Source: Brevibacillus composti
GTDB taxonomy: Bacteria > Bacillota > Bacilli > Brevibacillales > Brevibacillaceae
Direction: 5' to 3'
Length of the DNA: 64,000 bases
Assembly: GCF_016406105.1 (NCBI RefSeq)
Contig: NZ_CP066308.1
Coordinates: 3,211,501 to 3,275,500, forward strand
The position numbers and the translations under genes were made by a program. Below are positions 1 to 64,000 of this stretch, piece by piece (within the stretch, counting starts at the first letter, position 1; the number at the start of each line of letters is the position of its first letter). Below the pieces are notes generated by a model. That model did not search any database. It was not told where the DNA came from and saw only the letters and a list, made by a program, of their open reading frames with translations.

Positions 1-98
1 TCCGGGATACTTTCCATGCTTTTCACCGCATGCTGGCTCAATACCTGATTTCTCCGGTTCGTTTTTCTCTCTTGCCAGGCTTTCCAAAACTGGCTCAA
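1..98 (-). CDS. 5' end of an unknown protein, cut by window edge
   Basis: An open frame on the minus strand begins with TTG at 98 and runs without a stop to base 1. It would encode a protein starting MSQFWKAWQERKTNRRNQ. A purine-rich AAAGGGGGAG ribosome binding site lies just upstream of the TTG, and a TACTAT-like -10 lies further up. The stretch is basic and polar with no signal peptide. Only about 32 residues are visible, so no family can be named. The good binding site and open frame are the only support; a chance open frame is possible. Confidence 0.4.
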   Translation of the reverse strand, partial: MSQFWKAWQERKTNRRNQVLSQHAVKSMESIP

Positions 99-229
99 CG
101 CCGCTCCCCCTTTCAAAGGATGAAAATAGTATCTCCAAATCTAGGACTTTCACTCTGGTTTTTCATATAGCGAAAATCGTCCGCTTTCACCGGTTACCGC
201 TTCAGCGAAGCAGCACATGCGGAAAGGGT

Positions 230-252
230 AAAAAAAGCCCCTCTCCTGGGGA
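230..252 (-). terminator. Rho-independent terminator after the DUF1294 gene
   Basis: Read on the minus strand, a short CCCC/GGGG hairpin with an AGGAGA loop is followed by a run of seven T. It lies about 30 bases past the stop of the DUF1294 gene. The stem is short, so termination may be partial. Confidence 0.55.
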
Positions 253-281
253 AAGGGACGGTTTGTCTTATGTCTGCTTGT

Positions 282-644
282 TCAGTAATGACGGACAGCC
301 AGAATCAGAAGATATGCCTGAATGATGAGAAAAAGCGGAATGGTCAGGGTAAACGAAAGATGCTTGGTCTTGTGGCGAAACAGCATCATCGCGGCCCAGG
401 CACCGGCCGCGCCGCCCAGTGCCGCTGTCAACAGGAGGCTCGACTCCGGTATGCGCAGCCTCCCCTCCCTGGCGTATCGCTTATCTTTCGCCATGATGAC
501 GGCCGCATACAGATTGACCAGCACGGCGCCGCCCCAGAGCCAAAGCGGCTGGCCGCTCCACCAGCTGCCGGCGATCATCAGCCAGCTGCAAGCCAGCACG
601 GTATTGCGAATCCTTCTGGATGTGGAAAGATGACGGTTTTTCAT
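282..644 (-). CDS. DUF1294 family small membrane protein
   Basis: This 120-residue protein has a basic N-terminus (MKNRHLSTSRRIRN) and about three hydrophobic segments. The C-terminal half carries features typical of DUF1294 proteins: a YAAVIMAKDKRYA stretch, then RIPESSLLLTAALGGAAGAW, then a conserved RHKTKH. Function is unknown; the family is often found alone or fused to a cold-shock domain. The ATG at 644 was chosen because AAGGGGA precedes it and because the longer frame upstream overlaps the DedA gene out of frame. It starts 2 bases after the DedA stop, so the two are probably co-transcribed. Confidence 0.8.
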   Translation of the reverse strand: MKNRHLSTSRRIRNTVLACSWLMIAGSWWSGQPLWLWGGAVLVNLYAAVIMAKDKRYAREGRLRIPESSLLLTAALGGAAGAWAAMMLFRHKTKHLSFTLTIPLFLIIQAYLLILAVRHY

Positions 645-646
645 GG

Positions 647-1264
647 CTATTCCCCTTTTGCCCGGTACGCGCTTTTTGCGAGAAAGAATCGGCGAAAGAA
701 CCATCCCGCCGCGAGCACCGCGGCCAGGACGAGAAGACCGTACAGGCCATAGGAGCGGATCATGGTGACAATCCCTTCCATGTTGCGGCCAAAAAGATAC
801 CCGATGAAATAGAAGGCGGCCGTCCAGATCAGCCCGATGGGATAGGACAAAGCAGCATAACGCCGATAGCTCATGCCGCTCATCGCGACGATGTACGGAA
901 CCACATGCCGCACGACCGGAAACAGGTAGCTGAAGCACAGCGCCAGCGTGCCGTACTTCTCCAACAGCCCGGTTGAGCGGATAACGGTATGCCTCATCTT
1001 CTCGCTCTTGGTCAAATACCGCAGGATCGGTTTGCCAAAAAATTTTCCCAGCAAAAACCCGATCGTAAGCCCGGAGGCGACGCCAAAATAACCGGCGAGA
1101 AACGAATACACAGGATCCAACAATTGTATCGAAGCCAGAAATCCCCCCGTAGCCACGACCAATTCGTCCGGTATCGGCAGGCCGACTATGCCCAGCCAGA
1201 GCAAAAAGAAGATGGCAAAATAGCCGTATTGCTCGATGATCGACATCAGCAGGTTGATTTCCAT
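647..1264 (-). CDS. DedA/VTT-domain membrane protein
   Basis: The 205-residue integral membrane protein belongs to the DedA (SNARE-associated/VTT) family. These proteins support membrane homeostasis, and several DedA homologues act in undecaprenyl-phosphate or lipid translocation. Visible hallmarks are the N-terminal GLPIPDELVVATGG re-entrant segment (about residues 27-40) and the central motif FSYLFPVVRHVVPYIVAMSGM (about 112-130) with its conserved Arg. About five transmembrane stretches follow. The ATG at 1264 has an AGGGGA site about 10 bases upstream. The exact substrate cannot be read from sequence. It shares an operon with the DUF1294 gene. Confidence 0.88.
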   Translation of the reverse strand: MEINLLMSIIEQYGYFAIFFLLWLGIVGLPIPDELVVATGGFLASIQLLDPVYSFLAGYFGVASGLTIGFLLGKFFGKPILRYLTKSEKMRHTVIRSTGLLEKYGTLALCFSYLFPVVRHVVPYIVAMSGMSYRRYAALSYPIGLIWTAAFYFIGYLFGRNMEGIVTMIRSYGLYGLLVLAAVLAAGWFFRRFFLAKSAYRAKGE

Positions 1265-1396
1265 GACGTAAAAATCCCCTATCCTCGCCGCCTGGGATAG
1301 TTGTCTGTCGATGCGGCGGCTTTTTTCCGTTGCTTGCTCCTCATACCAATACGGTTGCGCGGGCAAAAAAGTTTCCGGGCTGACGGAAAGCGGGAA

Positions 1397-3184
1397 TTAT
1401 TTTTGCGTGCGGGCCAACATCTCTTCCTGCTTGACAACCGTATAGGAGTTAGACTGACCTTCCTGATAGGGATAATATACGACCAGCACAAAAGCTCCGG
1501 GAATCAGCTCTCCCCCGCGTTCCCATTTTTCCAGGTCAAAGGATACGTAAGCGGGCAGCGTATGCTTGAAATACTCTTTTTCCGAAGCGGTGTGGCGGGC
1601 GAAATCCTCGCGCAGCTGATGGCGCTTGTCCGCGACGGATTGGTAGAGCCCCTGCAGCTCCGATTTATCCAGGACATCCTCCCACCACAGCTTGCGCGGA
1701 CGATGCTTCTGGTTGCGCAGGTAGTCGAATTTCATGAGGCTGAGGATGTGTTCCATCTCTTCGGTGCCCCGCTGTTCCAAAAACTGGCGCAAACGGAGGA
1801 ATAAATCCTCCAGTTGATGGCCGATCCGGCTCCACCCCTGCTCTTCCCAGAAATCGCCAAATTCCTGAAAGAAATCAAACGGGGTGGCAAACGTGCGGGA
1901 AACCAGCCACTCCAAGGTGTGGTCCATCCGGTGCGCATTCCAGTATTTCTCCAGGATATCCTCTGCACGTTTGATTCGCTGCATGTCCTCAAAGGAGAGG
2001 ACGTTGTTCCCCAGAATTTCATAGGGGGCCTGATCCATGTAGACATACCCGTGGTTGGCGGCGCGAGCCCTCACTCCCGTCCCGCGCAGCATTTTCAGGA
2101 AGCCGAGCTGCAGCTCCTCCGGACGGAGAGCGAAGACATCGTTGAAGGTCTTGCGAAAGGAAGCGTAATCCTCTTCCGGCAGTCCGGCAATCAGATCCAG
2201 ATGCTGGTCGATTTTCCCGGAGTTTTTGATTTTGGTCACGGTCTGAGAGAGCCTGTCAAAGCGCTGAATCCGCTGTACCAGCCTGTTGGTCTCGTCATTG
2301 GTCGACTGGACGCCGATCTCGAAACGGAAGATCCCCGGCGGCGCGTTTTCGATGAGAAAATCTAGCACGTCTGCGCGCAGGATATCGGCTGTAATCTCAA
2401 ACTGGAACACCGTTCCGTTGTGATTGTCGATCAGGAACTGGAAAATCTCCAGCGCGTATTTTTTGTTGATGTTAAATGTGCGATCGACGAATTTGATCGT
2501 CTTCACGCCGTGCCGGATCAATCGCAGCAGATCGGCCTTGACGCGATCCAGGCTGAAATAGCGCACCCCGTCTTCGATGGACGACAGGCAGTACTGGCAT
2601 TTGAACGGACAACCACGCGAGGCTTCGAAGTAAACCACGCGGTTGTTCAGCTCGTCGAGATCCTCTGCATATGGGGAGGGAATCGAATCCAAGTCCTCGA
2701 TCTGCCCCCGCGGCGCGCTGAAGCGGATATGCTCCCCTTCGCGGTAGACGATGCCGGCCACATCCTTCAGACGGGGAGGCTGGCCTGTCCGCCTCGCTTC
2801 CTCGTACGCCTGCATCAATTCGAGAAAGGTTTGCTCCCCCTCTCCCAGCACGATCACGTCAAATTCCGGATGCTGCTTCATCCAATAGTCAGCATCGTAG
2901 CTCACCTCGGGCCCGCCCAGGATCACGGGCAGATCCGGCCGGACTTTCTTCAGATTGGAGATGACATCGATTGTCTCGCGTATATTCCAGATGTAACAGG
3001 AAAAGGCAACAATGTCGGGCCTGCGCTTGTAGATGTCGGAGACGATATTCAACGTGACGTCATTGATGGTATACTCCGCAATCTCCAGGTCGGGAAAGGA
3101 CGGCTTGGCATAGCTGCGCAAATACCGCAGCGCCAAAGACGAGTGGATAAACTTGGCGTTCAGTGTAGACAGCAATATTTTCAT
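1397..3184 (-). CDS. B12-binding radical SAM protein (DUF4080 type)
   Basis: The protein has 595 residues and three regions. An N-terminal cobalamin-binding Rossmann-like domain (about 1-130) contains the ILGGPEVSYD and VILGEGE signatures. A radical SAM core has the iron-sulfur motif in ASRGCPFKCQYC (about 190-200). A C-terminal DUF4080-like region follows. Members of this class are cytosolic and use AdoMet, and in many cases cobalamin, for radical methylation or rearrangement; the substrate of this subfamily is not established. ATG at 3184 is preceded by GAGGAG. It seems to be a single-gene unit between moaB and the DedA gene. Confidence 0.85.
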   Translation of the reverse strand: MKILLSTLNAKFIHSSLALRYLRSYAKPSFPDLEIAEYTINDVTLNIVSDIYKRRPDIVAFSCYIWNIRETIDVISNLKKVRPDLPVILGGPEVSYDADYWMKQHPEFDVIVLGEGEQTFLELMQAYEEARRTGQPPRLKDVAGIVYREGEHIRFSAPRGQIEDLDSIPSPYAEDLDELNNRVVYFEASRGCPFKCQYCLSSIEDGVRYFSLDRVKADLLRLIRHGVKTIKFVDRTFNINKKYALEIFQFLIDNHNGTVFQFEITADILRADVLDFLIENAPPGIFRFEIGVQSTNDETNRLVQRIQRFDRLSQTVTKIKNSGKIDQHLDLIAGLPEEDYASFRKTFNDVFALRPEELQLGFLKMLRGTGVRARAANHGYVYMDQAPYEILGNNVLSFEDMQRIKRAEDILEKYWNAHRMDHTLEWLVSRTFATPFDFFQEFGDFWEEQGWSRIGHQLEDLFLRLRQFLEQRGTEEMEHILSLMKFDYLRNQKHRPRKLWWEDVLDKSELQGLYQSVADKRHQLREDFARHTASEKEYFKHTLPAYVSFDLEKWERGGELIPGAFVLVVYYPYQEGQSNSYTVVKQEEMLARTQK

Positions 3185-3218
3185 GCTTTCGCGAATCTCC
3201 TCTTGTCAACGAATCTTC

Positions 3219-3274
3219 AATGCCCATCCCGACGCCGTCTGCTGGCTGGCAGGTCGGCGGGGGACGGGCATTTT
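3219..3274 (+). other. Long imperfect hairpin between moaB and the radical SAM gene
   Basis: Bases 3219-3237 (AATGCCCATCCCGACGCCG) pair imperfectly with 3256-3274. On the plus strand the hairpin is followed by five T, so it would terminate antisense transcription. On the minus strand no T run follows, so it is not an obvious terminator for moaB. Confidence 0.4.
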
Positions 3275-3346
3275 TCCTTCTGTAACAGTATCACATGCGC
3301 TGCCGTGCAGCAAATAAAGATCGCTGTCGCCTGAAAAAAGGCAAAC

Positions 3347-3853
3347 TCACCGGTTTAGCTCTCTGACGACATGACCCAGCTCCGGCACGATCAGACGGGT
3401 CATCGCGAGGCGCACCGCTCCCGTAGAGCCCGGCGTGGAAAAGATCGCTTTGCCCTGGCGGACGCCGGCAACCGCCCTGCTGAGCATCGCGGCGGAACCG
3501 ATATCCTCGGTATAGCTCAGCATCCGAAACAGCTCGCCGAAGCCGGGAAGCTGCTTCTCCAGCATGCCTGTCACCGCCTCGAACGTGTTGTCGCGCGGCG
3601 AAATGCCGGTCCCGCCGTTGACGAGAATCACATCAACACCCGGATCGGCCAGCCCGGCTTCGATCGCTTCCACCACCTGGGCAGGCTCGTCCTTGACGAT
3701 GCGGTACTGATTGACCAGATGGCCCGCTTCCACGGCGAGCTGCATCATTAGCTGGCCGCTTTTGTCCGTCTCTTCGGTCCGCGTGTCCGAGACCGTAATT
3801 ACCATGCATCCCACTTGCTTGGGGGCTTTTTCTTTATGCTCCGCTGTACTCAT
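3347..3853 (-). CDS. moaB: Molybdenum cofactor biosynthesis protein MoaB/Mog family
   Basis: This 168-residue cytosolic protein has the MoaB/MogA fold. In this family, MogA-type members adenylylate molybdopterin before metal insertion; Bacillus MoaB is thought to do the same. Visible motifs are ITVSDTRTEETDKSG (about 19-33), the nucleotide-binding VNGGTGISPRD (about 78-88) and the C-terminal FSTPGSTGAVRLAM. Length matches the family. It lies about 21 kb from the moaA/moeA/tup island but would feed the same cofactor pathway. ATG at 3853 follows AGGAGG. It is transcribed divergently from the MocR gene. Confidence 0.93.
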   Translation of the reverse strand: MSTAEHKEKAPKQVGCMVITVSDTRTEETDKSGQLMMQLAVEAGHLVNQYRIVKDEPAQVVEAIEAGLADPGVDVILVNGGTGISPRDNTFEAVTGMLEKQLPGFGELFRMLSYTEDIGSAAMLSRAVAGVRQGKAIFSTPGSTGAVRLAMTRLIVPELGHVVRELNR

Positions 3854-3975
3854 CTTTTTATCCTCCTGGTTCGTGCGATTTGTCGATGCTCGCAGCTGCC
3901 GGTCCGGCAGGGACCGCCGCGCTCCTGCTCTTCACCGCCATGATAACACGGACCGCCCGGCCTATCTAGCGGGGA

Positions 3976-4004
3976 TTACCAGCCGCACGGGATTGCTCTA
4001 TAAT
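3976..4004 (+). promoter_or_regulatory. SigmaA-type promoter for the MocR regulator gene
   Basis: TTACCA at 3976-3981 and TATAAT at 3999-4004 are separated by 17 bases. They sit about 40 bases before the MocR start, in the divergent gap with moaB. The -10 is perfect and the -35 matches 4 of 6. Confidence 0.6.
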
Positions 4005-4044
4005 GAATCAATACTCTTTCGATTGACATACTTGAGGTGAAAAC

Positions 4045-5517
4045 ATGGCGACTCGACCTTTCTTTGCCTTTCATTTTCATAAACATGCCAAAACACCGCT
4101 CTACATCCAGCTATTCGAGCAGTTGCAGACGGCTATTCTGCGGGGAGCCTTTTTGGAGGGAGATCAGCTCCTGTCGCTGCGGGAGATGAAAACGATCAGC
4201 GGCTGTTCGCTCGAGACCGTGAAAAAGGCTTACGATCTGCTGGTCGAGCACGAATGGGCAGAGGCCAGCCACGGAAAAGGGTATTTTCTCACGGCCAAAG
4301 CCCGCGAATTGCGCCGGCAGGGACGGTTTCCCCTGTCCGACATCCCGCTCTACTCGCTCGCGGATTCCACGCCCATACCCGGTAGCGAGCTGCTCCGCCG
4401 CCTGCGCGCGGCCCTGGCAGACAGCGTCGATGTATTGACCGAGCAATCGACGGAAAAGAAAGCGCGGCGCACGCAGGCTGCTGCCGCGTATGCCGCTCAT
4501 CTCCGCCGACGGGGTATTCCTGCCGATCCGGAGAGGCTGCTCTTGTTTAACCGGAGTACGGGCGCATTTTCCTTTGTCGTCCAGCAAGTGATGAAGCCGG
4601 CGGATGTCGTCTTCGTAGAGGAGTACCATTATCCGGTGTTTGCCGCCATGCTGAAACACGGCGGTCTCACGGTCAAAGCAATCCCGATGGATCAGGAAGG
4701 GATCATCCCGGAGGCGCTGGAAGCGGCCACAGCCGAATCGCCGCCGCAATGGCTGCTGGTCAATCCTCATCATCACTTTCCCACGGGCATCAGCTATTCC
4801 CGCAAGCGGAAGGAGCATCTGCTCCGATGGGCCGAGCGCCACGGCGTCACCCTGCTCGAAAATGACCATCACGGAGACCTTTGGTTTCGAAAGCCGCGTC
4901 TCTCTCTTTACGAGCTGGCACAGGAGAGCGGAGGCAACCCGCCGGTCTACTCGTTTCATTCCTTTTCCAAAACACTGGCGCGCGATGTGCAGCTGGGGGC
5001 CCTGGTTCTGCCCGGCAGCATGGCCGGTGAGGAGCGGGAACGGCTGCGACAGCTCACAGCCCTGACCGGTGCCGAACCATCGCTTTTGATCCTGGAGGCG
5101 GCCGTGCGCCTGCTTGGCGATCCCTGGTTTGCGGAGGTGTATCTCCCACAGAGGCGCTCGCTTTTTTTTGCGGCCTGGCAATACCTCCTGCAAGAGCAGC
5201 AGCGCGCCCTGCCCGCCCACGCCCGCATCCTGCCGATCAAGGGCGGTCTCAATACTTGGATCGAGTGGGGCGAACCCATGATCGATGCGGCCGAGCAGGA
5301 AAGCCGGGTGATTTCGCTCCTTCGCCGGGAGGGGCTCGAGCTGACGGGCGGGCAATCCTTCCGGCTGTCCGATGAACCGGAGGGGTTGCGGCGCCGTCCG
5401 GCTGTACGCTTTCCACTCTCTCCCCTGGACAAAAGAGAGATTAAATACTGGTTGCATCGGTTGGGGGCGGGAATCTATTATACTTACAGAGGTTCACGGG
5501 ATACTAATGGGGAGTGA
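4045..5517 (+). CDS. MocR/GabR-type transcriptional regulator (GntR HTH plus aminotransferase domain)
   Basis: The 490-residue regulator has a GntR winged helix at about residues 12-85 (TPLYIQLFEQLQTAILRGAF, then LLSLREMKTISGCSLETVKKAYDLL). A fold-type I aminotransferase-like domain follows to the end. The PLP-lysine region is recognisable in SFHSFSKTLARDVQLG and the aspartate region in LLENDHHGDL. Family members sense PLP or amino acids and control neighbouring metabolic genes. The target here is unknown; the convergent symporter and divergent moaB are the nearest candidates. ATG at 4045 follows GAGGTG. Confidence 0.9.
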   Translation: MATRPFFAFHFHKHAKTPLYIQLFEQLQTAILRGAFLEGDQLLSLREMKTISGCSLETVKKAYDLLVEHEWAEASHGKGYFLTAKARELRRQGRFPLSDIPLYSLADSTPIPGSELLRRLRAALADSVDVLTEQSTEKKARRTQAAAAYAAHLRRRGIPADPERLLLFNRSTGAFSFVVQQVMKPADVVFVEEYHYPVFAAMLKHGGLTVKAIPMDQEGIIPEALEAATAESPPQWLLVNPHHHFPTGISYSRKRKEHLLRWAERHGVTLLENDHHGDLWFRKPRLSLYELAQESGGNPPVYSFHSFSKTLARDVQLGALVLPGSMAGEERERLRQLTALTGAEPSLLILEAAVRLLGDPWFAEVYLPQRRSLFFAAWQYLLQEQQRALPAHARILPIKGGLNTWIEWGEPMIDAAEQESRVISLLRREGLELTGGQSFRLSDEPEGLRRRPAVRFPLSPLDKREIKYWLHRLGAGIYYTYRGSRDTNGE

Positions 5518-5733
5518 ATAAGCCTGACCGCCGCGTCTCCGCATGGTGAGACCTGACCCATCAAACAGAAGAGAACCGAGGGATCATCGCCAGCTTTATT
5601 GTCGTCAGCGATGTATATGAGTACCGCCGTTCCATGAGACTCTCTCTCACCTCGAACATCGGCGAGATGAGACATTCCTCGCTGTTTGTGATCATTCTCC
5701 CAAAGGAAAAATCAATATTGGGTAGGCAGGGAA
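5518..5733 (+). other. Gap after MocR with an open frame lacking a start codon
   Basis: About 216 bases separate the MocR stop from the terminator. One plus-strand frame stays open from a TGA near 5548 into the terminator and reads protein-like (for example GIIASFIVVSDVYEYRRSM). Its only ATG is internal at 5634 and has no convincing ribosome binding site. It may be a gene remnant or chance. No RNA gene was recognised. Confidence 0.3.
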
Positions 5734-5779
5734 CAGCCCCGTTCTTCAGCTGGATGGCCGAAGGGACGGGGCTGTTTTT
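5733..5779 (+). terminator. Terminator downstream of MocR, overlapping the convergent symporter 3' end
   Basis: CAGCCCCGT at 5734-5742 pairs with ACGGGGCTG at 5766-5774, followed by five T on the plus strand. The stem covers the last codons of the symporter gene on the other strand, so this coding end doubles as a terminator for plus-strand transcripts. Confidence 0.7.
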
Positions 5780-7143
5780 CGCGCGCAGAAGCGCCCGGCG
5801 ATCAGGAAGATCAAGCTATACAGACTGCTGACGTAGAGCGGGTCGATCCCGGTAGACGGCAGAAAGGCCCATATCCAGACGAGAGTGAGCAGCGGCGCTC
5901 CCCAGATGGCCCAGGCCGCCCAGCCCTTGTGAACAGGCGCCAGCCGAAAGAGAAAGAAAAGGACCGGGAGAAATACCGTCACGCCTCGAAGTGTCATGGC
6001 CAGGAAGGCCCAATGCAGGATCAGCGCCTCTTCGTCGAAACAGACGAATCCATAGGCGCTGAGAATCACGCCGATGATCAGCAGCCGGGACAAGGCAAGC
6101 TGCTGGGTATCTGAGCGCTTCCGGCGCCAATAGCTCGCAATCACGTCACGATGGAGAATCGTCGCGATACTGAGCGTAAGTGCGGCGCCCGTCATCACGA
6201 CTGACAGCAGGATAATCGCGTAAGCCGCTCCAGCCAGCCAAGCCGGAGAGTGGAGCAGGAAGAACTGGGGTACCGCTTCCCGGGGGACAAGCAGGGGGTA
6301 GGCATCCCGCATGTACATCCCGATCCAACTACTTACCAGCCCGATGAGGATGATCACAAGGCCGGCGGTTATGGCGCCTGTCCGCGCCTGCCTCGTATCG
6401 CGGCTGGCAAAGATCGGCTGCAGATACGCCTGGGTGGAGAAGATGCCGACGATCATCGCCGCTCCCTGTGCCCAGCCGAGTCCGGCCTCGGGTACGGTTA
6501 AGGTAAAACGTCCCTCCTCCCACCAGCGGATGAAAGTCTCCCCGCCCATTTGCCAGGAAAGCCAGAACCCCGTCCCCGCCAGGAGCAGGATCAGCATCCC
6601 CGTCTTGAGGGAGCCGACGAGACTGGCCCCCATGAAGCCGCCCGCCAGTACATAGGCAAAGATCAGGCAGGCCGGGACGAAGGCGATCAGCGCCACCGGC
6701 CCTTTCCAGAAGACAGAGACAAACGGCAAGGCGGCCAGAAGCTGCGCGATCACCTGGATAAACATGCCCAGCGAGAGAAAGAGGCTGGCCCCGAGCTTGG
6801 AGCGCTCGCCGTACTGCTGGCCGATCAGCTCGGGCAACGTCTCGACCCGCATGCGGATAAAGCGATTGGCGGACAGTCCGAGCAGCATCACGGCCACCCC
6901 GCCGCCCAAGGTAAACCAGATGGAAGACAAACCGTATTGGAAGGCCAGCTCCCCCGTCCCGACGATAGAGGTGCCGCCGACAAATCCGCCCACCAGCGCA
7001 CCGGCGACCATGCCAGCAGAGAGCGAGCTCCCGGCATTGCTGAAATCGCTGCTGCGGCGGACAGAGCGCTTCGCCGCAATGCCGGCCGCCACTGTGCAGA
7101 GCAAGATAGCGAGAAAGCTGAGCAGAAACCCGAATGAAGCCAC
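5746..7143 (-). CDS. Sodium:solute symporter (SSS/SLC5 family)
   Basis: The 465-residue membrane protein has about 12-13 hydrophobic helices and the SSS-family fold. The start region (GAAKRSVRR-like basic loop after TM1) and GALVGGFVGGTSIVGTGELAFQYG in TM2, with its Gly/Ser/Thr-rich break, match the family. Family members couple solute uptake (sugars, amino acids, organic acids, pantothenate) to sodium; the substrate cannot be read here. Length is slightly shorter than PutP/PanF. Start is GTG at 7143, preceded by AGGGGAG. It is convergent with the MocR gene. Confidence 0.86.
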   Translation of the reverse strand: MASFGFLLSFLAILLCTVAAGIAAKRSVRRSSDFSNAGSSLSAGMVAGALVGGFVGGTSIVGTGELAFQYGLSSIWFTLGGGVAVMLLGLSANRFIRMRVETLPELIGQQYGERSKLGASLFLSLGMFIQVIAQLLAALPFVSVFWKGPVALIAFVPACLIFAYVLAGGFMGASLVGSLKTGMLILLLAGTGFWLSWQMGGETFIRWWEEGRFTLTVPEAGLGWAQGAAMIVGIFSTQAYLQPIFASRDTRQARTGAITAGLVIILIGLVSSWIGMYMRDAYPLLVPREAVPQFFLLHSPAWLAGAAYAIILLSVVMTGAALTLSIATILHRDVIASYWRRKRSDTQQLALSRLLIIGVILSAYGFVCFDEEALILHWAFLAMTLRGVTVFLPVLFFLFRLAPVHKGWAAWAIWGAPLLTLVWIWAFLPSTGIDPLYVSSLYSLIFLIAGRFCARKTAPSLRPSS

Positions 7144-7473
7144 GATGTTCTCCCCTTATGGTGCAGCTTTGCTGTTGATGTTGTTTTAAAAGTGTCGAAA
7201 TGTTCCATTAATGATTTAAGTATATTACGAGAACGGGTTCAGTTACAAGGGGCAATGGGGATATTGAAATGTCGTCTTACCGATATGTTATTTTTTTGAG
7301 AAGAGGTATGTTTCCATGATACACTCCGCTCTTATACCTGCTGGGAACTATGTCCAAATATTTAAGCTGATCTACATTCAAAGAAAGATTATTTGATAGA
7401 AGTATTGAAATATTATAATTAATGGTTATTATTAGTATTAAGTACAAATTATGTAAAAAAGGAGTTGTGAAGT
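7144..7473. other. Non-coding gap where base composition turns AT-rich
   Basis: From about 7200 the sequence becomes markedly AT-rich compared with the flanking chromosome. It stays so, apart from the IS element, to about 10650. No convincing gene or RNA was found here. This is probably the left boundary of a horizontally acquired segment. AAGGAG just before 7474 is the ribosome binding site of the interrupted peptidase. Confidence 0.45.
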
Positions 7474-7816
7474 ATGAACCGAGTTGCTTTAGGATTGCTA
7501 ACTGTTTTTTTATCACTTGGTACTTGGGGTGTCGCATTCGCACAACCTGACAATGTAATCGAAGCCCCTTTATCGATTCCAGATGATCCTTACGGAACAC
7601 TTGGGTGGAGATGGCCAACTACTGGTTATACTATTACCGGAGACTACGGTGAAAGCCGTTTTGATGGTCCACACAAAGGAATAGATATAGGAGTAAAACT
7701 CGCACCAGTTTATTCAGTTGCTCGTGGTGAAGTTATTTCAAGTGGAAAATACACAAAAGATCCCATTCTGTATGTAACAGTAAAACAAGATGACAGAGAC
7801 CCGAATGGAAATAATC

Positions 7817-7822
7817 TAATTA
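7817..7822. repeat. Left copy of the 6-bp target-site duplication (TAATTA)
   Basis: TAATTA directly flanks the left IS end and is repeated at 9459-9464 next to the right end. The target sequence is itself palindromic. Confidence 0.85.
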
Positions 7823-9458
7823 GGGGCTGCTGAACGGTTTTCAAACTTCAAAAATGTTTCCAAAAGCAGGAATTCTATAGGAAAGAAGACGGTTTAACCA
7901 GGAGACAAAAAAATCCCGCAGCCTACGCTCGAGGTTCATCACCAGGAGCTGAAGCGCGATGACGGTTTCACTTGTTTTCGCAAGGCATGCTCGAATACGG
8001 CCAAGCCCATACCTGCGCTTGCCCTCACCAAATTTGCCTTCTATGGCGTTGCGTTTTCGTGCATCTTGTCTTGCGACTCGCCGTTGTTCTGTCGCTTCTT
8101 CGCCTTGTACGGGACGGCCAAGCGCCGGACCGCTCAAACGAATGCCATGCGCTTTGCAAAATGCCCTGTTTTGCCGGGTGCGATAGATTTGATCGGCAAG
8201 TACCGCCTTCGGGTAACAACCAAAGCGTCTCTTGTATGCTTCTACAGATTCGATCAGCGTCACCCCTTCGTTGAAGCTGTCCCATGATAGACGCTCCAGA
8301 AAAGCATAACCGTTCACCATGCTGACCGATACTTTGGCGCCAAACTCTACTCGCGCTTTCGCTTTGCCGCGTACGACCGGGCGGACGTGCGGTTGGTGGA
8401 TGCTCACGATTCGATCTTCGATCTGATGCGTTTTGCGTTCAAACATCATGCGTTGCTGTCGATACAGTTCCTGAATCACAAGCAAGTCGCGATATTGTTT
8501 CCGGCTCAAAAGTGTCAGCGGCTGCCGTGAGGCCATGTTGCGGATAATTTGAAGGTTACGTGCTACATACCGGAGTTGCTTGCCGATCGCTCGACGAATC
8601 ACCTTGCCGTTTGCACGACGCTGTTTGGCCACGGCCAGGTACTCCTTTCGAGCTTTATCCCGATAAGTCCGTGGTTTGCGGGAACGACCAATCTGTGGAG
8701 CATGTAACGTATCGATGATCTCCTCCAGTTTCTCACGCGCCTCGTTCAGCAAGTTCAAATCGGTTGGGTACGCCACATCCGCCGGGGCACACGTGGCATC
8801 CAGCAACAAGACACCCTGGTTCGGATCTTCTTCGGAAGTTGAGCGACGCTTGGTCGTACGTTTGCCTTTGGATGTTGTACCGGATTTTGGTTCATCGTCA
8901 TGGTCGGAATCTGGTGTTGATTTGGCGGCCTCGACCGCGATGATCTCGTTGATTTCACGGAGAACTTGCTCGCCCAGACGTTTGCGAAAATGCGTCATGA
9001 GCGACGGGTGAAACGGTGGATGATCCTGATAGCCTTCCAACCCGATGAAGTATTGCAGATACGGGTTTTCGACAATCTGCTGGACCGTTTCACGGTCCGA
9101 CAACTGCAAGCGTTCCTGAATGATGAGGGCACCAAGGGCGACGCGAATCGAAACGGCCTTTTGACCACGAAACGAGTTACGGAAGGACTTGGCGTACTTT
9201 CCTTCCGCATACGCCCACGGTACCAACTGAGCCAGCTTTGCCCAACGATTTTCTTTATTCAACTTGCCGCCAAACGGCAAGAAAAAATCATCCGGAAGAA
9301 GCAATTGGTTTTCACGATGAGAGACGTATTGGTACATCCAGATCAGCCCCATGTGCAAGGAATTTGAAGGGAAATCGTTGATTTCCTTGCACATGATTTC
9401 CACACAAACTAGGAAAAACCCTTGTGGCTACTGGATTTTTAATCTGTTCAGCAGACCC
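7823..9458 (-). mobile_element. IS1182/IS5-superfamily insertion sequence, 1636 bp
   Basis: The element is bounded by inverted ends GGGGCTGCTGAAC (left) and GGGTCTGCTGAAC (right, as complement), differing at one base. A TAATTA duplication flanks it. It carries one transposase gene on the minus strand filling most of its length. The near-perfect ends, exact duplication and intact transposase indicate a recent insertion. Composition is more GC-rich than the AT-rich gene it entered. Confidence 0.88.
7841..9394 (-). CDS. IS1182-type DDE transposase
   Basis: The transposase has 517 residues from ATG 9394; an in-frame GTG at 9403 would add 3. It is uninterrupted. The N-terminal DUF772-like segment (RVALGALIIQERLQLSDRE, then NPYLQYFIGL and HPSLMTHFRKRLG) is typical of IS5/IS1182 transposases. 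The DDE core follows, with a DAT segment (LLDATCAPADVAYPTD) and a C-terminal region around NAIEGKFGEGKRRYGL containing the catalytic Glu. It would cut and join the element's own ends. No strong ribosome binding site is seen at either start. Confidence 0.9.
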   Translation of the reverse strand: MCKEINDFPSNSLHMGLIWMYQYVSHRENQLLLPDDFFLPFGGKLNKENRWAKLAQLVPWAYAEGKYAKSFRNSFRGQKAVSIRVALGALIIQERLQLSDRETVQQIVENPYLQYFIGLEGYQDHPPFHPSLMTHFRKRLGEQVLREINEIIAVEAAKSTPDSDHDDEPKSGTTSKGKRTTKRRSTSEEDPNQGVLLLDATCAPADVAYPTDLNLLNEAREKLEEIIDTLHAPQIGRSRKPRTYRDKARKEYLAVAKQRRANGKVIRRAIGKQLRYVARNLQIIRNMASRQPLTLLSRKQYRDLLVIQELYRQQRMMFERKTHQIEDRIVSIHQPHVRPVVRGKAKARVEFGAKVSVSMVNGYAFLERLSWDSFNEGVTLIESVEAYKRRFGCYPKAVLADQIYRTRQNRAFCKAHGIRLSGPALGRPVQGEEATEQRRVARQDARKRNAIEGKFGEGKRRYGLGRIRACLAKTSETVIALQLLVMNLERRLRDFFVSWLNRLLSYRIPAFGNIFEV

Positions 9459-9464
9459 TAATTA
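9459..9464. repeat. Right copy of the 6-bp target-site duplication (TAATTA)
   Basis: This matches 7817-7822 exactly and abuts the right IS end. Reading resumes in the peptidase frame at 9465. Confidence 0.85.
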
Positions 9465-9937
9465 CAAGATATCTTCACTTGGATAGCTTCTCAGTTAGGA
9501 AGTATGATCGTGTTAGCAGGGGACAGCAGATTGGTATTTCCGGAAATACGGGGGCACCGGGAGAAAGTGAGGGTAGAGGTTATCACTTACACTTTGATGT
9601 AAACAATGTTAATAATCCAACTCCATCTTACTCACAGACAATTAATCCGGAATATTTTTGGCCAAATATTTTCAACTTTGTAATAACGAGTGAAAGTGAC
9701 GATAGTCACCATAGTGATCATCTGCATTTTAGTTATGATGATCCAGAGTATTTTATAGATCAAATATTGATTGATTACGTTGGGGAAGACAAGTTTAATG
9801 AATGGATGTACAACAGTGCACCTGAAGATAGGACATTGACAAACTTAAAGAAGCATTTTAACATAACAGACAAGAAAATCGAAAAACTAGACAAAGATGC
9901 CAAAGATAAGGCCACAAAAGGAAAAAAGTAAGAGATT

Positions 9938-9973
9938 AAATAAAGCCAGACCACTAATGGCCTGGCTTTATTT
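9938..9973. terminator. Bidirectional terminator between the peptidase and the lipoprotein gene
   Basis: AAATAAAGCCAG at 9938-9949 pairs perfectly with CTGGCTTTATTT at 9962-9973. The A- and T-rich stem ends give both converging genes a U tract. The lipoprotein stop lies inside the hairpin. Confidence 0.75.
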
Positions 9974-10510
9974 AATTCGAAGGGTAATGTATTTTACAGG
10001 GCTCTGATCAGTATCAAAAGTAAATATTAATAAATAATTAATTACCTCATATTCTAAAATATAAGTATTATCCCCCGTATCATCTAGTATCGTACGTGAA
10101 GGTTTACCTAAAGATTTACTAATCTCATTAGGTTTTCCTGTAATACCAACTATTTTGGGCTCCGCATTAATAAGAACAACTTTACTTTCCTCTTTTATTT
10201 CATCAATGGAAGTAGCATAATCCTCAAACTCCAGACTAAAGCCATCATAATACATTGAAAATCCGTACTCCGAATTTCCAGTTCTTATGGGTTTTCCAAA
10301 ATTATGCACCACCTCCTTTTTACTTGCTCCTATTTCAATCGAAATACCTTCCAAAGCCCCAATTTTAGCCTTTTCTAAAATGTCTACTTTACTAACACTC
10401 TCTTCCGTTCCATAACTATGGACACAGCCTAATAACATCGTAAAAAGCAGACTTCCTATACAAAAAAATGCACGATTTTTTTTAAACAATCGAGCCTCCC
10501 TCCTCTCCAT
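9968..10510 (-). CDS. Lipoprotein, DUF4309-like
   Basis: The 180-residue protein has a basic N-terminus and a hydrophobic segment ending in the lipobox LLGC (Cys at about 29), so it should be lipid-anchored outside the membrane. The mature part has two similar modules: GISIEIGASKKEVVHNFGKP, and KIVGITGKPNEISKSLGKP, each with a Gly-Lys-Pro turn followed by a Tyr-rich strand. This is the pattern seen in DUF4309 proteins of Bacillales. Function is unknown. It is AT-rich like the adjacent peptidase and is probably part of the same acquired segment. An internal ATG near residue 25 is too late for a signal peptide. Confidence 0.7.
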   Translation of the reverse strand: MERREARLFKKNRAFFCIGSLLFTMLLGCVHSYGTEESVSKVDILEKAKIGALEGISIEIGASKKEVVHNFGKPIRTGNSEYGFSMYYDGFSLEFEDYATSIDEIKEESKVVLINAEPKIVGITGKPNEISKSLGKPSRTILDDTGDNTYILEYEVINYLLIFTFDTDQSPVKYITLRIK

Positions 10511-10666
10511 ATAAATATTTTACCATTAAATGGTTATTATTCAATTACATTTTCCAATTATGTACTTTTATACTAGAATTCACTTTCTTGGTGTGAATGA
10601 TAATGTTTGTATAGTTGCTTTTTCATCATCAGAGATTTAACTTTTTTAGAACTGTCAACGCCGGAA

Positions 10667-11469
10667 TTAATTTGACCCACTAGCGCCGGGATAATTTTGA
10701 CCCACCTGAGCGCCTGGCGTCGAATAGATTCCGGTTATCAGTTTTTCCTTTAGTCGGTAGCTGTTCCCTCTGATGTTTACGACGTGGGAGTGATGCAATA
10801 AGCGATCAAGAACAGCTGTTGCAAGAACGGGATCACCCATGAGTTCGCCCCACTCGCCGAAGCTCTTATTACTAGTCAGAATCATTCTTCCTTTCTCGTA
10901 GCGTACACAAACCAACTGAAAAAACAGGTTTGCAGCAAGCGGATCGAGGGGGAGGTAGCCCACCTCATCCACGATGAGGATGCGTGGACGGAGATATACC
11001 CTCAATCGCTTATCCAGGCGATTCTCTTCGTAAGCTTTCCGCAAATCGCCCACGAGCTGTGCGAGTGAGACAAAATAGACAGGTAATCCTTGTCCTATGG
11101 CCTCCATGGCAATGGCACCGCTAAATGCGTTTTCCCCACGCCAGGAGGACCGAGAATCAGCACATTTTCTTGCCTCCCGACGAACGTCAGCGCCGCCAAT
11201 TCACGTATCAGTCGCTCATCAATCCCCGGTTGAAAGGAGAAGTCAAACTCGTTCAGCGTGCGCCGATAAGGCAGGTGGGACAGCTTCATGCGAACTTCAA
11301 CATTTCGGCGCTGGCGCTCCTGAATTTCAGCATCCAGCAGTTCATTGAGGAAAGAGAGATACGTGCTTTGGCTGCGACTGGCGGCTTCCAGCTTGGCATC
11401 GAGGGATTGGGCCGCTTGGCCCAATCCGAGCTCCTCTAAACGGTGGCGCGCTTGTTCGAGCTCGATCAT
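10667..11469 (-). pseudogene. istB: IstB helper ATPase, frameshifted
   Basis: The 5' part (11469-11095) encodes the N-terminal helical region and Walker A (GPPGVGKTHLAV) and then runs into a stop. The rest (11107-10667) continues in another frame from MEAIGQGLPVYFVSLAQLV, through Walker B (ILIVDEVGYLP) and sensor LTSNKSFGEW, to the end. Comparison with the expected HLAVALAMEAIG-like sequence suggests loss of one base near 11100-11110. IstB normally assists IstA in target capture. Its ATG overlaps the istA stop by 4 bases (ATGA). Confidence 0.85.
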
Positions 11470-12705
11470 GCGCCCACCTCCACAAGACGCTCATACACGT
11501 CCAACGGACGCACTTCTACGTCTTGAACAGGAATTTGAACGCCTTGCGGCTTTGGATAAGCATATCCCTGAGCCGTACTCAGATTCGCGTATTGGTTCTC
11601 ACACATCACTAGCCTTCGGGATTGGTACTGCTTCTCGTGCCGGGCGATGAGCTGCTTCTCGCAGTATATTTCGACGAATCCGTTTATCTCTCGTACCTTT
11701 GCTTCACGTCCGCTATACCGCCATGGAACGCCATAACGAACGCCGTCGTAGCTCACAAATCCATCACGGCTTACTTTCCGCGGTTCCAATCGGTACTTTG
11801 CCCATCGTTCCGGAGACGGAAGCATACCGAGCTTCTCTTGGGCCAAGCGATCGATCGGTCTTTCCCCAGTTGTACCGTGGATACGACGGTTTTGCTCATC
11901 GCACCAGTGTCTGGCTTGGCGATTTAGGTCACCAAGATCGGTGAATGATCGCCCTGGCATGAAGTTCTGCTCGATGAACTGAACGCTTCTTTCGACCTTT
12001 CCTTTCGTTTGGGGACGTCGTACGCGACAAACCTTGGGGATCAAGCCGATAGCCGCAGCAAAATCTTCAAACAACGGATGCCATCTCGGCTTTCGATCAT
12101 CGCCCATGCCGAGAATAACAGTTTTCATCTGGTCGGTCAGCATCGTCTTCTGTACGCCGCTGAAGTATTCCAGGGCGTTCATCAAACACTGTAAGAAACT
12201 GTGGATGTCGCAGCGTTTCGTAAATTCGATATACATGGCGCGAGAATAACCCAGCACCATGGCAAAGACAGGGATTTTACGCACCCTCACCGTTCAAATC
12301 AACGTACTCGCATATCTTCCAGTCCACTTGCGCTTGCTGCCCAGCTTTTGTCTCGTATCGCTGTACATCCGGTGCTTGTTTGGGAGGGCGATAGGGCTTC
12401 ACATAATCCTTGATGATCGTGATTCCCCCTGTGTATCCAAGCTCCTTTAGGAGACGATACAGCACCTCACAATTGAATATCCCCTTGGCCATGTATTGAT
12501 CCAATTGGGACTTGTATGGATCAAGTTTTGAAGGTCTTTTTTTGCGGGGACGGGTCGCAGGGATTCCATCGGCTCGAAGATATTTGCGAATCGTATTTCT
12601 TGAAAAACCCGTTTCCCGCGTGATTTCACGTATGCTCTTGCCGGTTGCTTGCAGTTCATGTAATCCAATCACAGCCCACTCCTTAGCATATTTCCTCCTC
12701 TCCAA
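11466..12705 (-). pseudogene. istA: IstA transposase, frameshifted
   Basis: Residues 1-142 (12705-12277) carry the HTH (KSIREITRETGFSRNTIRKY) and the start of the DDE core (QAQVDWK). The frame then ends at NGEGA. The remainder (12290-11466) continues with VRKIPVFAMVLGYSRAMY, the second Asp in MLTDQMK and the Glu in KGKVERSVQF, then the C-terminal beta-barrel region. A GGG where GG would keep the frame, near 12283-12286, explains the break as a one-base insertion. Otherwise the gene looks full length. Confidence 0.85.
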
Positions 12706-12839
12706 ATATCTTGGCCGATATTTTCGAGGAGATATATTCTACAGGGGTGGGTCATTTTCATTCCGGCGAAGATGGGTCAATTATATCCTGGCGGTGACAT
12801 GAACGTATATTCTTCTTCCAACAAGGTACTCGCTCCCCC

Positions 12840-12884
12840 AAAAAAACCTGTTTGCACTTCGGCACAGTCGGCCTCGCAAACAGG
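12840..12884 (-). terminator. Terminator of the ilv-leu operon
   Basis: On the minus strand GCAAACAGG-type arms (12876-12884 and 12847-12855) pair, followed by seven T. It lies 18 bases past the leuB stop, so the operon ends with leuB and lacks leuCD here. Confidence 0.8.
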
Positions 12885-12901
12885 GTTCTCGTTTGTATTT
12901 C

Positions 12902-13984
12902 TTATTGAGCGGACAATGCTTCGCAGACCAGTCGGCCCATCTCTTTTGTTCCAATGGCTTTGCTGCGGTCGGCCGCGATATCGCCTGTGCGATGGCCTGC
13001 CTCGAGGACGGACCAGACGGCACGCTCCACAGCGTCAGCCGCTTCATCCATGCCAAAGGAGAGACGGAGCATCATCGCGGCGGACAGAATCGTCGCCAGT
13101 GGGTTGGCGATTCCCTGTCCTGCGATGTCGGGTGCCGAGCCGTGGACCGGTTCGTACAGTCCAAAGCTGCCCTCGGCGAGACTTGCCGATGCCAGCATGC
13201 CGATGGAGCCCGTCAGCATCGCAGCCTGATCGCTCAGGATGTCGCCAAACATATTTTCCGTCACAATCACGTCGAATTGCTTCGGCGCACGTACCAATTG
13301 CATCGCGCAAGCATCCACGAGCATGTGGGAGAGTTCGACATCCGGGTAATCGGCGGCGACGCGCTCCGCTACTTTGCGCCAGAGGCGGGAGCTTTCCAGC
13401 ACATTCGCCTTGTCGACCGAGACGAGGCGCTTTTGCCGCTTCCGCGCGACATCGAAGCCGACACGGATGATCCGTTCGATCTCCTGTTCATTGTAGATGC
13501 ACTGATCCTCGGCTACCTCGCCGTTTGGCCCTTCGTAGCGCTTTTTCTCTCCGAAGTAAATTCCCCCGGTCAGTTCGCGAACGACGATCAGATCTACGCC
13601 GGATACCACCTCCGGCTTGAGCGACGAAGCCTCGACCATCGATTCATGCATCGTCGCGGGCCGGATGTTGGCAAACAGGCCCAGCTCTTTGCGAATGCCG
13701 AGCAGTCCCGTTTCCGGGCGAAGATGTCCGGGATTTTGATCCCATTTGGGACCGCCCACAGCACCCAGCATCACGGCATCTGCTTCTTTTGCGATCGAGA
13801 TGGTCTCTTGCGGCAGCGGAGTACCATCGGTGTCAATCGCGATGCCGCCAATGCGACCATATTTGTATTCAAACGTAACTCCTTCGCGTTCCCCGACCAG
13901 GGAGAGAACGTTGACCGCTTCCTCCATGATCTCCGGACCGATTCCATCTCCTGGGAGAACGGCGATGCGATAGGTTTTTTTCAT
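12902..13984 (-). CDS. leuB: 3-isopropylmalate dehydrogenase
   Basis: This NAD-dependent enzyme oxidises and decarboxylates 3-isopropylmalate to 2-oxoisocaproate, the third enzymatic stage of leucine synthesis. The start region [14 protein letters not shown], the substrate-binding [14 protein letters not shown] (about residue 130-145), the [11 protein letters not shown] metal/substrate loop and the [15 protein letters not shown] nucleotide loop are all present. From ATG 13984 the protein has 360 residues, a normal length. In-frame ATGs at 14002 and 13990 are possible, but GCGGGATG before 13984 fits best as binding site. It is the last gene of the operon. Confidence 0.95.
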
Positions 13985-14131
13985 CTTCATCCCGCTTTTC
14001 ATTCGATATGTTTTAGACAGTATGGGTTATCTCTATAGAGGCTGTGATGTGCAGTTTTTCTTTGTCTGCCTGCTCCTATCCAACCTGCTCTTTTCCGTAC
14101 ATAAAATGGTCTCTTCCACTCTATCCGCTTC

Positions 14132-14166
14132 GCCCAATCCGCCTCACTCTACGCGGGCGGATTGGC
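14132..14166 (-). other. Hairpin in the leuA-leuB gap
   Basis: GCCCAATCCGCC at 14132-14143 pairs with GGCGGATTGGC at 14156-14166. No U tract follows in either direction, so it is not a classic terminator. It may stabilise or process the upstream mRNA between leuA and leuB, a gap of about 200 bases. Confidence 0.45.
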
Positions 14167-14185
14167 AAAGCTGCCTTCTTATTGG

Positions 14186-15721
14186 CTAGTTGGTCGCTCC
14201 CACCAAGACTTCTCCCCGGCGTTCGAGGATCTTGTTGATCGCCCGCACGTAGGCGATCGCGCTGGCTTCGAGCACATCCGTGCTGACTCCGCGGCCCGTT
14301 ACGGTCAATTCTCCTTGCTGCAGGCGGACGAACACTTCGCCAAGCGCATCCTGTCCTTGTGTAACCGACAGGATCTTGTAATCGGTGAGGGTCACCTCTT
14401 CGCCCGTCGCCCGGTCGATCGCTTTGTAGATCGAGTCGACCGAACCGTTTCCGCATGCCGCTTCCTCGCATACCTCGCCGTCCGCCCGCACCAGGCGCAC
14501 ACTGGCAGTCGGAACGGAGAGGTTTCCGTAGCTGAGCTGCACGGACTCCAGACGGTACATTTCTGCGCCGCGCACCATTTTGGCATCGACCAGTGCCAGA
14601 ATGTCATCGTCGCTGATCTCTTTCTTCTTGTCGCACAATTCCTTGAAGGCGGCAAAGGCAGTGTCCACTTCTTCCTGCTCCAGATGATAGCCCAGCTCCA
14701 CCAGCTTTTCTTTGAAAGCGTGGCGGCCGGAGTGTTTGCCCAGCACCAGCTTGTTGGATTTGAAGCCGACGGATTCCGGACGGATGATTTCGTAGGTGGT
14801 CACTTCTTTCAGCACACCGTCCTGGTGAATGCCCGATTCATGGGCAAAGGCGTTGGCTCCCACGACCGCCTTGTTGCCTGGGACGATCATCCCGGTCAGG
14901 CGGCTGACCAGTTGGCTGGTCCGGGCGATTTCCTTCAGCTGCAGCTTGGTCGTCGCTTGATAGAAGTCTTTACGGGTTTCCAGCGCCAAAGCCACTTCCT
15001 CCAGCGCGGCGTTGCCGGCACGCTCGCCGATCCCGTTGATCGTGCCTTCCACCTGTGTTGCCCCTGCCTCGACGGCGGCCAGGCTGTTGGCTACCGCCAT
15101 CCCCAGGTCGTCGTGGCAGTGACAGCTGAGGCGGATGCCTTCGACGCCGGGTACACGCTTCCGCATTTCACGGAAGATGTCACCGTACTGTTGCGGAGTC
15201 ATATATCCCACCGTATCCGGCAGGTTGACCGTAGTCGCCCCTGCCTTGATGACGGCTTCTACCACTTCTGCCAGGAAATCGATCTCGGTCCGCGCAGCAT
15301 CCTCAGCGGAGAACTGCACTTCGGAAAAATACTTCTTGGCGTATTTGACGGCTTCGACTGCCTTTTCCACTACCTGTTCCTTCGACATCCGCAGCTTGTG
15401 CTGGCGATGGATCGGGGATGTTGCCAAAAAGACGTGGAGGCAAGCGTTTTGTGCATGACGCAGCGCTTCGTATGCCGCATCCATGTCACTCTTGACGGAG
15501 CGTGCAAGACTGACAATCGTGGAATTCTTCACACGTCTCGCCACTTCGGCCACGGACTTTTGATCGCCCGGGGAAGCAGCGGCAAAGCCCGCCTCGATTC
15601 GCGTTACGCCCAGCTTCTCTAGTTGTAGGGCGATCTCCACCTTTTCGTTCGTGCTGATGTTGACGCCCGGAGACTGTTCCCCGTCGCGCAGTGTCGTATC
15701 AAAAATCTCAATGGTCCGCAT
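14186..15721 (-). CDS. leuA: 2-isopropylmalate synthase
   Basis: It condenses acetyl-CoA and 2-oxoisovalerate, committing carbon to leucine. The 511-residue protein has the TIM-barrel catalytic domain starting [18 protein letters not shown], the metal-binding [20 protein letters not shown] (His-x-His) and [20 protein letters not shown]-terminal LeuA allosteric dimer domain (about 390-500) gives leucine feedback inhibition in this family. ATG at 15721 has a strong GGAGGTGGAG site. It lies between ilvC and leuB in the operon. Confidence 0.96.
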
Positions 15722-15782
15722 GAACTCTCCACCTCCACTATTTCCTCTGTAATTCTCGTATTTTTTGCCGTTTTATTTCTTC

Positions 15783-16799
<1,017 letters not shown>

Positions 16800-16829
16800 T
16801 TAGAATCATTATTCTGAATATAACCAGTG

Positions 16830-17330
16830 TTACACGCTGGCCGGTACAGGCACCACACTGCGGGCCATCGCCATCGAACCGGTACGGGTCACTTCGATGA
16901 TGCCGTACGTCTCCAAAAGTACCAGGAGAGCGTCGATTTTCTCGGTGTCGCCCGTCACCTGAACGATCAGCGAATTGGGGCCGACATCGACGATAGTGGC
17001 GCGGAATGGCTCTACGATCGCATTCAGCTCGGCCAGCTGGCTTGGACTGGCACTTACTTTGATCAGCGCAAGCTCCCTCGAGACGAAAGCATTTTCGCTC
17101 AGGTTGGTCACGGTAATCACGTCAATTAATTTATAGAGTTGCTTCATTAATTGATCGATCTTTTGTTCGTCTCCCCCTGTGGTGATGATCATCCGGGAGA
17201 GCCCGGGCTCTTCGCTGCCACCGACGGTAATGCTGTCGATGTTGAAGCCGCGTTGGCCAAACAGGGTGGCGACGCGTGTCAGGACGCCGGGTTGGTCATT
17301 GACGAGGATCGCAATCGTATGTCGCTGCAT
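16830..17330 (-). CDS. ilvN: Acetolactate synthase small (regulatory) subunit
   Basis: The 166-residue protein starts with an ACT domain (TIAILVNDQPGVLTRVATLF, then GFNIDSITVG), which binds valine and confers feedback inhibition on the large subunit. A second ACT-like C-terminal domain follows (ALIKVSASPSQLAELNAIVE, then IVQVTGDTEKIDALLVLL). Its ATG lies directly next to the ilvB stop with no gap, suggesting translational coupling and fixed stoichiometry. It belongs to the long form of the family (IlvH type). Confidence 0.95.
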   Translation of the reverse strand: MQRHTIAILVNDQPGVLTRVATLFGQRGFNIDSITVGGSEEPGLSRMIITTGGDEQKIDQLMKQLYKLIDVITVTNLSENAFVSRELALIKVSASPSQLAELNAIVEPFRATIVDVGPNSLIVQVTGDTEKIDALLVLLETYGIIEVTRTGSMAMARSVVPVPASV

Positions 17331-19067
17331 CTATTCGTCCCCCAATACCATTTGATCTAATGTGTTTCCTGCGGCTACCATCGGGTAGACGTTCTCTCCC
17401 TGGGCGACGCGGAAATCCACTACCACGGGACCGTCATGCTGGAGCGCTTCTGCCCACACCGCTTTGGCTTCCTCCGGCGTCGATGCCCGAAGGCCCTTCA
17501 CGCCGTACGCCTCGGACAGCTTGACAAAATCCGGGCTGCAGGTGAGGTCAATCTCGCTGTAACGGTTGTCGTAGAACAGCTCCTGCCACTGGCGAACCAT
17601 CCCCAGGCACTGGTTGTTGATGATGGCTACCTTGACCGGCACCTTGTACTGGGAGAGAATCGCCAGCTCCTGGTTGGTCATCTGGAAGCCGCCATCCCCT
17701 ACGACGGCGATTACCGTGCGGTCAGGGTGTGCGATTTGCGCGCCGATGGCTGCCGGGAACCCGAAGCCCATCGTGCCGAGGCCGCCGGAAGAGATGAAGG
17801 AGCGGGTGTGCTTGAATTTGTAGTACTGTGCCGCCCACATCTGATGCTGACCGACGTCCGTCGTGATGATCGCCTCTCCGTCGGTGGATTCGTACAAGAG
17901 TTCAATAACCTCTTGCGGCTTCAGCACTTGATCCTCTTTTTTGTAGCTGTACGGATACTCCGCTTGCCACTTTTTCAGTTGCGCGATCCACTCCTCGGAG
18001 TCGCAGCGGGATACCAGCGGCAGCGCTTTTTCCAGCGTGCTCTTCACATCCCCGGTCACCTTGATGGCCGTCTCGACGTTTTTGCCCAGCTCGGCAGGAT
18101 CGATGTCGACATGAACGATGCGCGCTTTGGGAGCGAATTCTTTCGTCCGTCCCATCGTGATCCGGTCGTCGAAACGGGCGCCGAGTCCGATGACACAGTC
18201 TGCATTGAGCAGCGCTTGGTTGGCTGTGTAGTTGCCGTGCATCCCCGGCATTCCCAGCGAGAGCTCATGCACGCCCGGGAAGCCGCCCAGCCCCATAAAG
18301 GTGTTGATTACCGGGATGCGCGCCGCTTCTGCGAAGGCCCGCAGCTCTTTATCCGCGCCGGACGAGATGATGCCGCCGCCCGCCATGATGACTGGCCGCT
18401 TCGCTTCCGAAATGACCTGGACAAATTTCTGAACCTCTTCGTCACTGGGTACCACGGTGGATTTGTAGGCGCGAATCTCGACTTTCTCCGGATAGTGGAA
18501 CGGGGCCACCGCATTGCTCACGTCTTTCGGGATGTCGATCAGTACGGGTCCCGGCCGGCCCGTCGTCGCGATGTGGAACGCTTCTTTGACGATCCGCGGA
18601 AGATCTCTGACATCGCGCACAAAGTAGCTGTGCTTGGTGATGGGAATCGTGATCCCCGTGATGTTGGCCTCCTGGAAGGCGTCCGTCCCGATCAGTGATT
18701 GCGGGACGTTGCCGGTGATGCACACCAGCGGGACCGAGTCCATCTGGGCAGTGGCGATTCCTGTTACCAGGTTGGTCGCGCCCGGTCCGGAGGTCGCAAT
18801 GACGACGCCCGGTTTTCCGGTAGCTCTGGCGTACCCGTCAGCAGCGTGAATCGCCCCTTGTTCGTGGCGAGTCAGGATGTGTTTGAAATAGCTGCCGTAC
18901 AGAGAGTCGTAAATGGGCAGAACCGCACCGCCCGGATACCCAAAAATGTATTCGACTTGCTCCAAGATCAGACAGCGCAGAAGCGTTTCCGCCCCTGTCA
19001 CCTCTTCACCGAATTTGACTGGCGGCAAACCATTCTTTCCTTGCAATTCGGCGATTTGTACACTCAT
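17331..19067 (-). CDS. ilvB: Acetolactate synthase large (catalytic) subunit
   Basis: The 578-residue ThDP-dependent enzyme makes acetolactate or acetohydroxybutyrate from pyruvate. The activating Glu lies in IFGYPGGAVLPIYDSL, and RHEQGAIHAADGYARATGKP continues the ThDP N-domain. The ThDP/Mg site is VVGDGGFQMTNQELAIL followed by INNQCLGMVRQWQ. FAD-fold segments lie between. ATG at 19067 follows GGGAGGAGGAGAAAG; a longer frame to 19205 would run into the T-box terminator and is rejected. It is the first gene of the operon behind a T-box leader. Confidence 0.96.
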   Translation of the reverse strand: MSVQIAELQGKNGLPPVKFGEEVTGAETLLRCLILEQVEYIFGYPGGAVLPIYDSLYGSYFKHILTRHEQGAIHAADGYARATGKPGVVIATSGPGATNLVTGIATAQMDSVPLVCITGNVPQSLIGTDAFQEANITGITIPITKHSYFVRDVRDLPRIVKEAFHIATTGRPGPVLIDIPKDVSNAVAPFHYPEKVEIRAYKSTVVPSDEEVQKFVQVISEAKRPVIMAGGGIISSGADKELRAFAEAARIPVINTFMGLGGFPGVHELSLGMPGMHGNYTANQALLNADCVIGLGARFDDRITMGRTKEFAPKARIVHVDIDPAELGKNVETAIKVTGDVKSTLEKALPLVSRCDSEEWIAQLKKWQAEYPYSYKKEDQVLKPQEVIELLYESTDGEAIITTDVGQHQMWAAQYYKFKHTRSFISSGGLGTMGFGFPAAIGAQIAHPDRTVIAVVGDGGFQMTNQELAILSQYKVPVKVAIINNQCLGMVRQWQELFYDNRYSEIDLTCSPDFVKLSEAYGVKGLRASTPEEAKAVWAEALQHDGPVVVDFRVAQGENVYPMVAAGNTLDQMVLGDE

Positions 19068-19129
19068 CTTTCTCTCCTCCTCCCACGGTCTCTTCATGTA
19101 TTGAAAAAACCTATTGGCTAATAGAAAAA

Positions 19130-19425
19130 CCCTTTCGCCCCGACACGGTTTTCTTGTTCCATGTCTGTTTGGGGCGAAAGGGTTCGCGGTACCACCCAAC
19201 TTCATCGGCGCCTCGCGGTCTGCCGATCTCAGCCAGTCGATTGTGACTGCGACACGATAACGGGTGTCAATCGGCCCAGCCTACTAGCCGCTTTGGCGGA
19301 AGCGACTTTCAGTCGGGCGGCTCGAAGGCGAGCAGTGTCCCACTTTCTTTACCCAGTTCTCAGCAACCTGGGCTCTCTGTTAAAAGAAGAGGCGGGCACC
19401 ATCCTTGTCATGGCCGGTTTAAAGC
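19130..19425 (-). promoter_or_regulatory. T-box riboswitch (leucine type) controlling ilvB-ilvN-ilvC-leuA-leuB
   Basis: Read on the minus strand, the conserved T-box GGGTGGTACCGCGAACC lies at about 19181-19198. It overlaps the 5' arm of a strong terminator (CCCTTTCGCCCC at 19171-19182 as complement, pairing with 19130-19141, followed by T5). Upstream are Stem I features: GCTGAGAAC and CTCGCCTTCGAG near 19320-19335, where CTC sits in the specifier position. Uncharged tRNA-Leu would pair with CUC and with the T-box, preventing termination. The Leu assignment rests on alignment by eye with the thrS leader and known ilv-leu leaders. Confidence 0.88.
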
Positions 19426-19474
19426 AATATTTTTAATATTTTATTTTTGTCTGAAAACTAAAGTGTTATGTCTG

Positions 19475-19503
19475 ATTATAGCCACGTCCTTATGGGGTGT
19501 CAA
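19475..19503 (-). promoter_or_regulatory. Consensus sigmaA promoter of the ilv-leu operon
   Basis: On the minus strand a perfect TTGACA (19498-19503) and a perfect TATAAT (19475-19480) are separated by exactly 17 bases. Transcription should start near 19467, about 40 bases before T-box Stem I. The rest of the gap up to the sat terminator (about 19504-19744) shows no gene. Confidence 0.88.
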
Positions 19504-19744
19504 CGAGATAAAAAACATTTTGCAAGACTTTCGGCCGAACGAATGATCAGTCAAAAAGGGCGTTGCCTTGCTGTTTTTCGATGTAAGCGGATTCACAGAT
19601 GCTCGCAAAAAGGATTGGCCAGTACCTTCTGTTGCATGGCGCAAGAGGCTTGTTTCCGGGAAAAACGGCTCCCTCAGCCCCGGGACGGCCGCAGGGGAAA
19701 ATGAGAAAACCGGACGCCTCGCCCGTTCCACTCGTCTGATGGGA

Positions 19745-19774
19745 TAAAAAATAGCCCGGTCTAACCGGGCTATT
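19745..19774 (-). terminator. Terminator after sat
   Basis: AATAGCCCGGT pairs with ACCGGGCTATT around a 3-base loop (19750-19774). The minus strand continues with a T run. It lies about 12 bases beyond the sat stop and closes the cysH-sat unit. Confidence 0.85.
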
Positions 19775-19786
19775 GACTTGGCGGCG

Positions 19787-20953
19787 CTACACCTGTGCAC
19801 CGTTTTTGGCGGACATGCCCTTGATCAGCACACGGGCTACCTCCGGCCTTGAAAATTCCGGGGGCGGGGTCACTCCTTCCCTGAGCATTTCCCTCACCTT
19901 TGTGCCTGAGAGGGTGACATGCATATCCGGCGGATGGGGGCAGGTCTTGCTCGTCGCCATGCCGTGGCATACGGTGCAATAAAAGCTGTGCTCAAAAAAG
20001 AGCAGCTGGATGCCCAGCTCGCCGGGGGCAAATTCGGAAAAGATATGCTGCGAATCGTACGTCCCGTAGTAATCGCCGACGCCGGCGTGATCCCGCCCGA
20101 CGATAAAGTGGGTGCAGCCGTAATTTTTCCGCACCAAGGCGTGGAATACCGCTTCCCGCGGGCCCGCGTATCGCATCGCTGCCGGAAAGGCCCCCAAAAA
20201 GACGCGCTCCGGCGGGTAGTAATGGGCCAAGAGCACCTGGTAACTCTCCATCCGCACCTCAGCCGGCACGTCATCCGCTTTGGTCTCACCCATCAGCGGA
20301 TTCAGAAAAAGTCCATCCACGATTTCCAATGCCGTTTTTTGGATGTATTCATGCGCCCGGTGCACCGGATTGCGGGTCTGGAAGCCGACGATTGTCTTCC
20401 AGCCTCTCTGTTTAAAAATCTCCCGGGTCTGGGCAGGCGAATAGTAGGTGTCGGAAAAGCGCTCCGGAATCGGCCTTTTGTAGACGGTCACCGGGCCGCC
20501 TACATAGAGGTCCGGCTTTTCGAACAGCTTTTTCACCCCCGGATGCTCCCGGTCGCTGGTCCGAAAGACATGCAGCGCCTCCCGCATTTTATCCGGCTTG
20601 TAGATGCTTTCCACGCGAAGAGAGGCATACAGGGTGCCGTCCTCCCCGGCCAGCAGCACCTCCTCCCCGATCTTGAGATCGCCATGCTTTTTCTCGTCCA
20701 CCGCGAGCGTGACGGGCAGCGGCCAGACCGTGCCGTCCTTCAGGCGCATCGTCTCCACGACAGCGTGATAGTCCGCTTCGCCGAGAAATCCGGCAAGCGG
20801 AGAAAAGGCTCCAATCCCCAGACAATCGATATCCGACAACGTCCAGCGGTCCACGGTGATCAGCCTATGCGATTTCGCTCTGGACGCTTTCTCCCCGCCA
20901 GCCGCCAGGCGATTGACCAGAACACCGCCATGAGGCAAGATGCCGTATGTCAA
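19787..20953 (-). CDS. sat: Sulfate adenylyltransferase (ATP sulfurylase)
   Basis: The 388-residue cytosolic enzyme makes adenylylsulfate (APS) from ATP and sulfate. The N-terminal PUA-like domain contains [13 protein letters not shown]. The catalytic domain has [14 protein letters not shown] (QxRNPxHxxH, about 195-208), [12 protein letters not shown] and a C-terminal Cys-rich segment. Start is TTG at 20953, preceded by GGAGGGA; no ATG lies nearby. It follows cysH by 18 bases. No APS kinase is encoded here, consistent with direct APS reduction. Confidence 0.95.
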
Positions 20954-20971
20954 CTCAATCCCTCCCTGCCT

Positions 20972-21673
20972 TCATTTGTGCAAGCCGCACTCGGTCTTGG
21001 CAAAGCCGCTCCAGCGTCCTGCGCGCGGATCCTCTCCCGGCTTCACCGGACGCGTGCACACGCTGCAGCCGATGCTGGGGTAATGCTGATCATGCAAGGG
21101 ATTGTAAATGACATCATGCGCCCGGATATAGGACCATACCTGTTCCATCGTCCAGTCCGCCAGCGGATTCAGCTTGACCAACTGAAATTTCTCATCCCAC
21201 TCTACTTTTTTGGCATGGGCCCGGGTAGGCGCCTGCTCCCGGCGAATCCCCGTAATCCATGCGCTATATGTGGAAAGAATGTCTGCCAACGGTTCCACTT
21301 TGCGGAGCTGGCAGCAGAGATTCGGTTCAATCTCCCAAAGCTGGTCGCCGTATTGGGCCGCTTGTTCCTCCAGGCTGAGCTTCGGCAGCACTTGAATGAA
21401 TGACATGCCGTAGCGCTCCTGCAGACGATCCCTGGTCATCAAGGTCTCCGGAAAATGCTTGCCTGTATCCAGATAGAAGATGGGGGTGTCAGGAGCCAGC
21501 TTGTGAAGCATGTCGATCAGGACCACATCCTCAGCGCCAAAGCTGGATGCCAGCACGATCTTTGTGCCAAATTGTTCAATACCCCAGGCAATTACATCCT
21601 GCGGCTGCTTGGTTTCCAGCCGATAAGCGGCCAAATTCAGCTCATCGCTGGAAAACCTCAGGTGATCAGTCAT
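20972..21673 (-). CDS. cysH: APS/PAPS reductase, iron-sulfur type
   Basis: The 233-residue enzyme reduces adenylylsulfate (or PAPS) to sulfite using thioredoxin. The PP-loop-like ASSFGAEDVVLIDML (about 41-55) binds the nucleotide. Two cysteine pairs, NLCCQLRK and GCSVCTRPVKPGE, mark the [4Fe-4S] class that usually accepts APS, and the catalytic Cys is in the C-terminal ECGLHK. ATG at 21673 is preceded by GGAAGGGAGAG; the longer upstream frame lacks homology. It is the first gene of the cysH-sat pair. Confidence 0.95.
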   Translation of the reverse strand: MTDHLRFSSDELNLAAYRLETKQPQDVIAWGIEQFGTKIVLASSFGAEDVVLIDMLHKLAPDTPIFYLDTGKHFPETLMTRDRLQERYGMSFIQVLPKLSLEEQAAQYGDQLWEIEPNLCCQLRKVEPLADILSTYSAWITGIRREQAPTRAHAKKVEWDEKFQLVKLNPLADWTMEQVWSYIRAHDVIYNPLHDQHYPSIGCSVCTRPVKPGEDPRAGRWSGFAKTECGLHK

Positions 21674-21785
21674 GCGGGTACTCTCCCTTCCTGCTAGGCT
21701 TTCCCCCACATCATATGAAGAACGGCGGCAAGTGGATATTCGTCCCGACAAACAATTCAATATGGAGAGGTCAGGGTACTCCCGC

Positions 21786-21823
21786 AAAAAAGCCGCACAG
21801 ACGATGGGCAGGTCTGCGCGGCT
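21786..21823 (-). terminator. Minus-strand terminator upstream of cysH
   Basis: AGCCGCACAGAC (21791-21802) pairs with GTCTGCGCGGCT (21812-21823), followed on the minus strand by six T. No intact minus-strand gene lies directly upstream. It either ends a lost gene or read-through from the rplT direction, or is a cysH leader attenuator about 110 bases before the cysH start. Confidence 0.65.
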
Positions 21824-21874
21824 CCGTTTATTTACTGATCCGAATCTCCTTTATCGGGAGGGGCAAAGAAGTAG

Positions 21875-22828
21875 ACGCCCGGTGACTGGGCTGCTTCCGG
21901 AGAGGCGGCAGATGCCGCAGCCGCCACCGGGTCCCCCTCCGAACTCACCGGGAAACCGTCTGGCGATGCCGCCCCATCGGAGGTTGGCGACGAGACAGCC
22001 AGCGATGCCGGGGAGGATCAGAAAAAGATAGAGGTCAAGCTCGACGCCCAGCTCACCGTCCACGAAAATGATCTGGTCATCAAAGGGACCACCGATCTGT
22101 TGCCGGGGGCGATCCTGAGGGCCGAAGTCACTGCGAAGAGATACGATATGTACGGGTATAAGGGAGAAGCCGTGGTAGGCGAAGACGGCAGCTTTGAGCT
22201 GACCGTAAAAAAACCAAAGGTCAAACATACGATGGACGTTAAGCTGTACTTTTCGCTCAGCGGGCAAAGCGACCGCCACAAAGAGATGTACGGACCCGGC
22301 GGCGAGAAGTTCGATGGCCCCTTTGTCTATCAGGACAGCAACTTTGCAGAGGTGTGGAATTACCTCGGCTATCACTTTTATGTAGACCCGGCTTCCCCCG
22401 TAAATACCACGGTCTCCTACGAGACGCCTGTGTGGGATAGGCCGGCAGATTACGGCGAGCCGCTCGTCTGGCTAAAACCGGCGGTGACGAAGGATGACGA
22501 GTTTGTCTATATCAAGGTGAAGAGCAATCTGCTAGAAGGTACAAGCGTGACGGGCGATATCGAGCTGCCCGGCACGACGCACTACGGCTACAATGACCGC
22601 ACGCAGGTATTGCCCGACGGCTCCTTTACGCTGCAATTTCCCCATCCGAAAAATAGCAAAGAATACGACTATCGCATCGAGGTGATTCCTGAAAACCCTC
22701 CCTGGCCGACCGTCAGAGATGCCTACGGCCCCAACGGGGAAAAGTTTGCAGGCGAGCTGGTCAAAGAGAAGGAGTTGACGAGCCGGACGGTCAAGTTCCT
22801 GGAGCTGAAGGTGAAGATTACGGAGTAG
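21875..22828 (+). CDS. Unknown two-module protein with missing 5' end
   Basis: An open frame follows a TAG at 21872 and runs to 22828, but it has no ATG, GTG or usable TTG until 22100, inside a conserved-looking region. The first about 50 codons are Ala/Gly/Ser/Glu-rich and disordered, like the linker after a lipoprotein Cys. Two similar modules follow, each ending in a Gly-Pro-Gly/Asn-Gly-Glu-Lys-Phe turn (MYGPGGEKFDGPFV and AYGPNGEKFAGELV). No signal peptide exists in any frame upstream. I do not recognise the family. The most likely reading is an exported protein whose 5' end has been deleted. Confidence 0.6.
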   Translation, partial: TPGDWAASGEAADAAAATGSPSELTGKPSGDAAPSEVGDETASDAGEDQKKIEVKLDAQLTVHENDLVIKGTTDLLPGAILRAEVTAKRYDMYGYKGEAVVGEDGSFELTVKKPKVKHTMDVKLYFSLSGQSDRHKEMYGPGGEKFDGPFVYQDSNFAEVWNYLGYHFYVDPASPVNTTVSYETPVWDRPADYGEPLVWLKPAVTKDDEFVYIKVKSNLLEGTSVTGDIELPGTTHYGYNDRTQVLPDGSFTLQFPHPKNSKEYDYRIEVIPENPPWPTVRDAYGPNGEKFAGELVKEKELTSRTVKFLELKVKITE

Positions 22829-22855
22829 GTACAATTTTACAGATTTCTGCCCATC

Positions 22856-22895
22856 AAAAAAACCGGTCTTCCCTTGAGAGGAAGGCCGGTTTTTT
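22856..22895. terminator. Bidirectional terminator between the orphan gene and rplT
   Basis: AAACCGGTCTTCC pairs with GGAAGGCCGGTTT with one G-T pair. A run of A precedes the stem and a run of T follows, so both converging units (the orphan gene and the infC operon) can end here. Confidence 0.85.
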
Positions 22896-22905
22896 ACGTA
22901 CGTTC

Positions 22906-23265
22906 TTACGCGTTCAGTTTGCTTTTTGCTACAGCAGCCAACTCGTTGAATGCTACTTTGTCATTCACAGCCAGGTCAGCCAGCATTTTGCGGTTTACTT
23001 CTACGCCCGCTACTTTCAGGCCGTGCATCAGACGGCTGTAGGACAGACCGTTCATGCGAGCTTGCGCGTTGATACGAGTGATCCACAGTTTGCGGAAATC
23101 ACGTTTTTTGTTGCGACGGTCGCGATACGCATACATCAGGGATTTCATTACCTGTGCGTTCGCGGATTTAAACAGGCGATGCTTGGAACCGAAGTATCCT
23201 TTCGCCAGCTTCAGGATTTTTTTATGACGACGGCGTGCGATAATGCCACCTTTTACTCTTGGCAT
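22906..23265 (-). CDS. rplT: 50S ribosomal protein L20
   Basis: The 119-residue protein is full length for L20, with the N-terminal [20 protein letters not shown] arm that threads into 23S rRNA and the C-terminal globular part ([20 protein letters not shown]). L20 assists early 50S assembly and, in Bacillus, represses its own operon by binding the infC leader. ATG at 23265 follows AGGAGG. It is the last gene of infC-rpmI-rplT. Confidence 0.98.
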
Positions 23266-23414
23266 ACTAAACTCCTCCTGATATTCCAGCATGGCGGCCA
23301 GATGCATTCGGCAGCGCGCAGAGGCCGCAAACCGGACCTGCTTACGCATCCGCTGCAAGGGCACTTAGGGAGCACATGCTGAGAAAAGTGTTTGTTGGGT
23401 CAAAAAACGGTTGA

Positions 23415-23612
23415 TTACAAGTACGTTACCAGTTGCTCGATGCGTTTTTGGTCGCCTTTGGATACCAAAGCGCCTTTGCGCAGGTGGCGCTTCGCTTTGG
23501 TGGACTTGTTGGCGAACAAGTGGCTGGTGTAGGCGTGATCACGCTTCAGTTGACCAGTGCCAGTCTTTTTGAAACGTTTTGCAGCGCCTTTATGAGTTTT
23601 CATTTTCGGCAT
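23415..23612 (-). CDS. rpmI: 50S ribosomal protein L35
   Basis: This is a 65-residue very basic protein starting [18 protein letters not shown], the L35 signature. ATG at 23612 follows AGGAGG. It is co-transcribed between infC and rplT, in the order conserved across bacteria. Confidence 0.98.
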
Positions 23613-23666
23613 AGTGGTGAATCCTCCTGTCCTAGACTGCAGTTTTGAGGCGGCGTGGCCCCAATT

Positions 23667-24185
23667 TTACTTTTCCGCTTTCGGCACCATAATCATGATC
23701 ATGCTGCGTCCTTCGATCTTTGGCTTGCGCTCTGGAGCTGCAATGTCCTCGCAAAGGCTGGCGACACGTTCCAAGACTTGTTGCCCGATCTCGGAGTGAG
23801 TGATTTCACGTCCACGGAAGCGGATGGAGCACTTGACCTTGTGCTGGTCTTCCAAAAACTTGCGGACGTTGCGAAGCTTCGTTTGAAAATCGTGTTCCTC
23901 GATATTGGAAGAAAAGCGAACTTCTTTCAATTCGATGATTTTCTGGTTCCGGCGAGCTTCCTTCTCCTTTTTCGCCTGTTCGTACTTGAACTTGCCGTAG
24001 TCCATGATGCGACATACCGGCGGCTTGGCTGTAGGAGCTACGTTTACCAGGTCAAGATCGGCTTCCTGCGCGATGCGCAGCGCTTCTTTAATAGGCACGA
24101 CTCCAAGCTGGCTCCCGTCAGATCCAATCAATCGGACTTCACGGGCACGAATCGCTTCGTTCACTATCAGTTGATCCTTGCTAAT
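23667..24185 (-). CDS. infC: Translation initiation factor IF-3
   Basis: The 172-residue factor binds the 30S subunit and checks start-codon pairing. The start is ATT at 24185 (reading [19 protein letters not shown]), with GGAGGT seven bases upstream. Such an AUU start is the hallmark of infC and lets IF-3 limit its own synthesis. The N-domain ([13 protein letters not shown]), the Lys-rich linker ([15 protein letters not shown]) and the C-domain ([26 protein letters not shown]) are all present. An upstream ATG at 24203 is rejected because it lies in the ribosome binding site region. Confidence 0.96.
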
Positions 24186-24215
24186 ACTTGCCACCTCCGT
24201 CATTTTCGAGAAGGA

Positions 24216-24250
24216 ACAAAAATGTGCGAACGCCAACGCGCCCGCACATA
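24216..24250 (-). promoter_or_regulatory. infC leader attenuator (L20-type)
   Basis: About 170 bases lie between the promoter and infC. On the minus strand, TGTGCG and CGCACA arms near 24224-24247 form a hairpin followed by TTTTTG just ahead of infC. Position and architecture match the L20-binding leader of Bacillales, where L20 causes early termination. The L20-binding fold itself was not modelled. Confidence 0.65.
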
Positions 24251-24383
24251 TCTCACCTAGCAAATACAACAGATTCACAGATTGCTTTGCGAGTGACCTG
24301 TCAACAGTCCAAGGACGTCGAACCAGGTGAGAAGCTGGGCGCTCCTGCTTTTTCTCGAAGGTATAAGTGTTTATACTCCACTA

Positions 24384-24412
24384 ATCATACCGGGTGATCT
24401 CCATCTTGTCAA
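24384..24412 (-). promoter_or_regulatory. SigmaA promoter of infC-rpmI-rplT
   Basis: TTGACA (24407-24412) and TATGAT (24384-24389) lie 17 bases apart on the minus strand. Transcription should begin near 24377, giving a leader of about 190 bases. The promoter sits directly after the moaA stop. Confidence 0.85.
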
Positions 24413-24424
24413 GGGGTACGAACC

Positions 24425-25444
24425 TCATCCACCGATATGGGACATTTCCACCTTGGTCCGCTGGGAGATGCCCGGCGTATGCTTCAGCCTCTCCTCCGAA
24501 TACCGGTCATCGCGGCGGGTCCAGATGGCGCTGATCTTCTCGCGCAGCTCTTCGTCGCTCATCCCCGCGCGCAGCGGGTCACGCAGATCTTCTCCCTCAG
24601 AGGCGAACAGGCAGTTGTACATGCGCCCCTCTGCCGACAAGCGGGCCCTGGTACAAGTGGAACAAAACGCCTGCGTCACAGAAGAGATCAGACCGATTTC
24701 CTGCTCCGTACCGGCATAGCGGTAGCGGGAAGCGACCTCGCCGTAATAATTGGGATTCACTGGTTCCAGCGGCATCTCGGCGTGAATCATCCGGATGATT
24801 TCCCGCGACGGGACCACCTGATCCAGCTTCCAGCCGTTGCTGTTGCCCACATCCATGAATTCGATGAAGCGGAGGATATGCCCTTTTTCCCGAAAATAGC
24901 GGGCCATCGGCAGGATGTCCTGGTCGTTGACACCGCGCTGCACGACCATATTGATCTTGACGCCAAGTCCGGCGGCGGCGGCGGCTTCGATCCCCTCCAG
25001 GATCTGCTCCACCCGGTAGCCCCTGCCGTTGATCCGCCCGAAGCGCTCATCGTCCAAGCTGTCCAGGCTCACGGTCACCCGGTCCAGTCCGGCCGCTTTC
25101 AGCTCTTCGGCGTGCCTCGCAAGCAGAGAGCCGTTCGTGGTCATCGCGATATCCCGGACGCCGTCCACTTGGCGAATCATGCGGATCAGGTCGGCCAGAT
25201 TCCGCCGCATCAAAGGCTCGCCGCCGGTGATGCGGATTTTTTCCACGCCCAGCGAAGTAAAGATTCCGGTCAATCTCGTAATTTCTTCAAAGGAAAGCAG
25301 CTTGTGCTGCGGCAAAAACGGATAGTCCGGCCCGAATATTTCGGCGGGCATGCAATATTGGCAGCGAAAATTGCATTTGTCTGTCACAGAGATGCGCAAA
25401 TCACGGAGAGGACGTTTTTGTGAATCAAACACTTGCTTTTCCAT
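24425..25444 (-). CDS. moaA: GTP 3',8-cyclase (MoaA)
   Basis: The 339-residue radical SAM enzyme catalyses the first step of molybdopterin synthesis from GTP. The AdoMet cluster motif is [12 protein letters not shown] (about 22-33). [10 protein letters not shown] and the GTP-side cluster motif [20 protein letters not shown] (about 258-277) follow. The C-terminus ends HIGG, the double glycine known to be needed for MoaA activity. ATG at 25444 follows AAGGAG. It is the third gene of a minus-strand unit with the two moeA genes. Confidence 0.96.
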
Positions 25445-25489
25445 CGCTGACCACTCCTTTTTTCCCCGATGCTTCCGCTGGCCAACCGA

Positions 25490-27412
25490 TCAAACCGGCC
25501 AGGGATGGGGCGACAAATATAGAATACTGCCTGAATCTCGACAATGATAGCCCCCCAGCCGCTCTACTTCCTGGGCAAACTGCGGGGAGCGGATGCATTC
25601 CAGCAGCTGCTCTCCTTCCCGGCTGCGGAAAAACGAGCCGCGCATCAACAGATCATACCGCTCTTCGGCGACAGGAATGAAATCCAGATTCATCGCCTTG
25701 GCCGCGGAGTAGATGCCCAGTCCGACATCTGCCGTACCGCCTGCTACCGCGGCAGCGACGCTCAAATGAGAGACGGCCTCGCGTGTATAGCCGTAGATCG
25801 CTTCCCTGTCGATGCCCTCCTGCCCCAGCAGGTAATCGAGCAAAAGCCGGGTCCCTGCGCCCCGCTGCCGATTGATGTAGGTGACGCCGGGCTGGGCCAA
25901 ATCCGCAACCGTCCTGATCCCCAGCGGATTGCCTTTTTTCACGATCCAGCCCTGCTGGCGGTAGACCAGCTGCACGAGCGCCACATCCTGGCCGCGAAGG
26001 TATTTCTCCACAAACGGCTGATTGTAGGTGCCGCTGCTCTCATCAAACAGATGGATGCCGGCGATATGGGCCTCGCCTTTTTGAATCGCCATGATTCCGC
26101 CCATGCTCCCGACGTGGGAAGAGACGAGGAAGCGGTCGGGACGGGACTTACGGAGCAGCATATCCAGCACGTCCATCGTCAGGTCATGGCTGCCGGTCGC
26201 CACGATCGTATGGTGAATCTGCTCCAGCGGGCGGTACAGTTCGATCTGAGCCGTCTCTCCCTGCTCGTAGCCCAGATGGCCGGGCGGGATGCGCAATAGG
26301 CCGTCCGCCCGAACCATCGACATCGTGACGCCCGCTGCGCGGGTCAGGGGATTGGCAATGTATTTTCCATCAATGCAGCCGACGGTCATGCGGATAAAAT
26401 CCTCTGCGCCCATGACGGAGACGATGCGCCTGCCGATGGTCGCTTCGATCCGCGGCCGCTCCGGCTCCATGCTTCCATAATAATGGTGAATGAGCGAACG
26501 GGCAAACCATTCCAGATTTAAGTAGGCGGAGACTGGGTAGCCCGGCAGGCCGATCACCGGCTTGCCCTCGACGATGCCGACGACCACCGGCTTGCCGGGG
26601 CGGGTCGCAACGCCGTGAGTGAGCACCTCTCCCAGCTCTTCCACCACGTGGACGGTAAAATCCTCCCGTCCCGCGGATGATCCGGCATTGAGGAGCACCA
26701 GGTCGGCCTCCTGCACGGCTTCCCGCAGCGCCTCGCGGATCAGGGCGTAGTCGTCCGCTACGATGCCGCGCAGGATCGGCTCTGCTCCCCACTCCCGCAA
26801 GTATGCGGCAAAGACGGTGCCGTTAAACTCGATAATCTCCCCTTCGGCCACATGCTCCGACGGCGGGATCAGCTCCGAACCGGTGGGAATGATGACGACC
26901 CTCGGCTTCCGGAAGACAGGCACGCTCACGATGCCTCCCGCCAGCAGCGCTCCCAGATCGACCGGACGCAGCTTGTGCCTCGCGGGGACGATGACCTCGC
27001 CGACGACGACATCCTCGCCGATCGGGCGAATATGCTGCCAGGGAGCTGCCGCCTCCAGGATTTCGATCGTCTCCTCGTCTACCTGATGCACATGCTCGAT
27101 CATGATCACGGCGTCAAACCCATCCGGGATCGGATCGCCCGTGTCTACCTCTATATAATCCTCGCCCCGCTTCAGATGAACCGGATGCTGCTCATGCGCC
27201 GCGTAGGTTTTCTCCGCTTTGACAGCGATGCCGTCCATCGCGGAAGCGTGGTAGTTGGGCATGGAGACTTTGGCGTAGATCGGCTCAGCCGTGACCCGAC
27301 CCAGGGCCTCGGCCGTGGGAATCACTTCGGTTTTGGGTGAAAAATGAACCCGCTGTTTGATTTTCTCCTGCGCTTCTCCGAGCGGGGTATCTTCCAAGTA
27401 GATTTTCCGCAT
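25490..27412 (-). CDS. MoeA fused to a periplasmic-binding-protein-like sensor domain
   Basis: Residues 1 to about 400 form a complete MoeA (molybdopterin molybdotransferase). MoeA motifs visible include MPNYHASAMDGIAVKA, MIEHVH, LRPVDLGALLAGG, VVIIPTGSELIP and GLPGYPVSAYLNLEWF. Residues from about 405 to 640 are a PBP_like domain (TGSHDLTMDVLDMLL, GEAHIAGIHLFDESSGTYN, YINRQRGAGTRLLLDYLL), as found in molybdate/tungstate-responsive regulators. The enzyme should insert metal into adenylylated pterin, and the added domain may bind or sense the oxyanion. It sits between moeA and moaA in one unit. ATG at 27412 follows AGGAGG. Confidence 0.92.
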   Translation of the reverse strand: MRKIYLEDTPLGEAQEKIKQRVHFSPKTEVIPTAEALGRVTAEPIYAKVSMPNYHASAMDGIAVKAEKTYAAHEQHPVHLKRGEDYIEVDTGDPIPDGFDAVIMIEHVHQVDEETIEILEAAAPWQHIRPIGEDVVVGEVIVPARHKLRPVDLGALLAGGIVSVPVFRKPRVVIIPTGSELIPPSEHVAEGEIIEFNGTVFAAYLREWGAEPILRGIVADDYALIREALREAVQEADLVLLNAGSSAGREDFTVHVVEELGEVLTHGVATRPGKPVVVGIVEGKPVIGLPGYPVSAYLNLEWFARSLIHHYYGSMEPERPRIEATIGRRIVSVMGAEDFIRMTVGCIDGKYIANPLTRAAGVTMSMVRADGLLRIPPGHLGYEQGETAQIELYRPLEQIHHTIVATGSHDLTMDVLDMLLRKSRPDRFLVSSHVGSMGGIMAIQKGEAHIAGIHLFDESSGTYNQPFVEKYLRGQDVALVQLVYRQQGWIVKKGNPLGIRTVADLAQPGVTYINRQRGAGTRLLLDYLLGQEGIDREAIYGYTREAVSHLSVAAAVAGGTADVGLGIYSAAKAMNLDFIPVAEERYDLLMRGSFFRSREGEQLLECIRSPQFAQEVERLGGYHCRDSGSILYLSPHPWPV

Positions 27413-27469
27413 GCTTTCCTCCTGCGAATGTTTTCTATCATGGGTGGTTGACAGGGGATTGGATGGCGT

Positions 27470-28702
27470 TTATTGGATCAGGTATACCTTCACCGTCTCG
27501 CCTTCCAGCACACCCTCTTTATTCTCGGGGATCTCCGCGATTCCCTCGCTCTCCACCAGCGTAGAGATCAACCCCGACTTGCCGAAGACGGGGATCGCCC
27601 ACAAGCCGTCTGCCCGCTCCTCCAGCTTGACCCGGATGTAGTCGGTCCGCCCTACTGCCGAAGCGACGTTGCGCGACAGCTTGGCAGACAGCCGCACATC
27701 CGTCTGGCGGGCGCGGACTCCCTGCAGTCTCTCCAATAGCGGAACTGCCAACAGCTGAAACATGATCTGCGCGGATACGGGGTGGCCGGGCAAGCCCATC
27801 ACCGGCTTGTCACCCGCCTTGGCGAGAATCGTCGGCTTGCCCGGCTTGGTGGCGACACCGTGCACGAGGACGCCGGGCTCTCCCAGTGACTGCATCACTT
27901 GCACCGTAAAATCTCTCGTGCCCACCGAACTGCCCCCGGACAGGATGAGAACATCCACTTGGTCAAACAGCTCCCGTGCCCTTGCGGCAAACAGCTCGTA
28001 ATCATCCCGGACGATGCCCCCCTGGATGACGATGGCGCCGTGCTGCCGGGCGATGGCGCCGACAGTCACGCTGTTGATATCCCGCACTTCACCGGGCGCC
28101 AGTTCTTTTTTCTCCGTCGGCACGACTTCATCGCCGGTGGAGAGGATCCCGATCGTGGGCCGGGGAAATACCTGCACCTCTGTTCTGCCGATGGCGGACA
28201 AGACGCCCAAATCCTGCGGACGCAGCCGGTGGCCGGCCGACATGACCAGTTCCCCGCGCTCCACATCATCCCCGGCGCGGATGACATTCTCGCCGGGCGC
28301 GACCTGCCGGTACACATTTAACAGCTCGCCGATCTCTTCGACATGCTCAATCATCACCACGCTGTCCGCGCCTGCCGGAAGCATGCCGCCCGTGGGAATG
28401 GCCTGAGCCTGTCCCTCCTTCAGTAGCACCTGTGCCGCCCGCCCCATTTCGATCCGACTGGTAATGTCCAGAAAGGCGGGCAAGGAATCGGAGGCCCCGT
28501 AGGTATCCTGCGCCCTCACGGCAAAGCCGTCTACGGTCGAACGGGCAAAATGGGGAACCTGCTCGCCGGAGATCACGTCTTCCGCCAGCACCATGCCGCA
28601 TGCCTCGGTGATCGGCAGCTTGATCGGAGGGCGGAAGGGATGGAATTGTTCGGCGATGATGGACAAGGTTTCAGAGACGGTTTTTACTTTGAAAAATTTC
28701 AT
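27470..28702 (-). CDS. moeA: Molybdopterin molybdotransferase (MoeA)
   Basis: The 410-residue stand-alone MoeA inserts molybdate or tungstate into the pterin dithiolene. Motifs include the substrate loop PHFARSTVDGFAVRAQDTYG, IPTGGMLPAGADSVVMIEHV, the MogA-like LILSGGSSVGTRDFT and GLPGHPVSAQIMFQ. It is about 57 bases upstream of the moeA-PBP fusion in the same unit, so two distinct MoeA proteins are made together. In Pyrococcus-type organisms duplicated MoeA proteins have been proposed to separate Mo and W; whether this applies here is inference. ATG at 28702 follows GGGAGG. Confidence 0.95.
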   Translation of the reverse strand: MKFFKVKTVSETLSIIAEQFHPFRPPIKLPITEACGMVLAEDVISGEQVPHFARSTVDGFAVRAQDTYGASDSLPAFLDITSRIEMGRAAQVLLKEGQAQAIPTGGMLPAGADSVVMIEHVEEIGELLNVYRQVAPGENVIRAGDDVERGELVMSAGHRLRPQDLGVLSAIGRTEVQVFPRPTIGILSTGDEVVPTEKKELAPGEVRDINSVTVGAIARQHGAIVIQGGIVRDDYELFAARARELFDQVDVLILSGGSSVGTRDFTVQVMQSLGEPGVLVHGVATKPGKPTILAKAGDKPVMGLPGHPVSAQIMFQLLAVPLLERLQGVRARQTDVRLSAKLSRNVASAVGRTDYIRVKLEERADGLWAIPVFGKSGLISTLVESEGIAEIPENKEGVLEGETVKVYLIQ

Positions 28703-28781
28703 GTCTGCCTCCCTCTTTTTCAGTATGCAGCTTGCTCACTACTTCGACTATAATAAGTAAGAAAAAGGAGAAAATTCCGAT

Positions 28782-29057
28782 ATGAGAGTAAAGGTATTTG
28801 CCAATTTCCGTGAAATCTGCGATGCCAAGTCGGTGGAAGTGCCTACGGATAACGGAAATCGGGTCATCGACATTCTTGAGACGCTGATCCGTATGTATCC
28901 TGCGTTGGAAGATGAGGTCTTCACACCGGAGCGAACACTCAAACCATTCGTACACGTCTTCCTCAACGGACGCAACGTCATTCACGCTGAGGGGCTGGAG
29001 ACAGAAGTGCAGGAAGATGATCAGTTTGCGCTGTTCCCTCCTGTGGCAGGAGGCTGA
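28782..29057 (+). CDS. moaD: MoaD/ThiS-like sulfur carrier protein
   Basis: The 91-residue ubiquitin-fold protein ends in VAGG, the double glycine that is adenylylated by an E1-like enzyme and then carries the thiocarboxylate sulfur for the pterin dithiolene. The start MRVKVFANFREICD and the C-terminal EDDQFALFPPVAGG are typical of MoaD. ATG at 28782 follows AAAGGAG, with a TATAAT-type -10 just before it. It is divergent from moeA and one base ahead of the next small gene. No moaE is present here. Confidence 0.92.
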   Translation: MRVKVFANFREICDAKSVEVPTDNGNRVIDILETLIRMYPALEDEVFTPERTLKPFVHVFLNGRNVIHAEGLETEVQEDDQFALFPPVAGG

Positions 29058-29058
29058 C

Positions 29059-29367
29059 ATGATCGAAGAAACACTGGAGCTGCGCGGCATTCCCCTCTCC
29101 CATCTGGTCACGTATCTCATCGAGTGCGGCGGCGCGCCTCCTGGAGATGCTGCCGTAGATCGGGCCGGTAAAGCGCTCAGCGATACGCTCCCTCTCACCA
29201 TCAGAGGCGAGGGCTGGGAGGCGGACGTGCTGCGGGAGGAGACAGTCAGCATCACCTCCCGCTTTCACGTCCAGGCTGTGTTTATCCGCTTTCGGGCGGA
29301 AGAAGAGGAGCGCCTGGCCCCCGTGCTCAAGCAATTTCGCGTAAAAGTGCTTCGCGTCGGAGGCTGA
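29059..29367 (+). CDS. Unknown 102-residue protein with a C-terminal Gly-Gly
   Basis: ATG at 29059 lies one base after the moaD stop and within reach of its own AGGAGG, so the pair is coupled. The protein begins MIEETLELRGIPLSHLVTYL and has mixed alpha/beta character. It ends KVLRVGG, again with a terminal Gly-Gly as in ubiquitin-like carriers. I do not recognise the family. Its place between moaD and the AOR gene suggests a role in pterin sulfuration or AOR maturation. The GG ending could also be chance. Confidence 0.75.
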   Translation: MIEETLELRGIPLSHLVTYLIECGGAPPGDAAVDRAGKALSDTLPLTIRGEGWEADVLREETVSITSRFHVQAVFIRFRAEEEERLAPVLKQFRVKVLRVGG

Positions 29368-29421
29368 CCGCCCGCAGCCACTCTGCCGGTAAACGATCGA
29401 AACAAGAAGCAAAAGAGCGGG

Positions 29422-29452
29422 AAAAAGGTGGATGAGGTCTCCACCTTTTTTT
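29422..29452. terminator. Terminator between the moaD unit and the AOR gene
   Basis: GGTGGA pairs with TCCACC around a 7-base loop, with AAAAA before and TTTTTTT after. It can serve both the plus-strand moaD pair and the converging AOR gene. Confidence 0.8.
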
Positions 29453-29461
29453 CGTTGGCAT

Positions 29462-31270
29462 TTACGCGATGCCGAGCTCTTTCAGTTTTTCCTCCGGCAC
29501 GACGCCATCTACCCAGCCGCGCACCTGGTAATATTCATCCAGCATGATATCCATCCGGCTGACGTGTCCAGCGCTGTTGCCGGTCGCCGCCTCTTCCGTA
29601 AAGCGCTTCGGCAGGTAGTCGTCTTCCCGCTTGTCAAAGCCAGCCAGATTGTTGTAGTGGCGCTCCAGATTGTAGATGCGCTCGCCGATTTTCATGACGT
29701 CATCGGCTGTAACCGGCACGCCCGTCATGGCGGAATACTGCTCCGCGTAGTTCTCGGCGTTTTCCGAGAAGGAGGAGAATTTGCAGATATTCATCGAATC
29801 GGAGAACGCCAAGAGGTCTTGGAATACCTTCAGCAGCTCGCCTTTTCCTTCTGGCTGCAGGCGGTCGGTCGGCATCGGAATGCCCGCGATCTCGCTCGCG
29901 ACCGTATAGCCGCGCAAATGGCAGGCTCCCCGGTTGCTGGTGGCATAGCCCAGCCCGATGCCTTGGATGCCGCGCGGATCGTAGGCCGGAATCGCTTGCC
30001 CCTTGACGACCATGGCCAGATTTTCGTCGCCGAAATACTTGGCCGCGCGCGCTGTTCCCTCGGCGAGAACATCGCCGATGCCCCGGCGGAAGACGAGCAT
30101 CTCGGTCAGTTCGATCATCCGGTCGGCATCGCCCCAATCGATCCGCTCCTCGGTCAAGCCGCGCTCATAGGCCTCCATCATACAGGAGAGCGTATTTCCG
30201 AGCTCGATCGTATCCATCCCGTGCTCGTTGCAGAGATTGATGATGTAGGAGATGGCCGCCGCATCACCCAGTCCGCAGTTTGCCCCGAGCGCCCAGCCGG
30301 ACTCGTACTCAAAACTTTCGACGCGGGTCTTGTACTTGCCTTCCTTCACTTCCACTTCCTTTTTGCAGGCTACCGGACAAGCGTGGCAGGTGTTGTCCGC
30401 AACCAGCAGAGTGGCATTGACCGTCTCGCCGCTGTGGCCCTCGGCTCCCTCCCAGTGCGAGAACTTGGAGTTCATCGCGGGAAGTGCGCCCACTTCGTTG
30501 ATGATATTGGTGAGGACGTTGGTGCCGTAGACAGAGAGGCCGCCTTTTTTCGGTGCCGTCAGGCCGCCTTCCATAATCGCCTTGAGCGCTTTCTGGTTGG
30601 CTTGTTTATACTCTTCATCCTGCGCTGGCGTCGGCATGTTCCCTTTTTGCGCCGCCTTGATTACGATCGCTTTCAGCTTTTTGCTGCCTGCGACCGCCCC
30701 AGTGCCGCCCCGGCCGGCAGCCCGGTCATTCTCGTTCATAAAGCCCGCGTAGCGAATCAGATTTTCTCCCGCTTGTCCGATGCAGATCACACTCAGGTCT
30801 TCTTTGCCGTAGCGCTCCTGCATGGCTTTGACCGTCGCGCGGGTACCCTGTCCCCAGAGGTCGCTGGCGTCACGCAACTCGCCCTGGCCGTTTTCGATGT
30901 AGAGGTAAACCGGGCGATCGCTCTTTCCTTTGATAATGACGTTGTCGATGCCGGCCCACTTCAGCCGCGCTGCCGACCATCCGCCCATGTGCGAGTCCGT
31001 CACGGTGTTGGTCAGCGGAGATTTGGTCACCATGCAGAGGCGGCCGCTCATCGCCGAACGGGAGCCCGTCACCGGTCCCGTCATGACACAGAGGATGTTC
31101 TCTTCGGAAAACGGTTCCACCTGCGGCCCGTTGTCGTAGACGTATTTCACTCCCAGCCCGCGGCCGCCGATATACTTCTTGGCCAATTCCTCATTGATTT
31201 CCCGATAATCAACGGCTCCGGAGGAGAGATCGACCAAAATTTCGCGGTTTTTAAAACCTCCCAGGTTCAT
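29462..31270 (-). CDS. aor: Tungsten-dependent aldehyde:ferredoxin oxidoreductase
   Basis: The 602-residue enzyme oxidises aldehydes to acids with ferredoxin or another acceptor. The N-terminal AOR domain shows YIGGRGLGVKYVYD, TGPVTGSRSAMSGRL and the pterin-contact region GENLIRYAGFMNENDRAAGR. The [4Fe-4S] ligands are NTCHACPVACKKEVE plus a Cys near residue 510 (MNICKFSSF). A GYATSNRGACHLRGYT segment matches the second pterin-binding motif. Length is normal. ATG at 31270 follows AAGGGGGAC; an upstream ATG at 31294 has no binding site. Neighbours supply W uptake and cofactor synthesis. Confidence 0.95.
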   Translation of the reverse strand: MNLGGFKNREILVDLSSGAVDYREINEELAKKYIGGRGLGVKYVYDNGPQVEPFSEENILCVMTGPVTGSRSAMSGRLCMVTKSPLTNTVTDSHMGGWSAARLKWAGIDNVIIKGKSDRPVYLYIENGQGELRDASDLWGQGTRATVKAMQERYGKEDLSVICIGQAGENLIRYAGFMNENDRAAGRGGTGAVAGSKKLKAIVIKAAQKGNMPTPAQDEEYKQANQKALKAIMEGGLTAPKKGGLSVYGTNVLTNIINEVGALPAMNSKFSHWEGAEGHSGETVNATLLVADNTCHACPVACKKEVEVKEGKYKTRVESFEYESGWALGANCGLGDAAAISYIINLCNEHGMDTIELGNTLSCMMEAYERGLTEERIDWGDADRMIELTEMLVFRRGIGDVLAEGTARAAKYFGDENLAMVVKGQAIPAYDPRGIQGIGLGYATSNRGACHLRGYTVASEIAGIPMPTDRLQPEGKGELLKVFQDLLAFSDSMNICKFSSFSENAENYAEQYSAMTGVPVTADDVMKIGERIYNLERHYNNLAGFDKREDDYLPKRFTEEAATGNSAGHVSRMDIMLDEYYQVRGWVDGVVPEEKLKELGIA

Positions 31271-31292
31271 CGCGTACGTCCCCCTTTTTCCC

Positions 31293-31315
31293 ATATTGTT
31301 GAATTCAAACAATAT
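31293..31315. promoter_or_regulatory. Palindrome upstream of the AOR gene
   Basis: ATATTGTT at 31293-31300 and AACAATAT at 31308-31315 are perfect inverted arms around a 7-base centre that contains GAATTC. The site lies 23 bases before the AOR start, where a repressor could block transcription or translation. The binding protein is unknown. Confidence 0.5.
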
Positions 31316-31450
31316 TCACCTAGTTCGACTTTTATGTGGGATCTCCTCCCGCTAGACCTGCAATGCATCGGCAAAATTATAAATTTTTCGATTATTTTTT
31401 CGGTCGAATCTCTTGCCAATCGAATCCTTCCTCAAGTATGTTAGTTTTAA

Positions 31451-31500
31451 CCAAATCATGCCAAACGATTCCCAACAAAACCAAACGAAACCAAATTATG
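31451..31500. repeat. Five-unit 10-bp phased repeat (CCAAAnnATn) upstream of the regulator
   Basis: Five consecutive 10-bp units start at 31451, 31461, 31471, 31481 and 31491. Units 1 and 5 (CCAAATCATG, CCAAATTATG) and units 2 and 4 (CCAAACGATT, CCAAACGAAA) are closest; unit 3 is the most diverged (CCCAACAAAA). The spacing of one helical turn places equivalent bases on one face of DNA. It sits 21 bases before the regulator start, in the AOR/regulator divergent gap, and is a candidate operator. Confidence 0.6.
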
Positions 31501-31521
31501 CGGATGAAAAGGGGGGGTGTC

Positions 31522-32451
31522 ATGGAAAGGGCGTACCTGACACCGGAGGAGGTCGCTTCGGTATTAAAACTGTCCAAGTACACGGTCTATGAAATGATCA
31601 AGCGAAAGGAGCTGCCCGCAGCTAAAATTGGACGAGCCCTCCGCATTCTTCGCGCCGATCTGGACCAATTCATGCGCCAGCACAAATCGACGCAAGATGT
31701 TTCGGCTCCGATTCGCAGCGGCGCCGTCCCGCCTGACAGCGGGAAAACGCAGCTGGAAATCTACTTTGCCGGCAGCCATGATCTTTCGCTCGACCTGCTC
31801 AGCCGGGCCCTGGGAAAGCGGGGGATCACGCTGTTTCCGGCCTATTCCGGAAGCATGGACGGACTGATCGAGCTGTACAAGGGGCGGGTCGATATGGCGG
31901 GCTGTCATCTGCTGGATCAGATGACGGGCGAGTACAATCTGCCGTATATCCGTTCGATGCTGCCCAATGAGCAAGTGGCTGTCGTCAATCTGGTCAGCCG
32001 TTGGCAGGGCTTTATCGTGCCGACGGGCAATCCGCGGCTGATTACCAGCTGGGAGGAGTTCCTGTCGGGCCGGCATCGCATCGTCAATCGTCAGCGCGGC
32101 TCGGGGACGCGGGTCTTGCTCGACTTCAAGCTCCGGCAAGCGGGCCTCTCTGCCGAGAGCATTCCCGGCTACGAGCGAGAGGTGAGCACCCATTACGAGC
32201 TCGCCTCGGCCGTGCTGCGCGGAGAAGCCGACGCCGCGCTGGGGATCGAGAGCGCCGCCAGAGGGCTGGGGCTAGATTTTTACCCGGTGCAGGAGGAGCG
32301 CTACGATCTGGTGATCCCGGCCAGACTGCTAAACCAGGAGCGCTTTCGCGTATTTCTGGAGGTGCTCCGCGATCCGGCTTTCAAGCAGCAAGTAGTGGCT
32401 CTCGGCGGCTACGGGATCGCTTCCACCGGAAAAATCATCGACCGCACGTGA
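31522..32451 (+). CDS. HTH regulator with PBP-like sensor domain (probable tungstate/molybdate-responsive)
   Basis: The 309-residue protein has an excisionase-type helix-turn-helix at residues 1-55 (YLTPEEVASVLKLSKYTVYE, then KIGRALRILRADLDQFM). A PBP_like domain follows at about 80-309 (AGSHDLSLDLLSRALGKRG, VNRQRGSGTRVLLDFKLRQ, LGIESAARGLGLDFYPVQEE). The sensor domain closely resembles the C-terminal domain of the moeA fusion in this island. Such proteins are thought to respond to molybdate or tungstate. ATG at 31522 follows AAGGGGGGG. It directly precedes tupABC and probably controls it and the AOR. Confidence 0.88.
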   Translation: MERAYLTPEEVASVLKLSKYTVYEMIKRKELPAAKIGRALRILRADLDQFMRQHKSTQDVSAPIRSGAVPPDSGKTQLEIYFAGSHDLSLDLLSRALGKRGITLFPAYSGSMDGLIELYKGRVDMAGCHLLDQMTGEYNLPYIRSMLPNEQVAVVNLVSRWQGFIVPTGNPRLITSWEEFLSGRHRIVNRQRGSGTRVLLDFKLRQAGLSAESIPGYEREVSTHYELASAVLRGEADAALGIESAARGLGLDFYPVQEERYDLVIPARLLNQERFRVFLEVLRDPAFKQQVVALGGYGIASTGKIIDRT

Positions 32452-32491
32452 GGATATTCTTTTCAAGCTGATTTCAAAGGAGATGAGTGAG

Positions 32492-33427
32492 ATGCATCGC
32501 AACCGTTCCCTGTTTACCTGTATGGTGATTCTCTTGAGCTTGTTTCTCGCCGCCTGTTCGACGGCATCGGTCGGCCCCGCAGCCACCTCCCCCTCCGCTC
32601 AGGGCAACGCACCCCAGTCTGCTGCTGCGGGAGAGGCGCCGCCGACAGGTGACGCCAATCCATCCGCGCAAACCGGCGCGAACGCATCATCAGCCGGCCA
32701 GGAGATCGTCCTGGCGACCACGACCAGCACGCAGGACTCCGGCTTGCTGGATGCCCTGCTGCCGCATTTTGAGCAAAGTACCGGGATCAAGGTAAAAGTG
32801 ATTGCGGTCGGCACCGGCCAGGCAATCAAACTGGGAGAAGACGGCAATGCGGATGTCGTCCTCGTCCATTCGCGCAAGGCGGAAGACGAATTCGTCTCCA
32901 AAGGCTTCGGGATCAATGCCCACGATGTCATGTACAACCAGTTTTACATCGTCGGTCCCGAGCAGGATCCGGCGGGAGTCAAATCCGCCAAAAAAGCTGC
33001 CGAGGCCTTCGCCGCCATCGCTCGGAGCCAGGCGCTGTTCATCTCTCGCGGCGACGATTCCGGCACGGACAAAAAAGAGAAGAGCATCTGGAAAGAGGCG
33101 GGGATCACGCCTGAGGGCGACTGGTATCTCTCCTCGGGCCAGGGAATGGGCGCTACCCTGCAAATGGCGGATGAAAAAGGCGCCTATACCCTGACGGATG
33201 AAGCCACCTTTCTGTCGCGGAAAATGAATCTGCAGGTCCTCATGCAGGGGGACCAATCGCTTTTGAACCCGTACGGCATCATCCAGGTCAAATCGACGGC
33301 AAAGCCGGCAGAAGCGGAAAAGCTGATCCAGTTCTTCGTCGGAGCGGAGGGGCAGAAACGAATCGGCGAGTTTGGCGTGGACAAATACGGCAAAGGGCTG
33401 TTTGTCCCTGCGGCACAGAAGCGCTAG
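32492..33427 (+). CDS. tupA: Tungstate ABC transporter substrate-binding lipoprotein
   Basis: The 311-residue lipoprotein has a signal sequence ending LFLAAC (Cys at about 21) and a Ser/Ala/Pro-rich linker. The binding domain starts VLATTTSTQDSGLLDALL; TTTSTQDSG is the signature of TupA oxyanion-binding proteins with strong preference for tungstate. Further motifs are GTGQAIKLGEDGNADVVLVH and FISRGDDSGTDKKEKSIW. ATG at 32492 is 9 bases after AAGGAG; an ATG at 32483 is too close to that site. Confidence 0.95.
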   Translation: MHRNRSLFTCMVILLSLFLAACSTASVGPAATSPSAQGNAPQSAAAGEAPPTGDANPSAQTGANASSAGQEIVLATTTSTQDSGLLDALLPHFEQSTGIKVKVIAVGTGQAIKLGEDGNADVVLVHSRKAEDEFVSKGFGINAHDVMYNQFYIVGPEQDPAGVKSAKKAAEAFAAIARSQALFISRGDDSGTDKKEKSIWKEAGITPEGDWYLSSGQGMGATLQMADEKGAYTLTDEATFLSRKMNLQVLMQGDQSLLNPYGIIQVKSTAKPAEAEKLIQFFVGAEGQKRIGEFGVDKYGKGLFVPAAQKR

Positions 33428-33439
33428 GAGCCCCGCCGC

Positions 33440-34105
33440 ATGCATATGACTCCTGAGGTATGGGAGATCATCTGGCTCTCCCTGAAGGTGACGACTACTG
33501 CCATCCTGCTCGGCGCGTGCGCGGGCATCCCTCTGGGTGCCTTTCTCGGCCTGTATTCTTTCCCGGGAAAACGTCTCGCCGTCATCCTGATCTACACCTG
33601 CATGGGACTGCCTCCGGTACTGGTAGGCGTACTCGTCTACCTGCTGCTCTCCCGCTACGGCCCGCTCGGCTCCCTCGGCCTTCTGTTCACCCCGGAGGCG
33701 ATGGTCATCGCTCAGTTCGTGCTGGTCACTCCCATCCTCGCCGGCCTGACCATGTCGGCTGTCCATTCCAAGGAGCGAGCATACTGGGAAACAGCCAAGA
33801 GCCTCGGGGCCAGCCCCTGGCAGCTGGTCGCCACGATCATCCGCGAAGCGCGCAAAGGCATCTGGGCGGGAGTGGCGGCCGCCTATGGACGAGCGATCTC
33901 CGAAGTGGGCGCCGTGATGCTGGTGGGGGGAAATATCGAGCATCACACCCGCGTCATGACGACCGCGATCATTCTGGAGACGAGAATGGGCAACTTCAGT
34001 GCCGGACTGCAGCTCGGCCTGGTGCTCTTGTTGATCAGCTTTTTGTTTAACAGCTTCCTCGTCTCGGGAGTGCTCCAACAATTAAAAAACAACGGGCGGA
34101 GATGA
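33440..34105 (+). CDS. tupB: Tungstate ABC transporter permease
   Basis: The 221-residue membrane protein has about five to six helices and the binding-protein-dependent permease fold. The coupling loop is visible at YWETAKSLGASPWQLVATII (about 114-133), the EAA motif that contacts the ATPase. It pairs with TupA and TupC to import tungstate. ATG at 33440 follows AGGAG and lies 12 bases after tupA; the stop is 4 bases before tupC. Confidence 0.94.
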   Translation: MHMTPEVWEIIWLSLKVTTTAILLGACAGIPLGAFLGLYSFPGKRLAVILIYTCMGLPPVLVGVLVYLLLSRYGPLGSLGLLFTPEAMVIAQFVLVTPILAGLTMSAVHSKERAYWETAKSLGASPWQLVATIIREARKGIWAGVAAAYGRAISEVGAVMLVGGNIEHHTRVMTTAIILETRMGNFSAGLQLGLVLLLISFLFNSFLVSGVLQQLKNNGRR

Positions 34106-34109
34106 CGAC

Positions 34110-34850
34110 ATGGCATACCTGGAGCTTGAGCACCTGCAAGTAGCCTTTGCAGGAAAAACAGTGCTGCATGTAGAAAAGGCGTCTTTTAACCGCGGCAAAA
34201 TCTACGGGATCGTCGGTCCCAGCGGCTCTGGAAAAAGCACGCTGCTGCGCGTGCTGAGCCTGTTGGAGAGACCGGCGGCCGGCTGGTTGAACGTTTTCGG
34301 CGAGAACATCCATCTGCCGTCCCTCACGCATGCCGGCGGCCTTTCGCTGCAGCGCAGAATCGGCTATGTGCAGCAAAAGCCGACGATGTTTGACGCCACC
34401 GTTTTTGACAATGTGGCGCTCGGCCTGCGCTACCGCGGCATGGCTCGCGAGGAGATCCAGACGCGGGTCGGCGAAGCGCTCCGTCTGGTAGAGCTGGAGC
34501 ATACGGCTACCCAGCGGGCGCATACCCTGTCTGGAGGAGAGGCGCAGCGGATCGCTCTCGCCCGCGTGCTCGTCTATCAGCCCGACCTGCTTTTTCTCGA
34601 CGAACCGACAGCCAACCTCGATCCATACCACATCGCCATTTTCGAGCGCGTGATTCAAGCGATTCATCAAGAGCGGCAAACCACCGTATTGATTGTGACG
34701 CATAATTTGCAGCAGGCCCGGCGTCTGACCGACCATTGTCTGTTTATCCATAAGGGAAGCATCGTGGAGCGCGGGGAGACGGAGGCTTTCTTCGCACAGC
34801 CGCAAACCAGCGAACTGGATGACTTCCTCTGCGGCCGGATGATTTACTGA
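34110..34850 (+). CDS. tupC: Tungstate ABC transporter ATP-binding protein
   Basis: The 246-residue ATPase has Walker A GPSGSGKST (about 36-44), Q-loop YVQQKPTMFD, signature LSGGEAQR (about 141), Walker B LLFLDEPTANLD and H-loop VTHN. It energises TupB at the inner face of the membrane. The gene is tightly linked to tupB and is followed after about 50 bases by the ThiF/MoeB gene, probably in the same transcript. Confidence 0.95.
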   Translation: MAYLELEHLQVAFAGKTVLHVEKASFNRGKIYGIVGPSGSGKSTLLRVLSLLERPAAGWLNVFGENIHLPSLTHAGGLSLQRRIGYVQQKPTMFDATVFDNVALGLRYRGMAREEIQTRVGEALRLVELEHTATQRAHTLSGGEAQRIALARVLVYQPDLLFLDEPTANLDPYHIAIFERVIQAIHQERQTTVLIVTHNLQQARRLTDHCLFIHKGSIVERGETEAFFAQPQTSELDDFLCGRMIY

Positions 34851-34903
34851 CAAGTGATTGGCCCGAGATCAAATGCGATTGAAAGCGGAAAAGAGGGGAA
34901 CCC

Positions 34904-35941
34904 ATGAATCCGGATCAAAAGCAACGCTATTCCCGGCAGATACGATTCGCCCCGATCGGCAGGGAGGGTCAGGAGCGGCTCGGACAAAAGAAAGCTGTCA
35001 TCGTCGGCATGGGCGCACTCGGAACGGTGCTGGCCAATCACATGGTCCGCGCCGGAGTGGGACATGTGCGGTTGATCGACCGCGATTTTGTCGAGGAAAG
35101 CAATCTTCAGAGGCAGATGCTTTACGATGAGGAAGATGCCCGCCAGCATCTGCCGAAAGCCGTGGCCGCGACGCAAAAATTGCAGGCCGTCAATTCCGGC
35201 ATCACGATCGAAGGCGTGATCGCCGACCTCGGGCCGGTCAATGCCGAGTCCTTGCTCGCCGACGCCGACCTGATCCTCGACGGCACGGATAATTTCCAGG
35301 TCCGGTATCTGATCAACGACGTGGCCGTCAAGCATCAGATCCCCTGGGTCTATGGCGGCGTGGTCAGCGCGAGAGGCATGTTTGCCGTCATCCGGCCGGG
35401 CATCACCCCTTGCTTCCGCTGCCTCTTCCCTCACGCGCCGGCCGGCCGGGGCGAGACCTGCGACACGGTCGGCGTCATCGGCCCCGCCGTCCATCTCGTC
35501 GCCTCCTACCAGGCCACCGAAGGCTTGAAATTGCTTGTCGGTGCCGAAGACAGGCTGAATCCCCACCTGGAGCAGTTCGACATCTGGCACAATGATCAGC
35601 TGCAGATGGATATCCGCGAGGGAAAAAACCCCAACTGTCCCGCCTGCGCGAAGAGGAGCTTCAGCTACCTGGACAGCGGAGATGCGGAGACGGAGGATTT
35701 CGCTACGCTCTGCGGCAGGGACACGGTGCAAATCAGTCCGACACATCCGCGAACGGTCGATCTGGAGCAGCTGGCCGAGAGGTTTCAGCGCATCGGACGC
35801 GTGGAAAAAAATCCGTTTTTGCTCCGCTTTCACGCGGACGATTATACGCTTGTCTTTTTCAAAGATGGACGGGTGCTCGTACAGGGAACGGATGACATCG
35901 GCGTGGCCCGGATCTTGTACGCCAGGTATGTGGGACATTAA
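34904..35941 (+). CDS. E1-like adenylyltransferase (ThiF/MoeB family) with C-terminal extension
   Basis: The 345-residue protein activates the C-terminal glycine of a MoaD/ThiS-type carrier with ATP. Motifs: RYSRQIRFAPIGREGQERL, the nucleotide loop VGMGALGTVLANHMVRAGVG, ESNLQRQMLY, and the catalytic-Cys region GETCDTVGVIGP. Two zinc-binding CxxC pairs are CFRC (about 171) and CPAC (about 246). Residues from about 255 on form an extra domain (TLCGRDTVQISP to the end) not found in E. coli MoeB. It is last in the tup unit and probably serves MoaD, perhaps also the adjacent GG protein. Confidence 0.9.
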   Translation: MNPDQKQRYSRQIRFAPIGREGQERLGQKKAVIVGMGALGTVLANHMVRAGVGHVRLIDRDFVEESNLQRQMLYDEEDARQHLPKAVAATQKLQAVNSGITIEGVIADLGPVNAESLLADADLILDGTDNFQVRYLINDVAVKHQIPWVYGGVVSARGMFAVIRPGITPCFRCLFPHAPAGRGETCDTVGVIGPAVHLVASYQATEGLKLLVGAEDRLNPHLEQFDIWHNDQLQMDIREGKNPNCPACAKRSFSYLDSGDAETEDFATLCGRDTVQISPTHPRTVDLEQLAERFQRIGRVEKNPFLLRFHADDYTLVFFKDGRVLVQGTDDIGVARILYARYVGH

Positions 35942-35990
35942 GCTCAGGAAAAACAGAGAAGTCCAATCAGGCGAAGCTGCAATCAAAAAA

Positions 35991-36034
35991 GGTGCTGTCC
36001 GGCTATTTGCGGACAGCACCTTTCTCTTTTTTTG
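35991..36034 (+). terminator. Terminator of the regulator-tupABC-thiF unit
   Basis: GGTGCTGTCCG pairs perfectly with CGGACAGCACC around an 8-base loop, followed by TTTCTCTTTTTTT. It lies 50 bases after the ThiF stop. Confidence 0.9.
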
Positions 36035-36062
36035 ATCTAACACCCAAACGGAGTAACCCGTT

Positions 36063-37976
36063 TTATTTCATCTCGGCAATCTCTTTTTGGATCTTGTCGA
36101 GGAAGGCCGCCACGGTCATGGCGCCTTCGTCACCCACACCGCGCTTGCGTACGGAGAGGGTGCCCTCTGCCACTTCGTTTTCCCCGATGACCAGCATGTA
36201 CGGGATTTTTTGCACTTGCGCTTCGCGGATTTTGTAGCCGATTTTTTCGTTGCGCGCATCCAGTTCTACGCGAATGCCCGCCTGCTCCATTTGTTCCTTC
36301 ACTTTTTGCGCATACTCCACATGAACCTCGTTGATGGTCATCAGGCGCACCTGCACCGGCGTGAGCCAAACCGGGAACGCGCCTGCGTAGTGCTCGATCA
36401 GGATGCCGATAAAGCGCTCCATCGAACCGTACATCGCGCGGTGCAGAACGACCGGGCGGTGCTTTTCGTTGTCCTGGCCGACATAGCTCAGGTCGAACTT
36501 CTCCGGCATCTGGAAGTCGAGCTGGATGGTGCCGCATTGGTGGCGGCGCTTCAGCGCGTCTGTGATCTGGAAGTCGATCTTCGGACCGTAGAAGGCGCCG
36601 TCTCCCTCCTTGATCTCATACGGCATGCCAGCCTGCTCCAACACGTTTTTCAGCGAGGTTTCGGCGATCTCCCACAGCTCGTCGGAACCCATCGAGTCTT
36701 CGGGACGCGTGGACAATGCGACACTGTACTCGAAGCCAAACACCTTGTAGATCCGGTCGATCAGTTGGATCATGTTTTTGATTTCGCTCTCGATCTGGTC
36801 AGGACGCACGAAGACGTGGGCATCGTCCTGGCAGAAAGTGCGCACCCGGAGCAAGCCGTTCAGCGCGCCGGAGTATTCGTGGCGGTGCACCTGGCCGAAT
36901 TCGGAATAGCGGATCGGCAGGTCCCGGTAAGAGTGCATTTTGTTTTTGTAAATCAGCATATGGCCCGGACAGTTCATCGGCTTGAGCGCATACGTGGTGT
37001 CGTCCACCTCGGAGAAGTACATGTTTTCATGATAGTGATCCCAGTGGCCGGACTGGAGCCAGAGACGCTGATTCATGATAAACGGCGTGCGCACCTCTGT
37101 GTAATGGGCGAGCTGCTGCAAGCGGCGGGAGAACTGTTCCAGCTCGTTGCGGACAGTGAAGCCGTGCGGCAGGAAGAAAGGCATGCCGGGCGCTTCTTCG
37201 GAGAACATGAACAGCTCCAGCTCTTTGCCCAATTTGCGGTGATCCCGTTTTTTCGCTTCTTCGATGAAATGCAGGTACTCGTCCAGCTCCGCTTTTTTCG
37301 GCCAGGCTGTGCCGTATACGCGCTGCAATACCTGGTTCTCCGACTTGCCGCGCCAGTATGCGCCGGCTACGCTCATCAGCTTGAAGGCCTTGATATAGCC
37401 GGTAGACGGCAGATGCGGGCCGCGGCACAGGTCGAAAAATTCACCCTGCTCATAGATGGTGATGACTGCATCCTCTGGCAGATCGCGGATCAGCTCCAGC
37501 TTCAGATGATCGTTCAGCTCGGAGAACATGGCCAGCGCTTCTTCGCGGCTTACCTCTTTGCGGCGGATCGGCAGGTCCTGCTTGATGATTTTTTCCATCT
37601 CGGCTTCGATTTTGGGGAGGTCGTCCGGCGTGAGTGCTGCCGGGATGTCCATATCGTAGTAGAAGCCGTCTTCGATGACAGGGCCGATTCCCAGTCTCAC
37701 CTCTTTGCCGTACAGTCGCTTGACTGCCTGGGCCAGCAGGTGAGCGGTGCTGTGCCGATAGACTTCCAGACCGTCGGCGGAGTCCAGCGTCACGATTTCG
37801 ACAGCGGCATCCTCCTCGACTGGCGTATAGAGATCGACGACCTTGCCGTTTATTTTTCCGGCTACCGCCTTTTTCTTCAGGCTGGAGCTGATGGAGCCGG
37901 CGATTTCTTCGATGGAGACGCCTGCTTCATAGGGACGGACGGCGCCGTCGGGAAAAGTCACATGAATTTGTGCCAC
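36063..37976 (-). CDS. thrS: Threonine--tRNA ligase
   Basis: The 637-residue class II synthetase has the N-terminal TGS domain (IHVTFPDGAVRPYEAGVSI), then the editing domain (STAHLLAQAVKRLYG, ending with the Cys/His zinc-like site FFDLCRGPHLPSTG). The catalytic core follows with MNCPGHMLIYKNKMHSYRDL and HRHEYSGALNGLLRVR. The C-terminal anticodon domain begins near FPVWLTPVQVRLMTI. Start is GTG at 37976 with AAGGAAG eight bases upstream; in-frame ATGs further up lie in the T-box terminator region. Expression is controlled by the T-box leader. Confidence 0.97.
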   Translation of the reverse strand: MAQIHVTFPDGAVRPYEAGVSIEEIAGSISSSLKKKAVAGKINGKVVDLYTPVEEDAAVEIVTLDSADGLEVYRHSTAHLLAQAVKRLYGKEVRLGIGPVIEDGFYYDMDIPAALTPDDLPKIEAEMEKIIKQDLPIRRKEVSREEALAMFSELNDHLKLELIRDLPEDAVITIYEQGEFFDLCRGPHLPSTGYIKAFKLMSVAGAYWRGKSENQVLQRVYGTAWPKKAELDEYLHFIEEAKKRDHRKLGKELELFMFSEEAPGMPFFLPHGFTVRNELEQFSRRLQQLAHYTEVRTPFIMNQRLWLQSGHWDHYHENMYFSEVDDTTYALKPMNCPGHMLIYKNKMHSYRDLPIRYSEFGQVHRHEYSGALNGLLRVRTFCQDDAHVFVRPDQIESEIKNMIQLIDRIYKVFGFEYSVALSTRPEDSMGSDELWEIAETSLKNVLEQAGMPYEIKEGDGAFYGPKIDFQITDALKRRHQCGTIQLDFQMPEKFDLSYVGQDNEKHRPVVLHRAMYGSMERFIGILIEHYAGAFPVWLTPVQVRLMTINEVHVEYAQKVKEQMEQAGIRVELDARNEKIGYKIREAQVQKIPYMLVIGENEVAEGTLSVRKRGVGDEGAMTVAAFLDKIQKEIAEMK

Positions 37977-38026
37977 AAGCCATACTTCCTTTCCAGTTTC
38001 AGTTTTTTTCATTTCAGGGAAATCAA

Positions 38027-38350
38027 AAAAGCACTGCATCCCCAAAGGGACGAGTGCTTGTTACCCGCGGTACCACCCTTGTGAACTGCCTCTCTCCTCT
38101 GCTGCTGTGCGCCAGGCCATGCCGGGCCGCGGGCGGAGAAGAGATCAAGGCAGAACGCTTTGATCCAAATAACGGTGTAAACCGGCTCGCCGATACTGCA
38201 GAGGGAAGAGACTCCGCTCTGTTCGTTCCCGGCGGCTACTCGAAGGGGGTAAAGCAATACCTGCATGCAGCGGGCTTCCAGCCTGTGACCCGCCTCTCTG
38301 AAGCTGCGACAGCATTCTTCATGTCCTTCTCATTGTATTTTCCGTGTGGA
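38027..38350 (-). promoter_or_regulatory. T-box riboswitch (threonine type) of thrS
   Basis: On the minus strand the T-box AAGGGTGGTACCGCGGGTAA lies at about 38061-38080. It is followed by a terminator (AGCACTCGTCCC / GGGATGCAGTGCT, then T6) at about 38025-38060. Stem I begins near 38330. The segment GCTTTACCCCCTTCGAGTAG presents ACC in the specifier position, matching threonine. Uncharged tRNA-Thr would stabilise the antiterminator and allow thrS transcription. Confidence 0.9.
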
Positions 38351-38362
38351 GTTGTTTTTCGT

Positions 38363-38392
38363 ATTATAAAGGAGTCGGTTTGTTCCCGTCAA
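38363..38392 (-). promoter_or_regulatory. SigmaA promoter of thrS, inside the 3' end of ytxC
   Basis: TTGACG (38387-38392) and TATAAT (38363-38368) are 18 bases apart on the minus strand. The elements overlap the last codons of ytxC, so thrS has its own promoter despite being downstream in the same direction. Confidence 0.75.
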
Positions 38393-39281
38393 GTATGCGT
38401 CTGCCCGACAGGCAAAGGGAGCAGGAATGACAGGTGACCGTCCGCGCTTCGAAAATGCTTCTCACGGTCTGGATCAACGGGAGCCTGTCCTCGCCCAGAT
38501 GAAGGATGATCCGCTCCGGCGCCAGCGTGACCAGGGCACTGACCAGATAATCCTCTTCCCGGCAGCGCTGCTCCTCTACGCACAGGATCGCATCCAGCTG
38601 CTCCAGAAAGATTCGATTCCCCTGTTTGTCATAGAGATGGAAAGGTTTGTCCACACTAGGAACGACGTGCACCACTTCCTGCTTCGTCTCCTGATCCGCG
38701 ACGAAGTAACGCAGGAGGTCCACGAATTCCTGGTACTGCTGATCCTCCAGATAGTCGTCCAGACCGGTCTCCACCAGTTCGAACAGGTCATTCCAGTGCT
38801 CCTGCAGCCGAAAGCGGACAAAACCGAGCACGTTTAACTGCCGCTCGTCTTCGAAGTAGTCAAAGACCTTTCGGTAGACCTTCGCTTTCCTCGTCGACAT
38901 GTGCAGGGCACTTTCGGTGAAATCTTGTTCCAGACAGAGCCGATGGATAAACGGGAGGACAGACGGCCACTCCTCTTCGAGCAGCTCCGCCTCCATCAAG
39001 TCGGCTGCCATCTCTTCCATGACTTCCGGCTCTTTGACGCGGAGGACCCACTCGGCCACTGCCAATGCGATAAACGCCCGCGCCCAGTCGATCGTCTCCG
39101 CGTTGTACTCTTCGCGGCACCAGCTCTGGAAGCGGAACAATCTATAGTCACCCTGCTCGTATTCCTCATATGTAATGCATACCGGATCGGTCTTGACCCG
39201 CTCCGTCAAGTCCCCCAAAATGGAGCGAAACGCATCACAATGAGCAGGGATATTTTCAAATAACAGGGCGTACACTTGCAT
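38364..39281 (-). CDS. ytxC: YtxC-like putative sporulation protein
   Basis: The 305-residue protein starts MQVYALLFENIPAHCDAFRS and contains a long acidic helical middle (VMEEMAADLMEAELLEEEW, then DYFEDERQLNVLGFVRFRL) typical of YtxC. In B. subtilis ytxC lies just upstream of thrS, as here; it is linked to sporulation but its biochemical role is not known. A C-terminal CHSCSLCLSG cysteine cluster is notable. ATG at 39281 follows GGGGGGATCAAG. No membrane segment or signal peptide is seen. Confidence 0.85.
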   Translation of the reverse strand: MQVYALLFENIPAHCDAFRSILGDLTERVKTDPVCITYEEYEQGDYRLFRFQSWCREEYNAETIDWARAFIALAVAEWVLRVKEPEVMEEMAADLMEAELLEEEWPSVLPFIHRLCLEQDFTESALHMSTRKAKVYRKVFDYFEDERQLNVLGFVRFRLQEHWNDLFELVETGLDDYLEDQQYQEFVDLLRYFVADQETKQEVVHVVPSVDKPFHLYDKQGNRIFLEQLDAILCVEEQRCREEDYLVSALVTLAPERIILHLGEDRLPLIQTVRSIFEARTVTCHSCSLCLSGRRILDGNKPTPL

Positions 39282-39380
39282 CTTGATCCCCCCAATCCGC
39301 AATGTAGTTACAGTATATGTCCCACCAGGGGCGATATACTTTTAAACGGATGGAAAGAGCGGGAAGGTTGCAGGGCAAAT

Positions 39381-39416
39381 AAAAACACGACGCCTGCGAG
39401 CGGCGCCGTGTACGTT
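39381..39416 (-). terminator. Terminator after mqnC
   Basis: ACACGACGCC (39385-39394) pairs with GGCGCCGTGT (39402-39411) around a short loop. On the minus strand TTTTTATTT follows. It lies about 30 bases past the mqnC stop. The remaining gap up to ytxC shows no gene. Confidence 0.8.
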
Positions 39417-39445
39417 TTTCTTTTCTCTGGGCATGGTGCAACTGG

Positions 39446-40552
39446 TTAATTTTGCATCACAAAGTCCACTTCGGCCTGCTCGCCTTCCTGGAAGACGCGC
39501 AGGATCTCGTACTTGGTGTTTCGCTGTGCCGGGATTTTCCCCGCCTCCCTGATCAATTGCAGGATCAGGTTGGTATTTACCTTATAGGCGCATTTGGCTG
39601 CCGACACGACATTTTCCTCCATCATCGTGGAGCCGAAGTCATTGGCCCCGTAGCTGAGCGACAGCTTCCCGATCTCCGGCCCCATGGTCACCCAGGAGGA
39701 TTGGAAGTTGGGGATGTTGTCCAGCATCAGCCGGGCAATCGCCAGCGTTTTCAGATACTCCTCGGGCGTGTTGTTGACTGCTTTCATATTGGTGTTGTCC
39801 GGCTGGAACGTCCAGGTGATGAAGGCGGTAAAGCCGCCCGTCTCATCCTGCGCTTCGCGTATGCGCATGAGAGAGAGCACCCGCTCCTCCATCTCCTCGC
39901 CAAAGCCGATCACCATCGTCGCTGTTCCCGGCAAGCCGGCGCGGTGGGCCGCTTTTTGGATATCGATCCACTCTTTCCAGGAGCCTTTCAGACGGGAAAT
40001 TTTTCGCCGCGTCCGATCGTCGAGAATCTCTCCCCCTGCTCCCGGCAGGGAATCAAGGCCGGCCTGTTTCAACTGGCGCAGCACTTCCTCGATCGGAAGT
40101 CCGGAGACGTCCGCCATCTTTTTGACTTCCGCCGTGGAAAACGAGTGCATCGTGATCTGTGGAAACCGCTGCTTGATGCCGCGCAACAATTCGAGGTAAT
40201 AGTCAAGCGGCAGATCCGGATTGGTCCCGCCCTGCATCAATATCTCCGTACCTCCGACGTCGACGGTCTCCTGAATTTTTTGGTAAATCTCTTCATTGGA
40301 CAGGACGTAGCCCTCTTTCGATCCGGGCGGCCTGTAAAAAGCGCAGAATCGGCAATACGTATCGCATACGTTGGTATAATTGACATTTCGCCCGATGACG
40401 AACGTCGTAATCGGCTCCGGATGCCATTTTTGCATGACGAGATTGGCGTAATGGCCCAGCTTTTCCAGTTCATTGCTGGCAAACAGCTCCAACCCGTCTT
40501 CCAGTCCCAGGCGTTCTCCCGCCAAGGCTCGTTCCAAAATATGATCGATCAA
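39446..40552 (-). CDS. mqnC: Cyclic dehypoxanthinyl futalosine synthase (MqnC)
   Basis: This radical SAM enzyme belongs to the futalosine route to menaquinone, where it cyclises dehypoxanthine futalosine. The cluster motif is CDTYCRFCAFYRPPGSKEGY. MQGGTNPDLPLDYYLELL and LPGAGGEILDDRTR are MqnC/CofH-family signatures. The preferred start is TTG at 40552 (MIDHILERALAGERLG), with GAGGGAAG eight bases upstream, giving 368 residues. An in-frame ATG at 40591 has no clear site. Other pathway genes are not nearby. The CofH-like family contains several related enzymes, so the exact reaction is inferred. Confidence 0.85.
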   Translation of the reverse strand: MIDHILERALAGERLGLEDGLELFASNELEKLGHYANLVMQKWHPEPITTFVIGRNVNYTNVCDTYCRFCAFYRPPGSKEGYVLSNEEIYQKIQETVDVGGTEILMQGGTNPDLPLDYYLELLRGIKQRFPQITMHSFSTAEVKKMADVSGLPIEEVLRQLKQAGLDSLPGAGGEILDDRTRRKISRLKGSWKEWIDIQKAAHRAGLPGTATMVIGFGEEMEERVLSLMRIREAQDETGGFTAFITWTFQPDNTNMKAVNNTPEEYLKTLAIARLMLDNIPNFQSSWVTMGPEIGKLSLSYGANDFGSTMMEENVVSAAKCAYKVNTNLILQLIREAGKIPAQRNTKYEILRVFQEGEQAEVDFVMQN

Positions 40553-40691
40553 AAGGATCACTTCCCTCGCAACATGTCGTCCACGCTTCATCGTATCATA
40601 AAAGCAGCCGGGATAGAACCCCTGCAGGCTCCCCGGGAAGCAGAAAGCAGCCCTGCCGGCGGCAAGACTGCTTTGCTCTCGCATCTCACGT

Positions 40692-40913
40692 TTATGCTTC
40701 GAAACCGATTTCCTCATAGACTTCCGGGTCCCAATAGATGACGGACTGCCCGAGCGGCAGATTCATCTCGCGGGCTCCGTTTGGTTTGCCGTTGAAGTAA
40801 ATAATCTCCGTAACCGATACCCGATCTCCCCGCACGTCGATTTCCCCTTTGAACTCCAGCGCCGTACCATTTGGCGCATAGAAGGTGACTTTCCCCGATC
40901 CCAGTGTTTTCAT
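40692..40913 (-). CDS. Small conserved-looking protein of unknown function
   Basis: The 73-residue soluble protein starts at ATG 40913 after GGGGGAGG (MKTLGSGKVTFYAPNGTALE). It looks beta-rich with alternating polar and hydrophobic strands and ends VIYWDPEVYEEIGFEA. I do not recognise a family. It lies between the coat protein gene and mqnC, transcribed in the same direction, and overlaps only the upstream non-coding extension of the mqnC frame. Confidence 0.65.
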   Translation of the reverse strand: MKTLGSGKVTFYAPNGTALEFKGEIDVRGDRVSVTEIIYFNGKPNGAREMNLPLGQSVIYWDPEVYEEIGFEA

Positions 40914-40991
40914 CCGGTACCTCCCCCATGTGGTCTGTACCTCTATAGTAGTAGACAATCTTTCCCAGCGTCAATGCACACGGCAGACTTT

Positions 40992-42056
40992 TTACCCGCT
41001 GGCAGGATCGGCTGCGCTCTTTTTGCGTCCGCCTTTCTGCTTGCTGTCACTCGCGGGCGGCACGCTGGCCGAGCCATAGGTCTCGGAGGCCATCGTCGCT
41101 TCCGGCTCGGCTGCCATCCCCAGCTCGTCCCCGCCCCCGTAGTGCTCCTGGCGGTACTGCGGCGAGGAAAAAATCTGGCTGGCATTGACCGGCGGCGGCT
41201 GCATCGATAGTGGGGATGCCTGCATCGGCTGCTGGGTCAGCTGCGCAGGCTGTTGGGTCAGCTGCGGCTGTTGGGTCAGCTGAGGCTGTTGGGTCAGCTG
41301 AGGCTGTTGAGTCAGCTGGGGCTGTTGGAGGGCTGCCCCCGGCACCGCCATCCCTGGAAGCATGGACGAATGCCTGGCGAGCGGCCCCTCCGGCTCCACG
41401 GAATTGGTAAACAGCGTGCCGTTCTGCTGGACAGACGGAGTGACTGCTCCCGGAGCCATCTGCTGTATCGCCCCTGGTGCCATCCCAGCGGTGGGTTGAT
41501 ACCCTTTCAGCAGCTGGGCATTGACACTCTCCGGCATCGCTACCAGCGGGTAGTAGCCCTTGCGCTTCATGTAATTCCACGTCTCATAGGCTTGATTTGC
41601 ACAATTGACCGCGCTTTGCAGGAGCATGCTGCGTATCTGGGGATGAGCCGCTTCCAGTGCTGCCGCCATTTTAAATACCGCTCCCGACTTATGCAGCCCC
41701 AGCATAGCGGAGGAGACGTCGCGATCATCCATCTGGTTCGGATGGGTATTGGGCTGCTGGGCGGATGGCGTCGGGTGGGCAGCTTGCGGGGCAGGCGGCA
41801 TCGCTGACGCATTTGCTCCCGGCGAGCTGATCGGGCGATACGGCAAACCTTCACCGGCTCCCAGTCCGCGGATGGTCTGGACCATGCTGTTGTATTCCGT
41901 CTCCATAAATTGCAGTTGGTGGCGAAGAAGCTGCACCAATTCGGGATCCCGGGCATAAGGCGCGTACAATTGCGCTGTATTGATCGCATCTACGGCCCCG
42001 TTCAAGATTTCGTGCAGCTCCATCACTTCGTGAGCGCCGTACACGTGGGGTTGCAT
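40992..42056 (-). CDS. CotF-like spore coat protein with low-complexity C-terminus
   Basis: The 354-residue protein starts MQPHVYGAHEVMELHEILN and has two ferritin-like helical halves (about 8-60 and 115-165). In the second, MLLQSAVNCANQAYETWNYM followed by KGYYPL is the hallmark of CotF-type coat proteins. A Pro/Gln/Met-rich tail follows, containing a QLTQQP hexapeptide repeated about five times. It should be made in the mother cell and deposited on the spore. ATG at 42056 follows AAGGAGG. Frame extensions upstream to 42299 are rejected. Confidence 0.85.
   Translation of the reverse strand: MQPHVYGAHEVMELHEILNGAVDAINTAQLYAPYARDPELVQLLRHQLQFMETEYNSMVQTIRGLGAGEGLPYRPISSPGANASAMPPAPQAAHPTPSAQQPNTHPNQMDDRDVSSAMLGLHKSGAVFKMAAALEAAHPQIRSMLLQSAVNCANQAYETWNYMKRKGYYPLVAMPESVNAQLLKGYQPTAGMAPGAIQQMAPGAVTPSVQQNGTLFTNSVEPEGPLARHSSMLPGMAVPGAALQQPQLTQQPQLTQQPQLTQQPQLTQQPAQLTQQPMQASPLSMQPPPVNASQIFSSPQYRQEHYGGGDELGMAAEPEATMASETYGSASVPPASDSKQKGGRKKSAADPASG
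41229..41330. repeat. 18-bp tandem repeat in the coat gene (QLTQQP units)
   Basis: About five copies of an 18-bp unit resembling CTGTTGGGTCAGCTGAGG lie in tandem, keeping the frame and encoding PQLTQQ. Units differ by one to three bases. Such repeats can change copy number by slippage without breaking the frame. Confidence 0.85.
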
Positions 42057-42282
42057 CGAATCGATTCCTCCTTTTTCAAAATCTCTAACAGTATGTCCCT
42101 TTTTTCTGGCAAATAGAAGCAAGCTCCCCTGCGAATTTGCCCGGAAGGCTGTAACTCTTTTCGCCGCCAAACGTAGTACCAGACATATCCCCTCGTACAA
42201 GGCATATATAGAACTACAGAAACCACCCGCTTTCCTGTATAATGGAAAGAAGGTCAAGGATAATTCAATTGAGGAGACGCTC

Positions 42283-42852
42283 ATGTTTGAACAAATCACG
42301 CAAGCCTTTATGCAATACGGAATTTGGGGCCTGTTTGGACTTTCTTTTCTGGACTCGTTTATCGTCCCGGTTCCCCCGTTTTTCCTGCAGATCGCGATGA
42401 GCCTGATCGACCCCTCTTCCGCCCTGCGCTATGCGACCATAGCCTTTACCGGCTCGATTTTGGGAGCGCCGATGGGTTACATACTGGGAAAATGGCTGGG
42501 CAAACCGATTCTGAAAAAGATTCTTCCGGAAAAATGGACGGCGCTCGCGACGGAACAATTCGATAAAAACGGGGATACGGCCGTCTTGATCGGCGCGTTC
42601 ACCCCGATTCCGTTCAAGGTCTTTACCATCCTCAGCGGTGTCTTTAATTACTCGCTGACCAAGCTCATGCTGTTCGCCATTTTGGGCCGCGGAATCAAAT
42701 TTTATCTGATCGGCGTCTTGTTTCATCTCTACGGCAAACACGCCAAAGTGCTGCTCGACGAGTACCTGGAGATCAGCGTTCTGGGTATCGGGGCAATCGT
42801 TGCAATTGCCTGGTTCATCTGGAATAAGCGAAAAAAGAAAAAGCTGGCATGA
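42283..42852 (+). CDS. YqaA-type VTT-domain membrane protein
   Basis: The 189-residue membrane protein belongs to the VTT/DedA superfamily, YqaA branch. Signatures are SFLDSFIVPVPPFFLQIAMS (about 21-40), GSILGAPMGYILGKWLGKP and GAFTPIPFKVFTILSGVF (about 105-122), with five or so hydrophobic helices and a Lys-rich cytoplasmic tail. These proteins are implicated in membrane lipid handling; the substrate is unknown. It is divergent from the coat gene. ATG at 42283 follows GGAG. Confidence 0.85.
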   Translation: MFEQITQAFMQYGIWGLFGLSFLDSFIVPVPPFFLQIAMSLIDPSSALRYATIAFTGSILGAPMGYILGKWLGKPILKKILPEKWTALATEQFDKNGDTAVLIGAFTPIPFKVFTILSGVFNYSLTKLMLFAILGRGIKFYLIGVLFHLYGKHAKVLLDEYLEISVLGIGAIVAIAWFIWNKRKKKKLA

Positions 42853-42871
42853 CTGCGGAATAAAAGAGAGC

Positions 42872-42916
42872 AACGCGCCCGGGAGCGGATCACTTCTCCC
42901 GGGCGCGTTTTCTTTC
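42872..42916 (+). terminator. Terminator after the YqaA-type gene
   Basis: AACGCGCCCGGGAG pairs perfectly with CTCCCGGGCGCGTT around a 10-base loop, followed by TTCTTT. It separates this gene from the sporulation unit cwlJ-gerQ. Confidence 0.88.
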
Positions 42917-42983
42917 GTGGACATTCACCTATTGCAGAACCCTCAATATATTGGAAGTGTGAGTTTTCGGAGGAGGTGAAGCG

Positions 42984-43406
42984 ATGGCCGTCATCAAGGC
43001 AAACTCCAGAGATGTCGACATGTTGGCCCGTTTAATCCGGGCGGAAGCGGAGGGAGAAGGAGATTTAGGCATGCTCATGGTGGGAAACGTCGGCGTCAAC
43101 CGCATTCTGTCCAACTGTCTGGATTTTCGCGGGATTCGGACGATGCGGCAGATGGTGTTCCAATCCCCCGGCGGGTATGAAGCGGTGCATAAGTCGTACT
43201 TTTATCAGCGCGCAAGAGACAAAGAGCGGCGCCTGGCACGAAGGGTCATTAAAGGGGAAAGGCAGCATCCCGCCTCGAATGCGCTCTGGTTCTTCCGGCC
43301 GAGCGGCAACTGTCCCGCACAATGGTTCAACCAAAGAAACTCCGGACGATACAAGGCCCACTGCTTCTTCGTCCCCACTCCCCAGGATTGTCCCCGCGTC
43401 TACTGA
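42984..43406 (+). CDS. cwlJ: Spore cortex-lytic hydrolase CwlJ
   Basis: The 140-residue Hydrolase_2 enzyme degrades spore cortex peptidoglycan during germination. Features are LARLIRAEAEGEGDLGMLMVG (with the catalytic Glu), VNRILSNCLDFRGI, ASNALWFFRPSG and the C-terminal CPAQW...HCFFVPTP region. It lacks a signal peptide, as CwlJ is made in the mother cell and held in the coat. ATG at 42984 follows GGAGGAGGTG. It is followed by gerQ, the same pair as in other Bacillales. Confidence 0.93.
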   Translation: MAVIKANSRDVDMLARLIRAEAEGEGDLGMLMVGNVGVNRILSNCLDFRGIRTMRQMVFQSPGGYEAVHKSYFYQRARDKERRLARRVIKGERQHPASNALWFFRPSGNCPAQWFNQRNSGRYKAHCFFVPTPQDCPRVY

Positions 43407-43459
43407 TTGGCTTTGTTTGTTGATGGTGCTTGCAAGACAAAAAAAGGAGAGAGTTCATC

Positions 43460-43897
43460 ATGAGTCAGCAAATGCCTTATAATCCGTATACGGCCTACCC
43501 CTACACAGAGATGTATCCGTCCTCGACCTTTCCATTCCAGATGGGTCAGCCCGGAATGCCCGGCACGCAGCAAGTCACGCCGATGCAGCCGAGCGGCTCG
43601 ATGATTCCCGGCACTCCCCTGGCGCCCGGACAGGTGGTAGAGGAGTCCTACATCGAGAACATCCTCCGCCTCAACCGCGGCAAAGTGATCACCGTCTACC
43701 AAACCTTCGAGAACAACACGCAGTGGAACGCGAAGATTTTCCGCGGCGTGCTGGAGACAGCGGGACGGGACCACATCATCCTCAGTGACCCGCAGACGGG
43801 CAAGCGTTTTCTCTTGCTGATGGTCAATACGGATTACATCACCGCCGACGAAGAGCTGAATTACATTCCGCCTTCCTTGGCTTTCGGCACCCGCTAA
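43460..43897 (+). CDS. gerQ: Spore coat protein GerQ
   Basis: The 145-residue protein has a Pro/Tyr/Met-rich N-terminal half (MSQQMPYNPYTAYPYTEMY onward) and a conserved C-terminal domain (SYIENILRLNRGKVITVYQT, then HIILSDPQTGKRFLLLMVN) typical of GerQ (YwdL). GerQ is needed for CwlJ to localise in the coat and is cross-linked by transglutaminase in B. subtilis. ATG at 43460 follows AAAAAGGAGAG. It is co-transcribed with cwlJ. Confidence 0.93.
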   Translation: MSQQMPYNPYTAYPYTEMYPSSTFPFQMGQPGMPGTQQVTPMQPSGSMIPGTPLAPGQVVEESYIENILRLNRGKVITVYQTFENNTQWNAKIFRGVLETAGRDHIILSDPQTGKRFLLLMVNTDYITADEELNYIPPSLAFGTR

Positions 43898-43917
43898 GAA
43901 CGCATCGGCGAAAACGA

Positions 43918-43967
43918 AAACACCTCCAGCAAATCGTTTGATCACACGATTCCGGGAGGTGTTTTTT
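43918..43967 (+). terminator. Terminator of cwlJ-gerQ
   Basis: AACACCTCC pairs with GGAGGTGTT, with an inner AATCGTTTGATCACACGATT stem, followed by TTTTT. It meets the end of the convergent PilZ gene. Confidence 0.85.
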
Positions 43968-44407
43968 CATTCTATATGAAAAAAATCTTTGCGATCTCCT
44001 TGCAAAAACCAGCCGCTGGGCAAGCTGCCCCTCTGTCTGAAACGGATGGCGAGCGAATTGACCAAGCGGTTGACCTCCGCATGGGCGGACTCATCCATGG
44101 TAAATTTGACGGCGTATTCATAGATCGTCTCGCTCCAGGGACTGCTACGGACGACATGGCCATACGTTTTCAACTGTTGTGAATAGACTTCTGTTTCAAA
44201 CTGAAGGACCAGCTGATCATTGACGGGCAATTTCAAATCAGATAAAAAACGAAGACCGCCGCCTCCGATGTCCTCAATGAGAACTTCCGCGCTGCCTACT
44301 TCCAAGGTCTTTCCTTTGATCATGACGATCGTCATTCGAGAACGCAGAGGAGGATCCAGCTTCAAACGAAAGTAGTCCCGTTGTTTGCCCGTTTTGACAC
44401 CGTTCAC
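43967..44407 (-). CDS. PilZ-domain protein (putative c-di-GMP receptor)
   Basis: The 146-residue protein is mostly a PilZ domain. Its N-terminal QRDYFRLKLDPPL gives the Arg-x3-Arg-like loop, and IEDIGGGGLRF (about 43-53) gives the D-x-S/G-x-x-G motif, with Gly instead of the usual Ser. It could bind cyclic di-GMP and regulate motility or envelope functions; binding strength with the altered motif is uncertain. Start is GTG at 44407 after GGGGTG. It ends in the cwlJ-gerQ terminator. Confidence 0.78.
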   Translation of the reverse strand: MNGVKTGKQRDYFRLKLDPPLRSRMTIVMIKGKTLEVGSAEVLIEDIGGGGLRFLSDLKLPVNDQLVLQFETEVYSQQLKTYGHVVRSSPWSETIYEYAVKFTMDESAHAEVNRLVNSLAIRFRQRGSLPSGWFLQGDRKDFFHIE

Positions 44408-44479
44408 CGCTTTTCACCCCATTCTATTTGCCGGGGGCTTGTCCAATCCCCCCACAGTTGCACGACACAGCTGCCAATG

Positions 44480-44505
44480 GAAAAAACGCCGCTTCGCACG
44501 GCGCT
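44480..44505 (-). terminator. Terminator of the small membrane protein gene
   Basis: On the minus strand CGCCG and CGGCG arms flank a TGCGAAG loop and are followed by six T. It lies about 33 bases after the small gene ending at 44538, supporting that gene as a transcribed unit. Confidence 0.7.
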
Positions 44506-44537
44506 GTTTTTGAATCGGTACTAGCAGTACGAGTGTA

Positions 44538-44711
44538 CTACTTCTTTTCTGGATAGTTCATTTCCTTCCTGGTGACGGAAGAATTTTCCCACAAATTGTA
44601 CCGGTCGTATCTGATCGTATCGGAGCGAACGAACCGGAACAAAAGATCAACGACAAACCAGACGAAAACCATGAAGATGCAAAAGATGAGAACGGCTCCC
44701 CACACGAACAC
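44538..44711 (-). CDS. Small single-pass membrane protein
   Basis: The 57-residue protein starts at GTG 44711 (MFVWGAVLIFCIFMVFVWFV). One hydrophobic helix of about 22 residues is followed by a charged tail rich in Arg and Tyr ending RKEMNYPEKK. A GGGGAGGGAG site precedes the GTG; an in-frame ATG at 44738 lacks one. No family is recognised. Topology is probably N-out with a cytoplasmic tail. Confidence 0.55.
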   Translation of the reverse strand: MFVWGAVLIFCIFMVFVWFVVDLLFRFVRSDTIRYDRYNLWENSSVTRKEMNYPEKK

Positions 44712-44774
44712 ATCCTCCCTCCCCTTTATGATTACCATATGAGGAGAGGGGGCGAAAGATTCTTTCTATTCTGA

Positions 44775-46061
44775 CTAAAAGGCGGCGGTGCAGCGCGGCT
44801 TCTGGGGAACGGCAAACAATCGGTCCAATGCCTCCACATAGGCGGGATTCGACACTTCAGCCAGTCCGTAAGCGTAGAGACTGTGAAAGCGGACAGCCCC
44901 CATCGCCAGGGAGGAAAAGTCGGAAATATCGATCGCCACTTCTGCATCGGTGCTGCCCGGAAGCGGGCTCTCTTCTACCGACACTGGCACGCCCTCATGG
45001 AAACGGACGGCATACGAGCCTTGGTTGGCAGGGAAAAAGCTGTCGCGGATATGAAAGGTGAAATGGCCGCTCGCCACACCCAGTGGAAGACCAGCCAGCT
45101 GCCGGAAAAAACCGGCGACATCGATGATCCGGTACATCAATCCCACTCCGCTGGCGTGGCTCTCGTGATAGTAAAAGGGGATCAGGCGGTCCGAATCATT
45201 GCGCGGATCAGCCAGGAGAACGTGAAAATCCTCATCCTGCGTATAAAACACAATACGTCTCACTTGATCGGCCTGACTGCGCAAAAATGCGAGCATCCCT
45301 CGCAGCGCCTCTGTCGTCTCATAGACCAGATCGCGGACGTGCACATCATGGATGCTGGCATTTTCCGAATGTACCTGCTTGAACTGGAGGATCAGATAGC
45401 CTTCCAACTCCTGCACACCCTCCCGGCGGTAGCCGAATGCCAGATGCTCTGCATTTTCGAGCAGCGTATTCATCTCCCGCTCACTTTTCTCCGTCATCCC
45501 GTGCGTCCGGGCAGCGTAGCGGTTATAACAGCGGAGTATCTGCTCCCGCTCTCCTCGCTCCAGTGCGACCACAGCGGATTTGTCTCCATCCGGCAGGCTG
45601 AGCGGTAAGGCCCGGTACTCATTCATCTTGGTCCCGACGCCAAACCCCATCTGTCTGTAAAAATCGACGCGAAACGGATAGAGCGAAACGAGACTGACTC
45701 CCCGCTCCCGGTAGGCTTGCAAAAAGCGGGTCATCATCCCCTTCGCCACTTTTTCCTTCTTGTGCAGCAGATCGACGGCCACCGTGCCAATTCCACCGGT
45801 TAGCAGCTGCCTGCCGTGAACATTCATCTGAAAATCACGCCACTTCATCACGCCCACCAGCTGGCCGTCGCGAAAACAGCCTTGTATGGAGCTGGTCGGA
45901 TCCTGCTCGATTCCTTCGCGCACCCGCTCTATCCATCTTTCCCGCACGCCCGGCGCATGCAGCTCCAGACGCGGATAAGCGCGTTCCACGATTCTGACAA
46001 ATTGAGCGACTTCCGAGGTTTCCAGCGCGCGGATTTCTTCCCTGGCGATCGTTCGATCCAT
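44775..46061 (-). CDS. Eis-like GNAT acetyltransferase
   Basis: The 428-residue cytosolic enzyme has the Eis arrangement. An N-terminal GNAT domain (about 1-150) has the acetyl-CoA loop region GGIGTVAVDLLHKKEKVAKGMM and VSLYPFRVDFYRQMGFGVG. A second degenerate GNAT domain spans about 150-290. A C-terminal SCP2-like domain (about 320-428) ends RCTAAF with the terminal carboxylate used by Eis proteins as catalytic base. Eis enzymes acetylate amines such as aminoglycosides or protein lysines; the natural substrate here is unknown. ATG at 46061 follows AAGGGGG. Confidence 0.88.
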   Translation of the reverse strand: MDRTIAREEIRALETSEVAQFVRIVERAYPRLELHAPGVRERWIERVREGIEQDPTSSIQGCFRDGQLVGVMKWRDFQMNVHGRQLLTGGIGTVAVDLLHKKEKVAKGMMTRFLQAYRERGVSLVSLYPFRVDFYRQMGFGVGTKMNEYRALPLSLPDGDKSAVVALERGEREQILRCYNRYAARTHGMTEKSEREMNTLLENAEHLAFGYRREGVQELEGYLILQFKQVHSENASIHDVHVRDLVYETTEALRGMLAFLRSQADQVRRIVFYTQDEDFHVLLADPRNDSDRLIPFYYHESHASGVGLMYRIIDVAGFFRQLAGLPLGVASGHFTFHIRDSFFPANQGSYAVRFHEGVPVSVEESPLPGSTDAEVAIDISDFSSLAMGAVRFHSLYAYGLAEVSNPAYVEALDRLFAVPQKPRCTAAF

Positions 46062-46229
46062 ATTGTGCGACCCCCTTTACCTTATCAGCGATCTATTAAA
46101 AAATATTTTATCGGAACAACCGTCTCTCTGACAAGGAAAAAGTGGGGAATCATGGAATACGTTCTCGCTTACGACAGCCACCGGAAAAGAACAGCCCAAA
46201 GGCGGACTGGATGCCGCCCGCAATGCCTC

Positions 46230-46922
46230 CTAGGGCTGACGGCTGGGAACGGAGGCGAGCTCCTTGATCGCCGCGAGCACCTGGCGATAATAATGCTGCT
46301 GATGGGGGACCAAGTCGGATCGTTCCACTTTTGCGCTGCTCGCGGTGATGCGGCCGTCCTCCAGCCACTCACAGCCGCTCGCCTCTGCAGCCTGTATTTC
46401 TCCGGCCAAGAGTGCCACCAGTTGGGCGAGCTCGATCCAGTACAGGCCCGTCAGCTCGTCCCGCTGGATGCGATAGGCGTGCAGCGGTTGATCCTGTTTG
46501 AGGGCGTACACATGGCAAAACTCGCGGTCGAAGATCTCCGCCTCCCTGAGCACGTCCGAAAAGACGCCGATGGGCGAAAGATCGCCGAGGGATGCGCGAA
46601 TGCCCAGCTCCTCCTCCAGCTCCCTGACCCCGTCAGCGGGCGTCTCCCCGGCGAGCAGGTGGCCAGCCGAGGTGACGTCCAGCTTGCCAGGCCACGTATC
46701 CTTTTGCGGATGCCGCTTCTGAAACAGGAGGCTAATGGTTCCACGCTCCTGCTCCTGCCCCTGTTCCCGCTTCGATCCCTGGGAATGATGACCCGCCTCC
46801 AAGCGGTATACCCAGCAGTGAAAGGTGCAGTGCCACAAGCCGTGCCGGTGAACATTTCCCCGCGTCTCTATGCCCAGCCAGGTCATCTCTTCATCGTAAA
46901 AATCGAGGATTTCATCCTTCAT
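46230..46922 (-). CDS. NUDIX hydrolase (IDI-like)
   Basis: The 230-residue protein resembles the YfcD/isopentenyl-diphosphate isomerase-like NUDIX group. FYDEEMTWLGIETRGNVHRH and LWHCTFHCWVY are followed by the NUDIX box GHLLAGETPADGVRELEEELGI (about 86-107). It should hydrolyse a nucleoside diphosphate derivative with Mg; the substrate is unknown. ATG at 46922 has GGAGAG eight bases upstream. It is about 130 bases after the Gfo/Idh gene, separated by a hairpin. Confidence 0.85.
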   Translation of the reverse strand: MKDEILDFYDEEMTWLGIETRGNVHRHGLWHCTFHCWVYRLEAGHHSQGSKREQGQEQERGTISLLFQKRHPQKDTWPGKLDVTSAGHLLAGETPADGVRELEEELGIRASLGDLSPIGVFSDVLREAEIFDREFCHVYALKQDQPLHAYRIQRDELTGLYWIELAQLVALLAGEIQAAEASGCEWLEDGRITASSAKVERSDLVPHQQHYYRQVLAAIKELASVPSRQP

Positions 46923-46982
46923 CACAGATTCTCTCCGTTCTGTCGCTTCATTTTTTATGGTCTTCGTTTTCTCAAATGACAG

Positions 46983-47019
46983 AAACAGGCGGTGGGCTGT
47001 GTTCCCATCGCCTGTTTTT
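46983..47019. terminator. Hairpin terminator between the Gfo/Idh and NUDIX genes
   Basis: AAACAGGCGGTGGG (46983-46996) pairs with CCCATCGCCTGTTT (47004-47017). The T run is stronger on the plus strand; on the minus strand TTTCTGTC follows, so termination of the Gfo/Idh gene is plausible but imperfect. Confidence 0.6.
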
Positions 47020-47053
47020 TTCATCTCTATACGCATATCCGCACGAACAGCGG

Positions 47054-48007
47054 CTAGATCCCCAGCAGTTCATCCAACGTCTTCTGAACAGCCAGTCCTG
47101 CATCAAAACCGACCAGTCTCGCCTCTTTGCCATCAAGCGCATGGGCAAACTCATCCAGCAGAAGCGACAAGCGATCCTGCTCCGGCACCGGCACCTCGCT
47201 GGGCAGCTCGCCTGCTGCGCCGGCCATGAGGATGCTCCAGTTCTTCACCGCGAGGGTCCCCTCGGTGCCGTAGATGGTGTAGGTAAGCTGCTCCTGCTGG
47301 GCGATGTTGCCCAGGCCGTTCACCGTTACCGGAGTACCGTCCGCGAGACGGAGCAGCGCCGCGATGCTTACCTCGCAGGCGTCAGGATCGTCTGGCGGGT
47401 AGTCCACATCGGAGCGGACGACCTCGCAGCCGCCAAAGAGAGCCTGCGTCAGATGCAGAAAGTGCGGCATGACCTCGCGGACAAACCCGCCCTGCTCTCG
47501 GCCTGCCAGCCATGCTGTCTGCTGCCAGGGGCGGGGCCATTGGTGAAAATGGGTGGTGATATCGATCCGGCGGATGCTTCCAATCGCTCCGATCCGCTGC
47601 TTTAGCTCGGCAAAGAGGGGACGGTAGTAGAGCGGGAAATTCATCGCGTGAATCACGCCCGCTCTTTCAGCCGCCTGCAGCATCTCGCTCCCCTCCTGCA
47701 CGGTGCTGGCCAGGGGCTTCTCGCATAGCAGGTGCTTGCCGCAAGCCAGCACATCCAGCGCGATGGGATGATGAAATTTTGGCGGAACCGCGATGTATAC
47801 CCAATCGAGCTCTTCCTTCTCCAGCATCTCCTGGTGGCTGGTATACCAAGCGTCGATTCCGGTGGCGTCAGCCGTTCCCCTGGCGCGCTCCTCGGATGCG
47901 TCACACACCGCTTTGACGGTAAAGCGCTCATGAGCCAGCATGGCCGCAAGCAAGCGCTCCCCCATTACTCCCAGTCCGATTACTCCCACTGTGTATCGCT
48001 CTTTCAT
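47054..48007 (-). CDS. Gfo/Idh/MocA family NAD(P)-dependent oxidoreductase
   Basis: The 317-residue protein has a Rossmann start VGVIGLGVMGERLLAAMLAH (about 6-25), then VYIAVPPKFHHPIALDVL and the family motif CGKHLLCEKPLA (about 90-101) with its catalytic Lys. The C-terminal beta-sheet domain carries GGFVREVMPHFLHL. Substrates are usually sugars or cyclitols; none can be assigned. ATG at 48007 is seven bases after AAGGAGA; ATG 48013 is too close. It is followed by a hairpin before the NUDIX gene. Confidence 0.88.
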   Translation of the reverse strand: MKERYTVGVIGLGVMGERLLAAMLAHERFTVKAVCDASEERARGTADATGIDAWYTSHQEMLEKEELDWVYIAVPPKFHHPIALDVLACGKHLLCEKPLASTVQEGSEMLQAAERAGVIHAMNFPLYYRPLFAELKQRIGAIGSIRRIDITTHFHQWPRPWQQTAWLAGREQGGFVREVMPHFLHLTQALFGGCEVVRSDVDYPPDDPDACEVSIAALLRLADGTPVTVNGLGNIAQQEQLTYTIYGTEGTLAVKNWSILMAGAAGELPSEVPVPEQDRLSLLLDEFAHALDGKEARLVGFDAGLAVQKTLDELLGI

Positions 48008-48131
48008 CGACATTCTCCTTTTTCCGGCTGCGGCAGAGGCGAGAGGGATGTTCAACCCGCCCGTTTGCGCCCTTGGCAGGAGCGCTTCGTCCAACCGGAT
48101 TTGCGTAAAATGGAATGTCCCCATCATACAA

Positions 48132-48171
48132 TAAAAAAGGTCCTCCGCCTACGGAAATCCGGCGAAGGACC
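48132..48171 (-). terminator. Terminator after the dicarboxylate symporter gene
   Basis: AGGTCCTTCGCCGG and its imperfect partner GGCGGAGGACCT form a stem on the minus strand followed by five or more T. It lies about 10 bases after the symporter stop. Confidence 0.85.
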
Positions 48172-48181
48172 TGTTTGATTG

Positions 48182-49450
48182 CTACGCAGCGCGCGTGGTT
48201 GTCTCATGGATAAAGGCTTGGGCTTTCTTCTGGTCAAACTGTCCTTCCCAGCGCGAGATGACGACGGCCGCCAGCGAATTCCCGATCACATTGACCACGG
48301 TCCGGGCCATATCCAGCAAGCGGTCGATTCCCGCGATGAAAGCGAGACCCTCTACAGGAATGCCGACCGATCCCAGCGTAGCCAGCAGCACCACAAAGGA
48401 AACGCCCGGCACGCCGGCAATCCCTTTGGATGTGACCATCAAGACCAGCATCAGCGTAATCTGCGCGCTGACCGGCATATGAATGCCGTACATTTGCGCA
48501 ATGAACAGAGCGGCCAGCGCCTGATACAGCGTAGAGCCATCCAGGTTAAACGAGTAGCCTGTCGGAATCACAAAGGACGTAATGGCTTTGGGACAGCCCA
48601 GACGCTCCATTTTCTCCATAATCTTCGGCAGAACGGTCTCCGAGCTGGCCGTGGAGTAGGACAACAGCAATTCGTCTTTGAGGATTTTAATCAGGGCAAA
48701 GATCGAGATTCCGCTCATGCGGGCGATCACCCCGAGCACCACCAGGACGAAGAACAGCATCGTGGCATGCACCAGGATAACCAGCTTGCCCAGCGGAATG
48801 AGCGAAGAGAGCCCGAATTTGGAGACGGTGACGCCGATGAGCGCAAATACTCCAAACGGCGCGAATTTCATGATCGTATTGACGACCCAGAACATCGTAT
48901 CGGCCACGCCCTGGAAAAAGCGGAGGACGGGCTGCCCTTTTTCACCGGCAGCCGCTACGCCCAGACCGAACAGGACGGAGAAGAAGATGATCGCCAGCAT
49001 GTCTCCCTTGACGATCGCTTCAAACACGTTTTTCGGCACGATGTTCACGAATGTATCAATGAAGCCGTGACTCTGCGTGGTTTCTGCCGTCTCCACGTAC
49101 TGGTGGATGTCGGTTTTGCTGAGCTGCGCCATATCGACACCGACGCCGGGATGGAACAGATTGGCAGCAAACAGGCCGACGATAATGGCGATTGTGGTGA
49201 TGATCTCAAAATAAAGAATCGTTTTCCCGCCAATTTTGCCCAGCTTCTTCACGTCGCCCACGCCGGCGACCCCGACGATCAAGGTAGAAATCACGATGGG
49301 AACGACGATCATTTTAATAAGCCGAATAAAAATATCGCCAATCGGCTGCAGGTAGGTAGAGACAGCCGGATTCCCGTAAAAAAGAGCTCCGACCAGAATA
49401 CCCAGGCAGAGACCGATGACAATTTGAATGGCTAATCCAAAACGCTTCAT
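48182..49450 (-). CDS. Dicarboxylate/amino acid:cation symporter (DAACS, GltP/DctA type)
   Basis: The 422-residue membrane transporter has eight helices plus two re-entrant loops. The serine-rich hairpin SYSTASSETVLPKIMEKME (about 273-291) and the TM7 motif VIPTGYSFNLDGSTLYQALA (about 304-323) are diagnostic. The conserved HP2/TM8 segment is GIAGVPGVSFVVLLATL, with MARTVVNVIGNSLAAVVISR near the end. It imports glutamate, aspartate or C4-dicarboxylates with H+ or Na+. ATG at 49450 follows GAGGTG. Confidence 0.95.
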   Translation of the reverse strand: MKRFGLAIQIVIGLCLGILVGALFYGNPAVSTYLQPIGDIFIRLIKMIVVPIVISTLIVGVAGVGDVKKLGKIGGKTILYFEIITTIAIIVGLFAANLFHPGVGVDMAQLSKTDIHQYVETAETTQSHGFIDTFVNIVPKNVFEAIVKGDMLAIIFFSVLFGLGVAAAGEKGQPVLRFFQGVADTMFWVVNTIMKFAPFGVFALIGVTVSKFGLSSLIPLGKLVILVHATMLFFVLVVLGVIARMSGISIFALIKILKDELLLSYSTASSETVLPKIMEKMERLGCPKAITSFVIPTGYSFNLDGSTLYQALAALFIAQMYGIHMPVSAQITLMLVLMVTSKGIAGVPGVSFVVLLATLGSVGIPVEGLAFIAGIDRLLDMARTVVNVIGNSLAAVVISRWEGQFDQKKAQAFIHETTTRAA

Positions 49451-49575
49451 GCTGACACCTCGCTGTCTCGTATGTCGTATATTGTCGAATATAACGTTCA
49501 TTCATATAGTAGCAGACAACGGTTTTTCTGCTCAATGTAAAGCGTTTCCTGTTTACACTTTTCGTTCTATAGACC

Positions 49576-49612
49576 TAAAAAAAGAAAGGCAGGTTAAACC
49601 CACCCTTCTTTT
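49576..49612 (-). terminator. Terminator after arcC
   Basis: On the minus strand an imperfect stem (AGAAGGGTGGGTTTAACCTGCCTTTCT) is followed by TTTTTTT. It lies about 15 bases beyond the arcC stop and closes the allH-arcC remnant operon. Confidence 0.7.
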
Positions 49613-49625
49613 TCGAATTCGAACC

Positions 49626-50576
49626 TTATTTACTGATGCGGGTACCGCTTTTTCCTTCGAGCGCCAGATCGGCTTTGTTCAGTGCGCAAATGATCGAGGT
49701 GCCGCCTTGCTGGGCAAATTTTTGAGCGGCCTCAATCTTGGGGCCCATGCTTCCCGCGCTGAATTGGCCTTCGGCGATGTAGCCTTCCAGCTCTTCCAGC
49801 GAGACGTGGGTCAGCGCTTTTTGATTTTCTTTGCCGTAGTTGACGTACACATTCTCTACATCTGTCAGGATGACGAAGATGTCCGCTTTGATTTGTTCCG
49901 CCAGCTTGCAGCCGCTGCGGTCCTTGTCGATGACAGCCTCGACGCCCTCGTAGGTGCCGTCTTCTTTCTTCACGACCGGGATTCCGCCGCCCCCGCAGGA
50001 GATGACGATGTGGCCGGCATCGATCAGATCGACGATGGACTCCGATTCCACGATGTTCAGCGGTGCCGGGGAGGGAACCACACGGCGCCAGCCGCGGCCG
50101 GCATCCTCCGCCACTACCCAGTTTTTCTCTTCACTCAGTTTTTTCGCTTCTTCCTCGCTGTAGAAGACGCCGATCGGCTTGTCCGGGTTGGAGAAGGCTG
50201 GGTCGTTCTTTGCTACTTCTGTACGGGTGACGATGCTGACCACATTCTTTTTCAGGCCCAGCTTGGTCAACTCGTTGTACAGCGCCTGCTGCATCATGTA
50301 AGCGATGAAGCCCTGGCTCTCCGCGCTGCATACATCGAGCGGCATCGGCGGAACAACATGGCTCGCTTCTTCGTTTTGCCGCAGAATGGTTCCCACTTGC
50401 GGACCGTTTCCGTGCGTAACGACGAGATTGTATCCATTCTTCACCAGTTTGGCGAGAAACTCGCAGCTGGTTTTTACGTTTTCATACTGATTTTGGAAGG
50501 TTGCTTCCTGTTTCGGCTGCAGAATCGCGTTGCCCCCGAGTGCAACCAATACGGTTTGTTTCCCCAATTCTTTCAT
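49626..50576 (-). CDS. arcC: Carbamate kinase
   Basis: The 316-residue amino acid kinase-fold enzyme makes ATP from carbamoyl phosphate and ADP. Motifs: VLVALGGNAILQ (about 9-20), VVTHGNGPQVGTI (about 52-64), GRGWRRVVPSPAP, VISCGGGGIPV and the C-terminal SAGSMGPKIEAA. Here it overlaps the 3' end of an allH-type gene, so its likely source of carbamoyl phosphate was oxamate carbamoyltransferase in purine/allantoin breakdown. The start at ATG 50576 sits very close to AGGGG; TTG at 50564 is an alternative. Confidence 0.93.
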   Translation of the reverse strand: MKELGKQTVLVALGGNAILQPKQEATFQNQYENVKTSCEFLAKLVKNGYNLVVTHGNGPQVGTILRQNEEASHVVPPMPLDVCSAESQGFIAYMMQQALYNELTKLGLKKNVVSIVTRTEVAKNDPAFSNPDKPIGVFYSEEEAKKLSEEKNWVVAEDAGRGWRRVVPSPAPLNIVESESIVDLIDAGHIVISCGGGGIPVVKKEDGTYEGVEAVIDKDRSGCKLAEQIKADIFVILTDVENVYVNYGKENQKALTHVSLEELEGYIAEGQFSAGSMGPKIEAAQKFAQQGGTSIICALNKADLALEGKSGTRISK

Positions 50577-51462
50577 CCCCTGTCGATAAACTTATCCATA
50601 ATAAAAGGCCTGTTGCCGTATCTGTCCCTGATGTGTGTCCGATTTCGAGCAGTTCTCTCAGGGCCCGAGAAAGCGTCGTCCCCTCTCCCGCAAATACCTC
50701 ATGTGCCAGGTTGCGCAGCCGGGAACCGAAACGGTCCTCTGTCGCATGCAGCAGGTATTCCAGACTGACATCCGTCGTCAGCCGTCTTCCCTCCGCTTGC
50801 AAAAGGGAGCGCAGGACATCCGTAAAAGCGTCCGGCTTCGTCCCCGTGACGACCGCCCCGATCAGACAGCCGAGGAGCAGATCATCGCCGCTCGGCGTAA
50901 GCCCCTGCCCCCGCCCGATCACCTTGCGCAGCACCTTTTCGATCAGGTGGGGATCGCTGGACGGCCATGCTGCTTTCAGTTCGGCTGCCAGGGAGCAAAA
51001 TTCCCCGGGCTCCTGCTGCAGTCCAAAGAGGCAGAGGGCTGCGTCTTCGGCAGATACGCCAAATCCCGTGATGCTCCCCTCCGCAGCCAAGACCTCGATC
51101 AGTGCGGCGGCATTTCGTCTGATCCGCTCACGGCAGATAGAGTGAGAGCGGGGCACCGAGGAAAACGGCACCCCGCTCGTGAGAGAAATGGCCAAGCCTG
51201 CCTGGAAGGATAATACTTGTTTATCCCTCTCCCAGTCAACTCTTTCTCCCAGGGTGATCCTATCGAGAACAGTCTCCATCTGCTGATCGCCGAGCAAGAT
51301 CCCATAGGGAAGCTCGCCGTGCCGGGATATTCCCACGTGCACCAGCCGATTCCCAAATTGCAGGTTGGCGCTGGTCGCAAACACGCTGTGGACCCTGCCC
51401 GAAACAGGGCAGGACCGCAGGATGTCTGTCAGTACATTGCTATACGCGTGTGCGTATATCAT
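50482..51462 (-). CDS. DUF2877 protein, AllH-like subunit of oxamate carbamoyltransferase
   Basis: The 326-residue protein has the DUF2877 signature GRGQGLTPSGDDLLLGCLIG (about 196-215) and LLEIGHTSGTDTATGLLL near the end. In E. coli the DUF2877 protein AllH works with AllF and AllG as oxamate carbamoyltransferase, with carbamate kinase next in the pathway. The last about 33 codons overlap arcC in another frame and look non-conserved, so the original stop may have been lost. Its upstream partner AllG is reduced to a fragment. Confidence 0.8.
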   Translation of the reverse strand: MIYAHAYSNVLTDILRSCPVSGRVHSVFATSANLQFGNRLVHVGISRHGELPYGILLGDQQMETVLDRITLGERVDWERDKQVLSFQAGLAISLTSGVPFSSVPRSHSICRERIRRNAAALIEVLAAEGSITGFGVSAEDAALCLFGLQQEPGEFCSLAAELKAAWPSSDPHLIEKVLRKVIGRGQGLTPSGDDLLLGCLIGAVVTGTKPDAFTDVLRSLLQAEGRRLTTDVSLEYLLHATEDRFGSRLRNLAHEVFAGEGTTLSRALRELLEIGHTSGTDTATGLLLWISLSTGDERIGETNRIGCTRGQRDSAAETGSNLPKSV

Positions 51463-51476
51463 CCGAATCGTCCGTC

Positions 51477-51660
51477 TTACTCAACGGAAACGCCGTATTT
51501 TTCAGCCAGAGCGACGAGCGCCTTTTCAAAGCAAGCGAGCGGCGCGCGAACCGTACCTGCCCCTACTTGACCAATACCGGCCTCTTTGTGGGCAATCCCG
51601 GTGTTGATGAGCGGCGTGATGCCGGTTTCGACAACTTTGCGGATGTCGATTCCCACGGAA
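51477..51660 (-). pseudogene. C-terminal fragment of AllG (DUF1116)
   Basis: Only about 60 codons remain. They read GIDIRKVVETGITPLINTGI, then HKEAGIGQVGAGTVRAPLAC to the stop, which matches the extreme C-terminus of DUF1116/AllG proteins of about 450 residues. Upstream the sequence switches to an MFS transporter remnant at about 51660. It lies directly before the allH-type gene, as in intact operons. The N-terminal 85 percent has been deleted. Confidence 0.8.
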
Positions 51661-51939
51661 CTATCCTTCTTTCGGGGCATTGTCTGCCACGATCGAAACG
51701 AGAATTGGGTCCAGTGCCAGCTTTCCGGTCAAACCGTAGAAAATCAAAGACAGGATCAATACGGTGTAGTTTTGCACGTATACCGTCAGAACGATCGACG
51801 GAATGGCGCAAGGGATGAGCAGCAGGGCGAGCCCTTTGCGTTTGCCCAGCTTGTCGGAGATGCGGCTGATGATCAGCGCTCCCGGGATGGACGCCCAAGC
51901 GACGAGAGAAGAAATGAATCCGATTTCACTACCCTGCAT
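51661..51939 (-). pseudogene. Internal fragment of an MFS transporter
   Basis: About 92 codons encode two to three helices typical of the second half of an MFS permease: SSLVAWASIPGALIISRISD followed by the KLGKRKG loop, and SLIFYGLTGKLALDPILVSI, ending VADNAPKEG at a TAG. Both termini of the parent gene are missing. The 3' side is joined to the AllG fragment and the 5' side to a dCache sensor remnant, so this is a product of deletion. Confidence 0.75.
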
Positions 51940-51998
51940 GCCGCGTTAAGTGACAACGTCAGCGTCGAGGAAGAGCGCGCTGTGAAGGAGCTGGCGCT

Positions 51999-52812
51999 CT
52001 GATCGAGACGACCCAGCCCAGCTCGGGAATCGTCGTATAGGTGGTAAATTCCGAACGTTTGAAAACGGGCGAGTAGTAGGTGCCTGCTCCAAACAGTTCA
52101 GCATAGGCCACCCGGTACACCGGATCGTCGCTGAGATCGCGCATGCTGTTGCGGATCACTTCGTCCGGGTGGTAGACCGCCCGGCCCGTGTCGTCCAGCA
52201 CGGCGGTATAGGTGTCTTTGCTGTAATCGTACTTGGTGACCAGCATCTCCACCCTGGCTCAAATCCAAGGCCCCCAGTACGTACCCGTCAAAATCGCGGT
52301 TCTGGTCAAAGATCGGCACGGCGATGGTAATCAGCGGCCGAAACGTCCCGCTCTTCCAAGAAAAACAGAGGAAATCACAGTTTTTTGCTGCGTCGATACT
52401 TTCTTGTAGTAATCGCGGTCGCTGAAATCAAGCCCGATCAGCGACTGGCCGATGTCATTGGTCTCCGGGTAAAAAGCAATCGTGTGCCCCTCTTTATTGG
52501 CGACATAGAGATTGACGAAGCCATTCCAATTCTCCCGGACGGCCCGCAAAATTTGCACGAGATTTTTCGTATCCCGGTTGTTCGTCGAGCTGAGCGAAGC
52601 AGCCAGCGTCTCTACGGTGTTTTGATGCTGAAACACATACGTCTGGATCGCATCCGCCAACTGGCCCACCCGAAGTTCCTGTGATTTTCCGTATCTCTCA
52701 TCACGCTGACCAGCTGCATCACCTGGATGACGCCCATGACCAGAATCGGGACCAGGGCAATCACAGCAAAGGCAAAGGTAAGATGGTAGCGCAAACGTAG
52801 TTGATTTTTCAT
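51999..52812 (-). pseudogene. dCache-domain membrane sensor, frameshifted and truncated
   Basis: The N-terminus (MKNQLRLRYHLTFAFAVIAL) is a signal-anchor at 52812. The reading then shifts frame near 52680, 52330 and 52255. Segments in turn read ETLAASLSSTNNRDTKNLVQ, then FYPETNDIGQSLIGLDFSDR, then AVPIFDQNRDFDGYVLGALD, then YTTIPELGWVVSI. This is the extracellular dCache_1 domain of a chemoreceptor, histidine kinase or diguanylate cyclase. The cytoplasmic output domain is absent. Three frameshifts and truncation make it clearly non-functional. Confidence 0.8.
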
Positions 52813-52939
52813 TGTTGTCCTACCATATGAAAGACGTATCCATTTTTACTATCATTATAGCAAATCTGTCTAGACTAATTTTTCCCAAATATAGGCTGCT
52901 GGCGGGAATTGAATCGTTTCGGAAAGGAGGAAAGTTTCG

Positions 52940-53779
52940 GTGCCAAATGTATATGCTGTCAGGAGAACGGACGAAAGAATGGAGGGTTTTTGCTTGATAC
53001 CTTCTTCCAAATGGAGTCTCCATCGCTTTTTTGCAAAGCATCCGGTCATTCGGAAGTACCTGCCTCCTACCGCCTTGTACCAGGAATCGCTGCTGGACGC
53101 CTACCTGCGCCAGTACGACACCGTCTATATCAAGCCATGCTCGACGCATATGGGAAAAGGGATTATGAAGGTGTGGAAGCAAGAAGGCGGGTATGCACTC
53201 GTCAAAGAGCGGGGGCAAACAGTCTTCGCCCCCTCGCTGGAAGCGTTAAAGGAGCGGATTGGGCAAAGCGCTGGGGAGAGCAAGCACATCATCCAAAAGG
53301 GCATCCCCCTCTCGGAAGTGAACGGAAGGCCGTATGACATCCGGGTCATGATGATGCGAAACGGCGCAGGTAAATGGCAGTACGCCGGCATGCTGGCCAA
53401 GGTGGCAGGAGCGGACAGCGTCATCACCAATGTGGCTCGCGGCGGCGGCTACGTCACCACAGTTCGCCACGCGCTGCAGCAATCCCGGGCAGTCCCGCCG
53501 GAGAATGTCAAAAAGCTCATCCGGGAGCTGATCGATCTGAGCTATCAAGTCTGCACCCACTTCAATAAATACAAGCACTCGTCCCAGATCGGGATCGACT
53601 GGGCTGTCGACAAGCAGGGAAATCTGGCCCTGATCGAAGTCAATTTCGACTTCCCTTCGCACGGCCTTTTTGCCAAGCTGTCCGACAAGACCTACTATCG
53701 GACCATCAAGCGTCTCCGGTCCCAATATCTCGCGCTGCGCGCTCGCCGCAGACGCAAGAAACCGGCCTCCTCCCGGTAG
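52940..53779 (+). CDS. YheC/YheD-type ATP-grasp protein (spore coat associated)
   Basis: The 279-residue protein has the YheC/YheD ATP-grasp fold: YIKPCSTHMGKGIMKV (P-loop-like, about 64-79), RPYDIRVMMMRNGAGKWQ (about 129-146), and IGIDWAVDKQGNLALIEVNF with the metal-binding Glu/Asn. In B. subtilis YheC and YheD associate with the spore coat. Start is GTG at 52940 with AAAGGAGG nine bases upstream; the Lys/Arg-rich tail ends at a hairpin shared with mscL. Substrate unknown. Confidence 0.88.
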   Translation: MPNVYAVRRTDERMEGFCLIPSSKWSLHRFFAKHPVIRKYLPPTALYQESLLDAYLRQYDTVYIKPCSTHMGKGIMKVWKQEGGYALVKERGQTVFAPSLEALKERIGQSAGESKHIIQKGIPLSEVNGRPYDIRVMMMRNGAGKWQYAGMLAKVAGADSVITNVARGGGYVTTVRHALQQSRAVPPENVKKLIRELIDLSYQVCTHFNKYKHSSQIGIDWAVDKQGNLALIEVNFDFPSHGLFAKLSDKTYYRTIKRLRSQYLALRARRRRKKPASSR

Positions 53780-53796
53780 TGGAAAAGGCCGGTTTC
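53758..53796. terminator. Palindrome between the YheC/D and mscL genes
   Basis: GAAACCGGCCT (53758-53768) pairs with AGGCCGGTTTC (53786-53796). The 5' arm overlaps the last codons of the YheC/D gene. T runs are short on both sides, so it may be a weak bidirectional terminator. Confidence 0.6.
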
Positions 53797-53799
53797 ATA

Positions 53800-54255
53800 T
53801 CACATCTTGGCGGCAGCCACCTGATCTTCGCTCAATAGCGACGTGCATGCGGGGCAGCGGGTTGCCTTCAGCGGAATGGACGATACGCAGTGCGGACATT
53901 CTTTGGTCGTCTTCTTGGGCACTTCTTTTTTCCGGAAGCGATTCATCTGTTTGACGACAAAGAAGATGGCGAAAGCCACGATCAGAAAATCGATGATCGA
54001 ATTGATAAAGAGGCCGTAATTGATCGTAACCGCTCCCGCTTCTTTTGCCTCCGCCAGCGTAGCGTAGTCCTTGTCCCCCAAGTTGATGAACAGATTGGAA
54101 AAGTCCACCTTTCCGAGCAGCAGGCCGACGGACGGCATGATAATATCATTGACCATCGAAGTCACGATTTTGCCGAACGCCGCGCCAATGACCACCCCGA
54201 CAGCCAAATCGATGACATTTCCTTTTAAGGCAAACTCTTTAAACTCTTTGAGCAT
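53800..54255 (-). CDS. mscL: Large-conductance mechanosensitive channel with C-terminal zinc ribbon
   Basis: The 151-residue protein forms an osmotic safety valve. The N-terminal amphipathic helix and TM1 ([20 protein letters not shown], then [15 protein letters not shown]) and TM2 ([20 protein letters not shown]) are standard MscL. After the [10 protein letters not shown] linker the tail carries CPHC and CPAC pairs, a small zinc-ribbon, in place of the usual short helix. ATG at 54255 is well placed after a GGAGAGGG site. Confidence 0.93.
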
Positions 54256-54303
54256 CGTTTCTCCCTCTCCTTCATGACAAGATCCGCAGAGATTTCCGCT
54301 GCC

Positions 54304-55230
54304 TTAGAAAACGCGCTGGAGAAAATGCGCCAGAAATTTGGCGTGATCCACCTCGAGACAGACGTCGGCATTGGGGGGAAATTCCGGCTGGCTGCGGCGA
54401 TCCGCAATGGTGCGGGCATCGGACAGTCCCCCCGAGGTGTCTACCGCAATATACATCGGAGAGGTACGGACAAACGAAGGATCGATCGCGACCCCCACGG
54501 CGAGCGGATCGTGCAGGCCGCAGCCCCGTACATTGCCCACTTTGGCGTAAGCGTCCATGTAAAACTGGCACATCTCCGCAAAGCTGCGGCTCACATCCGT
54601 CCCCAGCTCGCGCCAAGTCTCCAGATGCTCCCGGGTAAGCAGCGTCTGCATCGTCACATCCAGTCCCACGACCGTGATCGGGATTCCCGACCGGAAGACG
54701 AGATCGGCGGCTTCCGGGTCCGCGCAAATATTGGCCTCGGCCACAGGCGTCCGATTGCCGGGGACCGTGACCGCCCCTCCCATTATGATGACTCGCTTAA
54801 CCAGCTTGGTCATCTCCGGTTCGGCCATGATCGCCGTCGCCAGGTTGGTCAGGCTGCCTACCGTGATGATCGTCACTTCCCCGGGATGCAATCTGGCTTG
54901 CTCAATCATGTAGACAGATGCCTTTTCTCTTCGCGCAGCCGTGCGAGGCGGGGGCAATTGGATGTTGCCCAGCCCATTTTCTCCGTGAAACAGCTTGGCC
55001 TTCTCCTTCAGCTCGCGAAACAGCGGGCGGCTCGCTCCCGGGAAGACCGGAATCTGGCTGGCCCCCAAAAGCTCGAGAATTTGCAGCGTATTTCTGGTCG
55101 CTTCCTCGACCGTGATATTGCCGAACGTCGTCGTCACGCCCAATATCTCCAGCTCCGGGGAATGGACAGCATAGGAGAGGGCCAGAGCGTCATCGATGCC
55201 GGTATCTACATCTATCAATACTTTTTTCAT
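54304..55230 (-). CDS. Nucleoside hydrolase (IUNH family)
   Basis: The 308-residue enzyme hydrolyses nucleosides to base and ribose. The calcium/ribose motif DVDTGIDDALAL (about 7-18) is intact. LHDPLAVGVAIDP (about 241-253), with the conserved His-Asp, and ITVGSLTNLATAIMAEP are also present. Specificity (pyrimidine versus broad) cannot be set from sequence. Its ATG overlaps the stop of the degenerate paralog by 4 bases, so both are in one transcript. Confidence 0.93.
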   Translation of the reverse strand: MKKVLIDVDTGIDDALALSYAVHSPELEILGVTTTFGNITVEEATRNTLQILELLGASQIPVFPGASRPLFRELKEKAKLFHGENGLGNIQLPPPRTAARREKASVYMIEQARLHPGEVTIITVGSLTNLATAIMAEPEMTKLVKRVIIMGGAVTVPGNRTPVAEANICADPEAADLVFRSGIPITVVGLDVTMQTLLTREHLETWRELGTDVSRSFAEMCQFYMDAYAKVGNVRGCGLHDPLAVGVAIDPSFVRTSPMYIAVDTSGGLSDARTIADRRSQPEFPPNADVCLEVDHAKFLAHFLQRVF

Positions 55231-56042
55231 CTCGCATCCTCCCTGTCAGCGTCGGCCGCACGCCGCAAGATTTGCTCCACATCTGCCTCGAGGCAGACCT
55301 CCGCATCATGTCCGACCCGCGGAATGGCTCGTCTATCGGCCAGCAGGGCGCCGCGGGAGAGCTGACTCTGGCACTCTACCGATAGCTTCAGCCGTTCTCT
55401 TTGGACGAGCTCGGGATGCAGGGCGGCCATGACGGCAATACTCGCCTCCAGACGATCCAACTGCTCCGGAGCCAAACTGCCGGTCCGGGTCGCGTCCAGG
55501 GGGACGATCAGCAGCGGAAGATTTGCCGCCAGCACGTAAGCGGCCGCTTCCGGGTCGGCGTAGACATTGGCTTCCGCGACCATCGTCACATCGCCCGGGA
55601 CACAGATGGCCCCTCCGTGAAAGACCACGCCGGCAAGCTTGCCAGGCAGTTCGGGATCGATCGCCAACGCCTTGGCCAAATCGCTCAAAGCACCGAGCAC
55701 CACCACCACCAGTTCGCCCCGATGCCGGCTCGCCTGCGAGACGATCAGCTCCGCTGCTGTAAGGGGCAGAGCGACAGCCCCGTCTGTCCGCACGCCCGCT
55801 CCCACATGGCCGCTGCACTGGACAGGCGACAGCTGTGCAGCCTCGCATACGGCCAGCGGCACCTCTTGCAGAGCGGCGGCCTGCAGCAGTACTTCCGTCT
55901 GCCGAACATCCTCCGCCAGATGGGACGGTGCAAACGCAACGCCCGCCAGCTTCACGCCGGGGGATTGCAGGGCAAGACGCACGGACAGCAGCCGCTTCGA
56001 ATCCACTCCGATCAAGAGCAAGGTTTTGCCAGATTTTGTCAT
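55227..56042 (-). CDS. Degenerate nucleoside hydrolase paralog
   Basis: The 271-residue frame aligns by eye with the nucleoside hydrolase downstream (for example VVVLGALSDLAKALAIDPEL and GGAICVPGDVTMVAEANVYADPEAAAYV). The N-terminal DxDxxxDD metal motif is replaced by IGVDSKRLLSVRLAL, and the segment after it is shortened. The C-terminal His-Asp motif is also missing. It cannot bind calcium in the usual way, so it is either a non-catalytic partner or a decaying gene. The frame is uninterrupted. ATG at 56042; a GAGG site lies upstream. Confidence 0.75.
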   Translation of the reverse strand: MTKSGKTLLLIGVDSKRLLSVRLALQSPGVKLAGVAFAPSHLAEDVRQTEVLLQAAALQEVPLAVCEAAQLSPVQCSGHVGAGVRTDGAVALPLTAAELIVSQASRHRGELVVVVLGALSDLAKALAIDPELPGKLAGVVFHGGAICVPGDVTMVAEANVYADPEAAAYVLAANLPLLIVPLDATRTGSLAPEQLDRLEASIAVMAALHPELVQRERLKLSVECQSQLSRGALLADRRAIPRVGHDAEVCLEADVEQILRRAADADREDAR

Positions 56043-56234
56043 CTCTTCACCTCATTTTCTCATGGCACTAATCCTAATCGAATCGGGAAAAGCAGTCAAT
56101 TCCGTTCATGTGCGGGAGCTTGCAACTTCCTATGTATTCTTTTACACTATTTTGAAGAGAAGAAGTCTGCATGCAACTTCAGACCTATCATACGCATGCT
56201 AACATGAAGGGGGAGGGCTTCCGCCTTCATTTAC

Positions 56235-56618
56235 ATGACAAAAGAGAACAAGCACGGCATGTATTCCGATAGCAGCAGCCCACAGCAAGAATTGCTGGCT
56301 GACTTACAGCGCCAGGTGGTCGACACGCTGATCCGCCACAAGAAAAAGCCTTATTTGCCTGTTTGGGGGGAGCTTTTCTGCACACTGAGAGAGATGATGA
56401 AAATCGGCACGAAAACCAAGCAGGACATCCTGATCTATCCGATCTGGCCTGCCGGCTCTCTCTATTTCAAGCATCAGAGCGGCTTGTTTCTAATCCATAT
56501 TCCCGATCCCGGCCTGACGATTTCTCTATCGACAGACCAGCTGATCGAGTCATTGATTGAGGGACGCTTTATGCCAGCGGCCCCATCGCCAGAAAAAGCC
56601 TCCCTCGTTTCGGAGTAG
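56235..56618 (+). CDS. Unknown 127-residue protein
   Basis: The soluble protein starts MTKENKHGMYSDSSSPQQEL. Its core (LPVWGELFCTLREMMKIGTK, then ILIYPIWPAGSLYFKHQSGL) looks like a compact alpha/beta domain. No family is recognised. The ATG at 56235 has only a distant AAGGGGGAGGG, so the true start is uncertain; ATG 56259 is another choice. It is followed by a good terminator, which supports it as a transcribed gene. Confidence 0.6.
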   Translation: MTKENKHGMYSDSSSPQQELLADLQRQVVDTLIRHKKKPYLPVWGELFCTLREMMKIGTKTKQDILIYPIWPAGSLYFKHQSGLFLIHIPDPGLTISLSTDQLIESLIEGRFMPAAPSPEKASLVSE

Positions 56619-56643
56619 ATGCGAAACGGCGGGAGGCTTTTCT
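56595..56643 (+). terminator. Terminator after the unknown 127-residue protein gene
   Basis: AAAGCCTCCC (56595-56604) pairs with GGGAGGCTTT (56631-56640), with an inner CGTTTCG/CGAAACG stem, then TTCT. The gene's stop codon lies in the loop region. Confidence 0.8.
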
Positions 56644-56699
56644 GTGCCCGGAATGCTTCAGCTCTCATCGCTTCAAGAGAAGCTGCACCGCCGAAGGCA

Positions 56700-56726
56700 C
56701 AAAAAAAAGCCCGGCTTTCGCCGGGA
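56700..56726 (-). terminator. Minus-strand terminator below a 24-codon frame
   Basis: CCCGG and CCGGG arms around a CGAAAG-type tetraloop are followed on the minus strand by eight T. It lies about 20 bases after the stop of the small frame at 56746. Confidence 0.85.
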
Positions 56727-56745
56727 AATAGAGGGTTAGTACGTA

Positions 56746-56820
56746 TTATTCACGTGAATAATCTCTCTCTATCATAGTTTGTTCTCTACGCAGAAACCAG
56801 CTGTATTTATAGGTAATCAT
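56746..56820 (-). CDS. Possible 24-residue small protein
   Basis: ATG at 56820, preceded by GGAG at a spacing of nine, opens a frame reading MITYKYSWFLRREQTMIERD and four more residues to TAA. A strong terminator follows about 20 bases later. Directly upstream is another terminator-like hairpin whose T run touches the ribosome binding site. The stop lies in a perfect 18-bp palindrome (56745-56762). No family recognised; evidence is architecture only. Confidence 0.4.
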   Translation of the reverse strand: MITYKYSWFLRREQTMIERDYSRE

Positions 56821-56837
56821 ACCTAGAATCTCCAATG

Positions 56838-56909
56838 AAAAAATAGAGCGGCTCTCCTGCACAGTTTCGAGCCGCTGCTGCAAAGTTACGAACTCCCCAA
56901 GTTCGCTTA
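56838..56909 (-). ncRNA. Candidate small RNA or leader with two hairpins
   Basis: On the minus strand a TACAAT -10 (56916-56921) is followed by a CGAACT/AGTTCG hairpin (56889-56905). Next comes a perfect 8-bp stem AGCGGCTC/GAGCCGCT (56847-56876), followed by TATTTTTTC. This gives a roughly 70-base transcript with an intrinsic terminator. It could stand alone or act as an attenuator for the 24-codon frame just downstream. The -35 is poor. Confidence 0.4.
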
Positions 56910-57025
56910 CTACAGATTGTACTATGTAATTGGCTTATCGAAAAGTGTCGTCTTTTGGATTCGCATGAAAAAATGGAAATTTCATTGAAAGTTAGGAGAA
57001 AAAGACCGGGAGATTCGCCCCTTTT

Positions 57026-58773
57026 TTAGAGGCGCGGACGCGTACGGTTCGTCGGCGCAGCCTGCATCGGATCGTCCGGCCAGTAATGTTTCGGATAGCG
57101 CCCCTTTAAATCTTTTTTCACCTCAAAGTACGTCGTCTTCCAAAAACTGGACAAGTCCCGTGTCACTTGCACCGGCCTCTGGGCGGGTGACAGCAGATGC
57201 AGCGTCAGCGGAACGCGCCCCCTCCAGATGCGCGGCGTATCGGTCAACCCGAACATCTCCTGCAGCCTCACCGCCAATACGGGTGCCGCCGGATCCGTGT
57301 AGTCGATCGGTATGCGCGAGCCGCTCGGCACTTCGATGTGAGAGGGCGCCTCTTTCTCCAGCTCCCTGCGCTGTTCCCAGGAAACCAGGCCGAGCAAAAT
57401 CTCAGAGAGTGCCAGCCGCTGCAGGTCCGCCACGCTTTTCATGCCGCCGATATGAGGTCCCAGCCAGTCGGAGAGCGATCCCCGCAAGCTGTCATCGGAG
57501 ACATCCGGCCAATGCGAGGGGTCCTGCAGGTGCAGAAACTGCAAACGCCGCTGCAACTGTCTCGCCTGCTTGCTCCACGGCAGCAGTTCCAAGCCCTCGG
57601 CGGCAATGCCGGAGAGAAGCGCCTGTACGGTCTCCTCTGTATCGAGGTCGGTTATGCTGGACTCCCGCAGGATGAGAGCGCCCAGCTTTTTGCGCAGACG
57701 GGCGCGCACGCTCTTTTGCCCGGAGTCCCAATAGACGACCCGCTCTTCTTCGATCTGATCTGCAAAGGCACGCTCCACCTCATCCAGCTCGAGCGGAGCG
57801 GCCAGATAAATTTTGCTCTCGCTCCCCTGGTCATCCAGCTCAGCCGCCGCCAGATAGGGGGCGCCGGAGATGGCCTGCGCGCTTGGGAGAACCGCACCTC
57901 TGCCATTGCTCAGGAAATAGCGGCCACTCTCCCGGCGCTGGGCGATCCGGTCGGGAAAGGCAAGGGCGATCAAGAGTCCGCACGAAGCGATCTCGCCCTG
58001 ATTCGCTGCCAGGCCGTAGGCTCGACTCGCACCCGCCCGCTCTGGCTGGCGAGCCCGTCTATCCCCAACTCTTTCAGGCGGGTTTCCACTCTGCGGATTT
58101 CGCCTGCGCCTGGCAGGAAGGTCAGGATATCCCCGGATTCCTCGCGAAGCGCATGCGAAATGGCGTTCACCACTTTTTGTTCCAGGGACTCTTCCGTGCG
58201 CCGTTTGAGATAGTGAGTCTGGATGGGATAGGCGCGTCCCTCGCTCCTGACGATGGGGGCTCCGCCGAGCAGTGCCGCGACAGGCTCCGCCTCCAGCGTC
58301 GCCGACATGACCAGGAGGCGCAGATCCTCCCGCAATAGCTCGCGGGATTGCAGGCAGAAGGCCAAACCCATATCCGCCTGCAGACTGCGCTCGTGAAATT
58401 CATCGAAGATCACCATGCCGACGCCATCCAGGGCGGGGTCCGACTGCAGCATCCGGGTCAAAACCCCTTCGGTAATCACTTCGATCCGCGTGGACGGCCC
58501 TACCCGCGTATCCATTCTGACCCGGTAGCCGACCGTCTCCCCCACCTGTTCTCCCAGCGAGGCGGCCATGTAGCGCGCGGCCATTCTGGCGGCCAATCGG
58601 CGCGGCTCCAGCATCAGGATCCGGCGTCCCTCCATCCAGGGCTGATCCAGACAGGCAAGCGGCACGCGCGTCGTCTTGCCCGCACCGGGCGCCGCGATCA
58701 GCACGGCGCTGGCGTGGGTGTGAAGTCGTTCCAGCAATTCAGGCATGACGTGATCGATCGGCAATGTCTTCAT
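57026..58773 (-). pseudogene. hrpB: ATP-dependent helicase HrpB, central part deleted
   Basis: The N-terminal part (58773 to about 58056) carries Walker A (AAPGAGKTTRVPL), DEFH (FDEFHERS) and motif III (MSATLEAEPV). Near 58056 the frame jumps to the HrpB C-terminal region, recognisable as NQGEIASCGLLIALAFPDRI and continuing to 57026 with the HrpB_C domain (PIDYTDPAAPVLAVRLQEMF). Helicase motifs IV-VI and about 250 residues are missing, and the two parts are in different frames. Full-length HrpB has about 830 residues. It starts 4 bases inside the helD stop (ATGA). Confidence 0.88.
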
Positions 58774-61124
58774 CCCTGCACATCCTCATACAATTCCGCC
58801 TGGAGCGCTGCCACAAACGGAGTCATTTCGCCGCGGTAGTAAAGATGCAGCTCATGCATCGCCCGGGTGCACGCGGTGTAGAACAGCTTTCGCTCCTGTT
58901 CCCGGCCGTACTGTTCGCGCGAAGCATCGTACAGGATGACGCCGTCGAATTCGACGCCCTTGGCCAGGTAGGCGGGAATGACGTGCACGCCCTCTTCAAA
59001 GGAAACCGTCTCCGTGTCGATCAAGCGGAGGGCGACTGTCTGCCTCAGAGCCTCATAGGCTTCCCGGCTTTCCTCTGCTGTTTTGCAAATCACGGCGATG
59101 GTCCGATGGCCCTCGGACTGAAGCTCTCCGATTCTTTCGGAAATCCGCGCGATCAGATCGGCCCTATCGCGGGCCCGGGTCACGGTCGGTTTCTTGCCGT
59201 CGCGGTTAAAGGGCTCGATCTCGTCGCCGCCCGGAATCATTCCGCTCGTAAAGAGAACGATCGGTCTGGTCGAGCGATAGCTGCGCGTCAGGATAATTTT
59301 CTCGGTCTCTTCTTCTCCGTATAGGGCGGCCAGCTCTGCAAAATCATCCCCGCCGGTCGCATGGGCATAGATGGCTTGATTCAAATCGCCCAGCACAGTC
59401 AGACGGGCATGCGGAAACAGCCGTTTGAGAAAAGCAAATTGAAACGGCGAGTAATCCTGAGCCTCGTCGATAAAGACATGGCGGATCGCCGTATGAGTCT
59501 GAAAGCCCTCCACGCGTTCGCGGAGATAGAGAAAGGGAGTGGCATCCTCCCAGCGCAGTTCCATGCGACTGAGGCTCTCCAAGGTTTGCCTGCAAATCTC
59601 CGCCCACTCCGCCGGCAGCTCCTCGGATCCCATATAGCCGCGGACCCTCTCCGGGTCTTCAAAAAGCTGTCTGTACAACGCCGTGTGATCGACAAAAGCA
59701 TGCCGCTTTACCCGCTTGCGCAGCGGCGCAAAATGCTCCTGAACGACCCGCAGCGCCAGCATTTCCCGCTCCCGGTCGAAATCGTTGAATGTCTCCCCGG
59801 TGAATTGCTTTTTGCTTCGCAGTTGTTGATAGACCCGCTGGTAGTCGTCGCGGTCCAATAATTCGATGGCTTCATCCACCCACGGGCGAGAGATTTCTTT
59901 TTTCGCCAGCTGTTTCAGTTCTCCCAGCAGCCATTCGGCCAGCAGCCTGATGCGGTTCGGTATGCGCAGAGAGGCATCCATCTCGTAAAAGCGTTGCGCT
60001 ATCGCCTGCGCCGAGATCAGGGTCCTGCCGCGAAACTTCAGATCGCGAAAACACATGCCATGCTCGCGAAGGGATTCGAGGTAAGCGTCAATCACCCGCA
60101 GCCATGCTGTGCTTGCCTTGTAGCGGATTCCCGCCGCCCGCGCCTCATAGCCCGGCTCCTTCGCCGCGGTGTAGATATACTCCATCTGGGCAAACCGATC
60201 TTCTACCTGGAAACGATCACCCAGGCGGTGTTGCACGTATTCCTGATAGGTTGTCTGCTGCATGTTTTCTTCGCCCAGCTCGGGAAGAACCGTGGAGATA
60301 TAACTGTTGAACATGGGATTGGGCGAAAACAGCACGATCTGTTCGGACTGGAGTGTTCCCCGATAGCGGTAGAGCAGGTAGGCCACCCGTTGCAGCGCCG
60401 CCGAAGTTTTGCCGCTGCCGGCTGCTCCCTGCACGATTAGAAGCCGCTTCCTTACATCGCGGATGATCCGGTTCTGCTCCTTCTGGATGGTGGCCACGAT
60501 GCTCTTCATCTGACCGTCCGCCTGCTTCCCGAGCACCTGCTGCAGCAGCTCGTCACCGATCGTCACTCCGGTGTCAAACAGGGAGAGCAGCTCTCCGTCC
60601 CGAATGATGAATTGCCGCTTCAGTTCCATCGTCCCCTGAATCGTGCCGCTTGGCGTCTCGTAAGCGGCAGGTCCGGGCGAATAGTCATAGTAGAGGCTGG
60701 AGACAGGTGCGCGCCAGTCGTAGACGAGGAATTCCTCCTCTTTTTCGTCCAGAAAGGAGCCGATCCCGAGATAAATCTGTTCAGCCTCCCCCTCCCCTTC
60801 CGCGCGAAAGTCAATCCGTCCAAAATACGGTGATTTTTGCAGGCGCTTCAAGGTTTTCAGCTGGTTATGGGCATGCCTGTGCACCCGCTCCCGCTCCGAA
60901 AGCACCTCCGCCTGCTGCTTGATGCTGGCATAGGTCTCGGCCGCTTCGATGTCATCGTCGAAGTTCACCGTGACATCGTCCCAGAAATTTCGGCGGATCT
61001 GCACGATGTCGGCTTGTATGTCGCTGACATGCTGCTGCAGGTATGAGACTCTGCGGGCAATTTCGCCGACAACTCGCTCCACTCGCTCCTGTTCCGCTCG
61101 CCTGTCTTGGTCTTCGAGACTCAA
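58770..61124 (-). CDS. helD: RNA polymerase recycling motor HelD (UvrD-like superfamily 1 ATPase)
   Basis: The 784-residue protein has an N-terminal coiled-coil arm (about 10-100: ERVERVVGEIARRVSYLQQH onward). Walker A is GAAGSGKTSAA (about 233), Walker B is FIDEAQDYSP (about 560) and motif III is VLGDLNQAIY. The C-terminal half has ILTRSYRSTRPIV and AKGVEFDGVILYDASREQYG, with KLFYTACTRAMHELHLY at the end. Bacillus HelD dislodges stalled RNA polymerase from DNA. Start is TTG at 61124 after GAAAGGAGAGG. It precedes the hrpB remnant. Confidence 0.93.
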   Translation of the reverse strand: MSLEDQDRRAEQERVERVVGEIARRVSYLQQHVSDIQADIVQIRRNFWDDVTVNFDDDIEAAETYASIKQQAEVLSERERVHRHAHNQLKTLKRLQKSPYFGRIDFRAEGEGEAEQIYLGIGSFLDEKEEEFLVYDWRAPVSSLYYDYSPGPAAYETPSGTIQGTMELKRQFIIRDGELLSLFDTGVTIGDELLQQVLGKQADGQMKSIVATIQKEQNRIIRDVRKRLLIVQGAAGSGKTSAALQRVAYLLYRYRGTLQSEQIVLFSPNPMFNSYISTVLPELGEENMQQTTYQEYVQHRLGDRFQVEDRFAQMEYIYTAAKEPGYEARAAGIRYKASTAWLRVIDAYLESLREHGMCFRDLKFRGRTLISAQAIAQRFYEMDASLRIPNRIRLLAEWLLGELKQLAKKEISRPWVDEAIELLDRDDYQRVYQQLRSKKQFTGETFNDFDREREMLALRVVQEHFAPLRKRVKRHAFVDHTALYRQLFEDPERVRGYMGSEELPAEWAEICRQTLESLSRMELRWEDATPFLYLRERVEGFQTHTAIRHVFIDEAQDYSPFQFAFLKRLFPHARLTVLGDLNQAIYAHATGGDDFAELAALYGEEETEKIILTRSYRSTRPIVLFTSGMIPGGDEIEPFNRDGKKPTVTRARDRADLIARISERIGELQSEGHRTIAVICKTAEESREAYEALRQTVALRLIDTETVSFEEGVHVIPAYLAKGVEFDGVILYDASREQYGREQERKLFYTACTRAMHELHLYYRGEMTPFVAALQAELYEDVQG

Positions 61125-61170
61125 ATGATCCCTCTCCTTTCACCCTGCTTTTTTCTTGTTCATAAGGGGT

Positions 61171-61199
61171 TTGACAAAATAATCATTCTGTGATAAGAT
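61171..61199 (+). promoter_or_regulatory. Orphan plus-strand promoter
   Basis: TTGACA (61171-61176) and TAAGAT (61194-61199) are 17 bases apart on the plus strand. No convincing plus-strand gene follows; the next plus signal is a terminator at about 61313-61349. It lies back-to-back with the helD upstream region. Confidence 0.55.
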
Positions 61200-61226
61200 A
61201 ATATTGGGATATTATTCTCGAATGAT
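61182..61226. promoter_or_regulatory. Nested inverted repeats upstream of helD
   Basis: An inner palindrome ATAATAT-TGGG-ATATTAT (61198-61215) sits inside an outer pair ATCATTC (61182-61188) and GAATGAT (61220-61226). It covers the -10 and start region of the orphan plus promoter and the helD upstream region, as an operator would. The AT-rich pattern recalls Fur/PerR-class sites but matches none exactly. Confidence 0.45.
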
Positions 61227-61312
61227 ATTAAAAATGTCGTTCACCCCTCATTTTAGCACAGGCATTGTTTGAATTCAATTCAAATCGAGACTTCTCCATA
61301 AAGAGACAGCAA

Positions 61313-61349
61313 AGCGGAGCCGGAAAGCAAACGGCTCCGCTATTTATTT
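61313..61349. terminator. Terminator between the orphan promoter and the NUDIX gene
   Basis: AGCGGAGCC (61313-61321) pairs perfectly with GGCTCCGCT (61333-61341). ATTTATTT follows on the plus strand; TTTGCTGTCTCTTT follows on the minus strand. It can end the NUDIX gene transcript and the putative plus-strand RNA. Confidence 0.7.
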
Positions 61350-61393
61350 GCGCCGGATTTGTTTTCACCTGTGCCCTTCGCGGACGCTTTCGG

Positions 61394-61810
61394 CTAGTCG
61401 CTTCTTCCCTGCCAGACATACGCCGCTCCGGGAGCACGAATCAAGCCGGAGACTCCCTCCGGATAATAGGGCAGCAAACGGTCTGCTTCTTCTACATCGA
61501 CCCACTTGACATCGAGGATGGCTGCATCCGCCGGGATGACGTCCGGCGCATGTACGATCCTGCCGTGAAAGGTGAAAAAATGAACATGCTCTCCGCGGAG
61601 GAATGCCTCGTTGACGGCGATGATCCGCGTCACCTCGACTTCATAGCCGGTCTCTTCCTTCATCTCGCGGACCGCCGCTTCCGCCAAAGTCTCCCCCTGC
61701 TCCACCCCTCCGCCGGGAAGGCTCCAGTCGCCTCTTCGGTTGTAGACGAGCAAGACCTGGTTTTTGGGCTCATCGTATAGCAGCGTATAGGCGACATCTA
61801 CTCGTTTCAT
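61394..61810 (-). CDS. NUDIX hydrolase (MutT-like)
   Basis: The 138-residue enzyme has the NUDIX box GGGVEQGETLAEAAVREMKE followed by ETGYEV (about 34-59) with the metal-binding REMKEE. The start MKRVDVAYTLLYDEPKNQVL and the C-terminal DVKWVDVEEADRLLPYY are typical. It probably hydrolyses a nucleoside-diphosphate-linked compound. ATG at 61810 has GGGAGG nine bases upstream. It lies 16 bases after the rtcB remnant. Confidence 0.9.
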   Translation of the reverse strand: MKRVDVAYTLLYDEPKNQVLLVYNRRGDWSLPGGGVEQGETLAEAAVREMKEETGYEVEVTRIIAVNEAFLRGEHVHFFTFHGRIVHAPDVIPADAAILDVKWVDVEEADRLLPYYPEGVSGLIRAPGAAYVWQGRSD

Positions 61811-61826
61811 AACATTTTGCCTCCCA

Positions 61827-62438
61827 TCAATCCTTATACGGATCAAATTCATCCGCTCCCGCCATGCAGACGCCGATCGGCTTCAAGACATGCAGGATCT
61901 CCAGCGTCTCCTCATGAGCCTTCAGCACTTCGGAGAGCTTTTTGTACACAAAGGGGCTCTCGTCCACCCCCGCTCCCCGCAGCACCACGCCAAACTCGCG
62001 AATGGCATGTCTCATCTGCTCCATCGAGATTTTGCCGCCGCTGCGCCGCTTTGTTTTCCAATTCATCCGGCCCGCCGCTTCTGTCCGGCTCATGATGCGC
62101 CCGGCGCCGTGAACGGTGCTGTAAAAGGCTTCTTTGTTTTCCTGCGAGTCTTTTCCCCGGACGATCACCGAATAGTCGCCCATGCTGCCGCCGATAAATC
62201 CGAGCTGACCCGGCGCGGACGGCGTCGCCCCTTTTCGGGTGTCGTAGCCGACGCCCGAAGGAGAAATCTGGCCGTCATAGACCACGACGCCCCCCACCGG
62301 CTGCGAATACCCTTTATGATGATCGGCCATCAGCAGGACTTGCACGACCTGGCCATGCTGGGCACAGGTGATTGCCTGCGAGACGGCATTCTCCAGGGGC
62401 GTTCCCCAAACTCTTACGTTTTCGATGGTTTGATACAA
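61827..62438 (-). pseudogene. rtcB: RtcB RNA ligase with an in-frame internal deletion
   Basis: The 203-codon frame starts (TTG 62438, AAAGGAG site) like an RtcB: MADHHKGYSQPVGGVVVYDG and SPSGVGYD. It then jumps at about 62240 to TRKGATPSAPGQLGFIGGSM and the RtcB C-terminus (STVHGAGRIMSR, VCMAGADEFDPYKD). RtcB proteins have 400-480 residues. The missing centre includes the catalytic Cys of GYDIACGN and metal-binding His residues. The reading frame stays open, so a short protein could be made but cannot ligate RNA. Confidence 0.88.
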
Positions 62439-62471
62439 GTTTCTCTACTCCTTTCGCCAATCATGGCTTCT

Positions 62472-62732
62472 CTATCTCTCATACACATACAGCTGCCCAT
62501 GGACGGGACGATGGAGCGCGGGGCCGCGGAAGCCTCTTTTGAGCAGCTCCTTTCGCATGAACATCATAAAGGCCCCATGGCCGACGATCAAGACGTTCTC
62601 CTCTCCGCTTGCGAGGATGCGATCCAGCACGGCGGCTGCCCGATTTTCACGTTTCTGTCGTCCTTTCTGCCAGAATAGCCTCTGCATTTTGGAAAGAAAC
62701 CAATTTTTGGTATGATGGATGGTGATGCGCAC
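62472..62732 (-). pseudogene. C-terminal half of a histidine phosphatase (phosphoglycerate mutase-like)
   Basis: About 86 codons remain. The part RENRAAAVLDRILASGEENV followed by LIVGHGAFMMFMRKELLKRG carries the second catalytic His region. The N-terminal RHG motif that forms the phosphohistidine is absent, and the first 15 codons (MRITIHHTKNWFLSK) do not resemble the family start. The frame is open and faces the TIGR01777 gene divergently. It is judged a truncated remnant. Confidence 0.7.
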
Positions 62733-62776
62733 AGTTCGTATGTCAGAATCGTATCACAGGGGAGAGGGTGGCAAGT

Positions 62777-63703
62777 ATGAAAAAAAAGATCATTCTAGCA
62801 GGCGGCTCCGGCTTTTTGGGCGAAGCGCTGGCGTCTTTTCTGGCGGAAAAAGGGCATGAGGTGGTCATCCTGACCCGCCGTTCTTCCCGGACTGGTGAGA
62901 ACCGTGCCCAGGTTCGCTCCGTGCGCTGGGATGCAGCTTCACTGGGAGAGTGGACATCTGAGCTGGAAGGCAGCGGGGCGCTGGTCAATTTTACGGGAAA
63001 AAGCGTCAACTGCATCTATACCAAAAAGAACCGGGACGAGATCATCCGCTCCCGCCTCGATTCGGTCCATGTTCTGGCCGAGGCGATCCGGTCTTGTTCC
63101 AACCCGCCCGGCGTGTTCGTACAAGCCGGCTCTCTCGCCATTTACGGCGATACGCGGCAGCTCTGCGATGAAAACGCGCCACACGGTGAAGGCTTCTCCG
63201 TCGAGGTCTGCCAGCTCTGGGAAAAGGCCTTTTTTGACGCAGAGCTGCCAAAGACGCGCAAGGTCCTCTTGCGGATCGGTTTTGCGCTGGGCAAAAACGG
63301 CGGGGCCCTGGAGCCGCTGATGAACCTCGCCAAGTACAATTTGGGAGGAACGGTCGGATCTGGCCGGCAGTATATCAGCTGGCTGCATATTGATGATTTG
63401 AATGCGATGATCATGGCCGCGATCGAGAACGAACAGCTGCAAGGCGTCTATAACGCCACGGGCCCCGCTCCCGTCACGAACAAGGAATTTATGAAAACCC
63501 TGCGCACTGTGATGAACAAAGGCTGGGCTCCGCCTGCTCCCGCTCCTCTCGTCTGGCTCGGGGCCTACCTGTTTATGAGAACAGAGCCGAGCCTCGCGCT
63601 GACCGGCCGAAACTGTGTGCCGAAACGGCTGCAAGAGGCCGGCTTTTCCTTCCGGTTCACAGATTTGGAGGAAGCGCTGCGCGATCTGATCGAAAGCCGC
63701 TGA
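62777..63703 (+). CDS. TIGR01777-type NAD(P)-binding epimerase
   Basis: The 308-residue protein of the SDR39U1/YfcH family has the nucleotide motif LAGGSGFLGEALASFLAEKG (about 7-26). Further features are LVNFTGKSVNCIYTKKNRDE, QAGSLAIYGDTRQLCDEN, and SWLHIDDLNAMIMAAIENEQ followed by GVYNATGPAPVTNKEFMKTL. The C-terminal DUF1731 region is also present. Family members are oxidoreductase-like and often tied to cell division or stress; the reaction is unknown. ATG at 62777 follows GGGAGAGG; GTG 62768 is less likely. Confidence 0.9.
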   Translation: MKKKIILAGGSGFLGEALASFLAEKGHEVVILTRRSSRTGENRAQVRSVRWDAASLGEWTSELEGSGALVNFTGKSVNCIYTKKNRDEIIRSRLDSVHVLAEAIRSCSNPPGVFVQAGSLAIYGDTRQLCDENAPHGEGFSVEVCQLWEKAFFDAELPKTRKVLLRIGFALGKNGGALEPLMNLAKYNLGGTVGSGRQYISWLHIDDLNAMIMAAIENEQLQGVYNATGPAPVTNKEFMKTLRTVMNKGWAPPAPAPLVWLGAYLFMRTEPSLALTGRNCVPKRLQEAGFSFRFTDLEEALRDLIESR

Positions 63704-63726
63704 AGCGAATGCGATTGTTTGCTTGA

Positions 63727-64000
63727 TTACTCTTCTCTCTTCACTGTAAGCAGATTGCCGATCGAGAATCTGTCGCTGCGCGCAGCCCCATCCCGGCCTG
63801 TCCAGCTGACGGTCACATAGGAGGCTTGAAGCTTCCGGCGGATCGCCTCCTCCTCCCAATCCGTCGCATCAAAGACGACGGATTTTTCCGAGATGGCAAA
63901 AGACTCGGTGCCGATATTGTTCTGCTCAAACGCCCGTCCGGACATGACCCGGATGCGATCCCCTTCGTTTAAAAGAAGCGTCAGCTCGGGGATGTGGATC
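63727..64000 (-). CDS. Unknown protein, 5' end beyond the window
   Basis: The frame is open from the window edge to a TAA/TGA-type stop at 63727. It reads IHIPELTLLLNEGDRIRVMS and continues to ATDWEEEAIRRKLQASYVTV, ending SIGNLLTVKREE. An ATG at 63945 is internal to a plausible longer frame and has no good ribosome binding site, so the gene probably starts outside. It looks like a small beta-rich soluble domain; no family recognised. Confidence 0.6.
   Translation of the reverse strand, partial: IHIPELTLLLNEGDRIRVMSGRAFEQNNIGTESFAISEKSVVFDATDWEEEAIRRKLQASYVTVSWTGRDGAARSDRFSIGNLLTVKREE

Follow-up and report, generated by a model that had tools for sequence, protein, structure and literature searches.

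Multicopy small RNAs have been described in Gram-positive bacteria, as in Listeria, where five copies of LhrC depend on the two-component system LisRK, according to the part of the report that is available (PMC4132741). In Bacillus subtilis, the G-rich loop of RosA pairs with the C-rich tract of RoxS in a sponge-like manner, as far as the accessible portion of PMC8464778 goes. Here we analysed a stretch of 64,000 nucleotides of Brevibacillus composti DNA (the window), on the minus strand of which a short intergenic region is best explained, quite probably in our judgement, as two tandem genes for small regulatory RNAs, S1 and S2, that would be transcribed independently. Both are conserved, probably non-coding RNA genes with paralogues, and they most likely act in trans as regulatory RNAs, S2 being turned on by an activator. 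By sequence comparison, each unit ends in a terminator and has a separate promoter-like sequence, and no frame is conserved across the S2 promoter; the hallmarks of trans-encoded small RNAs, namely a short intergenic and non-coding unit with an intrinsic terminator and its own promoter, are therefore present, the promoters being recognized from their sequence. The preliminary description had listed on this strand a -10 element, two hairpins, a T run, a ribosome binding site, a 24-codon frame and a second terminator, all of which are present, and had proposed either a small-protein gene under attenuation or a pair of small RNAs, of which the latter agrees with the conservation of both units, their own promoters and terminators, and the paralogues found for each. 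Its list did not include a second promoter and dyad, and since these lie inside the supposed 24-codon gene, we distinguish two transcription units (Table 1).

Table 1. Features of the S1-S2 locus, numbered by position in the window
Feature	Position	Strand	Remarks
Element upstream of S1, GACGACACTTTTCGATA	56936..56952	-	Conserved; includes the -35 position TTTTCG (56939-56944)
S1 -10 box TACAAT	56916..56921	-	17 bp from TTTTCG
Predicted small RNA S1	56838..56909	-	26/26 genus genomes; models R1/R3; 5' end placed from the -10 box
S1 hairpin 1, CGAACTTGGGGAGTTCG	56889..56905	-	UUGGGG at 56895-56900
S1 terminator hairpin	56847..56876	-	14-nt loop GAAACUGUGCAGGA (56855-56868); T run 56838-56846
Dyad TAGGTATGATTACCTA	56810..56825	-	Putative S2 activator operator; sole exact match in the window's genome
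24-codon frame	56746..56820	-	Judged a chance frame; outside the function
S2 -35 position TGGTTT (weak)	56794..56799	-	17 bp from the -10 box
S2 -10 box TATGAT	56771..56776	-	41 bp from the dyad centre
Predicted small RNA S2	56701..56766	-	20/26 at locus A, one eroded; model R2; predicted 5' end
18-bp palindrome	56745..56762		Contains, on the minus strand, UUCACGU, a conserved S2 motif, as part of UAUUCACGU (56752-56760)
Conserved S2 motif CGUACUA	56737..56743	-	Followed by a pyrimidine tract
S2 terminator hairpin	56710..56725	-	T8 at 56701-56708
127-aa gene, convergent	56235..56618	+	At most 1.5 kb from S1 in 26/26 genus genomes

A blastn search of 60 genomes recovered the region from the genome of the window and from 25/25 other genomes of the genus; outside the genus it was found in 0/10 other family genomes and in one of 24 further genomes (G049, E 0.0097, 27 bases). 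At this position, termed locus A, S1 could be extracted from every genus genome and was followed by S2 at a gap of 71-219 nt wherever S2 was present, counts that are not independent, since loci of one type are orthologues. The sequence GACACTTTTCGATA, within the element upstream of S1, was common to 26/26 locus-A copies, and CUGUGCAG sits in the long loop of the S1 terminator. Among copies of S1 the stems vary while UUGGGG and the terminator-loop GCAG stay constant (in the model-fitted alignment, whose rows were chosen by the model, GCAG in 24/24 and TTGGG in 23/24); hairpin 1 was predicted for locus A and for part of the other copies, but not for every paralogue. A pattern for S1, which the window itself does not match, retrieved 13 named records, 12 from Brevibacillus and one from Anoxybacillus sediminis. 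Natural deletions were seen at two of the locus-A loci: L016 (G021) had lost the -10 box and the 5' part of S2 and retained the dyad and terminator, and L003 (G008) had no S2 body and retained a dyad-like sequence and a terminator. The product of the convergent 127-aa gene had no match in Pfam or NCBIfam and no named relatives in a protein scan. Elsewhere in the surroundings, an hrpB-type helicase gene (57026-58773, minus strand) appears broken: its N-terminal DEAD part (267 aa) and its C-terminal HrpB_C part (315 aa) occupy different frames, and by the usual length of HrpB the segment between them seems to be missing. Two adjoining inosine-uridine nucleoside hydrolase family genes occupy 54304-56042 (minus strand).

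Like S1, S2 combines varying stems with constant motifs, UUCACGU and CGUACUA; of 15 sense rows, again model-chosen, TTCACGT was found in 14 and CGTACTA in 14. The perfect 18-bp palindrome reported earlier is real and is the longest in the window, a modestly unusual length (about 0.24 expected per 64 kb by a simple estimate), and what had been described as a palindrome at the stop codon is the predicted 5' end of S2. We also considered CACGTG within it as an operator and rejected this, the symmetry being gone at other loci where UUCACGU persists.

The S2 promoters mostly have a poor -35 region, and a dyad with the consensus TAGGTA-N4-TACCTA is phase-locked to their -10 box. With dyads placed by score against this consensus, 35/36 S2 loci had the best AGGTA-type dyad 53-59 bp ahead of TTCACG; in the eroded L016 the distance to the equivalent point was 36 bp. 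A hexamer agreeing with the -10 consensus at 4/6 positions or more began 41 bp past the dyad centre in 34/35 S2 promoters, among them those of the window and of L002, whose RNA start is displaced by 5 bp. A 39-bp spacing also scored in 27/35, because AT runs overlap. The 41-bp spacing is as would be expected of an activator site, and its constancy suggests that the dyad is bound by an activator, which would switch S2 on; S1 would respond to another upstream element. At locus C, the half-sites had changed jointly in L095 (AGGCA...TGCCT) and showed no joint change in L093. The exact 16-bp dyad pattern occurred 25 times in the 26 genus genomes, against 10 for the reversed control, with 20 occurrences at S2 loci (14 read in locus DNA and 6 assigned from how far they lie from S1 and the S2 blocks) and 5 away from such loci, and 5 times in 13 other family genomes, against 6 for the control. 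In L173 (G024:C24) and L176 (G020:C4), an exact S2-type dyad immediately follows a T run resembling that of a terminator, a short way downstream of what we take to be a codY-like gene, and perhaps marks another unit under the same regulator as S2.

Folding was evaluated against shuffled sequences. The 226-nt stretch folded better than 200/200 shuffles (z -3.73) and S2 alone better than 199/200, and the window's S1 alone surpassed 189/200, being equalled or beaten by 11/200. In model-fitted alignments, two-sided changes were observed in 14/14 S1 pairs and 6/12 S2 pairs, and 95.6% (S1) and 96.3% (S2) of cells could pair, compared to 33-54% and 26-53%, respectively, for slid partners. In plain MAFFT alignments of locus A, two-sided changes appeared in 1/14 S1 and 2/12 S2 pairs, counts that were reached by 267/500 and 341/500 shuffles, respectively; the proportion of paired cells and the covariation score were each reached by at most 1/500 shuffles. 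The conserved secondary structure typical of trans-encoded small RNAs is accordingly present on model-fitted alignments, weak on unfitted ones and weak for the 5' hairpin of S2, where little covariation was seen, the structural support for S2 lying mainly in the terminator stem. In the window's S2, it is the two ACGU blocks, not the arms of the palindrome, that pair in the minimum-energy structure, so the 5' fold is ambiguous there.

Covariance models were used to search for paralogues. Model R1, built on S1, matched 29/39 family genomes at E 0.01, and model R3, built on S1 with paralogues and hence on some of the copies that it later counted, matched 30/39 at E 0.001; every one of the 26 genus genomes had two matches or more. 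The second S1 of the window's genome lies at C1:1531771-1531830; that of G008 (L123) is weak (E 6.5e-4), with GCAA replacing GCAG. Outside the genus, 4/13 family genomes matched, G028 and G031 clearly, the former with three copies, two of them in tandem, so that two further genera of the family hold clear candidate copies of S1; the weak matches in G033 and G060 are without UUGGGG and were not accepted as members. In a class sample, 30/398 genomes matched, only one of them (G261) outside the family, and this one, with both S1 motifs missing, was rejected as well; weak members may have been missed in this sample, because the class searches used stricter filters. Model R2, built on S2, matched 20/39 family genomes and 20/398 of the class sample, all within the genus. 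The S2 copies at loci B and F were not among the R2 matches and were found by motif searches; with both approaches S2 was detected at several loci in 23/26 genus genomes and was not seen in G008, G010 and G022.

It is reasonable to infer that the constant loops act in trans on mRNAs, by analogy with LhrC (PMC4132741) and with RoxS and FsrA (PMC8464778), or bind a protein: each RNA would present its constant loops and linkers to such a partner, and the pyrimidine tract of S2 could mask ribosome binding sites. A search of the genus for the complement of both S2 blocks gave 42 matches (26 for the reversed control), of which 40 were the S2 loci themselves and 2 lay inside genes, so no target carrying both blocks was seen in the genus; 13 other family genomes gave 7 matches, as did the reversed control. 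That S1 titrates an RNA-binding protein instead of pairing with mRNAs appears rather unlikely to us: its several copies and its constant loops on changing stems fit recognition by a protein equally well, but no partner was identified, and GGA, the core of CsrA-type recognition, is not kept in the S1 loops.

We also considered a relationship in which S1 is the sponge of S2, its G-rich loop pairing with the C-rich tract of S2 as in RosA-RoxS (accessible text of PMC8464778). The complementary character of loop and tract and the repeated adjacency of the two RNAs would suit such a role, which we nevertheless consider unlikely, since 23/30 S1-S2 pairs (from 25/31 loci: 19/19 of locus A, 4/9 of locus B and 2/3 of locus C) bound less well than 200 shuffled S2 sequences did on average, with a best z of -1.11, and since S1 persists where S2 was not found. 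Direct S1-S2 pairing is thus not supported, and G-rich complementarity to a C-rich RNA beyond chance, as expected of a RosA-type sponge, was not found with S2 as the sole partner tested.

The arrangement of the copies bears on whether S1 could be a leader or riboswitch, with its terminator controlling how far transcription reads through into S2. The order is S1-S2 at locus A, S1-S2-S1 at locus B (complete by motif scan in G006, G009, G020, G021 and G023) and, by the same scan, S1-S2-S1 in G017 and G007 and S2-S1 in G001 at locus C; a further S1-S2 pair occurs at G016:C65, and at locus F (G003, G009, G023) no S1 was seen beside S2 in the 1.4 kb analysed. S1 stands ahead of S2 at loci A, B and C as well as at G016:C65 and has a structured 5' part, as a leader would, but some copies lie downstream of S2, the gap between the two ranges widely at locus A, S2 has its own predicted promoter, and S1 is present without any S2 being found in 3/26 genus genomes and in other genera. 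Because S1 was found without S2, and S2 without a nearby S1, S1 is unlikely to be a mere leader of S2, and we rejected this reading, to which we give very little credence. Locus F and G016:C65 aside, the neighbouring frames vary between locus types, and the units do not always stand upstream of one kind of gene, as a cis-acting leader or riboswitch would. The arrays in L093 and L172 lie a few hundred bases or less from tRNA genes. As regulatory RNAs, the several copies of S1 and S2 would set dose or answer different signals.

The attenuated small-protein gene, in which the S1 terminator would control a 24-aa peptide with the second terminator at its end, can practically be set aside: the window does have GGAG, ATG and stop in order, but the ATG occurs there only (1/19 aligned loci, in a table of loci other than the eroded L016 and six without S2), the other 18 have early stops, the frame overlies the phase-locked S2 promoter, 222/1000 dinucleotide shuffles produced an ATG frame of this length or more on the same strand, and at some loci an S1 copy follows S2. 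The conservation by which the preliminary description had proposed to judge this frame is absent, and the 24-codon frame is a chance frame.

Rfam 15 gave 0 matches in the window at the gathering cut-off, and with E up to 10 the region gave 4 matches (E 1.9-8.8), all far under the cut-off and none credible. Ten further loci returned two tRNAs alone, beside and not at the RNAs; at two loci searched with E up to 1, Spot_42 was placed over S2 of L093 with E 0.85 and a score of 20.4 bits, where the cut-off is 80. No match was obtained for a phage or plasmid origin. Among the papers listed for Brevibacillus and small RNAs, no title or beginning of an abstract described S1 or S2, passing mentions of predicted small RNAs in genome papers being possible, and Brevibacillus is absent from the main text of a paper on 50 bacterial genomes (PMC11109978), as far as that text was available. 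The papers listed by our literature searches, whose coverage takes in few subscription papers, included no small-RNA study of Brevibacillus. S1 and S2 represent two apparently uncatalogued RNA families, genus-wide and with paralogues. Brevibacillus is a genus of practical use. That two unlike RNAs are repeatedly adjacent, and that a phase-locked dyad occurs mainly with one of the two, opens a straightforward way into a new regulon, with the dyad-binding protein to be sought first and the targets second. More tentatively, S1 and S2 may form a two-RNA module that was duplicated as a unit and serves a common process, with an S2 activator near-exclusive to S2 promoters.

Among regulators, NreC belongs to the LuxR/NarL family and has the motif TAGGG-N4-CCCTA. 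A GC-rich palindromic site at activated promoters, as given in the available part of the source, makes NreC-type control a lead only for S2, the half-sites of whose dyad are AGGTA instead. Compared with known families, the S1 loops carry UUGGGG and GCAG, and S2 has one pyrimidine tract. S2 resembles RoxS/RsaE and FsrA in having a C-rich tract before the terminator (PMC8464778, portion available), but it has no Rfam match at gathering level, and its constant part is CGUACUA while the C tract varies. S1 shares with RosA an accessible G-rich loop (same portion of PMC8464778), and differs in that its pairing with S2 was no better than that of shuffled controls. Like LhrC, as described in the available part of PMC4132741, S1 and S2 are multicopy RNAs of a Gram-positive bacterium; unlike LhrC, they have no Rfam match, their motifs are UUGGGG, GCAG, UUCACGU and CGUACUA, and two unlike RNAs recur together. 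Collectively, the kind to which S1 and S2 are assigned, the bacterial regulatory small RNA, is already known, and the pairing of the two is an unusual arrangement.
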